In this document: positions 1-43,576 of the stretch, one piece after another
Position numbering within the stretch: the first letter of the stretch is position 1
Layout of the letters: each line of letters begins with the position of its first letter
DNA from: Cyclobacteriaceae bacterium
GTDB lineage: Bacteria > Bacteroidota > Bacteroidia > Cytophagales > Cyclobacteriaceae
Length of the DNA: 43,576 bases
NCBI GenBank assembly: GCA_019694905.1
Contig: JAIBBB010000006.1
Coordinates: 1 to 43,576, forward strand
Direction of reading: 5' to 3'
Position numbers and translations under genes: made by a program
The notes under the pieces: generated by a model
The model's database searches: none
Seen by the model: only the letters and a program-made list of their open reading frames with translations
Told to the model about the DNA's origin: nothing

Positions 1-760
1 CTAGATGATGGCCCAGGTCCACCAGCGTGTAGGCTTTCGGCCCTAGTTTGGAGGTGTAGAGGAGCGACTGGCCCCAATCGCCGACGGTGGTGGAATAGAA
101 GTTGGGCTCGAACGCTTTGTATTCTACAAACATCTTCCAATCGGACGGAAGTGCGGCGTAGACACTCCGCAGGCTGTCGAGTGTATTCTCAAATGCACGT
201 CGGAAATTGAGCTGGCCGGGAAAGGCAGAGCCATCCGACAACCACACCGTGAGCGACTTTGATCCGAGGTCTATGCCGTGGCGGATGACTTCGATATTAT
301 GATCGATCGCCTGCTTGCGCACGGCGGGATCCACATGTTGCATGGAGCCGAACTTGTAGCTCAGATTTTGACCGGGCTGATCCTGAAAGGTGTTTGAGTT
401 CATGGCATCAAACCGGAGGCCATGAGCGGCAGCCAGCGCGCGGATGTCTTTTGCGTTGGTGGGAATGTCCCAGGGGATATGCAGCGAGATGGCACCGCTT
501 GACCGGTTGAGGCGGTGGAGTAGTCCGACGTCTTCAATTTTCTCTTCGAGGCTGCGCGGTTCGCCGCCGCCGGGGAACCGGCCAAAGCGGGTACCGCCTG
601 TACCGAGTGCCCAGCTGGGGATTGCAATCTGGAACTGGCGGAGGCGTTCCAGCAGCGCTTCATGGTGGTGGATGTCACTTACCATCGCACGCAACTTCTT
701 TTCATGGGCAGCCTGCTGCTGTCGGTTGTGATCGTGGATCAGGGATGCGTCCAGTGTCAT
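1..760 (-). CDS. rhaI: L-rhamnose isomerase, RhaI type (3' end cut off by window edge)
   Basis: Converts L-rhamnose to L-rhamnulose in the cytoplasm. The minus-strand frame is open from ATG at 760 to base 1, giving 253 visible residues with no stop, so the C-terminus lies outside the window. The visible part strongly resembles the Pseudomonas stutzeri-type isomerase: IPSWALGTGGTRFGRFPG near residue 48, DAMNSNTFQDQPGQ, LTVWLSDGSAFPGQ, FVEYKAFEPNFYSTTVGDWG (its Glu is the expected metal ligand) and VDLGHH at the edge. An in-frame TAA lies three codons upstream of the ATG, so this is the first possible start. It follows the aldolase/dehydrogenase gene by 31 bp on the same strand and is probably co-transcribed with it and rhaT. 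A rhamnulose kinase is not in the window and may lie further downstream. Confidence 0.93.
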   Translation of the reverse strand, partial: MTLDASLIHDHNRQQQAAHEKKLRAMVSDIHHHEALLERLRQFQIAIPSWALGTGGTRFGRFPGGGEPRSLEEKIEDVGLLHRLNRSSGAISLHIPWDIPTNAKDIRALAAAHGLRFDAMNSNTFQDQPGQNLSYKFGSMQHVDPAVRKQAIDHNIEVIRHGIDLGSKSLTVWLSDGSAFPGQLNFRRAFENTLDSLRSVYAALPSDWKMFVEYKAFEPNFYSTTVGDWGQSLLYTSKLGPKAYTLVDLGHHL

Positions 761-791
761 GGTACGAAGTTAAAGGTTTGCCAGATGGTTT

Positions 792-2909
792 TCAGCGTCC
801 GAAGGCCATGGCTACACCACCGTCGACGTTGAGCATATTGCCCGTCGACTTGTTGAGAAGTCCGCCGACAAAGGCAAAGCAGGCATTGGCGATGTCTTCC
901 GGCAGGATGATCTCGTTGAGCAACGTTCGTTTGGCATAGTAGGAAGGGAGTTCTTCCACGGTGACGCCGTACGCTTTCGCGCGTCCTTCGGCCCAGGCGC
1001 CTGCCCAGATCTTGCTGTCGGCGATGACCGCATCCGGATTGACCACGTTGACGCGAATCTTGTCGGCCCCCAGTTCGGCTGCATTGAGTCTGCTGAGATG
1101 AAGTTGGGCTGCCTTCGCCGATCCATATCCGGCATTGTTGGGGCCTGATACGAGCGCGTTCTTGCTGACGATGTTGAGGACGTCGCCACCCAATCCTTGC
1201 TTGCGCATGATAGAAGTCGCCTTCTGTGTCATCAGGAATTGTCCTTTCACCAGCACGTCATACAAAATATCCCAGTCCTGCTCCGTGTGTCCTTCAATAG
1301 GCTTGGAGATGGAGAGCCCGGCGTTGTTGACGATGATATCCACCCCACCGAAGGCCAGTGCAGCGTGCTGATAAGCTTTTTCAATGAGATTGTTATTTGT
1401 CACGTCCAGCAGTGTGCCTGTAAAGACATCTTTGCTGTAACGCTTGGTGAAATCTGTCACAGCGCCTGCGAGTCGCTCGGCATCATTGTCACTCAGGATG
1501 ACACAAGCGCCTTCGTCGGCAAACTTTTTGGTTACGGCCTTGCCGATCCCTCCTGCGCTGCCTGTCACCAGTGCTACTTTGCCAGTGAGGGGTTTGGGTT
1601 TTGGCATCCGCTGTAGTTTGGCTTCTTCCAGCAACCAGTATTCAATATTGAATGCTTCCTGATGTGGCAATGAGGTATACTGTGAGATGGCCTCTGCGCC
1701 GCGCATCACGTTGATGGCATTGAGATAGAATTCCGCAGCCACGCGCGCCGTCTGTTTGTCTTTGGCAAAAGTGAACATCCCCACGCCGGGATACAGGATG
1801 ACCACCGGGTTGGGGTCGCGCATGGCGGGGCTGTTCGGATGCTTGCAGGTGTTGTAGTATTCCGCGTACCCTTTGCGGTATTTGTCAAACTCCGGTGCCA
1901 GTTGTTGCTTGATGGCGGCGGTGTCGTGCAGATCTTGTGCGGGGCTGAGGGGCAGCACGAGGGGTGCTATTTTTGTGCGCAGGAAGTGATCAGGGCAACT
2001 GGTGCCCATGGGGGCCAGGCGGCTCAGGTCTTTAGAGTTGATGAATTCCAGCACACGTTCATCATCGGAGAAATGTCCGATCATGCGGTTGTGTGAAGAG
2101 CAGAATCCGCGTAGAACCGGTGCCAGCAAGGCCGCTTGTGTAAGGCGAGCCTCCGGTTCCATGCTGGTGATTCTTGAGCCACCAAACACAGGTCCCTTTT
2201 TGCTGGTTTTCGATTCAATATAGGCCGCGCACTGTTCGATCACTTCAAGAGTGTTGATGTAGCTTTCGTAGGCGGTGTTCCCCCAGGTGAAGAGACCATG
2301 TGAGCCGAGCATGATGCCCCGGATGCCGGGATTTTCGTCGAGGCATTTGCGAAGATTGAGCCCGAGGTCAAAGCCGGGACGCTGCCATTCGACCCATCCG
2401 ATTTTGCCGCCGAACAATTCATGTGTGATCTCCTTGCCATCTTTTGCCGCAGCAATGGCAATGGCTGCGTCCGGATGCAGGTGGTCGATGTGGTTGAATG
2501 GAAGAAATGCATGCAGGGGTGTGTCGATGGAAGGGGCCTTGGACTGCAGGTCGAAGATGCAATGGTTGAAAAGTTCCACCATCTCGTCTTCATGGGCGAG
2601 TCCCCGATACACGGACGTAAGGCTTCGCAGGCGGTCTACGTACAAAGCAGCCAGACCATTGCGCTTCATGGTGCCGAGGTCACCGCCGGAGCCTTTGACC
2701 CACATTACGGAGACATCTTTTCCGGTGAGTGGATCTTTGGCTGTGGCTTTGCAGCTTGTGTTGCCGCCACCGTAGTTTGTCAGGCGCAGATCAGCGCCGA
2801 GGAGGTTGGACCGGTAGATGAGTAATGCTACCTCGTCGCCAGCGAGCGCTGCCGCCTGCTGATCGTCCCACAGATAGCTAACGTGTTTGAAAGTCTTTTG
2901 CGTTGCCAT
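792..2909 (-). CDS. rhaEW: Bifunctional rhamnulose-1-phosphate aldolase / short-chain dehydrogenase (RhaEW type)
   Basis: A 705-residue two-domain cytoplasmic enzyme. The N-terminal ~420 residues are a class II (zinc) aldolase: GGGNTS phosphate/substrate loop, His-rich segment NHIDHLHPDAA and LGSHGLFTWG as metal-ligand regions. The C-terminal ~270 residues are a short-chain dehydrogenase: TGSAGGIGKA nucleotide loop, NNAGLS, catalytic Ser in NIVSKNAL and the YxxxK pair in GYGSAKAAQ. In characterised relatives the aldolase splits L-rhamnulose-1-phosphate into dihydroxyacetone phosphate and L-lactaldehyde and the dehydrogenase oxidises the lactaldehyde to L-lactate; that activity is inferred here. 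The start at 2909 (MATQKTF) is chosen over an ATG at 2981 because the longer form would overlap rhaT by 65 bp and adds non-conserved residues. The gap to rhaT is 7 bp. Confidence 0.93.
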   Translation of the reverse strand: MATQKTFKHVSYLWDDQQAAALAGDEVALLIYRSNLLGADLRLTNYGGGNTSCKATAKDPLTGKDVSVMWVKGSGGDLGTMKRNGLAALYVDRLRSLTSVYRGLAHEDEMVELFNHCIFDLQSKAPSIDTPLHAFLPFNHIDHLHPDAAIAIAAAKDGKEITHELFGGKIGWVEWQRPGFDLGLNLRKCLDENPGIRGIMLGSHGLFTWGNTAYESYINTLEVIEQCAAYIESKTSKKGPVFGGSRITSMEPEARLTQAALLAPVLRGFCSSHNRMIGHFSDDERVLEFINSKDLSRLAPMGTSCPDHFLRTKIAPLVLPLSPAQDLHDTAAIKQQLAPEFDKYRKGYAEYYNTCKHPNSPAMRDPNPVVILYPGVGMFTFAKDKQTARVAAEFYLNAINVMRGAEAISQYTSLPHQEAFNIEYWLLEEAKLQRMPKPKPLTGKVALVTGSAGGIGKAVTKKFADEGACVILSDNDAERLAGAVTDFTKRYSKDVFTGTLLDVTNNNLIEKAYQHAALAFGGVDIIVNNAGLSISKPIEGHTEQDWDILYDVLVKGQFLMTQKATSIMRKQGLGGDVLNIVSKNALVSGPNNAGYGSAKAAQLHLSRLNAAELGADKIRVNVVNPDAVIADSKIWAGAWAEGRAKAYGVTVEELPSYYAKRTLLNEIILPEDIANACFAFVGGLLNKSTGNMLNVDGGVAMAFGR

Positions 2910-2916
2910 ATCGTCA

Positions 2917-3972
2917 TTACTTAATTGAATTCCCATAACCCACCACAAGCACCGAAAGGATGATGGTGGCGATGCCCACATAGAATGTCGTGAGCGCCTT
3001 CCTGCTTACACCTTTCCATTCACGAAGGGTAATACCCCACACGTTGGCAATGAGGATGATGAAAGCCATGTGCAGGATCCAGGAGCTTGCGCCATTGCCG
3101 AGTTTACTTTCGCCCATTCCGTAAAAAAAGAATTGAAGAAACCACGTTGTGCCAGCGAGGGCAGAAAAGAAATAGTTGCCGGCAAGCGGCGTGTCTTTCT
3201 TGATGTAGTCGCCAAAGGATTTGTTCCGGGCGTTCAGCAACACCGACCAGATCAGGTTGGTGAGGAGCCCACCCCACAGCAGTACCACATACGTGACATT
3301 GTTCTGATAAAGAGGGTTGAGGCCCTTTGCAACAGCAGCTTCTGCCATTGGCTTACCGGCTTCGATGCCGAAATTGAAGCAGGCGCTGAGCACGCCGGAA
3401 GTGATCGCCACCGCGAGGCCTTTGGTGAGACTGAATTCTGCTACGGATGCTTTCTTGGCATCCTCAGGCAGTTCGTGCTCTTTTAACCAACCCGCCCGGC
3501 CGCAGATGTAAATACCCAGCAGGCACAGTGCTACGCCAAGCAACACGACCTGGCCCCAGGTAGTGGTGGCCATTTCGAGCAAAGATGTTTTTCCGGGTGT
3601 CGGCTCGATACTATAATATATGGAAGGCACGATGGCGCCAAAGGCGCTGCAGAAGCCGAGAACAACTGAGTTTCCCAGCGACATGCCAAGGTACCGTACG
3701 CCCAGTCCGTAGGTGAGACCACCTATTCCCCACAAGACGCCGAAGGTGAAGGTCCAGCGAAGCACGTCAACACCCGCAGAGGCAATGATGTCCTGAAAGC
3801 CGGGCAGTGTGAGCCAGGCTGCCAGCGGCGGAACAATCAGCCAGGAAAACAGGCCGCCGATGATCCAATAGCTTTCCCAGTTCCAGCCTTTGACTTTGCG
3901 GAACGGCATGTAGAAACTGCCGGAGGCAAAGCCGCCGATGAAGTGAAAGATGATACCGAGAATAATGCCCAT
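2917..3972 (-). CDS. rhaT: L-rhamnose/proton symporter RhaT
   Basis: A 351-residue inner-membrane transporter of the RhaT family (drug/metabolite transporter superfamily), with about ten hydrophobic segments spread over its whole length. The N-terminus IIFHFIGGFASGSFYMPF followed by KVKGWNWESYW is the typical RhaT opening, and later segments such as GLTYGLGVRYLGMSLGNSVVLG fit the same family. It imports L-rhamnose from the periplasm, where the GH78 and GH106 enzymes of this window would release it. First gene of the minus-strand operon rhaT-rhaEW-rhaI. It is divergent from the GntR regulator, with a 119-bp shared intergenic region. A weak -7-like element (TAGATTTA on the minus strand, 4013-4020) lies 40 bp upstream of the ATG. 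Confidence 0.93.
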   Translation of the reverse strand: MGIILGIIFHFIGGFASGSFYMPFRKVKGWNWESYWIIGGLFSWLIVPPLAAWLTLPGFQDIIASAGVDVLRWTFTFGVLWGIGGLTYGLGVRYLGMSLGNSVVLGFCSAFGAIVPSIYYSIEPTPGKTSLLEMATTTWGQVVLLGVALCLLGIYICGRAGWLKEHELPEDAKKASVAEFSLTKGLAVAITSGVLSACFNFGIEAGKPMAEAAVAKGLNPLYQNNVTYVVLLWGGLLTNLIWSVLLNARNKSFGDYIKKDTPLAGNYFFSALAGTTWFLQFFFYGMGESKLGNGASSWILHMAFIILIANVWGITLREWKGVSRKALTTFYVGIATIILSVLVVGYGNSIK

Positions 3973-4091
3973 GGGTGACAGTTTTTTAGACGTCCGTGGA
4001 AACGGGTAATGGTAAATCTAACAAGGCAGCGCCTTCCGTCCATCATGTACTGTCATGCCCTTTTCAATGATTTGTCTTACATTGAGATAGC

Positions 4092-5132
4092 ATGGCACCT
4101 GCTGAAAAATCGGTACTCTTTCAACATATCCAGCTGGATGATCACTCTGCCACGCCCAAGTACCAGCAACTGGCAAACAGCCTGATTCAGGCAGTGCAGC
4201 AGGGGAAGCTCCGAAAGGATGAGGTGTTGCCATCCATCAATGAACTCAGTTTTGAATTTGAGATTTCACGGGATACGGCAGAGAAGGGCTACAAACATTT
4301 GAAGAAGTTGGGCTTGCTGGGCAGTGTGCCCGGCAAGGGATACTTCATCAAGAGCACGGACGTGGAACGTAGCGTAAGCGTGTTCCTGTTGTTTAACAAA
4401 CTGAGTCCGCACAAGAAGATTATCTACGATGCGCTCGCTGCCACATTAGGTGACGGTGCACGGATTGACTTCTTTATCTACAACAACGACTTTGCTTTAT
4501 TCCGAAAGTTGATTGAAACCCGGCGCCAGGACTACACGCACTATGTCATTATTCCCCATTTCATCGAAGGGGGAGAGCAGGCCAGTCAGGTGATCAACAC
4601 TATCGACAAGACCAAACTTGTGTTGTTGGATAAACTGCTTCCGGGTGTTACCGGCGACTACGCGGCGGTGTATGAGAATTTTGAAGAGGACATCTATCAC
4701 GCACTGGAGCAGGCGCTCACCACTTTGTCGCGCTATCATACCTTAAAGATTATTTTTCCGGCCCAATCCTATTATCCGGAAGAAATACTCGCCGGGTTCA
4801 GCCGGTTTTGCCTCCAATATGCCTTTGCGCACAAGGTGGTCAATGACATTGCCCAGGAGCCGCTGTCAGCAGGCGAAGTGTACATCAATCTCATGGAGAA
4901 TGATCTGGTTGTGTTGATTGAGCGTATTCTCGCTCAGGGCCTTGAAGTCGGGAAGGAGATCGGAGTGATTTCCTATAACGAAACACCTCTCAAGCGGATT
5001 ATTCTGAATGGCATTACTACTATCTCGACGGATTTTGAGCTGATGGGGAAGAAAGCCGCTGAACTGATTCTCTGCGAATCGCGTGAACACATCCAGATTC
5101 CATTCAGCCTGACGCTGCGATCATCATTATAA
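4092..5132 (+). CDS. GntR-type regulator with LacI-like sugar-sensing domain; candidate rhamnose regulator
   Basis: A 346-residue cytoplasmic transcription factor. Residues ~15-90 form a GntR winged helix-turn-helix: KYQQLANSLIQAVQQGKL, then LPSINELSFEFEISRDTAEK and a wing ending LGSVPGKGYFI. The rest resembles a periplasmic-binding-protein/LacI effector domain (VIIPHFIEGG, KLVLLDKLLPG, IGVISYNETPLKRIILNGIT, STDFELMGKKAAELIL). This architecture is common in Bacteroidota sugar regulons. It is divergent from rhaT and 20 bp upstream of the beta-propeller/PQQ/cytochrome genes, so it may control both sides and itself. The ligand is not visible; rhamnose or a rhamnose-derived metabolite is inferred from position. 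No convincing operator palindrome was found between it and rhaT. Confidence 0.85.
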   Translation: MAPAEKSVLFQHIQLDDHSATPKYQQLANSLIQAVQQGKLRKDEVLPSINELSFEFEISRDTAEKGYKHLKKLGLLGSVPGKGYFIKSTDVERSVSVFLLFNKLSPHKKIIYDALAATLGDGARIDFFIYNNDFALFRKLIETRRQDYTHYVIIPHFIEGGEQASQVINTIDKTKLVLLDKLLPGVTGDYAAVYENFEEDIYHALEQALTTLSRYHTLKIIFPAQSYYPEEILAGFSRFCLQYAFAHKVVNDIAQEPLSAGEVYINLMENDLVVLIERILAQGLEVGKEIGVISYNETPLKRIILNGITTISTDFELMGKKAAELILCESREHIQIPFSLTLRSSL

Positions 5133-5152
5133 AAACTGAAATTTCTGAAACC

Positions 5153-6202
5153 ATGCCTACCCGCCGTGATTTTATCAAACGCTCCGCCCTGGCTGGCGCA
5201 GCGGTGACTTTGCCTTCGTTTCATGTGCTGGCACGACCTTCTTTGTCGGAGGAAGTAATCGGTCATGGCGACTTCCGTTACCGTGTTCATCGCAACTGGG
5301 GCAACCTCGATCCTTCAACTACGCCAGTAAAGAACTGTCATGAGATGGTGATGGACCGGAAGGGGCGACTCATCATGGTCACTGATGAGACAAAAAACAA
5401 CGTGATCATCTATGATCGCTCAGGCAAACTGCTGTCCACTTGGGGCAACGAGTTTCCTTCAGGACATGGCCTTACCCTGTTTGACGAGGGAGGCACAGAT
5501 GTGTTATTCATTTGTGATCCCGACACCGGCCGTGTGGTGAAGTTTACCACGGATGGTAAGAAACTGCTGGAGTTGACTCACCCGCTCAAGGTGGGGGTTT
5601 ACGAGCAGTCACTGGGGTACCACCCCACTGAAACTGCGATCGCACCCAACGGCGATATCTATGTGGCTGATGGATACGGTTCGCAATACATTCTTCAGTA
5701 CAGTGCCAGCGGCGAGTTCATTCGAAAGTTTGGCGGCCCCGGCGATGGCGACGGCCAGTTCAGTACGGCGCATGGCGTGACATTGGACAAGCGCAATCCG
5801 GAGCAACCAGTGCTCATGTGCACTTCGCGCGCGCACAATGCATTCAAGCGGTTCACGCTTGATGGCAAGTACTTGTCCACCATTTTTCTTCCCGGTGCCT
5901 ATGTATGCCGTGCGGTGATTGATGATACTTTTCTCTATGCCGGCGTGTGCTGGTCAAGACTCAGATACCTCAACCAGACAGACAACTCAGGCTTTGTCAC
6001 CATTCTCAACGATCAGCACCGGGTTGTGTCGAACCCCGGAGGCACGGCACCTGAGTACAGGGATGGTACACTTCAGCTGATGGTGCAGGCAGCCCCCATC
6101 TTCAAGCATTGCCATGATGTGTGTGTCGACGGCGACAAGAACCTCTATGTCTGTCAATGGAATGCAGGCAGAACGTACCCGATTAAACTTGAGCGCATCT
6201 GA
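5153..6202 (+). CDS. Tat-exported NHL-type six-bladed beta-propeller protein
   Basis: 349 residues. The N-terminus has a twin-arginine motif (TRRDFIKRS) followed by a hydrophobic, Ala-rich stretch ending near FHVLARP, so it is predicted to be exported folded to the periplasm. The body shows NHL-style repeats: a hydrophobic strand ending in G(D/N)IYVADGYGSQYI or similar, for example DRKGRLIMVTDETKNNVIIY, APNGDIYVADGYGSQYILQY, and DGDKNLYVCQWNAGRTYPIK at the C-terminus. The region DGDGQFSTAHGVTLD is the usual NHL loop. No catalytic activity can be assigned. It sits 14 bp before the PQQ-type dehydrogenase, which suggests a partner or scaffold role in periplasmic oxidation, or a lyase-like activity as in the peptidyl-amidoglycolate lyase relatives. 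Function is unknown. Confidence 0.85.
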   Translation: MPTRRDFIKRSALAGAAVTLPSFHVLARPSLSEEVIGHGDFRYRVHRNWGNLDPSTTPVKNCHEMVMDRKGRLIMVTDETKNNVIIYDRSGKLLSTWGNEFPSGHGLTLFDEGGTDVLFICDPDTGRVVKFTTDGKKLLELTHPLKVGVYEQSLGYHPTETAIAPNGDIYVADGYGSQYILQYSASGEFIRKFGGPGDGDGQFSTAHGVTLDKRNPEQPVLMCTSRAHNAFKRFTLDGKYLSTIFLPGAYVCRAVIDDTFLYAGVCWSRLRYLNQTDNSGFVTILNDQHRVVSNPGGTAPEYRDGTLQLMVQAAPIFKHCHDVCVDGDKNLYVCQWNAGRTYPIKLERI

Positions 6203-6216
6203 ACCAGACTCCCGCC

Positions 6217-8391
6217 ATGACCAACCTTGCCAAAGCCAGTCTTAGTCTATTCACCACCTGTCTCCTGTTGCTGACGGGGTGTCGCCAGCAAAGTCCCATG
6301 GCAGGATGGTCGCACTATGGCGGCACACCGGCGATGACACGCTATTCTTCGCTGACACAAATTGATACGTCTAATGTTGGCAAGCTGCAGGTGGCCTGGA
6401 CGTATCACACGATGGACGGCGACACGGTTAACCACTCACAGATCCAATGCAACCCCATTGTGGTGAACGGGGTGCTGTATGGTACCACCCCACAGATGAA
6501 ACTCTTTGCTGTCGACGCTGCGACTGGATTGGAGAAGTGGGTGTTCAATCCTTTCGATACTACGGCATTCAAAATTCCGAAGCGATTCTTCTTTATCATG
6601 AATAACAGCCGGGGGGTGAGTTGGTGGTCAGATGACGACAAGGACCAGCGGCTTTACTACACCGCGGGTTCATTTCTGTATTGCATCAATGCACAGACAG
6701 GCAAAGTGGTCACGTCCTTTGGTGAGGAAGGCAAGGTGGACTTGCACGATGGCCTGGACAGAGATGTCAGGGATTTGTTCATTACCTCCACCTCGCCTGG
6801 GGTGGTGTACCAGGACCTGATCATCATGGGTACTCGCGTGGATGAAGGTGCCGCTGCGGCGCCGGGTCATATCCGGGCGTACGATGTTCGCACCGGCAAG
6901 CGGCGTTGGATATTCCATACCATTCCTCAGCCCGGGGAATTGGGTTACGAAACATGGAAGGACACTGCGGCCTGGCGTCACATAGGTGGTGCCAACAATT
7001 GGAGTGGCATGAGCCTGGACGAATCGCGGGGTATTGTCTTTGTTCCGACGGGCTCCACGTCTTTTGATTTCTATGGTGGCAAGCGCAAGGGTGACGGGCT
7101 CTTTGGCGATTGCCTGCTCGCGCTGAATGCCGCGACAGGTGAACGGATCTGGCATTTTCAAACTGTGCACCACGATATGTGGGATCGCGACCTGCCAACT
7201 CCACCTGCGTTGATTACGGTGATGCGCGATGGCAAGTCCATCGACGCCGTGGCGCAGCCAACCAAATCGGGATATGTGTTTGTGTTTGAGCGCACTACTG
7301 GCAAGCCTTTGTTCCCGATTGAGGAGGTCTCTGTCCCGCAGACTTCGCTGGAGGGAGAGGAATCCGCGCCTACACAACCCGTACCGGTCTTGCCGCCGCC
7401 GTTCGCCAGGCAGTCTTTTACTATGGACGATGTGAATGACCTTGTGCCGGATAGTTCGGTGGTGCAGGTGAAAAAGAGATTGGGCGGATATCTGACGGGC
7501 AATCCTTTCAATCCCCCGTCGCGTCAGGGGACTGTGATCTTTCCGGGTTTTGACGGCGGCGCCGAATGGGGTGGACCTGCATTTGATCCTTCGTCCGGTT
7601 TGCTGTATGTGAATGCCAATGAAATGCCCTGGGTGCTTACGATGGTGGATGTGAAAAAGGAAAGTGCAACTGCCGAGACGCTGCGGGATGCGGGGCAGCG
7701 GTTGTACACGCAGTATTGCCAGAGTTGTCATGGTACCCGGATGCAGGGTTCGGGAAACTTTCCGGCTATTGACAAAGCTGGCGAGAAATACACAGCGGCC
7801 ACTTTGAAAACACTGCTTGCTTCAGGACGCCGGATGATGCCCGCATTCAAGCAGTTGGCAGATGCGGAGCACGATGCCATTGCCACGTGGGTGCTCCGGA
7901 TGAACGACCTTTATGCAAAGCCTTTTGAAAAGCCGGTGAACCCGGAGGAGGAATACAGGAAGTTGCCTTACACCATCACAGGCTATAACAAGTTCCTGAC
8001 ACCTGAGGGCTATCCGGCCATTCGGCCGCCGTGGGGAACGCTCAACGCAATCGATCTCAACAGTGGTGAAATCAGGTGGAAGATTCCGTTTGGCACCTAC
8101 CCTGAATTTGAAGCGAGAGGCATCGTCACCGGATCTGAGAATTATGGCGGGCCTGTGGTGACCGCCGGAGGGCTCGTCTTCATTGCGGCGACAAGAGATG
8201 GATACATGCATGCCTATCATAAGAAGTCTGGCAAACTGCTGTGGCAGTTTCAATTGCCGGTTCCGGGGTTTGCAACACCCTCTGTTTATGAAGTGGGTGG
8301 AAGGCAATATGTTGTCATAGCTTGTGGCGGTGGCAAGTTGGGGACAAAATCAGGCGACGCCTATGTTGCATTTGCGCTTCCGCAGGAATAG
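6217..8391 (+). CDS. PQQ-type quinoprotein dehydrogenase lipoprotein with inserted cytochrome c domain
   Basis: 724 residues. A lipoprotein signal (LLLLTGC, Cys22) predicts membrane anchoring on the periplasmic side or in the outer membrane. The propeller starts with WSHYGGTPAMTRYSSL and QVAWTYHT, the hallmark opening of quinoprotein glucose dehydrogenase-like enzymes, and ends with PSVYEVGGRQYVVIACGGG. Between blades lies a cytochrome c domain with haem motif CQSCH (Cys501, Cys504, His505) and a likely distal ligand in MMPAF (Met541), so electrons could pass from PQQ to haem within one polypeptide. The substrate, a sugar or alcohol, cannot be read from the sequence. PQQ biosynthesis genes are absent from the window. 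It lies 14 bp after the propeller gene and 27 bp before the multihaem cytochrome gene. Confidence 0.9.
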   Translation: MTNLAKASLSLFTTCLLLLTGCRQQSPMAGWSHYGGTPAMTRYSSLTQIDTSNVGKLQVAWTYHTMDGDTVNHSQIQCNPIVVNGVLYGTTPQMKLFAVDAATGLEKWVFNPFDTTAFKIPKRFFFIMNNSRGVSWWSDDDKDQRLYYTAGSFLYCINAQTGKVVTSFGEEGKVDLHDGLDRDVRDLFITSTSPGVVYQDLIIMGTRVDEGAAAAPGHIRAYDVRTGKRRWIFHTIPQPGELGYETWKDTAAWRHIGGANNWSGMSLDESRGIVFVPTGSTSFDFYGGKRKGDGLFGDCLLALNAATGERIWHFQTVHHDMWDRDLPTPPALITVMRDGKSIDAVAQPTKSGYVFVFERTTGKPLFPIEEVSVPQTSLEGEESAPTQPVPVLPPPFARQSFTMDDVNDLVPDSSVVQVKKRLGGYLTGNPFNPPSRQGTVIFPGFDGGAEWGGPAFDPSSGLLYVNANEMPWVLTMVDVKKESATAETLRDAGQRLYTQYCQSCHGTRMQGSGNFPAIDKAGEKYTAATLKTLLASGRRMMPAFKQLADAEHDAIATWVLRMNDLYAKPFEKPVNPEEEYRKLPYTITGYNKFLTPEGYPAIRPPWGTLNAIDLNSGEIRWKIPFGTYPEFEARGIVTGSENYGGPVVTAGGLVFIAATRDGYMHAYHKKSGKLLWQFQLPVPGFATPSVYEVGGRQYVVIACGGGKLGTKSGDAYVAFALPQE

Positions 8392-8418
8392 CTTCGCGGT
8401 CGCTTGTTGAAATAGATC

Positions 8419-9651
8419 GTGAAATTCAGAAATATCATCTGGTGGGTGCTGGCGCTGGGCGTTGGCTACATTGTGTACTTCTCGGTGTCCACCAAGAAGC
8501 GAATGGAGACTGTGGGCATCATCATCCATCCCAGCGGACAGTCATTCGCCGGCTCTGCGCGCTGTGCCACGTGTCACGCGGATATTTACAAGAGCCATCT
8601 GGCAACCGCGCACTTTCGTACCTCGGCCATCGCAGACCGTGCCACCATCAAAGGGAGTTTCAATCCGGACAGCAATGCCTTCGTCTTTAACACCCATGAC
8701 CGGATGGTGATGGAGGCCCGCGACAGCGGGTTGTTTCAGGTGGGCTATACCGATCAGCGGCTGCGCGGTGCCCAGAGTTTTGACATTGTCATTGGTTCCG
8801 GTACCAAAGGCCAGACGTACCTGCATTGGTTTGATAATAATCTGGTGCAGTTGCCGATTTCATACTATACACCGAATGACTCCTGGTCTTCTTCCCCGGG
8901 ATATCCGACAGACCGGTTTGTCATCAACCGCCCCGTGCCCGCACCTTGCCTGAACTGCCACAGCACTTACTTCAAGACAACTTACAAAATGAACGCGCTG
9001 CCTGAGTTTGATCGGAGCCAGGTGATTTACGGTATTGACTGCGAGCGGTGCCATGGTCCGGGCATGCAGCACGTGCTGAACCAGGAGAAGGGAACTGCTC
9101 GAAAGGACATCAAGGACATTATCAATGCATCACAGTTGAGCCGGCGCCAGCAACTGGATGCCTGTGCACAGTGCCACTCGGGAATCAATACGAGCCTCAA
9201 ACCACCGTTCACTTTTTTTCCAGGCGATTCACTCGCAATGGATGTAGCTTCATTTCAACGGTATGACACAACCGCCACAGCCGAAGTGCATGGAAACCAG
9301 TACGGCATGCTGGCCGCAAGTCAGTGTTTCATCAAGTCGGAGATGACTTGTTCAACCTGCCACAACCCGCATGAGAAGGAACGCGGCAATATTGCATCGT
9401 TTTCTGCCCGCTGTATGAATTGCCATCAACAAGGCCACGAGAAAGTTTGTGCACTGTCTGGAAAACCTGGGCAAGCAGTGAACGGACAGTGTCCCGATTG
9501 TCACATGCCTGTGCGGCCTTCACGCAAAATTGCGTTTAAGGTCGCCAACGGTGAACAGAAGGCTGAACTTGCGCGCACCCACTTCATTTCCATCTACCCG
9601 GAGCAAAGTCGCAAGATTGTAGCGAGCATAAAGCAATTGGCCACTCACTGA
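8419..9651 (+). CDS. Membrane-anchored seven-haem cytochrome c
   Basis: 410 residues starting at GTG. One N-terminal membrane helix (~residues 6-24, IIWWVLALGVGYIVYFSV) anchors a periplasmic domain. Seven CxxCH motifs are visible, with first cysteines at residues 49, 177, 208, 249, 311, 332 and 358; the sequence between the first and second haem is long (about 125 residues) and includes IVIGSGTKGQTYL. This resembles the cytochrome c554/multihaem 'cytochrome c family protein' group. It lies 27 bp after the PQQ-type dehydrogenase, so it is the likely acceptor for the electrons of that enzyme and passes them to the membrane. The GTG start is favoured because it is the only one that keeps the membrane anchor; no ATG occurs before it in frame after the preceding gene. 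Its terminal acceptor is unknown. Confidence 0.88.
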   Translation: MKFRNIIWWVLALGVGYIVYFSVSTKKRMETVGIIIHPSGQSFAGSARCATCHADIYKSHLATAHFRTSAIADRATIKGSFNPDSNAFVFNTHDRMVMEARDSGLFQVGYTDQRLRGAQSFDIVIGSGTKGQTYLHWFDNNLVQLPISYYTPNDSWSSSPGYPTDRFVINRPVPAPCLNCHSTYFKTTYKMNALPEFDRSQVIYGIDCERCHGPGMQHVLNQEKGTARKDIKDIINASQLSRRQQLDACAQCHSGINTSLKPPFTFFPGDSLAMDVASFQRYDTTATAEVHGNQYGMLAASQCFIKSEMTCSTCHNPHEKERGNIASFSARCMNCHQQGHEKVCALSGKPGQAVNGQCPDCHMPVRPSRKIAFKVANGEQKAELARTHFISIYPEQSRKIVASIKQLATH

Positions 9652-9749
9652 CTCCAGTGACACCATTTATGACTTCATCCATCCAGTCAGGATAGAACAG
9701 GATGGAAACGGCAGGCCAATTCAGTACATTGAATCACTAACTGCCTGTT

Positions 9750-12464
9750 ATGAAAATAAACTTACTCACTGTGTTACTGCTGACAACAACATGGTTGTCG
9801 GCTCAGGTGCCTCTGCAACAACTCAAAACAGAAAACAGAATTAACCCCATAGGGCTTGATGCCACGCAGCCGCGTTTTTCATGGCAACTGGCTTCTACTA
9901 AACGAGGGACAGCCCAGACGGCATATGAAATTAATGTGACTGACAGCAAGGGAACCCGTGTGTGGGCTTCCGGCAAAGTGGAGTCAGATCAGTCGCAGTG
10001 GGTGACTTATCAGGGAGCACCACTCAAATCGGGCCAGACTTACACGTGGCGCGCCCGCGTATGGGATCAGCAGGGCAAGCCAGGTCCCTGGAGTACGCCG
10101 GCGACGTGGCAGACTGCGCTGTTTGCTGTCAGCGACTGGCAGGCACGCTGGATAGAATCTACGCTGCCGGAAGGCGAGCAGGAACGTCCCAGCCCGGTTT
10201 TCAGAAAATCATTTTCGTCTGCCAAGCCAATTCGCAAAGCCACTGCCTTCATCACCTCACATGGCTTGTATGAGGCATGGATCAATGGAAAGCGCGTGGG
10301 CGATGCCTGGCTGACGCCCGGCTGGACTTCTTACAACAAGCGGTTGCAGTATCAGCAATTCGATGTGACAGGCCTTCTCACTGCCGGTGACAACGCCATC
10401 GGGGTGGAACTGGGCAGCGGATGGTACCGCGGCTATATTGGTTTCTCCGGGCAGAAGAACTTTTACGGCAAACAACTGGGCCTGCTCTTCCAGTTGCAGA
10501 TCGAATATGCCGATGGTACGACCGCGGTCATAGCCTCTGATGCCAGCTGGAAGTGTGGCGTGGGATCTGTCGTTGACTCTGATGTATACAATGGAGAGAC
10601 GATTGATGCGCGAAAGGAAATTGCGGGTTGGAAGGATGCACGCTACAATGACAGTCAGTGGGCATCAGTGAAAGTAGTTGACGGCGGCATGGATCATCTC
10701 GTCGCTACCTATAATGAGCCGGTGAAGAAGCGCGAAGTTTTCAAGGCCATCCGGGTGATCACCACTCCACGCGGTGAAAAGGTCGTCGATTTTGGTCAGA
10801 ATTTGACAGGACTCGTCCAGGTGAAAGTGAAGGGCAAAGCCGGTGATGTGGTGCGTGTATATCACGCTGAGGTACTGGATAAGGCTGGGAATTTCTACAC
10901 TGACAACCTGCGCGCAGCCAAACAGCTGAATACCTACATCCTGAGTGGTCGGGGTGAAGAAACCTTCGAACCCCGGTTCACCTTCCAGGGTTTCCGATAC
11001 ATCCGAGTAGAAGGATACCCAGGTGATATCCGGACTGAGAATTTTACAGCTGTAGCGATGTACTCGGACATTGCACCAACAGGAGAGTTTTCCTGCTCCA
11101 GTCCGCTCGTCAATCAACTACAGCACAACATCCAATGGGGTCAGCGCGGTAATTTCCTGGATGTGCCCACCGACTGCCCTCAACGCGACGAGCGTCTTGG
11201 CTGGACGGGTGATGCACAGGCCTTCAGCCGCACGGCCGCTTTCAATTTTGACGTGCACAATTTCTTCTCCAAGTGGTTGAAGGACCTGGCCGCTGACCAG
11301 GTGCAGGGCAGTGTTCCTTTTGTGGTTCCCAACGTGCTGGGCAGCGAAGTGTTCAACAACTTTGCCGGTGGTTCTGCCGGATGGGCAGACGCAGCAACGA
11401 TCATTCCCTGGAACATGTACCTCGCCTATGGCGACAGCAAAGTGCTCGAAGAGCAGTATGAGAGCATGACTCAGTGGATTGGCTACATGGAACGCAACAG
11501 CACCAACGATCTCTGGAACAAGGGGTTCCACTTTGGAGACTGGTTGTTCTATCGACCCTTCGATGACAATGACGGCCGATCGGCGGTAACCGACAAATAC
11601 CTGATTGCCCAGTGCTTCTTTGCGCACAGTACGGAACTCATGATCCGTACAGCGAAGCTCCTGGGACGGAGTGATGATGTGACGAAGTATACCCAATTGC
11701 TCGATCGCGTCAAGGCTGCATTCCTGAGAGAGTACAGCACGCCTTCGGGTAGGTTGGTATCCGGCACACAGACGGCTTATGTGCTGGCGCTGAATTTTGA
11801 CATGCTGCCTGAAGCGCTTCGGCCGCAGGCTGTGAAGAATCTGGTGGACAACATCCATGCGTACGACGACCATCTCACGACCGGCTTTTTGGGCACACCA
11901 TACCTGTGCCATGTGTTGAGCCGCTTTGGTCACACCGACCTCGCCTACAAACTGCTCATGCAGGAATCCTACCCGTCCTGGTTGTACCCTGTGAAAATGG
12001 GAGCCACCACCATCTGGGAACGATGGGATGGCATCAAGCCCGACAGCACCTTCCAGACTCCAGGGATGAATTCATTCAACCACTATGCGTATGGTGCCAT
12101 CGGCGACTGGATGTATCGTGTTGCCACGGGCATTGATACAGAAGAAACCGGACCCGGTTATAAATCAATAGTGATTCATCCCCACACCGGCGGCGGTTGG
12201 AGTTTTGCATCTGCTTCACAAGAGACCTTGTATGGAAAGGTGAAATCCAGCTGGCGGTTACAGGATGGCCGACTGACGCTGGAGGTGCAGATTCCAGCCA
12301 ACACTTCCGCGAAGATTATTCTGCCCACCCGTGATGTATCCAAAGTGTCAGAAGGCAATCAGGCAATTGCCGGTCACAAGGATGTGAAATTGGGCGAACT
12401 CACCGATGCGGGTCTGGCGGTGCAAGTGAAATCCGGTACTTACTCTTTTGTTGTGAATCCTTAA
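9750..12464 (+). CDS. Exported alpha-L-rhamnosidase, GH78
   Basis: 904 residues with a Sec signal peptide (MKINLLTVLLLTTTWLSAQ). It hydrolyses terminal alpha-L-rhamnosyl residues from glycans or glycosides in the periplasm or outside. Order: N-terminal Fn3-like domain (~25-125), carbohydrate-binding-like jelly-roll with ATAFITSHGLYEAWINGKRVGD (~140-310), a further beta domain (~330-440), the (alpha/alpha)6 catalytic barrel (~445-790) and a C-terminal beta-sandwich. The conserved acid region DCPQRDERLGWTGD places the general acid at Glu481, and IWERWDG places the general base at Glu757. Preceded by a 98-bp gap after the cytochrome gene, so it probably begins a new transcription unit. One base separates its stop from an alternative GTG start of the next gene. 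Confidence 0.95.
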   Translation: MKINLLTVLLLTTTWLSAQVPLQQLKTENRINPIGLDATQPRFSWQLASTKRGTAQTAYEINVTDSKGTRVWASGKVESDQSQWVTYQGAPLKSGQTYTWRARVWDQQGKPGPWSTPATWQTALFAVSDWQARWIESTLPEGEQERPSPVFRKSFSSAKPIRKATAFITSHGLYEAWINGKRVGDAWLTPGWTSYNKRLQYQQFDVTGLLTAGDNAIGVELGSGWYRGYIGFSGQKNFYGKQLGLLFQLQIEYADGTTAVIASDASWKCGVGSVVDSDVYNGETIDARKEIAGWKDARYNDSQWASVKVVDGGMDHLVATYNEPVKKREVFKAIRVITTPRGEKVVDFGQNLTGLVQVKVKGKAGDVVRVYHAEVLDKAGNFYTDNLRAAKQLNTYILSGRGEETFEPRFTFQGFRYIRVEGYPGDIRTENFTAVAMYSDIAPTGEFSCSSPLVNQLQHNIQWGQRGNFLDVPTDCPQRDERLGWTGDAQAFSRTAAFNFDVHNFFSKWLKDLAADQVQGSVPFVVPNVLGSEVFNNFAGGSAGWADAATIIPWNMYLAYGDSKVLEEQYESMTQWIGYMERNSTNDLWNKGFHFGDWLFYRPFDDNDGRSAVTDKYLIAQCFFAHSTELMIRTAKLLGRSDDVTKYTQLLDRVKAAFLREYSTPSGRLVSGTQTAYVLALNFDMLPEALRPQAVKNLVDNIHAYDDHLTTGFLGTPYLCHVLSRFGHTDLAYKLLMQESYPSWLYPVKMGATTIWERWDGIKPDSTFQTPGMNSFNHYAYGAIGDWMYRVATGIDTEETGPGYKSIVIHPHTGGGWSFASASQETLYGKVKSSWRLQDGRLTLEVQIPANTSAKIILPTRDVSKVSEGNQAIAGHKDVKLGELTDAGLAVQVKSGTYSFVVNP

Positions 12465-12474
12465 TGTGAGCTTC

Positions 12475-14055
12475 ATGAAAAAAATACTCGCTTGCTTGTT
12501 GTGTACCATGGCTGTTTGCTGGACTACCAGCGCCCAGCAAGTCACGCCGCTTTATCCGGGTGTTGCGCCGGGGTCAGAGTCGTGGACCTGGAATGAGGCC
12601 GAGAACAACGACAACTTCTTCCGCACACGTGTGGTGTATAATGTATCCAGGCCCACCATCACTGCTTATCTTCCTAATCCGTGGTCGGCCAATGGAACGG
12701 CTGTGGTTATTTTTCCAGGCGGTGGTTTTCACACGCTGAGTATTGACAGTGAAGGTATAGATGTGGCCCGCTGGCTTAATGAGCGCGGCGTAGCAGCGTT
12801 TGTGGTGAAGTACCGGCTGGTACATAGCCTCACTGAAGATCCGGTGAAGGAACTGGTGGGCAAAATGTCGGTGCCCGGCAAGATGGATGCGGACAATGAG
12901 CCCGTAATACCGTTGGCGATTCAGGACGGACGCACTGCCATTGCCTGGGTGCGCAGCCATGCGAAGGAACTCAATGTGAATCCATCGAGGATTGGCATTA
13001 TGGGATTTTCCGCAGGCGGCACGGTAGCAACAGCGTGTCTTTACAACTACAACGCAGAGAACAGGCCAGATTTTGCAGCGCCGATCTATCCCTATATCCG
13101 GCCTCAGGCCAAAGGCACTGCCGCTGCCGATGCTCCGCCGGTGTTTATCGTGGCAGCTACAGATGATCAACTTGGGCTGGCGCCGCACAGCGTTCAACTC
13201 TACAGCGACTGGATCAGCAACAAGCATGAGGCGGAGTTGCACATGTATGGAAATGGCGGGCACGGCTTCGGCATGCGCGTACAGGATATTCCGACAGACA
13301 CATGGATTGACCGGTTTGGCGACTGGCTGCTGATGCGGGGTTTGCTGAAGCCATCGGACCCCAATCACTGGATGAACAAGTTTACACCACAGCAATTGAT
13401 CAGGATGAAAAAGGAAGGCGACGAGCGCACGCGCAACGACTGGGCCAACCTCAGCCGATTTGCTGCTGACAACAAGAAGGTAGCGGCTCCCGCAGCCGGG
13501 GAAAACCGCGTGGTCTTCATGGGCAATTCCATCACGGAAGGTTGGGGCAACTTAGATCCTGATTTCTTCAAAGGCAAACCGTATATCAACCGCGGCATCA
13601 GCGGCCAGACCACGCCGCAGATGTTGCTCCGTTTTCACCAGGATGTCATTGCGCTCCAGCCGAAAGTGGTTGTGATCCTCGCGGGTACCAACGACATCGC
13701 TGGCAACACAGGTCCCACCACACTGGAGCAAATCATGGATAATCTCACCGCGATGGCAGAGCTGGCGCAGTCGCATGGAATCAAGGTAGTGCTCTCGTCC
13801 GTGGTGCCTGCTTTTGATTATCCATGGCGGCCCGGTCTGCAACCGGCGGAAAAAATCTTCAAACTCAACCAGATGATCCGTTCATGGGCCGATCAGCACC
13901 AATGCGTGTACGTGGACTATTTCTCAGCCATGGCCGACGAACGGAAGGGTCTCCGCGCAGGATTGGGAGATGATGGTGTGCATCCGAACCTGGCCGGCTA
14001 CCGCATCATGGAGCCTCTCGTGGAAAAGGCCATCAGTCAGGCGTTGAAGAAATAG
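12475..14055 (+). CDS. Two-headed exported esterase: alpha/beta hydrolase fused to SGNH hydrolase
   Basis: 526 residues with a Sec signal peptide (ending TTSAQQ). The N-terminal half (~30-295) is an alpha/beta hydrolase of the acetylesterase type: oxyanion PGGGFH, nucleophile GFSAGG (Ser179), Asp in VAATDDQ and His in GNGGHGFG. The C-terminal half (~330-526) is an SGNH hydrolase: block I GNSIT (Ser352), block II RGISGQTT, block III GTND (Asn406) and block V DGVHPN (Asp500, His503). Both active sites look complete. The likely role is removal of acetyl or other ester groups from rhamnose-containing polysaccharide (pectin-type) next to the flanking rhamnosidases. ATG at 12475 is preferred to GTG at 12466 because MKK begins a normal signal peptide. 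Confidence 0.88.
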   Translation: MKKILACLLCTMAVCWTTSAQQVTPLYPGVAPGSESWTWNEAENNDNFFRTRVVYNVSRPTITAYLPNPWSANGTAVVIFPGGGFHTLSIDSEGIDVARWLNERGVAAFVVKYRLVHSLTEDPVKELVGKMSVPGKMDADNEPVIPLAIQDGRTAIAWVRSHAKELNVNPSRIGIMGFSAGGTVATACLYNYNAENRPDFAAPIYPYIRPQAKGTAAADAPPVFIVAATDDQLGLAPHSVQLYSDWISNKHEAELHMYGNGGHGFGMRVQDIPTDTWIDRFGDWLLMRGLLKPSDPNHWMNKFTPQQLIRMKKEGDERTRNDWANLSRFAADNKKVAAPAAGENRVVFMGNSITEGWGNLDPDFFKGKPYINRGISGQTTPQMLLRFHQDVIALQPKVVVILAGTNDIAGNTGPTTLEQIMDNLTAMAELAQSHGIKVVLSSVVPAFDYPWRPGLQPAEKIFKLNQMIRSWADQHQCVYVDYFSAMADERKGLRAGLGDDGVHPNLAGYRIMEPLVEKAISQALKK

Positions 14056-14086
14056 TCGTTTCGCTCAGGAGAGTACAGGACAGTAT

Positions 14087-14094
14087 TAGTTTTG
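14087..14094 (+). promoter_or_regulatory. -7 promoter element before the GH106 gene
   Basis: TAGTTTTG matches the Bacteroidota -7 consensus fully and lies 39 bp upstream of the ATG in the 78-bp gap after the esterase fusion gene. A -33 element at standard spacing is not evident. Confidence 0.4.
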
Positions 14095-14133
14095 TCTTTT
14101 CATAGCTTGAGTGGTCACTCACATTGCTATGCT

Positions 14134-17100
14134 ATGAAACGACTGATCTATTTCTTTTTGCTGGTGTGTTCGGTGCCTGCTTTTGCGCAAACCGACACCT
14201 TGTTTGAGCACTTTGTCAACCCGCCGGCACAGGCGCGGCCGCGCACGTGGTGGCACTGGATCGGCAGCAACATCACCAAAGAGGGAATCACGAAAGACCT
14301 TGAGTGGATGAAGCGCGCTGGCATCGGCGGCTTTCAGGCGTTTGATGTCAGCCTGGGGAGTGGCCAGGAGACTTCCCAAAAAATTCTGTTCATGTCGCCC
14401 GAGTGGCTCGACGCCATTCGTTATACTGCGGCAGAGGCGGACCGGCTCGGGCTCGAGATGACCATGGTAACGTCAGCAGGCTGGAGTGAAACCGGCGGCA
14501 CGTGGGTGAAGCCCGAGGAAGCCGTCAAGAAGCTGGTGTGGAGTGAAGTCGCAGTCATCGGTGGCCGCAAGGTTGTTGTCTCGTTGCCTTCGCCGCCACG
14601 GGTGAACGGTCCTATCCGCGATGCCGCCCGTCCGGGAGGACTCTTGCAGCAGGGACCTTCCACAGACCCGACATTCTACGCTGACTACAAAGTACTCGCC
14701 TGGCTCACACCCAAAGATGAGCAGGACCTCGCTGCGCTGCACCCCACCGTTACATCCAGTCAAGGCGCCATTGATGGTGCGGCACTGTTGGACGATCACC
14801 TCGAGACGGGTGTCGCCATGCCTTATGCGTCCAGTGAAGTTTCACCCTGGGTGCAATACGAATTTGCAAAGCCTGTTCAGGTGCGCTCGTTCTCATTCGC
14901 CTTAAAGCTTCGCGGCTCCTTCGGCAGCAACAACATCGGCCGGGGCTTGCTGCAGGCCAGCGACGATGGCACAAACTTTCGCACCATCACCACGCTGCCC
15001 GGTGCGCAACATGATATTCGCGCACTGCCCGTCCGTACTTTCACATTCGAACCCGTCACTGCGAAGTTCTGGCGCGTTACATTTTTACCAGGATCAGGTA
15101 TCACTACCGTCGGTGAATTCGGTGCACCTGGATTTTTCGGACCCACACCGAAGAACTTTGACCTTACTGAAGTGAGGCTCTTCAGTGGCGCGCGCGTACA
15201 TCGGTGGGAGGACAAAGCCAACTTTGCGCCGATGTTTGAGTATACCACACTTGGCACACCGGAAGTTCCTTCAACATCAAGCATTCCGTCGACCGGCGTG
15301 ATTGATGTCACTTCGAACATGAACGCCGATGGCGTGCTCACCTGGGCAGCGCCCCCGGGGCAGTGGACGATCATGCGGATGGGGTATTCGCTGACCGGCG
15401 CAAAAAACAGCCCGGCCATTCCTGCGGCAACCGGCTTTGAAGTAGACAAACTCAGCAGCAAGCACCTTACCACTTACTACAATGCCTACACCGAGCCTTT
15501 GAAGAAGGCGTTGGGTCCGCTGTATGGAAAGTCATTGCAGTATTGGCTGGTGGACAGCTACGAGGCAGATGCGCAAAACTGGACGGAGGATTTTGCCAGC
15601 GAGTTCAAAACACGTCGCGGATATGACCTCACTCCGTACTTGCCCGCATTGGCCGGCAGAATCGTGACCAGCGCCGCCATCACCGACCGTTTTCTGTGGG
15701 ACTTCCGGCTCACCATCGCGGACCTGCTGGCAGAGAAACACTACGGCACGCTCACTGCGCTGGCGCACAAAGAGGGAATCAGAACGTATTCCGAGGCCGC
15801 CGGTATTTCATTGCCAGTGATCCAGGATGCGCTGCGCAACAAGGGATTGGTGGACATACCCATGGGTGAGTTTGGTATGGGCCAGGGCCTGGGAGAAACC
15901 AAACCCTGGATGGCAGTGGAGGATTTTGATGCTGACCATTTATTTAGAGGTGCCAGCGACAGGATGGCTGCGCACTTCGCCGATGTACGCGAGGCGGCGT
16001 CCGCAGCACATATTTATGGCAAGCGCATCGTGGCTGCGGAATCGTGGACTGGCGGGGGATTCGAAGCGCCAGCCAGCATGAAGCGCATTGGAGACTACTG
16101 GAATACACACGGCATCAACCGCTTTATTTTTCACACATCGGCACACCAGCCGCTGGACACCAAGCCCGGTAACCGCATGGTGGGCGTCCACATCAACCGC
16201 AACATCACATGGGCCGAGCAAGCCAGGCCGTTCGTGGACTATCTGTCGCGAAACAGTTATCTCCTGCAACAGGGACAATTCGCCGCGGACATTGCCTACT
16301 ACCTGGGTGAAGACATCCCGGCAGCAGTTCCATACTGGGAGAAGATTCAACCAGCCCCGCCCGAAGGCTACGACTACGATTTCCTCAACACGGAAATCCT
16401 CCAGCAACTTCAGGTCAGCAATGGTCGGCTCGTGTTGCCATCCGGCATGGAATATAAGGTGCTGGTGTTGCCCAACACGCAGCGGATGTCTCCGGCCGTG
16501 CTTAACAAAATCAATGCCCTTGTCTCGCAAGGTGCAACGGTTATTGGACCTAGACCTGTGCAGGCGCAGGGCCTGACTGACTATCCGCACAGTGATGCTG
16601 TCGTCCAGGAATTGTCGGCGGCCATGTGGGGTGACGCCGACGGCAAAATGGTTTATGAACATGCGTGGGGCAAGGGTCGCATCATCTGGGGCGCACCGCT
16701 CAACAGTGTGCTTGCTTCCCTGAAGACCGGACCCGATGTGCAATACACGCGGCCGCACCTGAACACACGCATTACGTGGATCCATCGCCGCGCCGGAAGC
16801 ACGGATCTTTATTTTCTGTCGAACCACCGCAGGCAATCTGAGCAACTCCGGGTTTCTTTCCGCGTGACGGGTCGTGTACCGGAGTTGTGGCACGCCGACA
16901 CCGGAACCCGTGAAGCTGCGTCCTACCGCATTGAAAATGGAACCACAGAAGTTGCGTTGACGCTGAGCCCTGAAGAATCCGTGTTTGTTGTTTTTGCGCA
17001 ACCGGCAACGCTCACAGAACATGTCTTATCACCGCTAATTGAGTCGCCGATTCAGGAACTGAAGGGGCCGTGGCAGGTGCAGTTTCCTGAAAAGAGCGGC

Positions 17101-17553
17101 GCGCCAGCGTCTATCACGCTTCCTCAACTCACGTCGTGGACCGCTGTTGCGGATGAAGGTGTTCGTTTCTTCAGCGGCACTGCAACCTACTCGCAAAGCC
17201 TGACCTTGACCGCGGAACAATTGCGGAACGGCCATCAGGTGCTTGACCTCGGCGATGTGCGCGACCTGGCAGAAGTGCGTGTGAATGGCCAGTCGGCGGG
17301 CGTGCAGTGGAAGGCGCCGTACCGGTTTGACGTTTCTGCGCTGCTCAAGGCAGGCAAGAATCAAATTGAAATACTGGTGACCAACCAGTGGACCAACCGG
17401 ATGCTCGGCGATGCCAAGGCGCCACAAGGACAGAAGGTACTGCAGTCTTCGCCCGGCATGATGGATATGTTATTTGCCAGCACAGGTCAACAGCCGCTGC
17501 CGTCGGGGCTGCTGGGCCCGGTTCAATTGATGCGCGTTGCCAAAAAACACTAG
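14134..17553 (+). CDS. Exported alpha-L-rhamnosidase-like glycoside hydrolase, GH106
   Basis: 1139 residues with signal peptide MKRLIYFFLLVCSVPAFAQ. The first domain contains the GH106 opening ARPRTWWHWIGSNITKEGI, then WMKRAGIGGFQAFDVSLG and VTSAGWSETGG, as in the rhamnogalacturonan-directed GH106 rhamnosidases of Bacteroides. Middle segments YWLVDSYEADAQNWTEDF, TYSEAAGI and VAAESWTGGGFEAPASMKRI match the catalytic TIM-barrel regions of the family. The C-terminal ~150 residues are a galactose-binding-like domain (VRVNGQSAGVQWKAPYRFD). Specific catalytic glutamates were not assigned. The start at 14134 is chosen over an upstream TTG at 14092, which adds non-signal residues. A perfect -7 element (TAGTTTTG, 14087-14094) lies 39 bp upstream, so this gene may have its own promoter. 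Confidence 0.92.
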   Translation: MKRLIYFFLLVCSVPAFAQTDTLFEHFVNPPAQARPRTWWHWIGSNITKEGITKDLEWMKRAGIGGFQAFDVSLGSGQETSQKILFMSPEWLDAIRYTAAEADRLGLEMTMVTSAGWSETGGTWVKPEEAVKKLVWSEVAVIGGRKVVVSLPSPPRVNGPIRDAARPGGLLQQGPSTDPTFYADYKVLAWLTPKDEQDLAALHPTVTSSQGAIDGAALLDDHLETGVAMPYASSEVSPWVQYEFAKPVQVRSFSFALKLRGSFGSNNIGRGLLQASDDGTNFRTITTLPGAQHDIRALPVRTFTFEPVTAKFWRVTFLPGSGITTVGEFGAPGFFGPTPKNFDLTEVRLFSGARVHRWEDKANFAPMFEYTTLGTPEVPSTSSIPSTGVIDVTSNMNADGVLTWAAPPGQWTIMRMGYSLTGAKNSPAIPAATGFEVDKLSSKHLTTYYNAYTEPLKKALGPLYGKSLQYWLVDSYEADAQNWTEDFASEFKTRRGYDLTPYLPALAGRIVTSAAITDRFLWDFRLTIADLLAEKHYGTLTALAHKEGIRTYSEAAGISLPVIQDALRNKGLVDIPMGEFGMGQGLGETKPWMAVEDFDADHLFRGASDRMAAHFADVREAASAAHIYGKRIVAAESWTGGGFEAPASMKRIGDYWNTHGINRFIFHTSAHQPLDTKPGNRMVGVHINRNITWAEQARPFVDYLSRNSYLLQQGQFAADIAYYLGEDIPAAVPYWEKIQPAPPEGYDYDFLNTEILQQLQVSNGRLVLPSGMEYKVLVLPNTQRMSPAVLNKINALVSQGATVIGPRPVQAQGLTDYPHSDAVVQELSAAMWGDADGKMVYEHAWGKGRIIWGAPLNSVLASLKTGPDVQYTRPHLNTRITWIHRRAGSTDLYFLSNHRRQSEQLRVSFRVTGRVPELWHADTGTREAASYRIENGTTEVALTLSPEESVFVVFAQPATLTEHVLSPLIESPIQELKGPWQVQFPEKSGAPASITLPQLTSWTAVADEGVRFFSGTATYSQSLTLTAEQLRNGHQVLDLGDVRDLAEVRVNGQSAGVQWKAPYRFDVSALLKAGKNQIEILVTNQWTNRMLGDAKAPQGQKVLQSSPGMMDMLFASTGQQPLPSGLLGPVQLMRVAKKH

Positions 17554-17603
17554 GAACATGAATTGGGACTGACTAACTTCCTATCCATACCAACCCGATC
17601 CTT

Positions 17604-18881
17604 ATGAAGAAGTACAGCCTCATCATTCTGTTGTTGATCTCGGCCGCCTGCGCCGAGCACCGCCCTGCAGGCCCACCTGTCCTCAGAGAATCTTCTCCTG
17701 AATCAGCGGGCTTCTCCACAGCCAGACTGGCGCGGCTGGACAGCGCCATGGCACGGTGGACACGCGATGGATGGATGAATGGAGCCGTGGCATTTGTCGC
17801 GCGAAACGGGAAGATTGTGTATCACAAGGCAGCCGGATACAACAACCTGAAGACAAAAGAGCCGCTGCAGCGCGACGGCATTTTTAGGATCGCCTCGCAG
17901 ACCAAAGCCATCACCAGTGTGGCTATCATGATCTTGTACGAGGAAGGGAAATTGTTGCTGGAAGATCCGGTAGCCAAATTCATACCCACATTTGCCAACG
18001 CGGTCGTGCTCGACAAGTTCAATGCAAAGGACACCACGTATACAACGGTGCCGGCAGTGCGTCAGATCACTCTCCGCGACCTGCTGACACATACGTCAGG
18101 TATCGGATATGCACAAATCGGTTCGCCGGAAGCCAATGCCATATACGCGAAGAGTCACATCACCGCAGGCCTGGATGTGCACGGGGATACGCTGGTGGCT
18201 GCGATGACACGGTTGGGCAAACTGCCACTCATGCAACAACCCGGCAAGTCCTTTCTTTACGGTCTCAACATCGACGTGCTGGGTGCCATTGTGGAGATCG
18301 TTTCCGGACTTAGCCTGGACGAGTTCTTCCAGCAGCGGATCTTTGCGCCCCTGGGCATGAAGGATACTTACTTCAACATCCCGGAAGAGAAGGCGTCGCG
18401 GCTGGTCAACTTTTTCATGCCGGATTCAACAGGACAGCTCGCCGTTCCGAAAAGCGCGCTTGGCGGAGACCCTCAGTTTCCCCTTCGCAAGAAGACCTAT
18501 TTTTCGGGTGGTGGTGGATTGAGTTCTACGATTACCGACTACGCAATCTTCCTGCAGATGTTGCTCAACGGAGGGCAATACAACGGGGTACGCATACTCA
18601 GTCGCAATGCAGTGCGGATGATGACCATGAATCAAATCGGCGACCTGATGCTGGATCAGAATAAGTTCGGTCTTGGCTTTGGCCTCGTTACCGAGGAGAG
18701 CAGCCGGATGGCACCGCCGCAAGCCGGAACCTATTCCTGGGGTGGTGCCTTCTCGACCGTCTATTGGGTCGACCCAAAAGAGGAGATGGTGGTTTCCTTC
18801 TACAGGCAAATGTGGGGTCCCCATGGCGCGGATATCGACCAGACTTTTAAGGTGCTGGTCTATCAGGCTCTGAACGACTGA
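17604..18881 (+). CDS. Serine hydrolase lipoprotein, class C beta-lactamase fold
   Basis: 425 residues with a lipoprotein signal (LLISAAC, Cys16). The catalytic SxxK tetrad motif is SQTK (Ser98-Lys101) in FRIASQTKAITS, followed by LTHTSGIGY, a Tyr-x-Asn-type motif YGLN in FLYGLNIDVLG, and GGGGLSSTITDYA near the C-terminal strand. These are the marks of the penicillin-binding/beta-lactamase superfamily, where members act as D-aminopeptidases, esterases or transpeptidase-like enzymes. Its place among glycan-degrading genes fits an esterase working on decorated glycans, but a peptidoglycan role cannot be excluded. Antibiotic resistance should not be assumed. Separated from GH106 by 50 bp. Confidence 0.88.
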   Translation: MKKYSLIILLLISAACAEHRPAGPPVLRESSPESAGFSTARLARLDSAMARWTRDGWMNGAVAFVARNGKIVYHKAAGYNNLKTKEPLQRDGIFRIASQTKAITSVAIMILYEEGKLLLEDPVAKFIPTFANAVVLDKFNAKDTTYTTVPAVRQITLRDLLTHTSGIGYAQIGSPEANAIYAKSHITAGLDVHGDTLVAAMTRLGKLPLMQQPGKSFLYGLNIDVLGAIVEIVSGLSLDEFFQQRIFAPLGMKDTYFNIPEEKASRLVNFFMPDSTGQLAVPKSALGGDPQFPLRKKTYFSGGGGLSSTITDYAIFLQMLLNGGQYNGVRILSRNAVRMMTMNQIGDLMLDQNKFGLGFGLVTEESSRMAPPQAGTYSWGGAFSTVYWVDPKEEMVVSFYRQMWGPHGADIDQTFKVLVYQALND

Positions 18882-18991
18882 ACACGTCAACAGGCATGTT
18901 GTCAACTGCGAGGTTGATCATAATCATCATTCGGTCCGCTGGCGGATAACGCATTATGCATTATCTTCGGCAGCCCTAAACACAGAATACT

Positions 18992-21289
18992 ATGTTAACA
19001 CGTTGCGCACTTCTTTTTGCTGTCCTGCTGCTATCTGCCTGCAGTCAGCAATCCGGTACCAGTACCACTCCATCAGATCCAAAGATGGATGCTTATGTAA
19101 GCGACCTCATGTCAAAAATGACGGTAGAAGAAAAAATCGGACAGCTCAACCTGCCAGTGGCGGGGTTTTCCATGACGGGAACCAAAGAGAGCAAGGGCGT
19201 TGAAGAAAAGATCCGCGCCGGACAGGTTGGCGGAATCTTTGGTGCCTACGGACCTGAAAAAGTGCGCAAGATCCAGGAAATCGCCGTCAATGAGTCGAGA
19301 TTAAAAATACCATTGATCTTTGGTTTGGACGTCATCCACGGCCATCGCACCATCTTTCCCATACCGCTGGGAATGTCTGCCACGTGGGAACCGGCCCTTT
19401 TGGAACGCGCTTCCAGGATTGCAGCCACAGAAGCGTCTGCGGAAGGACTCAATTGGACATTTTCACCGATGGTTGATATCGCGAGAGACCCCCGCTGGGG
19501 CCGTATTTCTGAGGGCAACGGGGAAGATCCCTATCTCGGCGGCGTACTGGGAGCAGCCATGGTCAAAGGCTACCAGGGCGACAACTTGTCTGCCAACAAC
19601 ACGATCATGTCGTGCGTGAAGCACTACGGAATGTATGGTGCCGGTGAGGCCGGCCGCGAATACAACACGGTAGACATGAGTCGCCTGTCGATGTATAATT
19701 ACTACCTGCCACCCTACAAGGCCACCGTGGAAGCAGGAACCGGAAGCATGATGAGTTCATTTAACGTTGTGGATGGTATCCCTGCCACAGGCAACCGCTG
19801 GCTCCTTACCAATGTGCTTCGCAATGAATGGAAGTTCAATGGTTTTGTAGTGTCTGATTATACTTCTGTCAGCGAAATGGTGAATCACGGCATGGGCGAT
19901 TTGCAGGAAGTTTCTGCCTTGGCCTTGCGTGCAGGTCTCGACATGGACATGGTGTCCGAAGGCCTGCTTATCACATTGAAGAAGTCGCTCGACGAAGGTA
20001 AAGTGACGCAGCAGGAAATTGACCAGGCGTGCCGCCGGATTCTGGAGGCCAAATACAAGCTGGGCTTGTTTGAAGACCCCTTCCGCTATGTGAGCGAAGA
20101 CCGGGCCGCCAAGGAGATCATGACGCCGGAGAATCGCCAGGCCTCCAGAGAAATTGCGGCGCATTCATTTGTGTTGCTCAAGAACGATAAGCAAATCCTT
20201 CCACTGCAGAAGAAGGGGACGATCGCATTGATTGGTCCTTTCGCCAACAACAAGCGCGACATGCTCGGCACGTGGGTCATTGGTGGTGAATGGGAAAAAT
20301 CCGTGAGCGTGATGGAAGGTGTGCAAGCCCAGGCTGGCGCGAATGCCAGAATCACCTATGCCAAAGGTTCTAACATTACAGAGGACAAGGAATTCATCAA
20401 CAGACTTAACTTTTTCAATCAGCCCATGGTGACGCTCGATGGTCGGACGCCGGAGGCGATGATCCAGGAAGCTGTCAATACTGCACGCAATGCAGATGTG
20501 GTGGTGGCTGTAGTTGGGGAGTCACAGAGTATGTCCGGAGAGTCTTCCAGCCGGAGCAATATTGATATTCCGGAAAGTCAGAAGAACCTGCTGAAGGCGC
20601 TCGTGAAAACCGGCAAGCCGGTGGTGCTGGTGCTCTTCACGGGCCGCCCGCTAACGCTCACATGGGAAGATGCCAATGTGAGTGCCATCCTTAACGTATG
20701 GGCACCCGGCACCGAAGCAGGCAATGCCATCGCCGATGCATTGTTCGGAGCCTACAACCCTTCGGGCAAGTTGACAGCTACTTTCCCCCGCACAGTCGGG
20801 CAGATTCCCTTGTACTACAACCACCTGAACACTGGCCGTCCATGGGACGGAAAGGAGTCGACAAAATTCAAGTCCAACTACCTGGATGAGAGCAACGACC
20901 CGCTTTATCCTTTTGGTTATGGTTTGAGTTACACGACATTTGAATATGGAGACCTCCAGCTCAGCAAGACCGAACTTACCGGCGCCGAAACGCTGACCGC
21001 CACTGTGAAAGTCACTAACACGGGCAAATACGACGGTGAAGAAACGGTACAACTTTACATCGGCGATCCCGCTGCCAGCGTGTCTCGGCCGGTGAAGGAA
21101 CTCAAAGGATTCCAGAAGATCCAGTTGAAGGCTGGTGAGAGCAAGGACGTATCGTTTAGCATCACACCTGAACAGTTGAGTTTCTACAACAGCGACTTGC
21201 GCTATGATTGGGAGGCGGGAGAATTCAATATCTACGTGGGCACGAATTCCCGCGATGTGAAGGCAGGCAAAGTGAACTGGAAAAAGTAA
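18992..21289 (+). CDS. bglX: Exported beta-glucosidase, GH3 (BglX-like) lipoprotein
   Basis: 765 residues, the same length class as Escherichia coli BglX. A lipobox LLLSAC puts the lipidated cysteine at residue 17. GH3 N-terminal barrel: GLDVIHGHRTIFPIPLG, DPRWGRISEGNGEDPYL, VKHYGMYG and the nucleophile segment GFVVSDYTSV (Asp289). The second alpha/beta domain runs ~390-620 (VVAVVGESQSMSGESSSR, VLFTGRPL), and the C-terminal Fn3-like domain ends the protein (YPFGYGLSYTTFEYGDLQ then GEETVQLYIGDP). It releases beta-linked glucose or related sugars from oligosaccharides in the periplasm. It follows the serine hydrolase after a 110-bp gap in which nothing functional is seen, and is 12 bp before the esterase, probably one operon. 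Confidence 0.94.
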   Translation: MLTRCALLFAVLLLSACSQQSGTSTTPSDPKMDAYVSDLMSKMTVEEKIGQLNLPVAGFSMTGTKESKGVEEKIRAGQVGGIFGAYGPEKVRKIQEIAVNESRLKIPLIFGLDVIHGHRTIFPIPLGMSATWEPALLERASRIAATEASAEGLNWTFSPMVDIARDPRWGRISEGNGEDPYLGGVLGAAMVKGYQGDNLSANNTIMSCVKHYGMYGAGEAGREYNTVDMSRLSMYNYYLPPYKATVEAGTGSMMSSFNVVDGIPATGNRWLLTNVLRNEWKFNGFVVSDYTSVSEMVNHGMGDLQEVSALALRAGLDMDMVSEGLLITLKKSLDEGKVTQQEIDQACRRILEAKYKLGLFEDPFRYVSEDRAAKEIMTPENRQASREIAAHSFVLLKNDKQILPLQKKGTIALIGPFANNKRDMLGTWVIGGEWEKSVSVMEGVQAQAGANARITYAKGSNITEDKEFINRLNFFNQPMVTLDGRTPEAMIQEAVNTARNADVVVAVVGESQSMSGESSSRSNIDIPESQKNLLKALVKTGKPVVLVLFTGRPLTLTWEDANVSAILNVWAPGTEAGNAIADALFGAYNPSGKLTATFPRTVGQIPLYYNHLNTGRPWDGKESTKFKSNYLDESNDPLYPFGYGLSYTTFEYGDLQLSKTELTGAETLTATVKVTNTGKYDGEETVQLYIGDPAASVSRPVKELKGFQKIQLKAGESKDVSFSITPEQLSFYNSDLRYDWEAGEFNIYVGTNSRDVKAGKVNWKK

Positions 21290-21301
21290 TCCGAATCAAT
21301 C

Positions 21302-22168
21302 ATGAAGAAACTAACATTCCTTTTCCTGTTGCTGTCCGGTGCCCTTTTCGGTCAGGGCACACTGAAGGAAACGCTGAAGATCAAGAGTGCTGTTCTGGGA
21401 AAGGACGTGGAGTACAGTTTGTATCTGCCGCCTGACTATGAGCAGAGCAATCGTCGCTATCCGGTATTGTATCTGCTGCACGGATATTCTGACGATGAAA
21501 CCGGCTGGACACAATTTGGTGAGGTAAAGGCCATTGCCGATGCGCAATTGCAGAAAGGCGAAATGACGGCGACCATCATCGCCATGCCCGATGCAGGCGT
21601 GAGCTGGTATGTCAACAGTGCGGACGGCAAGGTGAAATTTGAGGAGTTCTTTGTGAAGGAGTTTATCCCGCACATTGATGCGACGTTGCGCACACGCAGT
21701 GGCAAGCAATTCAGGGCAGTGGCGGGCTTGTCAATGGGGGGCTACGGCTCTTGCTTACTGGCACTCAAGCACCCTGACTTGTTTTCCGCGGCTGCGCCAC
21801 TCAGCGCAGGGATCTTCACAGACCAGGAGGTGATAGACTTTCAGGATGAGGCATGGAACAATGTGCTGGGGCCGCCCTACGGGAGCGGGTTGAAAGGCAA
21901 GGACCGCCTCACCGCCCACTACCAGGCCAACTCGATACTCAACCTGGTGCTGACCGGCGATGCAGAAGAAATGAAGAAGGTGCGGTACTACATCGACTGC
22001 GGTGACGACGATTTTTTGATCAAAGGCAACATGGCCTTGCATGCGGCATTGATTGACAAAAAGGTGCCCCATGAGTTTCGGGTGCGCGACGGCGGACACA
22101 CCTGGACGTACTGGCGTACCGCCTTGCCGGAGGTGTTCCGATTCATCAGCGAGAGTTTCCACCGCTGA
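21302..22168 (+). CDS. Exported CE1-like esterase (feruloyl/acetyl esterase family)
   Basis: 288 residues with signal peptide MKKLTFLFLLLSGALFGQ. Alpha/beta hydrolase of the esterase D / CE1 group: PVLYLLHGYSDDETGW, nucleophile GLSMGG (Ser144), Asp in YIDCGDDDFL and His266 in DGGHTWTYWR. Members of this group cleave feruloyl, acetyl or similar esters from plant polysaccharide side chains; the actual substrate is not visible. The gene starts 12 bp after the GH3 gene and is probably co-transcribed with it. The downstream 118-bp gap contains two perfect hairpins, so the operon may end here. Confidence 0.88.
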   Translation: MKKLTFLFLLLSGALFGQGTLKETLKIKSAVLGKDVEYSLYLPPDYEQSNRRYPVLYLLHGYSDDETGWTQFGEVKAIADAQLQKGEMTATIIAMPDAGVSWYVNSADGKVKFEEFFVKEFIPHIDATLRTRSGKQFRAVAGLSMGGYGSCLLALKHPDLFSAAAPLSAGIFTDQEVIDFQDEAWNNVLGPPYGSGLKGKDRLTAHYQANSILNLVLTGDAEEMKKVRYYIDCGDDDFLIKGNMALHAALIDKKVPHEFRVRDGGHTWTYWRTALPEVFRFISESFHR

Positions 22169-22179
22169 CCGACCCTCTT

Positions 22180-22242
22180 CAACCGTCGAAAAATAGGGAC
22201 GGTTGGTCTAAACTCTATCTATTCCGCGTGGTTCACGCGGAA
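22180..22242. promoter_or_regulatory. Two perfect inverted repeats before the second PQQ dehydrogenase gene
   Basis: CAACCGTC (22180-22187) pairs with GACGGTTG (22198-22205), and TTCCGCGTG (22222-22230) pairs with CACGCGGAA (22234-22242) across a 3-nt centre. The first could end the esterase transcript though it lacks a T-run; the second lies 44 bp before the ATG and just upstream of a near-consensus -7 element (TATTTTGG), so it may be an operator. Confidence 0.45.
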
Positions 22243-22286
22243 ACGTTTTCGTATTTTGGCAGACTAACCAAAACAACAATAGTCCC

Positions 22287-25130
22287 ATGTCTGCCCAAAA
22301 CGCTTCCTCTTACCTGCGGATGTTGACGGTGGCCCTGCTAGCCCTCACCGCATGGAATTGTACCCCGGGAGAAAAGAAAGTCAGCGGCCCGCCCGATGAG
22401 AACCGCTTCACGACGGTGGTGCTGACCAAACCCGGTGAACTCGACGAGCCTATGGAGATAGCCTTTCTTGGCAACAACAAAGCCGTGTTTGTGGAACGCA
22501 AGGGCAATGTAAAAACCGTTGACCTCGCTTCCGGCGAAGTGAAGAAAGTCGGGTTCATCAACGTCAACACCAAATATACCAGCGCCGAGGGCCGCGTTAC
22601 CGAGGCCGAAGAGGGCTTGCTCGGTGTGGTCGCTCACCCCGACTACGACAAGAACCACTGGATCTACATGCTCTATGCAGATCCAGCGGAGCCAAAGCAC
22701 GTGCTGGCGCGGTGGGAACTCGTTGGAGATTCACTCATCGAGGCAACCCGGAAGGTGGTACTGGAGTATCCGACCCAACGCGAAACCTGCTGCCATACCG
22801 GCGGCGGAATGGTCTTCGACAAAGAGGGCAACCTTTATATCACTACGGGCAACAACACCGGCAACCCTATAGCCGGCACTTCCGGTCTTGACGAGCGTCC
22901 GGGACGGTCGAGCTGGGATGATCAGCGCACCGCAGGTAACACCAACGACCTGCGCGGCAAAATCCTTCGCATTCACCCGGAGGCGGACGGCACATATACC
23001 ATCCCGGAAGGCAACCTTTTCCCTCCCGGCACTGAAAAGACCCGACCTGAAATTTACACCATGGGTCACCGCAACCCCTGGCGTGTATCGGTGGATTCAA
23101 AGACAGGATTCATCTATTGGGGCGAAGTTGGCCCTGACGCGTCACGCGATTCCACCATCGGCCCCCGCGGTTACGATGAGCTCAACCAGGCCAAGGCAGC
23201 AGGCTTCTTTGGCTGGCCCTATTTTATAGGCGACAACATTCCTTATCCTGATTTCGACTATGCGACCAACCAGATTGGCGCACTGGCCGATTCACTTCAC
23301 CCCAAAAACCCGTCTCCGAACAACACCGGCCTGACGGACTTGCCGACACCACAGAACGCGTTCATCTGGTATCCCTATGCCAATTCACCTGAGTTTCCGC
23401 TGGTGGGAAGCTCTGGCCGCAGCGCCACCGGTGGTCCGGTATTTCGTAAGGCTGACTTTGCAAATGCCAAACGTCCCTTCCCCGACTACTATGAAGGCAA
23501 GTGGCTGGCAGTGGACTTCATGCGCGGCTGGATCATGTCTATCACTATGGACGAGAATGGCGACTACCAGTCAATGGAGAAGTTCCTACCCAAAGAAACT
23601 TTCAGCAGCGCCATTGACATGAAGTTCTCACCGGATGGCGACCTCTATGTCCTGGAATACGGCAGCGCCTGGTTCCGCGGAAACGATAACGCACAGATCA
23701 AACGAATCGAATACAACGGCGGCAACCGCGTGCCTATGGCCAGGGCCAAAGCCGATAAAACTGCTGGTGCGCTGCCCCTGACGGTACAATTCTCCGCCGA
23801 CGGCACCACCGATTACGACGACTATGACCAGGGCAAACTGAACTACCAATGGGTGGCTACTGCCAGTGGTGGTTACAAGCAAACGTGGTCTACTGCCAAC
23901 CCCACTGTCACGTTCGACAAGCCCGGAGAATACGATGTCACGCTTACGGTGACAGACACCAAAGGCGAGAAGAGCAGTGAGTCGTTGAAGATCCATGCCG
24001 GCAACGAGGCGCCCACGGTGGTGCTGAGTTTGACCAAAGGCAACAAGTCGTTCTTCTTTGCGGGCAGCACGGTGGAATATGACATTACCGTCACCGACCG
24101 TGAAGATGGAAGCCTCGCCGATGGCAAGATCAAATCCGACGAGGTGTCTGTCAACTTCGACTATGCACCGGAAGGATTCGATCCGATTGAAGTAGCTGCC
24201 AACCGCACCGCCACTGACGAATGGGTGACGTTCTCGAAAGGTGCACACCTGATCAGCAAGAGCGACTGTCGCTCGTGCCATATGAACGACAAGAATTCGG
24301 TGGGACCTGCCTACATCGAAGTGGCAAAGAAATACAAGAACGACAAAGGTGCATGGGAGAAACTCGCCGACAAGATCATCGCCGGTGGCGGTGGCGTATG
24401 GGGTGATCACGCCATGAGCGCACACCCGCAGATTTCGAAAGAAAATGCACTCACCATGGTAGATTATATCATGGGACTTGCCAATACGCCCACAGCGAAA
24501 GTGACGCTTCCGATGAAGGGAACATTTGTGACGAAAGTACCTGCCGGCGACAACGGCCGTGGCAGCTATGTGCTTCGGGTGGCATACACCGACAAGGGTA
24601 CACAGCAACTTTCGCCGCTGGCCAGTGAAACCATCCTGCCGCTGCGCAATCCGGTTTTTGATGCCGAGAAAGCAGATATCATTGAAGGAAGTTCGCTGAT
24701 GACCACACCGATGCGCGCATTCTACATGACGGGTGATGGGGCAAGACTCGGCTACCGCAACCTGGATCTCACGGACATCAAGCAGATCAGCTTCCTGCTG
24801 CAGGCTCAACCTCGCTCAGGCGCCATTGGCGGCTGGATCGAAGTTCACCTCGATAAACCCGATGGCAAACTCATAGGGAAGACTGACATGATTGTTGCCA
24901 AAGATGTGGACTTCAGAAAAATCATGGCAGAAGTCAACAAGCGGAATGCAGGCAAGAATGCAGGCCCTATCGACTTTGGTGCAATGCGCAAGTTGATGTC
25001 CACCAACGCCGGCGCTACCATTGAACCCCAAACGGGCGCACATGATATCTACTTTGTCTTCCGCAATCCGGAAGCAAAGCCCAGTCAGATTCTGGTGCAG
25101 ATGATGGAGATTGAATTCAAAAACAAGTAA
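22287..25130 (+). CDS. PQQ-type sugar dehydrogenase lipoprotein with PKD, cytochrome c and CBM6-like domains
   Basis: 947 residues. Lipoprotein signal LTAWNC (Cys25). Residues ~40-470 form a soluble glucose dehydrogenase-like propeller: EGLLGVVAHPDYDKNHWIYM, CCHTGGGMVFDKEGNLYIT, GHRNPWRVSVD and GDLYVLEYG. A PKD domain follows (~480-575; YDVTLTVTDTKGE), then a linker, a cytochrome c domain (CRSCH at Cys661/Cys664/His665; possible Met710 ligand in HAMSAHP), and a C-terminal beta-sandwich (~760-947) that looks like a family 6 carbohydrate-binding module. The design suggests polysaccharide-anchored sugar oxidation with electron transfer to haem. The alternative start at Met12 would shorten the signal only. 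It begins a new block after a 118-bp intergenic region with a 9-bp palindrome. Confidence 0.9.
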   Translation: MSAQNASSYLRMLTVALLALTAWNCTPGEKKVSGPPDENRFTTVVLTKPGELDEPMEIAFLGNNKAVFVERKGNVKTVDLASGEVKKVGFINVNTKYTSAEGRVTEAEEGLLGVVAHPDYDKNHWIYMLYADPAEPKHVLARWELVGDSLIEATRKVVLEYPTQRETCCHTGGGMVFDKEGNLYITTGNNTGNPIAGTSGLDERPGRSSWDDQRTAGNTNDLRGKILRIHPEADGTYTIPEGNLFPPGTEKTRPEIYTMGHRNPWRVSVDSKTGFIYWGEVGPDASRDSTIGPRGYDELNQAKAAGFFGWPYFIGDNIPYPDFDYATNQIGALADSLHPKNPSPNNTGLTDLPTPQNAFIWYPYANSPEFPLVGSSGRSATGGPVFRKADFANAKRPFPDYYEGKWLAVDFMRGWIMSITMDENGDYQSMEKFLPKETFSSAIDMKFSPDGDLYVLEYGSAWFRGNDNAQIKRIEYNGGNRVPMARAKADKTAGALPLTVQFSADGTTDYDDYDQGKLNYQWVATASGGYKQTWSTANPTVTFDKPGEYDVTLTVTDTKGEKSSESLKIHAGNEAPTVVLSLTKGNKSFFFAGSTVEYDITVTDREDGSLADGKIKSDEVSVNFDYAPEGFDPIEVAANRTATDEWVTFSKGAHLISKSDCRSCHMNDKNSVGPAYIEVAKKYKNDKGAWEKLADKIIAGGGGVWGDHAMSAHPQISKENALTMVDYIMGLANTPTAKVTLPMKGTFVTKVPAGDNGRGSYVLRVAYTDKGTQQLSPLASETILPLRNPVFDAEKADIIEGSSLMTTPMRAFYMTGDGARLGYRNLDLTDIKQISFLLQAQPRSGAIGGWIEVHLDKPDGKLIGKTDMIVAKDVDFRKIMAEVNKRNAGKNAGPIDFGAMRKLMSTNAGATIEPQTGAHDIYFVFRNPEAKPSQILVQMMEIEFKNK

Positions 25131-25150
25131 CCAGGCTCAACAGTAAGATT

Positions 25151-26071
25151 ATGAAAAGAAGAGATTTCATCGTGCGCTCTGGCGCCCTCGCACTGGGAAC
25201 CTTGGCGCTGGCCGGCAAACAAGCGTCGGCATGGATGCCGGCTTCAGCCCTGCCCGCTCCGGGACTACAGTTGTATACAGTGATGGGTGTGATCGACAAA
25301 GACCTCGACGGTACGCTGAAGCGACTCAGTGAAATGGGGTATCGGAACCTGGAGTCGGCCTTCAGTATGAAGGGCGGATTCTACGGACTGAGTGCGACAG
25401 AATTTGCTTCCAAAGCAAAATCGTTTGGTCTCTCATGGCAGGCGCACCACACCATGGGTGCACCATTCAAGATGCCTGCGGGTGCCAAACCACCGGTGGG
25501 TGCCGATGGCAAGCCGATGGTCATTCCGCCGATGAAGAACCTGCGTGACAACGCGCAGGAAATAGTTGATGGCGTGGCCGCCGGCGGCGTGAAATACCTC
25601 GTCTGCGCGAGCACGCCGCTCGATACATGGGACGAAGTGAAGCAGTCCACAGAGACTTTGGCAAAGACCGGAGAACTTTGCCGCAAGGCGGGCATCGGAT
25701 TTGCGTATCACAACCACACCAAGGAATTTGAAAAGGTGGAAGGGCAGGTCCCTTTCGACTATATGGCCGCGCAACTTTCGCCGAAAGAAGTGAAGTTTGA
25801 ACTTGACCTGGCGTGGGCAACCAAGGCAGGTATCAATCCGGTCGAATTATTCCGGAAGCACCCGGGCCGTTTTCCGCTGTGGCATGTGAAGGACCTGGAC
25901 AAAGCCTCTTTCAAACCTGTTGAAATTGGCGCCGGTTACATCGACTTCAAGCCGATTTTTGAAAACGCTTCAGTGAGTGGCCTTGAGTATTACTTCGTAG
26001 AGCAGGATCAGGCTCCGGCCCCGCTGGACAACCTGAACAACAGTCTGCAGGCACTCAGGAAGCTAATCTAA
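25151..26071 (+). CDS. Tat-exported sugar phosphate isomerase/epimerase-like TIM-barrel protein
   Basis: 306 residues. Twin-arginine signal MKRRDFIVRSGALALGTLALAGKQASA, so export to the periplasm is predicted. The remainder is a xylose-isomerase-like (AP endonuclease 2) barrel: GLQLYTVMGVIDKDLDGTLK, GYRNLESAFS, AYHNHTKEF, KFELDLAWATKAGI, WHVKDLD and YFVEQDQ near the end. The His/Glu/Asp positions fit metal binding. Such exported family members are common in Bacteroidota beside oxidoreductases and may process oxidised sugars (3-keto sugars in some studied cases); no substrate is visible here. It lies 20 bp after the PQQ-type dehydrogenase, suggesting it acts on that enzyme's product. Its stop overlaps the convergent AraC gene by 4 bp. 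Confidence 0.88.
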   Translation: MKRRDFIVRSGALALGTLALAGKQASAWMPASALPAPGLQLYTVMGVIDKDLDGTLKRLSEMGYRNLESAFSMKGGFYGLSATEFASKAKSFGLSWQAHHTMGAPFKMPAGAKPPVGADGKPMVIPPMKNLRDNAQEIVDGVAAGGVKYLVCASTPLDTWDEVKQSTETLAKTGELCRKAGIGFAYHNHTKEFEKVEGQVPFDYMAAQLSPKEVKFELDLAWATKAGINPVELFRKHPGRFPLWHVKDLDKASFKPVEIGAGYIDFKPIFENASVSGLEYYFVEQDQAPAPLDNLNNSLQALRKLI

Positions 26072-26985
26072 CCACGGGCTCTGCTCATCAGGTACTTCTT
26101 CGGCGTAACGCCGAACTTCTTGCGGAAGGCAGCGATGTAGTGGCTGGTATTGGTGTAACCCACCATGCTGGCCACTTCATTTACTTTATACTTGCCGGTG
26201 TCAAGCAATACCCGTGAGTGATCCATCTTGTGGTCGAGCAGGTAGCCGTACACTGTGTTGCCGTATATTTCTTTGAATCCCACCTTCAGTTGATAGTCGT
26301 TAAGGCCTGTTGCCCTCGCCAGCTCTTTTAATGTGGGAGCGTTTTCCAGATTCTTAAGCAGGAGTTCCTTAGCGTTCTTCAACTTCCGGACAGTTTCCTC
26401 ATCGTTGAGGAATGGGCAGTTGGCTTTGTCCGGCTGACGGTTGGAAAAATACAATCCCAGGATCTCGTAGATCTTGCCCTGGTAGAAAACCTGCAGCGCA
26501 TTGTCACTCAATTGCACACTAACGAGTTGGTTGAGTACAACGCGAAGTGCGGGCGAAATTTCCCGTTCGTCGTAAAATTTGCGGTTGGCATTCTCGCTGG
26601 ATAGAAATGGCAGTTCCTGGCTGTCGCGTACAAACAGCTTGTGGATACCGTCGAGCGTCATGCACATCGCAACCAGTTTGGTGCCTTTTTCGAGGGACAA
26701 CTGGAAGCTAAGTTCCTTTTCAGGGTTATAGAAGAAGTAGCTATTGCCGCCGAGGATTTCCCGGCTGTATTGAGGCCCAAAGGAAAATGTTGCCTTGCCA
26801 TCAATACAGAAGAAGAAATGGATGACCGACTGGCTCAATTTCATTGGGGCAGAGCCTTCCATACCCTCCTCTGTGTCGAGCAAATAAAGTCCCTGGTCGT
26901 CCTGGCGCAGGAATGTGCGCTTCCTTATTGGGGTATTTTCTGAATCAGAGTGGGTGTTCTGGTGCTGAAAAGAGTCATGTTTCAT
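26068..26985 (-). CDS. AraC-family transcriptional regulator, candidate haem/iron regulator
   Basis: 305 residues. The N-terminal half is a cupin-like sensory region without clear known ligand motifs (SQSVIHFFFCIDGKATFSF, YNPEKELSFQLSLE). The C-terminal ~95 residues hold two helix-turn-helix units: TLKELARATGLNDYQLKVGF and NEVASMVGYTNTSHYIAAF, ending in KKFGVTPKKYL. This arrangement resembles PchR-type AraC regulators found beside TonB-dependent receptors. It is divergent from the HmuR-like receptor with 128 bp between the starts. A perfect -7 element on its strand (TACTTTTG, 27019-27026) precedes it. Control of the haem-uptake genes is inferred from position; a link to the sugar genes it converges on is possible but less likely. 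Confidence 0.9.
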   Translation of the reverse strand: MKHDSFQHQNTHSDSENTPIRKRTFLRQDDQGLYLLDTEEGMEGSAPMKLSQSVIHFFFCIDGKATFSFGPQYSREILGGNSYFFYNPEKELSFQLSLEKGTKLVAMCMTLDGIHKLFVRDSQELPFLSSENANRKFYDEREISPALRVVLNQLVSVQLSDNALQVFYQGKIYEILGLYFSNRQPDKANCPFLNDEETVRKLKNAKELLLKNLENAPTLKELARATGLNDYQLKVGFKEIYGNTVYGYLLDHKMDHSRVLLDTGKYKVNEVASMVGYTNTSHYIAAFRKKFGVTPKKYLMSRARG

Positions 26986-27018
26986 GGCTTAATTCTGCGT
27001 TTATGATGGAATATTTTT

Positions 27019-27026
27019 CAAAAGTA
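27019..27026 (-). promoter_or_regulatory. -7 promoter element of the AraC gene
   Basis: Minus-strand TACTTTTG fits TAnnTTTG fully, 33 bp upstream of the AraC ATG. It overlaps GTATAC, a short palindrome. No good -33 TTG was found at the usual spacing. Confidence 0.45.
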
Positions 27027-27113
27027 TACAAAAGAGTAGAAGTGGAGTGGTGTTGGCACTAATAGTACTTTTATGGACATTTTTAAGAAAGGAGGGCTAA
27101 CATCTTTGCGGCC

Positions 27114-29270
27114 ATGAATCGCCTCTGGCTGCCATTTATAGCTGTTTTGCTACTGCCCATCGACGGAATGAGCCAGGAGGCTGATTCACTGGCAGCACGC
27201 CAACTCGAAGAGTTGGTGGTGACGGCTACCCGTACGGAGCGCACCATGGGGGCCTTGCCGATGCCGGTGAACCTGATCCCCAGATCGCAAATCCGCACAA
27301 TGGGCTCCCTTCGCCTCAACGACGTGCTCACCGAACAAACAGGCCTTGTTGTGGTGCCACAGGTCAACGGGCAGGGTAACGGTATTCAGGTGCAGGGTTT
27401 TAACCCCGACTACACACTGATCCTCGTTGACGGTGAGCCCCTCATCGGTCGCAACACCGGATCACTGGAACTCAGCCGCGTCGCAGTAGGCAACATCAAA
27501 CAAATTGAAATTGTAAAGGGGCCGTCCAGCAGTCTTTATGGTTCAGATGCACTTGCGGGCGTGATCAACATTCTCACCGAGCGGCCGCAAGGTACCCGTG
27601 CCTCTATCTACAGCCGGTATGGCACCAACCAGACAGCAGATCTTACCGCTGACGCGGGTTATGCCAACGACCGGTTGGGTATCTATGTCTTTGGCAACCG
27701 ATACAGCACAAATGGCTACGACCTCTCGCCGCAGAGTTTTGGCAAAACGGTCTCACCCTTTTTCAACCACACGGTCAGTGGGAAGGTCAACTACAAATTC
27801 AGACCGGGTACGGAACTCATGGTGAGCGGCCGCTACTTTCAGGAGCAGCAGCAATTTGATTTTGAAGTGGCGACAACACCCACGGACAAAGTGCGCACTT
27901 CCGGGCAGGGCGCCACACAGGAGTGGAATCTCAACCCTGTGCTGACGCATCGTTTCAGCAATCGCTTCAAACTGACCGCCCGATTCTACAGCACGCATTA
28001 CAATACCGCCACCAACCTGAATCTCGCCAGCGATAACACGCTTTACTATCACGATGACTTTCAACAGACTTTCATCCGGCCCGAAGTCAATGGCGAGTAT
28101 TATTTCAATGACCGCAATATTCTGACGGTAGGTGCGGGTCATATTGATGAACACGTGCAGACTTCCCGATACGGTGATGAGGCGGTGCGCAAACAAAGCA
28201 CCAGTTATGGATTTTTCCAGCATGAATGGAAACCATGGGCACCATTTACGCTCATCGCCGGTGGCCGATTCGACTGCAACACCGTGTATGGGAGTCAGTT
28301 CAGTCCCAAACTCTCTGCGCGTTATGAGATTTCTCCGAAGTTTACCCTGCGACTCTCCGGTGGACTGGGATTCAAATCGCCGGACTTCAGGCAGCTGTAT
28401 TTCAACTTCAACAATTCCGCCGCTGGTGGTTACAGTGTGCTCGGTGCAGAAATCGTACAAGAGCGTCTGGCCCAAATGGATCAGCAGGGACTGATTCAAA
28501 CTTATTATTTCGATCCGGCTGTTTTAGGCAAACTGGATGCCGAGCGGTCGACAGCCATCAACACCGGATTTCGCTATGAATGGAAGCCGGGCCACACCGC
28601 CGAACTGAACCTGTTTCACAACAGCATCAACAACCTGATTGAGACACAGATTGTGGCTGCGACAACCGCAGGACAAAACATTTACAGCTACCGCAACATC
28701 AAGCGTGCGTTTACAGAAGGAGTAGAAACCAACATGGGGTTTCCGCTGGGCAAAGGGTTCACCTTTAGCCTGGGTTATCAGCTGCTGTTCGCGATGGACA
28801 AAGATGTGCTGGAGTCAGTTCGGAATGGAGCTGTGTACTACCGCGATCCAGTTACACTCACGACGCGGCGTTTGAAACCATCTGAATACACGGGGCTCTA
28901 CAATCGCTCCCGGCACATGGGAACCGTGAAATTGTTTTATCAGTCAGAGAATAAGCGCTGGTCTGGCAGCGTCAGGGTGGTGTACCGCGGTCGCTTTGGC
29001 ATCGGCGACATCCGCGGCAATATTCAGGGAGAGACTATTCCGTCATCCGACCGCGACAACAACGGCATCCTCGACAAGTATGATTCATTTGTTTCCGGCT
29101 ACGCACTTGTCAACCTTTCTGCAGCGCGCACCTTTGGGTCACGACTGCGCGTGCAAGCCGGTGTAGACAACCTCCTCAACCACAAGGAGCCCATCTTCAT
29201 TCCCAACCTGCCTGGCAGGTTGATGTATGCAAGCATTTCCTATTCCATTCAACAAACAAATAAACCATAA
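27114..29270 (+). CDS. TonB-dependent outer-membrane receptor, HmuR-like
   Basis: 718 residues with a signal peptide ending near GMSQEA. It has a TonB box-like ELVVTATRTER at residues ~33-43, then a plug (LNDVLTEQTGLVVVPQ, GFNPDYTLILVDGEPLIGR, IEIVKGPSSSLYGSDALAGVINI) and a 22-strand-type barrel ending in VDNLLNHKEP and an aromatic C-terminus. There is no SusC-type carboxypeptidase-regulatory N-terminal domain, which argues against glycan import. HmuY follows directly (7 bp), so haem, or a haem-like compound, is the probable cargo. A near-consensus -7 element (CATCTTTG, 27101-27108) ends 5 bp before the ATG, which would give a very short leader. Confidence 0.92.
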   Translation: MNRLWLPFIAVLLLPIDGMSQEADSLAARQLEELVVTATRTERTMGALPMPVNLIPRSQIRTMGSLRLNDVLTEQTGLVVVPQVNGQGNGIQVQGFNPDYTLILVDGEPLIGRNTGSLELSRVAVGNIKQIEIVKGPSSSLYGSDALAGVINILTERPQGTRASIYSRYGTNQTADLTADAGYANDRLGIYVFGNRYSTNGYDLSPQSFGKTVSPFFNHTVSGKVNYKFRPGTELMVSGRYFQEQQQFDFEVATTPTDKVRTSGQGATQEWNLNPVLTHRFSNRFKLTARFYSTHYNTATNLNLASDNTLYYHDDFQQTFIRPEVNGEYYFNDRNILTVGAGHIDEHVQTSRYGDEAVRKQSTSYGFFQHEWKPWAPFTLIAGGRFDCNTVYGSQFSPKLSARYEISPKFTLRLSGGLGFKSPDFRQLYFNFNNSAAGGYSVLGAEIVQERLAQMDQQGLIQTYYFDPAVLGKLDAERSTAINTGFRYEWKPGHTAELNLFHNSINNLIETQIVAATTAGQNIYSYRNIKRAFTEGVETNMGFPLGKGFTFSLGYQLLFAMDKDVLESVRNGAVYYRDPVTLTTRRLKPSEYTGLYNRSRHMGTVKLFYQSENKRWSGSVRVVYRGRFGIGDIRGNIQGETIPSSDRDNNGILDKYDSFVSGYALVNLSAARTFGSRLRVQAGVDNLLNHKEPIFIPNLPGRLMYASISYSIQQTNKP

Positions 29271-29277
29271 TTCACTT

Positions 29278-29916
29278 ATGAAGTATGCATCAGTAGTCCT
29301 CACGGTCGTGGCGTTCAGTGTGATGTTGGCATCGTGCAGCAAGAGTGATCCGACACCCGCGTCCTTGTCGGCAGTCACCTTCAAAAATCTTGCGGCAGAT
29401 CCGCCGTCCGGTGGGTACGATCCCAACAACGGTCAACCGATAGGTGTGACGCAGAAGTTCACCTTCTTCAGTTTCAAGACCGGTGCAGTCGTCAGCAATG
29501 CAGACAGTGCTTCCAGCAAGTGGGACATTGGATTCCGGGGCACGACCATCATTGTTAACAGCGGCACCAGTGGTCCTGGCACGGCAGCGGCCCTGGTAGT
29601 AACCGGCGTATTTGACGAGTTGAATGCAGCGCCGGACAATGGCTACCTGCAGGACGACAAAGCTTCGGCCACAGCACCCTATGCTATTCCTAAGGGCTCC
29701 GGCAAAGGCTGGTACAACTACGATCCTGCCACCAATGTAATTTCACCGGTTGCGGGCCGCGTGATCATGGTGCAAACCGCAGATGGCAAATACGCCAAGG
29801 TGGAGATCCTCAGCTACTACAAGGATGCGCCTGCGGCTCCCACAAATACATCCGTCGACCGCTACTATACCTTCCGGTATGTGTACCAGCCCGATGGAAG
29901 CAAGAAATTGCAATAG
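29278..29916 (+). CDS. hmuY: HmuY-family haem-binding lipoprotein
   Basis: 212 residues, lipobox VMLASC (Cys20). The fold core matches the HmuY family: a sheet segment FTFFSFKTGAVV, the motif SSKWDIGFRGTTIIVNSGTSG, GSGKGWYNYDPATNVISPVAGRVIMVQTADGKYAKVEILSYY and a closing RYYTFRYVYQPDGS. HmuY proteins capture haem at the cell surface and pass it to the paired receptor. The start at 29278 is chosen over 29227 because the latter lies within the receptor gene and would hide the lipoprotein signal. A strong terminator-like hairpin lies 54 bp after the stop (29971-29996). Confidence 0.9.
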   Translation: MKYASVVLTVVAFSVMLASCSKSDPTPASLSAVTFKNLAADPPSGGYDPNNGQPIGVTQKFTFFSFKTGAVVSNADSASSKWDIGFRGTTIIVNSGTSGPGTAAALVVTGVFDELNAAPDNGYLQDDKASATAPYAIPKGSGKGWYNYDPATNVISPVAGRVIMVQTADGKYAKVEILSYYKDAPAAPTNTSVDRYYTFRYVYQPDGSKKLQ

Positions 29917-29969
29917 TAATTGCAATACCGTCGCCCTGAATCTGCGACGGTGAGGGGTTAGTTGGATAA

Positions 29970-30241
29970 GGGGCTGTCTCAGAAGTGAGGCGGCCCTTTT
30001 CAATTTGAAGGGGTAATTGATAGTAAAAAAGAAGTGGTGGTCAAACTCATCCCGTGAATGATAACCCTGCCCATTCATGGCAGGGTAGAGGAAGCACAGG
30101 ATGAGAGTGGGCTTTAGCCCCTGGTGTAGTATCAGGGGCTAAAGCCCGGTGGTGTGCGAATGGGCAAAACTCCACCATAAATGGCGGAGTTAGAATATAC
30201 CCAAGTAAAAAGGGGGCTATCCCGACTTTTGAGACAGCCCC
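29970..30241. repeat. 272-bp structured element bounded by inverted repeats, with three internal hairpins
   Basis: The 12-bp ends GGGGCTGTCTCA (29970-29981) and TGAGACAGCCCC (30230-30241) are exact reverse complements, and the similarity continues inward imperfectly for ~20 bp. Inside are three stem-loops: ACCCTG...CAGGGT with a CCAT/ATGG inner stem (30064-30086), a perfect 15-bp stem with a 9-nt loop (30109-30123 with 30133-30147, starting GGGCTTTAGCCCCTG), and an 11-bp stem with one mismatch and a 2-nt loop (30168-30191). Hairpins 1 and 3 share the tip CCAT-NN-ATGG. No open reading frame of note and no target-site duplication were found. It fills most of the 392-bp gap between hmuY and the acyltransferase gene. 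It may be a MITE or a REP/BIME-like element. Confidence 0.75.
29971..30000 (+). terminator. Probable intrinsic terminator after hmuY
   Basis: Stem GGGCTGTCTC (29971-29980), loop AGAAGT, stem GAGGCGGCCC (29987-29996) with two G-U pairs, then TTTT. It stands 54 bp after the hmuY stop and coincides with the left end of the inverted-repeat element. Confidence 0.65.
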
Positions 30242-30249
30242 GTTTTTTT
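30212..30249 (+). terminator. Probable intrinsic terminator at the right end of the element
   Basis: Stem GGGGCT-A-TC (starting 30212) pairs with GA-C-AGCCCC (ending 30241), followed by G and seven T residues. It faces the plus strand and would insulate the acyltransferase gene from transcription arriving from hmuY. The reverse strand has an A-rich run on the other side and could serve as a second terminator. Confidence 0.55.
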
Positions 30250-30308
30250 GTTAACTCCGAGAAGCAGAAGCGCATTTTCTGGTTAACTTTCCTTGCGCAC
30301 ACAAGCCT

Positions 30309-31421
30309 ATGGAAAATCAATCCCGCTACCTCTCCCTGGACGTCCTTCGCGGCATGACCGTCACACTGATGATTGTGGTCAACACCCCCGGGAACTATTC
30401 CACCACTTTTGGGCCACTCCTTCACGCGCATTGGCATGGGTTCACGCCGACGGACTGGGTGTTCCCAACGTTTCTTTTCGTAGTGGGAAACGCGATGAGT
30501 TTTGCACTGCCCAAATATGAATCGCTCGGCGATAGTGCCTTTCTGAAAAAGGTGTTCAAGCGCACGTTTCTCATTTTCCTCATCGGCTACCTGTCATACT
30601 GGTTCCCTTTTGTTCATCCTACACCGGAAGGTGGCTGGGCGTTCAATCCCTTCAGCGACACCCGCGTCTTCGGTGTACTGCAGCGGATTGCGTTGTGCTA
30701 TGGCATTGCCTCACTCGTGCTGCACTACTGGAAGGAAAAGGGTGCACTCATCGTCAGTGGTGTCTTTCTGTTTGGTTACTGGCTTGTCATGTCAATCTTC
30801 GGGGACCTTACATTGGAAGGCAACGCCGGACTCAGGCTTGATAAATTTCTCCTCGGCGACAGCCACCTCTATCACGGAGAGGGAGTGGCGTTTGATCCGG
30901 AAGGATTACTCAGCACTTTCCCCGCCGTCGTCAATACCTTTATTGGCTATTTTGCGGGCCGGTTCATCCAGCAGCATAAAAATCAATTTGAAGTGATTGC
31001 GCGCATGATGATTGCAGGCGCATTGCTGATGTTCGCGGCCTACTGGTGGGACCTTGTTTTTCCCATTAACAAAAAACTGTGGACCAGCTCTTTTGTCCTT
31101 TACACCACAGGCATTGACTTGCTGGCACTGTCCATTCTCATCTATTTTATTGATGTGCTGCAAAAGAAGAAATGGACATACTTCTTTGAAGTTTTTGGTA
31201 AGAACACGCTCTTTATCTACCTGTTGAGTGAAGTGGGGGTGATCCTATTGTGGTTCATTCAGCCGGGAGGAAGCCCGCTGTTTAGTTCAGCATTCCAGCG
31301 AGTATTTCAGCCGGTTTTCGGCGACTACATGGGCTCCTTCCTTTTCGCGGTGAGCTGGATGCTCATCTGCTGGGCCGTTGGTTACTGGATGGACAAGCGC
31401 AAGATCTACATCAAGATCTGA
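30309..31421 (+). CDS. NagX/HGSNAT-like membrane acyltransferase
   Basis: 370 residues with about ten to eleven membrane helices. The N-terminus SLDVLRGMTVTLMIVVNTPG and the motif LLHAHWHGFTPTDWVFPTFLFVVG are typical of the heparan-alpha-glucosaminide N-acetyltransferase/NagX (DUF5009) family; the conserved His in HAHWHG is the expected acyl carrier or catalytic position. Family members transfer acetyl groups across the membrane or work on N-acetylglucosamine metabolism; a role with the GH20 hexosaminidase 3 kb away is possible but not shown. A near-consensus -7 element (TAACTTTC, 30284-30291) lies 17 bp upstream of the ATG. It converges on dnaX with only 7 bp between the stops. Confidence 0.88.
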   Translation: MENQSRYLSLDVLRGMTVTLMIVVNTPGNYSTTFGPLLHAHWHGFTPTDWVFPTFLFVVGNAMSFALPKYESLGDSAFLKKVFKRTFLIFLIGYLSYWFPFVHPTPEGGWAFNPFSDTRVFGVLQRIALCYGIASLVLHYWKEKGALIVSGVFLFGYWLVMSIFGDLTLEGNAGLRLDKFLLGDSHLYHGEGVAFDPEGLLSTFPAVVNTFIGYFAGRFIQQHKNQFEVIARMMIAGALLMFAAYWWDLVFPINKKLWTSSFVLYTTGIDLLALSILIYFIDVLQKKKWTYFFEVFGKNTLFIYLLSEVGVILLWFIQPGGSPLFSSAFQRVFQPVFGDYMGSFLFAVSWMLICWAVGYWMDKRKIYIKI

Positions 31422-31428
31422 CGCAGGA

Positions 31429-33119
31429 TCAATAGTCGGTGTCCAGTCCGAGCCTTTCCTTCATTTGCTGAAGGATGGGATACTTTTCCGCAAGGTGATC
31501 GAATTTCTCCTTGTTGGTGTACACGATTTTCTTTCCCTCAATTTCCATCAGTTCACCGTGCACTGTCACGGAACTGTGGTTGAGTTTGTCGCGCAGGTAG
31601 GCAATGAGTTGGGTCTTCATGCCTGCCAGCAGAGGTTCCTCTACCGGATTGCTCAGCGGTAAGGTGATTTTCTTTTCATGCACGGTAAACGGCCGTTTCA
31701 TCAGCTGGTATTCCGCCACCTGCATCTTGCGGGTTTCTGCGAAGGCATCCCACACCGGTTGGACAACGGCGACACTTAATTCGGGCTCTACAGCACCGGG
31801 GATAGGTGCAGCAACCTTTTCTTCCTTGACTGTTTCAACTTTAGGAGTGAAGATCTGATTGAGGTTGAGGGTTGATCTTGTGCGGCTGGAAGTTGACGGC
31901 GATGGTGAAGGCCCGGGTGCGGAGGGCTTGACCGGCATGGTGACCGGTGGCGCAGCGTTGACCGGAGGTGGAGTAGGGCCAGCGGGTTGCGCCGGTGCTT
32001 CTGTCAGTTCAGCTTCTTTTTTTCAGCCAGGGCTGGAGCCGTGGCTGTGGATGTCTCGGGGCGGAAAGTGCCGCGCACACTGGCCATCTTCATCAGGGCA
32101 AGTTCCACCAGCAGGCGCTGGTTCTTGCTGGCTTTGTACTGCAGGTCGCACTGGTTGGCGATGCTCAGCCAGGTGAGGAGGAGCGAGTAGGGGGCGGCGA
32201 CTGCCTGATCCGCGTAGCGCTTCTTCACATTCTCCGGAACCTCCATCAGTTGGACGGTTCGGGCATCCTGGGAGACGATGAGATTGCGGAAGTGCTCGCT
32301 GAGGCCCACGATGAAGTTGTTGCCGTCAAACCCCTTTCTAAGGATTTCGTCGAACAGCAACAGCGAAGTGGTTGGATTCTCGGTAAGCAGCCCGTCGGTC
32401 ACTTTGAAATAATACTCGTAGTCGAGGATGTGCAGGTTTTTCAGTACATCCTGGAAAGTCACGCCCTTGCCCGACGAGAATGTCACCATGAGGTCGAAGA
32501 TGGAGAGGGCGTCGCGCAGTGCGCCATCGGCTTTCTGGGCGATCAGGTGCAGCGCCGCCTCTTCGGCAGCGATGCCTTCGTGATCTGCGATCTTTTTGAG
32601 ATGCAGGGCGATGTCGGAGATCTGAATCCTGTTGAAATCGAAGATCTGACACCGGGAAAGAATCGTCGGGATGACCTTGTGCTTCTCGGTAGTCGCGAGA
32701 ATAAAAATCGCGTACGAGGGCGGCTCCTCCAGCGTCTTCAGAAATGCGTTGAAGGCCTGGTTCGAGAGCATGTGCACCTCGTCGATAATGTACACCTTGA
32801 ACTTGCCGAATTGCGGTGGGTAGCGCACCTGGTCGATCAGGTTGCGGATATCGTCGACAGAGTTGTTGGAGGCTGCGTCCAACTCGAAGATGTTGAGTGA
32901 ATTGGTCTCAGACTTTTCCTCGAAGTTGTTGATCAGGCGGGCAACAATGCGAGCACAGGTGGTTTTGCCCACTCCCCTGGGACCGCAAAAGAGGAGGGCC
33001 TGGGCGAGTTTATTGTTGTCGATGGCATTCTTGAGTGTTGTTGTAATGTGCTCTTGACCAACCACTTCCTCAAATCCAGAAGGGCGGTACTTGCGGGCCG
33101 ATACAACAAAGTTCTCCAT
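31429..33119 (-). CDS. dnaX: DNA polymerase III subunit tau, made by -1 frameshift from dnaX
   Basis: Clamp-loader ATPase. Zero-frame residues: Walker A CGPRGVGKTT, Walker B IIDEVHML, ATTEKHKVIPTILSRC (sensor 1 and arginine-finger region) and the collar domain. At residue ~368 the zero frame reads GAA AAA AAG AAG CTG AAC TGA. A -1 slip on A AAA AAG leads into an open frame that continues for 26 Pro/Ala-rich codons and then the 169-codon region ending LGLDTDY, which resembles the C-terminal polymerase-binding part of Bacteroidota DnaX. The full slipped product is 563 residues, as expected for tau. Start at 33119 (MENFVV) is chosen; a longer frame from 33287 enters the MFS gene and lacks similarity. 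The usual four-cysteine zinc module after Walker A is absent. Confidence 0.85.
32004..33119 (-). CDS. dnaX: DNA polymerase III subunit gamma (unslipped dnaX product)
   Basis: The zero-frame translation of dnaX stops at TGA (32004-32006), two codons after the slippery run's AAG-AAG, and yields a 371-residue ATPase without the tau tail. This is the size and domain content of gamma-type clamp-loader subunits. In Escherichia coli the same heptamer is used but the frameshifted product is the short one; here the relation is reversed, because the short form is the unshifted one. Whether the short form is really made and stable cannot be judged from sequence. Confidence 0.6.
   Translation of the reverse strand: MENFVVSARKYRPSGFEEVVGQEHITTTLKNAIDNNKLAQALLFCGPRGVGKTTCARIVARLINNFEEKSETNSLNIFELDAASNNSVDDIRNLIDQVRYPPQFGKFKVYIIDEVHMLSNQAFNAFLKTLEEPPSYAIFILATTEKHKVIPTILSRCQIFDFNRIQISDIALHLKKIADHEGIAAEEAALHLIAQKADGALRDALSIFDLMVTFSSGKGVTFQDVLKNLHILDYEYYFKVTDGLLTENPTTSLLLFDEILRKGFDGNNFIVGLSEHFRNLIVSQDARTVQLMEVPENVKKRYADQAVAAPYSLLLTWLSIANQCDLQYKASKNQRLLVELALMKMASVRGTFRPETSTATAPALAEKKKLN
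32016..32022 (-). promoter_or_regulatory. dnaX slippery heptamer A AAA AAG (-1 frameshift or transcriptional slippage site)
   Basis: On the minus strand the phased heptamer A_AAA_AAG lies inside a run of seven A (32017-32023). The zero-frame stop follows 9 nt after it. About 21 nt further 3' a 6-bp stem with loop CAACC (CCGGCG with CGCTGG) could form; that spacing is longer than in the classic bacterial example, and no clear Shine-Dalgarno-like stimulator is seen upstream. A homopolymer error (A7 for A8) would also restore the long frame and must be excluded. Confidence 0.65.
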
Positions 33120-33187
33120 CCGGCGGGCAAGATAAGACGCAACGGGGGAACTTGGGCGGGACGGAATGAAAAAATCAACGGTGTTGC

Positions 33188-34333
33188 CTATTTGCCGGCG
33201 GGGTCCTGCTTGCGGCCAGCAGCCAGCAGCAGCATCACCAGGAACAGCCCCACCACCAGCCAGAGCGACACACGCAGGCTGCTCCAATCGGCGATCATTC
33301 CAATGATGGGCGGCCCAAAGAGGAAGCCGGTGTAGCCAACGGTTGTCACCATGGCCAGGCCAACCCCCGGAGGAAGGTCTTTGGTGCTGCCTGCCAGGCT
33401 GTAGGCAATCGGCACCACGACCGACAGTCCGAGTCCCACCAGGAAGAACCCGCCGATGACGACGACAGGCTCTATGACGATCAGCACGGTAGACAAGCCG
33501 ACGGCTGCGATCACGCTGCAGATGATGATGAGTTTGCGATCGCCGAAAAGAATGCGCATGCGATCGCCGAAGATGCGGCCGATGGTCATGGCCAGCGCAA
33601 AGGCGGAAAGGGCCATCGGCGCCAATGCCTTGTCGGCTTTCACCACATTCTCCATGTAGTTGGTGCTCCAGTCGGCCATCGACCCTTCGCCCAGCATGCA
33701 GCAGAAAGCGATCACGCCGATACTCACCATGGCTGCGTTGGGCAGGCGGAAGGCTGGCGCGTCATGGTCTTTTTGGATGGGCTTGTCGTGAATGAGGTAG
33801 TAGCTGGACACCATTACTGTCATCATGCCGGCGCCGGTGATGATCATGAAGTGAGCGAACAGCCCTGTCTGCAATTCGGCAAAGAGCGATCCGCAGGCAG
33901 CACCCAGCATCATGCCGATGCTGAACAGTGCGTGAAATGAAGTCATGATCGGTTTGCCGAGCGCCTGCTCAACAAGTACTGCCTGCGCATTCATGGCAAC
34001 ATCCAGCATGCCGGTGGTGATACCGATGATGAAGTAAAGCGTAAACAGCATCCATGGCGATGAAGGCGGCAGCCAGGGAATGATGGGGACAAATACACAG
34101 TACAGGAAAGAGGCGGCGATGGTAATGCGTTTGCTGCCGTTGCGGATGATGAGCCAGCCGGTGAAGGGCATGGCGCACACGGCTCCCAGAGACATTGACA
34201 GCAGTACGAGGCCCAACGTGCCATTGTCCAGCGAGAACAGGTCCTGAATGCGCGGCAGCCGTGACACCCAGTTGGCATAGATAAAGCCGTTCAGGAAGAA
34301 CAGGATCTTGACGGCGATGCGCGATGGGCTCAC
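33188..34333 (-). CDS. MFS transporter, fucose permease / YbjJ-like
   Basis: 381 residues, twelve predicted membrane helices, starting at GTG. N-terminal FFLNGFIYANWVSRLPRIQDLF and GTTGMLDVAMNAQAV-like segment (GITTGMLDVAMNAQAVLVEQ) match the YbjJ/fucose-permease-like MFS group; later GEGSMADWSTNYM and TVGYTGFLFGPPIIGMIAD also fit. The substrate is unknown. It lies upstream of dnaX on the same strand with a 68-bp gap; whether dnaX is driven from the MFS promoter or its own is unclear. Confidence 0.85.
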   Translation of the reverse strand: MSPSRIAVKILFFLNGFIYANWVSRLPRIQDLFSLDNGTLGLVLLSMSLGAVCAMPFTGWLIIRNGSKRITIAASFLYCVFVPIIPWLPPSSPWMLFTLYFIIGITTGMLDVAMNAQAVLVEQALGKPIMTSFHALFSIGMMLGAACGSLFAELQTGLFAHFMIITGAGMMTVMVSSYYLIHDKPIQKDHDAPAFRLPNAAMVSIGVIAFCCMLGEGSMADWSTNYMENVVKADKALAPMALSAFALAMTIGRIFGDRMRILFGDRKLIIICSVIAAVGLSTVLIVIEPVVVIGGFFLVGLGLSVVVPIAYSLAGSTKDLPPGVGLAMVTTVGYTGFLFGPPIIGMIADWSSLRVSLWLVVGLFLVMLLLAAGRKQDPAGK

Positions 34334-34440
34334 GTGTGTGTGGGTAAGGTTTGGATCTTACGATCCGGATTGCAAAAGTAGCCGGCTTTCTGATGCGCCA
34401 TGCACGACATGCGGGGTTTGTTACTGCAATCGTTGTAAAA

Positions 34441-36861
34441 TCAATGGAATGTCAGCAATTCGCGCAGGCCAGGTTCTACAGCGAGCAGTACAGCAGCTTC
34501 TCCAAAGGCCGCCTTGTCCAGTGTTTTCTGCCACGCTGCACGTTCACCTTCTGTGATGGTTACTTTTCCTTCCAGTTGATCCATGATCCTGAGGCCTGCC
34601 AGCGACAGCGCGCCGAGGGTAGACGACAGGTTCAGTACTTTTTGCAGGCGCGGGTTTTCTGCCGCCATCATCATGATTTCATGGTGGTTGTTACGCCATT
34701 GTGTGAGCGTCGCCCGCAGGGCAGCCGCGTGGAGCCGGTGGGTGGAGTCTGCGAGGTAGGCATGCACCTGGCTGTTGAAGGTGCGCGCAGGAAGGCTTTC
34801 CGGAAGCGCCGCGTCGACGACTTCGTTGAGGGGAGTGAGCGTGCTGAGATGACCCATCTCCTGGGCCAGCCGGTCATACAGTTTCACTTCCTCGAGCGCG
34901 TCTACCAGCACGCGAACTGCCTCTGCATTTTTGCCCTGTGTCAGGTGATTGATCAATGCATCCTGCTGTCTGTGGTGGGCGGCGCCTCTGCGCACCAGGT
35001 ATTGATCGGTAATCGCCAGCCGCCGGTACATGTCATCAACTTGCGTGGTAAGCGCTTTTGGCGTCCAGAATTTTTCCGCGATCGCAGCGAGTCGCGGCCA
35101 CAACCGCGTGTCCAAATTATCCATCGACACCACTTCGGTCCACATCGCAGCCTCACCACCGAGGATGCGCTGTTGCTCGTCGGCAGTGAGCGGCTTCATT
35201 TGCTCCAGCCGTGGCGGGTGCGTGCCGGCCACGTCATGGCCGCCGCTCTTCACGCCGCTCAGCGGGAAGGACAACAGCCCAAAGCCAAGTTTACCCTTCA
35301 GGCTGTCGCCCTGAAGCGTGGATTCAAAACTAATTTCACCGTAGTCGCTCGGGAAAGTAAAGGCCAACTGATCCTGTTGCAGCGACGCCTTCTCGAAGGA
35401 TGTGTAGTTGCTCATCATGTTGAGCACGCCGCGCAACTCTGCACCCTCTCCGAAGAGCACCAGGCTTATGTCAATCTTGTTGTCATTCACATGAAGGGTG
35501 AGTTCGTACTGCTGCCAACGATTGGAGTCGGGCTGAATGGTCACCCCACCCGAAAGCACTTCGGGGTCGTGCGTGTAGTGCTTGCCGGCGTGCAGCTTGT
35601 GGTCGAGGTAATAACCATTCGAAAGGATGGCGGTGCCGTTCTTCTGCACAGCTTCGAAGAGCGACTTGTGAGAGCGCCAGCTTTGTACCACGATGTCTTT
35701 GCTGAGATCCTGGTGTAGAATCTCGTCCCAACCGGCCATGCGCTTGCCGTGCTGGCGGAAGATTTTTTCCATCCGCGCATTGAAATGCGCCTGCAGGTCG
35801 TGCGAATTGGCGATCTCGTGCGACTTCATGAAAGCCTGAATGGATGCGTTGTTCTTCCAGTGCTCGTCGGCCACTTCATCGCCGCCGATGTGGATGAATG
35901 GATCAGGGAACAGGGCGCTGACTTCGCCGATGAACTTGTCCAGGAAGTCATATACTTCTTCACGCGTGGGATCGAGCACGGGTGTGAGTATGCCGAAGTT
36001 GGTGTCGATCTTGTAGGGACCGGGAGCGCTGCCCAACTCAGGGTAGCCAACGAGGAAGCCGGTAGAATGGCCTGGCAGGTCAAACTCGGGAACAACCCGA
36101 ATGCCGCGGTCGCGTGCAAAGGCCACCACTTCGCGAATGTCATCCTGTGTGTAGTAGTTTCCATCCGACCCCGCCTCATGCAGTTTGGGGAACACCTTGC
36201 TCTCCATCCGGAACCCCTGGTAGTCGCTCAGGTGCCAGTGCAGCACATTGAGTTTGACCGCGGCCATCGCCTCAAGGTTGCGCAGCACGGCCTCTTTGGG
36301 AATCCAGTGACGCGAGACATCCAGCATCAGCCCACGCCATGCATAGCGGGGCTGGTCTTTGATGGTGGCCACCGGAAAGGCCTGACGGTCGCCGGAGGCT
36401 TGTGCGAGTTGCAGCAGCGTCTCCAGCCCACGCAAAACACCGTAGCGTGTGGCAGCATGGAGTTTTATCTGGGAGGTAGTGATGATGAGTTCATACGACT
36501 CATTCTCTTTCAACTGTTGCACCGGTTGCGCCGTGCTGTCGATGTGGATGTCGAGACCTGTGCCGGAGGTGCCCAGCGTCACAGCCGTCAGTTTGCTCAG
36601 GTTAGCAATGAATCGTTCGCCGGCGCGCCAGGCAACAGAATCAACCACACCACTCCAGGCAATACCGAGTGTTGGCTCAATGCGAAATTCTCCATCAGAC
36701 AAATGCGCTTCTGCCGGCAGCGGCATCAGCGTCAGACGCGCCCGGTCTTCATCTGATACAGGTAATGGTTTGGGGCGCAGCACAAAAAACCAGACAGCGG
36801 CGGCGACCACGACAAGGGTTGCCAGCACATAGGCGGAAATCTTCAGAAATCTTTTCAACAT
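34441..36861 (-). CDS. Exported beta-N-acetylhexosaminidase, GH20
   Basis: 806 residues with an N-terminal membrane/signal segment (YVLATLVVVAAAVWFFVL). A GH20b-like domain comes first (~50-155), then the catalytic barrel opens with RGLMLDVSRHWIPKEAV and LHWHLSDYQGFRMESKVFP. The catalytic pair is in FIHIGGDEVAD (Asp328-Glu329); the barrel continues to about residue 610 with an unusual inserted beta-rich stretch (~445-525, YELTLHVNDNKIDISLVLFG). The C-terminal ~200 residues are helical. It removes terminal N-acetylglucosamine or N-acetylgalactosamine. No uptake genes for these sugars are seen beside it, apart from the distant MFS and NagX-like genes. A promoter-like TAACTTTA lies 16 bp upstream. 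Confidence 0.93.
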   Translation of the reverse strand: MLKRFLKISAYVLATLVVVAAAVWFFVLRPKPLPVSDEDRARLTLMPLPAEAHLSDGEFRIEPTLGIAWSGVVDSVAWRAGERFIANLSKLTAVTLGTSGTGLDIHIDSTAQPVQQLKENESYELIITTSQIKLHAATRYGVLRGLETLLQLAQASGDRQAFPVATIKDQPRYAWRGLMLDVSRHWIPKEAVLRNLEAMAAVKLNVLHWHLSDYQGFRMESKVFPKLHEAGSDGNYYTQDDIREVVAFARDRGIRVVPEFDLPGHSTGFLVGYPELGSAPGPYKIDTNFGILTPVLDPTREEVYDFLDKFIGEVSALFPDPFIHIGGDEVADEHWKNNASIQAFMKSHEIANSHDLQAHFNARMEKIFRQHGKRMAGWDEILHQDLSKDIVVQSWRSHKSLFEAVQKNGTAILSNGYYLDHKLHAGKHYTHDPEVLSGGVTIQPDSNRWQQYELTLHVNDNKIDISLVLFGEGAELRGVLNMMSNYTSFEKASLQQDQLAFTFPSDYGEISFESTLQGDSLKGKLGFGLLSFPLSGVKSGGHDVAGTHPPRLEQMKPLTADEQQRILGGEAAMWTEVVSMDNLDTRLWPRLAAIAEKFWTPKALTTQVDDMYRRLAITDQYLVRRGAAHHRQQDALINHLTQGKNAEAVRVLVDALEEVKLYDRLAQEMGHLSTLTPLNEVVDAALPESLPARTFNSQVHAYLADSTHRLHAAALRATLTQWRNNHHEIMMMAAENPRLQKVLNLSSTLGALSLAGLRIMDQLEGKVTITEGERAAWQKTLDKAAFGEAAVLLAVEPGLRELLTFH

Positions 36862-36922
36862 GGCTATCGCAAAGAACTAAAGTTAGCCACAATTTGATTG
36901 AGAAGGGACGAAAAAAGAGCGG

Positions 36923-38800
36923 CTACTTGCTCAGGAGCGCCACGGTGCCGGTGCGCGTGAAGTGCTGGCCGGCCTGATCGGTGATTTCCGCTTTCCAGAT
37001 GTAGGTTGCTTCCGGCATCACGACGCCGTCGCGCTTGCCATCCCACGGCTTGTTCTTGTCGGAGAAATACAGGAGTGTGCCCCACCGGTCAAAAATCTGA
37101 AGGTGCATGCTGACAATGAACTGACCGAATACTTTGAATGAATCGTTTAGCCGGTCGTGGTTGGGTGTGAAGGCGGTGGGGGCGAAGAGGTGGGCTTCTT
37201 TTGTAATGGTAATGCTGTTGGACACCGACTGCTGCAACCCTGCCTGGTTGCTCTGCGCGTGGATGACATAGGTGACGCGCTGGTTGATGGTGTCGGGTGT
37301 GCTGTCGACGAGCGTGCTGTCGGTAGTGGAGAATGTTCTGAGCAGGGTTCCGTTGAGGTCGTACTTCTCTATGCTGTAGGCTCTGACGCCGTTCTGCCAG
37401 CCGACATACCGGGTCCAGTTGAGGGTGATGGAGTTGTCTTTGCCCAGTTCGCCGGCAAGCACCATGGGGCACACGAGTGATCCCTGCGGACTCTGGTTCT
37501 GGCAGACGTCTTTGTAATTGGTCACGTAGCAGAACCGCGCCTGGTCGCTGTATACCGGATCACTGAATGCTGGTGTGGTGGAGGTGCCCGCCAGTCCGAA
37601 GTTGGTGCGGTCGAACGAGCGGAAGATCCGGTAGGTGTCTGGCGTGTAGGCCGGATCTTGCAGCCAGGTGAGGTTTACACCCTCAGTGCCCACTACGGCA
37701 CTGGTATTGGTGATGGCCGTGGGAATTCTCGAAGAGAACGAGGTCACACATTTTTGCAGTGTACGGCTCTTGCTGCCGTTGCCATAGTTGGCCACCAGCT
37801 GATAGCAGTAGTTGGTGAGGCAAATCACGTTGGTGTCGTCAAAGGAGATGCCCGGAACGGTGACGTAGTTGCCGCCGTCGCGCAGCACGCTGAAGTTGGA
37901 AACGCCGCTCGTGGAGGTGAGCCAGCTGAGTTTGTTGACTTCACTCTCGGCCGTCAGCGACAGTTGCTGGCTGCAGATGATATTGGAGTACGTGTTTGTG
38001 CCATTGCACACATCGTATGCAGAAAGCCGGAAGCAGTAGTAGTTCTGGTCGGGCTTCAGGTTGGTGATCGTGTAGCTGCTGACTCCGTAGAGCAGTTGGA
38101 AGAGTTGGAAGTTGCTGTTGTTGTTGACCGCCACTTCGAGGTTGAGCCGCAGGTGCGGGGCGGCGGTAAAGTCGAGTTGCATGGTAGAGACGTCCACCAC
38201 GGTGAGTTGATCGATTTTCGGCGTCGGGAGGCTGGCGAGAGCCGTGAAGGCTTGCACATTCGCCGTGCAGTTGTCGGCGGATTTCAGGTCGCGGCCGCGC
38301 ACGGCGATATTGAAATTGCCGCCAACGCCATAACTATGCGAGGCCACAGCGTTGTTGCTGAAGGGGATGATGGTTTCGGGATTGTTGTCGTTGTTGAAGT
38401 CGATGACGTACTGATCGTAGTGGTTGTCGGTGACTTTGATCGTCGCGTTGTTGTTCGCGCAGGTGTAGATCTCAAACGCGGGCTGGATGTTGTCGTCGAC
38501 CGTGATGGTGATGTCGTCGGCGCCGATGCTCTGATAGATCACTGAAAGCGTGAAGGTGCCCGGTGTGTTGTAGGTGAAAGTAAACTGGTTTTGTGTCTGC
38601 GTGCCGTTGCTCTCATAGTCCATCACGCAGGGTTTTCCCGGCGTGCAGTCGCCGGCGAGCAGGTTGGTGAGTGTCACCGTAAACGGCGCACAGCCCTTCT
38701 TTTCATCTACCTGAAATCGACCGAGCCGGCTCACGTATTGTGCGCTGACGGGAAGGACCCCCAGGACGGCAAAGGATATGATGAGCAGACGGCGGATCAC
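36923..38800 (-). CDS. T9SS type-B sorted surface protein with PKD-like domain
   Basis: 625 residues starting at GTG with signal peptide ending LPVSAQ. The N-terminal region has a PKD-like domain (residues ~30-110, FTVTLTNLL and PGTFTLSVIYQSI). Several Fn3-like repeats follow, each about 90-100 residues (e.g. YYCFRLSAYDVCNGTNTYSN and RFCYVTNYKDVCQNQSPQGS). The last ~85 residues are the gliding-motility-associated C-terminal domain: FAPTAFTPNHDRLNDSF, LQIFDRWGTLLYF, WDGKRDG and EATYIWKAEITDQAG. This domain directs export by the type IX secretion system. Probable surface or secreted adhesin; ligand unknown. It starts 2 bp after the hutH stop, and a -7-like TAACTTTA inside the hutH 3' end may give it its own promoter. 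Confidence 0.9.
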   Translation of the reverse strand: MIRRLLIISFAVLGVLPVSAQYVSRLGRFQVDEKKGCAPFTVTLTNLLAGDCTPGKPCVMDYESNGTQTQNQFTFTYNTPGTFTLSVIYQSIGADDITITVDDNIQPAFEIYTCANNNATIKVTDNHYDQYVIDFNNDNNPETIIPFSNNAVASHSYGVGGNFNIAVRGRDLKSADNCTANVQAFTALASLPTPKIDQLTVVDVSTMQLDFTAAPHLRLNLEVAVNNNSNFQLFQLLYGVSSYTITNLKPDQNYYCFRLSAYDVCNGTNTYSNIICSQQLSLTAESEVNKLSWLTSTSGVSNFSVLRDGGNYVTVPGISFDDTNVICLTNYCYQLVANYGNGSKSRTLQKCVTSFSSRIPTAITNTSAVVGTEGVNLTWLQDPAYTPDTYRIFRSFDRTNFGLAGTSTTPAFSDPVYSDQARFCYVTNYKDVCQNQSPQGSLVCPMVLAGELGKDNSITLNWTRYVGWQNGVRAYSIEKYDLNGTLLRTFSTTDSTLVDSTPDTINQRVTYVIHAQSNQAGLQQSVSNSITITKEAHLFAPTAFTPNHDRLNDSFKVFGQFIVSMHLQIFDRWGTLLYFSDKNKPWDGKRDGVVMPEATYIWKAEITDQAGQHFTRTGTVALLSK

Positions 38801-38802
38801 GG

Positions 38803-40233
38803 TCAGAGCGTATCGGCTAAAGTTAGCGTTTTCAGAAAAACTTCGGCGGCGTGCATGTCTTTGTAGAGCAAACGATCAGACTGAAGGAACGGTACATGAT
38901 CCCTGAATTTTTTTACCATTTCCTGCAATTGCGGCGATGTGGTGAGCGGACGCCGGAATTCCAGCGCCTGACAGGCCGTGAGCAGTTCTACCGCCAGGAT
39001 GGCGTAGACGTTGTCGACCACTCTGAAGACTTTGGTCGCTGCATTCGCGCCCATGCTCACGTGGTCTTCCTGGCCGTTGCTGGACACGATGGAGTCCACC
39101 GACGCCGGGGTGCAGAACTGTTTGTTCTGGCTTACGAGGGAGGCGGCCGTGTATTGCGGGATCATCAGTCCGGAGTTAATACCCGGATCGGCCACAAGGT
39201 AATGCGGCAATTCGCGGGCGCCGGAAATTAATTGATAAGTGCGGCGCTCCGAAATAGAGCCAAGTTCGGATACGGCAATGGCGAGAAAGTCCAGTGCCAG
39301 TGCCAATGGCTGACCGTGGAAGTTTCCGGCGGAGATGATCTTGTCGTCGTCGGGGAAGATATTCGGATTGTCCGAGACGCCATTCACTTCAGCGAGCATC
39401 ACGCCCGTCACGTAGTCGATGGCGTCGAGGCTTGCGCCGTGCACTTGTGGCATGCATCGGAAGGAATACGGGTCCTGCACGTGGCGCTTGGCCTGATGGA
39501 TGAGTGCGCTGCCGTCGAGCAGTTGCAGCAGGTGCGCTGCGACACGTCCCTGGCCGCGCTGCGGGCGGATGGTGTGCACGGCGGGTTCGAAGGGTTCAGG
39601 GCGGCCGTCGAATGCATCGAGAGACAGTGCGCCGATCATGTCGGCGAGCTGGATCAGCCGGTGGGCGTGCAGGGTACACCACACGCCGTATGCGCTCATG
39701 AACTGTGTGCCGTTGAGCAGCGCGAGCCCTTCTTTGGCTTTGAAGTGAATAGGATCCCATTGCTGGCGGCGGAGCAACACATCGCCTGCGATACGTTCTG
39801 CCCCCATCTGCACTTCACCCAGGCCGAGGAGTGGCAGCGACAAATGTGCCAACGGTGCGAGGTCGCCGGAAGCGCCGAGTGACCCCATCTGATAGACAAT
39901 GGGAAGTGCCCCTGCGTTGAACAGCGCCGTCAGCCGTTCTACGGTCTCGAGCTGTACACCCGAATAGCCATAAGACAGCGACTGGACTTTCAACATCAGC
40001 ATCAGTCGCACAATCTCTGCCGGCACTTCAGGACCGGTGCCGCACGCATGTGACTTCACCAGGTTGTCCTGGAGGGTTTCCAGCTGGTGGTTGGAGATAT
40101 GCTTGTTGTAGAGCGAGCCGAAACCGGTGTTGATGCCATAGACCGGGTCTGCCGACTGTGCCATGCGGTTGTCGAGGTACTCGCGGCATTTGCGGATGCG
40201 ATTCTTCGCGTCGTCTGACAACGCCAGTGTCAC
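38803..40233 (-). CDS. hutH: Histidine ammonia-lyase HutH (true start probably further upstream)
   Basis: Deaminates histidine to urocanate. From GTG at 40233 the protein has 476 residues; YGINTGFGSL, the MIO-forming ASG triad (121-123) in GSLGASGDLAPLAH, GTQFMSAYG and RTYQLISGARELPHYLV are present. The homologous reading frame continues upstream for 25 codons to ATC at 40308 (HIISSQTLTLRDLSKLAFHE), which resembles the normal N-terminus of Bacteroidota HutH and would put the triad at ~146-148, close to its usual place. No ATG, GTG or TTG lies in frame in that extension, or further upstream within the hisS overlap, so the start is either ATC or affected by a base change. The given start is the first canonical one. 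It lies directly downstream of hisS. Confidence 0.88.
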   Translation of the reverse strand: MTLALSDDAKNRIRKCREYLDNRMAQSADPVYGINTGFGSLYNKHISNHQLETLQDNLVKSHACGTGPEVPAEIVRLMLMLKVQSLSYGYSGVQLETVERLTALFNAGALPIVYQMGSLGASGDLAPLAHLSLPLLGLGEVQMGAERIAGDVLLRRQQWDPIHFKAKEGLALLNGTQFMSAYGVWCTLHAHRLIQLADMIGALSLDAFDGRPEPFEPAVHTIRPQRGQGRVAAHLLQLLDGSALIHQAKRHVQDPYSFRCMPQVHGASLDAIDYVTGVMLAEVNGVSDNPNIFPDDDKIISAGNFHGQPLALALDFLAIAVSELGSISERRTYQLISGARELPHYLVADPGINSGLMIPQYTAASLVSQNKQFCTPASVDSIVSSNGQEDHVSMGANAATKVFRVVDNVYAILAVELLTACQALEFRRPLTTSPQLQEMVKKFRDHVPFLQSDRLLYKDMHAAEVFLKTLTLADTL

Positions 40234-40319
40234 CTCGTGAAAAGCGAGTTTTGACAGATCACGCAGCGTGAGCGTTTGCGACGAGATGATATGGGTTTCC
40301 GTCTTGATGGCTGTGGCAG

Positions 40320-41690
40320 TTAGGCGCGGACGCGGTGGATGATGTCGGTGATGGGCAACGCCTGTTGTTCGCCGGTACCCATGACTTTGAGTGTGAGCTG
40401 GCCTGTGCGGACTTCGTCAGGGCCGATCACGATGGTGTAGGGAATGAGCTTCCGGTCGGCGTACTCCAGTTGCTTCTTCAGTTTGGATTCGTCGGGATAG
40501 ATTTCGCTCGCGATACCCGCCTCGCGCAGTGCGCGCAGCACGCCGAGACCGTAGGAGTGGCTTGCTGCGTCAAAGTGGGCGATGAGCACTTTGGTGGAGA
40601 TCTGTGTGCGCGCCGGGAAGAGTTGCAGTTCCTCCATGGCGTCATAGATGCGGTCGATGCCAAAGGAGATTCCCACGCCTGAGCTCTTTTCTTTTCCGTC
40701 GAAAACAGCGGTGAGGTTGTCATAGCGACCGCCACCGCAGACGCTGCCGATGGCGACGTTGTGAATCTTGACTTCGAAGATGCAGCCGGTGTAGTAGCTG
40801 AGTCCACGGGCAAGTGCCACATCAAACTCGACGTGGTCCTCGGAAGCGCCATACGCGCGGAGGAGATCCAGCATCTGCCGCAATTCGGCGATGCCTTTCT
40901 GTCCGGCGGCGGACTGGCTGAAAGTCCCATCGAGCAGTGCCAGCTTGTCGGCGGTGGTGCCTTGTGCGTTGAGCAGCTGAAAGACCGGCGTCAGGCTGTT
41001 GGGCGAGAAGCCGCGGGCGACGAGCTCTTCCTTCACCTTCTCTTCACCGATCTTGTCGAGCTTGTCGATGGCGACAAACAAACTGGTTTGCTGGTCGCCG
41101 GCGCCGGCGAGGTCGGCGAGACCACCGAGCACACCGCGGTGGTTGATTTTGATGCTGTAGTCAGTGATGCCGAGTGCGGCGAAAGCCTCGCGGATCATCA
41201 GGATGATTTCCACTTCACAGAACAGCGAGTCGGTGCCCACCACGTCGGCGTCGCACTGATAGAATTCGCGGTAGCGTCCTTTTTGCGGGCGGTCGGCGCG
41301 CCACACCGGCTGAATCTGGTAGCGCTTGAAGGGGAATGTGATTTCGTGACGGTTCATCACCACATACCGCGCGAAGGGCACGGTGAGGTCGTAGCGCAGA
41401 CCTTTTTCAGCGATGTCAAAGGTGATGGATCGGGAATCGCGGGCGACGAGTTTGTCGGCGGGGACGTCCTTGAGGAAGTCGCCGGAGTTCAGAATCTTGA
41501 AGAGCAGTTGGTCGCCCTCCTCGCCGTATTTGCCGGTGAGGGTGGAGAGGTTCTCCATGGCAGGCGTCTCCAGGGGCAGAAAGCCGAATTTCTGGAAGAT
41601 GGAGCGGATGGAGGCAAAGATAAACTGGCGTTTGGCCATCTGGGCGGGGCCAAAATCCCGGGTACCTTTGGGGAGCGTAGGTTTGTCCAT
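40320..41690 (-). CDS. hisS: Histidyl-tRNA synthetase
   Basis: Class II synthetase of 456 residues from ATG at 41690 (MDKPTLPKGTRDF). Motif 2 region RYREFYQCDADVVG and the histidine-specific LARGLSYYTGCIFEV are present, followed by GGGRYDNL and the C-terminal anticodon-binding domain (VLIAHFDAASHSYGL, IVIGPDEVRTGQLTLK). The upstream in-frame start at 41714 adds eight residues that are not conserved and lies over the promoter. A perfect -7 element (TAGTTTTG on the minus strand, 41702-41709) lies 11 bp upstream, with TTTTTG a further 22 bp away. Followed by hutH at once. Confidence 0.96.
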   Translation of the reverse strand: MDKPTLPKGTRDFGPAQMAKRQFIFASIRSIFQKFGFLPLETPAMENLSTLTGKYGEEGDQLLFKILNSGDFLKDVPADKLVARDSRSITFDIAEKGLRYDLTVPFARYVVMNRHEITFPFKRYQIQPVWRADRPQKGRYREFYQCDADVVGTDSLFCEVEIILMIREAFAALGITDYSIKINHRGVLGGLADLAGAGDQQTSLFVAIDKLDKIGEEKVKEELVARGFSPNSLTPVFQLLNAQGTTADKLALLDGTFSQSAAGQKGIAELRQMLDLLRAYGASEDHVEFDVALARGLSYYTGCIFEVKIHNVAIGSVCGGGRYDNLTAVFDGKEKSSGVGISFGIDRIYDAMEELQLFPARTQISTKVLIAHFDAASHSYGLGVLRALREAGIASEIYPDESKLKKQLEYADRKLIPYTIVIGPDEVRTGQLTLKVMGTGEQQALPITDIIHRVRA

Positions 41691-41701
41691 AGATGAATCG
41701 A

Positions 41702-41737
41702 CAAAACTAGTCAATTATCGGCTCTGGTGGGCAAAAA
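41702..41737 (-). promoter_or_regulatory. Bacteroidota-type promoter of hisS
   Basis: Minus-strand -7 element TAGTTTTG (41702-41709) matches TAnnTTTG fully; TTTTTG (41732-41737) 22 bp upstream fits the -33 TTG element with slightly long spacing. The hisS ATG is 11 bp downstream. Confidence 0.6.
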
Positions 41738-41784
41738 GCCCCATTTCTGGCACTGGCGGCCAGTTCTCTTGATGACACTTTTGC

Positions 41785-41814
41785 TTGGATGGTGACCAAA
41801 TTCTCTTACCTTTG
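41785..41814 (+). promoter_or_regulatory. Bacteroidota-type promoter of the 52-aa gene
   Basis: TTG (41785-41787), a 19-bp spacer and TACCTTTG (41807-41814) match the -33/-7 consensus of the Bacteroidota primary sigma factor fully. The small ORF starts 23 bp downstream. Confidence 0.75.
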
Positions 41815-41837
41815 CGCCCTCCAAAATCTGTAAAGCC

Positions 41838-41996
41838 ATGTCAGTTACCCGTTTGAAGAGAAAGAACCGCAAGGATAAGGCAGTTGCCGCACGCCGCAGA
41901 ACCGCGCTGAAGATCCAGAATTTCAAGCCTGTGATGAAGGGCGTGGACATCGAAGCCATCAAGGAAGAATTCAAGGCCAAGAAGGCAGGCAAATAA
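41838..41996 (+). CDS. Small basic protein of unknown function (52 aa)
   Basis: ATG at 41838, TAA at 41994-41996. The protein starts MSVTRLKRKNRKDKAVAARR and continues with RTALKIQNFKPVMKGVDIEAI, then a Lys-rich tail KEEFKAKKAGK. It has 16 or so Lys/Arg in 52 residues, no signal peptide and no membrane helix, so a cytoplasmic, nucleic-acid- or ribosome-associated role is plausible. I believe similar short proteins occur in other Bacteroidota, but no function is known to me. Strong support for expression: a consensus promoter 23 bp upstream and a clear intrinsic terminator 31 bp downstream, making a stand-alone unit. It is divergent from hisS. Confidence 0.8.
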   Translation: MSVTRLKRKNRKDKAVAARRRTALKIQNFKPVMKGVDIEAIKEEFKAKKAGK

Positions 41997-42027
41997 GCCT
42001 CTTTCCTGTTGTCAGATGATACTGTTA

Positions 42028-42056
42028 GCCTCCCGGCGTGCCGGTGAGGCTTTTTT
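42028..42056 (+). terminator. Intrinsic terminator after the 52-aa gene
   Basis: Stem GCCTCCCGGC (42028-42037), loop GT, stem GCCGG-T-GAGGC (42040-42050) with one bulged T, followed by TTTTTT. It also lies 12 bp beyond the stop of the convergent phosphoesterase gene, though the reverse strand lacks a strong U-tract. Confidence 0.85.
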
Positions 42057-42068
42057 AATTGTCGGGGG

Positions 42069-42575
42069 TCACTGTTTCAGGGCGCCGCGTTTGCCGAGGT
42101 CAATTACTTCCATGTGGGAGACCGTGCCGGCGGCGATTTCAAATCGGACGATCGTGCGCATATGGTGAAAGCCGTGGTGGCCAGCAGCGCCGGGATTGAT
42201 GTAGAGCATGTTGTTGAATGCTGGGTCGCGCCGGACGCGCAGGATGTGGGAGTGCCCGCAGATGAGTACTTGTGGAGTGTGCTGCTGCAGGATTTTGCGC
42301 ACACGCGGATTGTAGTTGGGTGGGGCACCGGCGATGTGTGTCATCCAGCAATCCACGCCTTCAATTGTGCGGCGATAGTCTTCCGGGAATTGCGTGGTGA
42401 TGGATTTGTCGTCGATGTTGCCGAACACGGCAATAAGTGGTTTGAAATTTGCGAGAGACTCCACCACATCGTTACCGATGTCGCCGGCATGCCAGATTTC
42501 GTCTACGGATTTGAAATAATCAAAAACAGCGGGGTCCAGAAATCCGTGTGTATCCGAGAGGAGGCCAATTTTCAT
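42069..42575 (-). CDS. YfcE/MJ0936-like metallophosphoesterase
   Basis: 168 residues from ATG at 42575. Calcineurin-like metal-binding blocks are complete: SDTHG, HAGDIG, FGNID, the His in MTHIAG, and GHSH near residue 107. These bind two divalent metals and catalyse phosphodiester or phosphomonoester hydrolysis; members of this small cytoplasmic family (YfcE) act on artificial phosphodiesters, and their natural substrates are unclear. A TTG at 42581 would add two residues and was not chosen. A perfect -7 element on the minus strand (TACATTTG, 42587-42594) precedes it; it is divergent from the next gene with 26 bp between the starts. Confidence 0.92.
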   Translation of the reverse strand: MKIGLLSDTHGFLDPAVFDYFKSVDEIWHAGDIGNDVVESLANFKPLIAVFGNIDDKSITTQFPEDYRRTIEGVDCWMTHIAGAPPNYNPRVRKILQQHTPQVLICGHSHILRVRRDPAFNNMLYINPGAAGHHGFHHMRTIVRFEIAAGTVSHMEVIDLGKRGALKQ

Positions 42576-42586
42576 ATGCAACTCCG

Positions 42587-42594
42587 CAAATGTA
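42587..42594 (-). promoter_or_regulatory. -7 promoter element of the phosphoesterase gene
   Basis: Minus-strand TACATTTG matches TAnnTTTG and lies 11 bp upstream of the ATG; no -33 TTG is seen at 19-21 bp. Confidence 0.4.
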
Positions 42595-42601
42595 TTGTTT
42601 T

Positions 42602-43357
42602 ATGGTATCTTACCGCCCGGTGAAAAACGGCCTCTTACACAACCCGCACCGGGTATTCAAACTGGCTGCCACGTGCTTGTTGTGGATGGGCCTGCAATGT
42701 GCACATGCACAGACCTGGAAGACAGAAGTTTTCACCGGGGTGGTCATGGACTCTCTGTCTTTTGTCGGTCTTCCTTACGTCAACATTCAGATCAAGAGTA
42801 CGCTGCACGGCACCTCGTCGGACGCCAAAGGAAGATTCACCGTCCAGGCTACGCGCAAGGATACGCTTGTGTTTTCGCTGATTGGTTATACGTCGGTGGA
42901 AGTCCCGTTGTTGACTTATGAAGAGGGCATCATCCGGATGAGTGAGAAGCGGACGATGCTCAACGCCATCACCATTCTCGACACGGCCATAGAGAATCCA
43001 TATGAAGGACTGTTTGAGGAGGAGGACCGGCGTTGGCAGAAGCTGACGGGCAAGCGTTTGCCGTTCTACTATTCCAAGGAGCGCAAGGAGAAGATCAAGG
43101 TAGCGCGCTTCAATATGCAGAATCAGAAGGCGAAGACCTATGTGGATCTGGTGATCAAGAGTGATGAGTTGAAGCATACGCTCATGGAGCGCCACCATTT
43201 GACGGAGAAGGAGTATTATGATCTGCTGACACAGTTCAACGTCAATTTCAACAAGGTGATGTACTACCTCACCGCGCCGGAGTTGTTGTCGATGATCAAC
43301 AACTTCTACTCTCGCATGGCCTTGCAGAAGCAGCAGAAGGAGTTGGAAGAGAAATAG
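42602..43357 (+). CDS. Exported protein with carboxypeptidase-regulatory-like domain
   Basis: 251 residues from ATG at 42602. A signal-like segment (FKLAATCLLWMGLQCAHAQ) is followed by a carboxypeptidase-regulatory-like beta-sandwich (~residues 45-120: FTGVVMDSLSFVGLPYVNIQIKST, DAKGRFTVQATRKDTLVFSLIGY). The C-terminal ~110 residues are helical and rich in Lys/Glu, ending QKQQKELEEK, with no recognised domain. Bacteroidota often carry such cell-envelope proteins of unknown role. An upstream ATG at 42548 exists but overlaps the divergent phosphoesterase gene and delays the signal peptide. Confidence 0.82.
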   Translation: MVSYRPVKNGLLHNPHRVFKLAATCLLWMGLQCAHAQTWKTEVFTGVVMDSLSFVGLPYVNIQIKSTLHGTSSDAKGRFTVQATRKDTLVFSLIGYTSVEVPLLTYEEGIIRMSEKRTMLNAITILDTAIENPYEGLFEEEDRRWQKLTGKRLPFYYSKERKEKIKVARFNMQNQKAKTYVDLVIKSDELKHTLMERHHLTEKEYYDLLTQFNVNFNKVMYYLTAPELLSMINNFYSRMALQKQQKELEEK

Positions 43358-43397
43358 TTTAGCGCAGGCCCGCGCGTCAAATTGATGATGTTCGCGA

Positions 43398-43576
43398 GCC
43401 CTGTAGGGGCGGCATTCATTTACGTGTCGTGCACCTCACGTGTTGTTCACGCACCTCTTGAGCCCCATATACGGGTTGCACTTCCGCGCATGTAGTTCCC
43501 ACCAAACCCATGCCCCATCGGGGCGACACAAATATGCCTGTAGCGCACCTACTCGTGTACTCGCACAACACGTGAG
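43398..43576. repeat. Non-coding tail with palindromes and a 12-bp inverted repeat
   Basis: No gene is seen from 43358 to the window end. It holds the palindromic units GCCCTGTAGGGGC (43398-43410) and GCCCCATCGGGGC (43512-43524), and CTCACGTGTTGT (43435-43446) repeated exactly in inverted form as ACAACACGTGAG (43565-43576), the last bases of the window. The pattern resembles REP-like intergenic repeats of Bacteroidota; copies elsewhere in the genome cannot be checked here. Confidence 0.5.

Follow-up and report, generated by a model that had tools for sequence, protein, structure and literature searches.

The dnaX locus and its two reading frames

On the minus strand of the window, by which we mean the whole analysed stretch of 43,576 nucleotides, the dnaX gene is divided over two reading frames. 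The zero frame (positions 32004–33119) starts with the ATG at 33119 and encodes a gamma-like product of 371 amino acids, which matches the NCBIfam model dnaX_nterm with an E-value of 5.8e-114. Near its end, in the context ...CTG GCT GAA AAA AAG AAG CTG AAC TGA, it contains a run of seven As (A7, 32017–32023, compared below with the same site in congeners) and the heptamer A AAA AAG (32016–32022, read from 32022 to 32016), which the frame check places in phase. The TGA stop codon of the short form (32004–32006) follows nine bases after the heptamer, just as the preliminary description of this DNA had stated. Starting 16 bases ahead of this stop codon, the -1 frame has no stop until the TGA at 31431–31429, while the zero and +1 frames meet early stops. 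From the heptamer onwards (31429–32016), the -1 frame consists of 195 codons and a TGA, encoding a linker and the carboxy-terminal part of tau. Immediately 5′ of the A7 run, folding compared with shuffled sequences predicts an RNA hairpin (32024–32047).

The two parts match different regions of the NCBIfam model PRK14971: the zero-frame part aligns with positions 1–364 of its 614 positions and the -1 open reading frame with the carboxy-terminal positions 426–613 (E-value 1.6e-16), each piecewise score being below the curated cut-off of the model. Because of these two matches, the parts can be regarded as colinear pieces of a single gamma/tau protein. Together with the frame check, they also bear out the earlier reading of the -1 frame as open from the heptamer into a tau-like carboxy-terminus ending at 31429. 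A Pfam search with the -1 part matched no family. When the -1 part is compared with 53 congeners, pN is lower than pS in all 53 comparisons (mean pN 0.43, mean pS 0.80, the latter near saturation). The shifted product is expected to have 563 amino acids. Of the top 120 homologues listed, counting the protein of the window itself, 118 have 447 amino acids or fewer and the remaining two, which are uninterrupted, have 561 and 564 (P0118 and P0068); the source names listed include Cyclobacteriaceae, Chryseolinea and Cytophagales. Beside dnaX, the region 33188–40233 encodes an MFS transporter, a GH20 hexosaminidase, a protein with a type IX secretion signal domain and an aromatic amino acid lyase.

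Layouts of dnaX in the genus and across Bacteroidota

A search of 62 genomes of the genus gave a match in 58 and a readable site in 55, three fragments being unreadable. The run is A10 in 49 of these sites, A11 in two and A7 in the window only. The tau part is in the -1 frame in 51 of the 55 (48 with A10, two with A11 and the window); in one further A10 site the -1 frame is cut by the end of the contig. Two sites have one continuous frame, in which tau is reached without a shift (G013 and G024, with runs of A9 and of A8 plus an N), and in one site, with A9, tau is in the +1 frame. Since the same split is present in 51 of the 55 readable sites, it is more than a chance event. The preliminary description had proposed a comparison of related dnaX genes for both the split and A7: in the genus, the split is kept, while A7 itself is not shared. 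An unbroken frame, which that description would have counted against recoding had all relatives shown it, is confined within the genus to the two sites mentioned. The same relatives support its statement that the unshifted frame gives the short protein and the shifted frame the long one, the reverse of the arrangement in Escherichia coli.

Base composition offers a view of how A7 stands apart. The third-position GC content of the window's dnaX is 0.78, the second-highest of the 55 genus sites, and AAG is used more often than AAA (12 to 6); locus L116, with a value of 0.79, still has A10. From codon usage alone, three consecutive AAA codons would be expected in about 16 of the 55 sites, against uninterrupted runs of at least nine observed in 53, although the relatedness of the sites makes this comparison only indicative. 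These 53 sites have A9 to A11, and A7 in the window falls short of the run of nine or more As of the Thermus type. According to the part of PMC1088944 consulted, nine is the run length at which selection becomes visible in many genomes.

In total, 230 loci were analysed. Eight were unreadable (three from the genus, four from the order and one from the set of named Bacteroidota), leaving 222: 55 genus, 88 order and 79 named sites. Thirteen of these have no run of seven or more near the site, making their frame class unreliable, and were left out, so that counts of layouts and hairpins use 209 sites with 206 distinct upstream stretches; all these counts include related, and hence non-independent, sequences. 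Among the thirteen, L079 and L098 have a zero frame that stops ahead of the selected run, and in three of the 209 rows (L099, L160 and L193) the tau frame continues beyond the end of the retrieved sequence. The run is A10 in 180 of the 209 sites. The tau frame is -1 in 114 and +1 in six, giving 120 sites with a split layout; it is continuous (frame 0) in 88 and cut by a contig end in one. In a quickly built tree of 208 rows, the continuous or split state changes at least 28 times, compared with a mean of 67 and a minimum of 54 in 200 shuffles of the labels, which indicates that the state flips often, but not at random. If rows lacking a run of at least seven are included, there are 30 changes on 220 rows, against 72 on average in the shuffles. 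With a tau frame that flips often and an A run that is mostly retained, the set forms a natural experiment on the evolution of recoding signals.

The +1 layout deserves separate mention. Genus g40 is represented in the order search by two genomes, G102 and G183 (L210 and L266), and both have tau in the +1 frame after A10, so that their tau needs the loss of one A or the gain of two; a loss of one base matches the published stem-loop case discussed below. L210 has a strong flush hairpin, with a z-score of -3.13 in 50 bases. Some of the +1 layouts may be errors, though G102 and G183 agree with each other. A -1 shift of the ribosome cannot lead into a tau part in the +1 frame, and A10 occurs in all three layouts, so that the set points to slippage during transcription.

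These comparisons also bear on two explanations that dispense with recoding. An error of sequencing or assembly in the homopolymer, with a true run of A8 and one continuous frame, had been put forward as the main rival. The genome is indeed a draft of 397 contigs, and G013 and G024 do have a single frame; even so, such an error is very improbable. Apart from the split being shared with the congeners, the window's GAA AAA AAG AAG is one substitution away from the GAA AAA AAA AAG of congener L024 and several substitutions away from the commoner TTA or GTA AAA AAA AAA, and neither alignment contains an indel in the run. In the protein database, a protein identical to the 371-residue zero frame is found on six contigs and the carboxy-terminal open reading frame on 17. 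The longest contig with both halves as separate proteins measures 727,814 bases and is distinct from the window's contig of 43,576 bases, although its source is not shown and may be a second assembly from the same sample. Alternatively, the two halves could be made separately, the second one by reinitiation or from an internal start such as the ATG at 31938, without any frameshift. The database does hold the carboxy-terminal open reading frame as a protein of its own (P0121), together with 105 further relatives of 93 to 270 amino acids, retrieved by a search that takes only candidates of similar length. We nevertheless consider separate synthesis improbable: separate starts would require neither a -1 frame that opens shortly before the run, as it does here, nor the observed conservation of the run, the ATG at 31938 is located 78 bases into the -1 part, and 88 of the 209 sites hold one continuous frame across the run.

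As an observation apart from the recoding site, the stretch of dnaX from the P-loop to the DAAS motif (32886–32957 in the window, minus strand) contains a single cysteine. Fewer than three cysteines are present there in all 55 genus sites, and at least three in 73 of the 88 order sites and 52 of the 79 named sites. Judging from these sequences, the zinc module of DnaX seems to have been lost in the genus.

The predicted upstream hairpin and the search for signals of ribosomal frameshifting

The predicted hairpin of the window has the sequence CAGCCA-C-GGC-UCCA-GCC-C-UGGCUG and is followed directly by A7. When the 60 bases upstream of the run are folded, the z-score is -3.38, a value matched by none of 200 shuffled sequences; for 50 bases it is -2.69 (reached by two of 100 shuffles) and for 30 bases -3.64. 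Among the 209 sites, the hairpin ranks fifth by energy and 14th by z-score. The arrangement, an inverted repeat directly 5′ of a slippery run, is that of stem-loop-mediated slippage, here as a predicted fold. The same combination of a hairpin beside a homopolymer characterizes intrinsic terminators and a known slippage site of this kind.

In 30-base windows slid along the 209 sites (with each N replaced by A or T in these multi-site folds), structure peaks, in each set, at the position flush with the run. The mean z-score there is -1.42 for 55 genus, -0.94 for 84 order and -1.41 for 70 named sites, while the next-lowest position has -0.81, -0.58 and -0.95, respectively. The native 30-base stretches have mean energies of -8.03, -6.66 and -6.05 (genus, order and named sites), compared with -6.37, -4.81 and -3.44 for chimeras, in which 5′ parts are exchanged between genomes; in none of the three sets did any of 200 such re-deals reach the native mean. 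A hairpin of -5 kcal/mol or better within four bases of the run is predicted for 82% of the genus, 62% of the order and 47% of the named sites, and for 62%, 30% and 22% of the corresponding chimeras. The flush hairpin is not universal, being weak or missing from the predicted folds of many sites. One fixed hairpin geometry is found in 20 of the 55 genus sites, where 13.4 would be expected, a modest enrichment that nine of 1000 re-deals reached.

The hairpin is not restricted to one layout. Where tau is in frame 0, the mean flush z-score is -1.14 in the order and -1.57 in the named set (-0.40 in the two genus sites); where it is in the -1 frame, the values are -1.41, -0.64 and -0.90 for the genus, order and named sets. 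The hairpin is strongest in the six +1 sites. In longer windows (50 bases upstream and 60 downstream, 141 sites), the mean z-scores of -0.80 upstream and -0.66 downstream differ little, so that the peak is confined to short windows. Across the 209 sites there is no trend towards stronger hairpins with shorter runs: the mean energies are -5.4 for A7 (four sites), -11.4 for A8 (two), -6.2 for A9 (11) and -6.8 for A10 (180). We found no report of an upstream hairpin in dnaX in the literature searched, in which few papers were examined beyond their listings, and the parts of PMC3711429 examined do not mention one for its two-ORF dnaX genes.

Of the signals known from the ribosomal shift in E. coli, the phased A AAA AAG is present in the window. 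A Shine-Dalgarno-like stimulator was rejected, none of six words being found in the 30 bases upstream. An unusual fold downstream was not found in the window either (z-scores between -0.05 and -0.88), and the best local downstream stem begins 20 bases after the heptamer rather than close to it. As a general stimulator, a downstream stem was also rejected, because downstream windows have no peak like the upstream one in any of the sets; strong downstream folds do occur at a handful of individual sites, L136 and L187 among them.

A further feature of the E. coli system is a single lysine tRNA for both AAA and AAG. The genome of the window (G000) contains a tRNA-Lys(CUU) gene (contig C377, L237 1501–1574). 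The search of this assembly, which is 92.6% complete, gave 32 tRNA matches, including a partial one that was left uncalled, with no UUU gene seen among them; a tRNA-Lys(UUU) gene is assumed to be present. The CUU tRNA would be expected to weaken ribosomal shifting of the E. coli type. Contamination is an unlikely origin for its contig, as the gene next to the tRNA has homologues with 74–77% identity in five of eight congeners tested. In none of these five congener loci does a tRNA lie beside that gene, and tRNA-Lys(CUU) may have been acquired in this high-GC species. In G016, where 30 of 36 tRNA loci were read, only tRNA-Lys(UUU) was seen. Regarding stem loops on the 5′ side, the part of PMC5009743 consulted describes one located four bases 5′ of a coronavirus shift site that weakens -1 shifting, and another that affects ribosomal shifting in a plant virus, for which enhancement is one suggestion.

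Possible slippage or ribosomal shifting, and comparison with known systems

Tau may well be produced through slippage of RNA polymerase on the A7 run, probably helped by the predicted hairpin in the nascent RNA. Whether the shift is made by the ribosome or the polymerase had been left undecided in the preliminary description; the upstream hairpin, the lack of ribosomal stimulators and the tRNA-Lys(CUU) gene lean towards the polymerase, and, on sequence and modelled folds, hairpin-assisted transcriptional slippage is favoured over -1 ribosomal frameshifting. The zero frame would encode the gamma-like clamp-loader subunit, with the carboxy-terminus of tau entered at A7. Slippage on the run would yield some transcripts in which the run has gained one A or lost two (A8 or A5), to be translated normally into tau, and unslipped transcripts would give gamma. 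The A10 of the relatives is about as long as the RNA-DNA hybrid inside the polymerase, for which 9–10 base pairs are given in the part of PMC5009743 consulted. The abutting hairpin would form at the moment when the whole hybrid is A-T, where it could pause the polymerase and loosen the hybrid, and an all-A hybrid held by the hairpin could then realign. In the window, where the run is broken to A7, a hairpin among the strongest of the set could compensate, and part of the tau may additionally come from ribosomes that shift to -1 on A AAA AAG. Against slippage it can be said that A7 is short compared with usual slippage runs and that E. coli ribosomes shift on this very heptamer. A difficulty for the hairpin model is that tau here needs one A more or two fewer, while the published hairpin case deletes a single base.

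It is possible, if somewhat doubtful, that tau arises instead by a programmed -1 ribosomal frameshift, in which two tRNA-Lys molecules slip back one base on A AAA AAG while the remaining ribosomes stop at the TGA to give gamma, the species having moved away from slippage on A10. The exact phasing of the heptamer and the shortness of A7 would fit such a shift, and the A7 dnaX of Chlorobium phaeobacteroides (PMC3711429) is named as a candidate for it in the part of PMC5009743 consulted. A cassette of the ribosomal type also occurs in this order: G219 (L221, about 1420–1470) has A6 in GGA AAA AAG TAA with tau in the -1 frame, a GGAGGT nine bases upstream of the heptamer, a nine-base-pair hairpin three bases downstream and, among 30 of 31 tRNA loci read, only tRNA-Lys(UUU). 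This is an E. coli-like cassette in the reversed layout, and it may reflect a separate switch from slippage to a ribosomal mechanism. All of these additional elements are absent from the window; it is devoid of a Shine-Dalgarno-like word and of strong structure nearby downstream, its genome carries tRNA-Lys(CUU), and its 5′ stem loop would, by analogy with the coronavirus site, tend to weaken a -1 shift.

Extending the slippage reading to the phylum, we tentatively propose that Bacteroidota dnaX contains a module of hairpin and A10 that sets the ratio of gamma to tau in whichever frame tau is encoded, and that the window has a variant with A7 and a stronger hairpin; we would put this at somewhat short of probable. 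A terminator-like geometry would then serve the recoding of an essential gene. Should this be correct, much of a phylum would depend on programmed polymerase slippage and a nascent hairpin for a core gene of replication; hairpin-aided slippage is otherwise cited, in the part of PMC5009743 consulted, from one insertion element. Databases that store the short half alone under the name gamma/tau, with the other half frequently entered as a hypothetical protein, would be misreading such genes.

The reversed layout is not new in kind, as it was published by Antonov et al. in 2013 (PMC3711429), who, in the part consulted, describe dnaX with tau in the -1 frame for 17 genes from 12 genera. Twelve of the 17 have a poly-A run of A7 to A10, nine of them A10 and one, that of C. 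phaeobacteroides, A7. What is added here is the extent within Bacteroidota, the frequent changes of frame, the hairpin adjoining the run and the exceptional A7 in a genome with tRNA-Lys(CUU), none of which we found in the literature searched, as far as the parts consulted go. The window resembles these two-ORF genes in having the short form in the zero frame, tau in the -1 frame and poly-A at the transition. The Bacteroidota set differs from that list of 17 genes in 12 genera in its 120 split sites out of 209, its 28 or more changes of state and its flush hairpin.

With the E. coli -1 ribosomal frameshift, the window shares A AAA AAG in phase; it differs in the reversed roles of the frames, in lacking an upstream Shine-Dalgarno word and a strong downstream stem close by, and in the presence of tRNA-Lys(CUU). 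Thermus thermophilus dnaX, with slippage on A9, is similar in its A homopolymer at the boundary between gamma and tau and in the early stops in the other frames. It has two lysine tRNAs, where the window's genome has a CUU one, and the part of PMC5009743 consulted suggests a possible link between the second lysine tRNA of Thermus and its use of slippage. In T. thermophilus, tau is one open reading frame and slippage leads to gamma, whereas slippage on A7 in the window would lead to tau. Closest in geometry is the Roseiflexus insertion sequence (Penno et al. 2015, as cited in the part of PMC5009743 consulted), in which a 5′-adjacent inverted repeat enables slippage on T5C5. Its product has lost one C, without insertions, and mismatches are given as the explanation; such mismatches would be absent in an A run. 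Like this element, the window has a predicted inverted repeat directly 5′ of the slippery run, but, where the element loses one C from T5C5, the A7 of the window has to gain one base or lose two to give tau.
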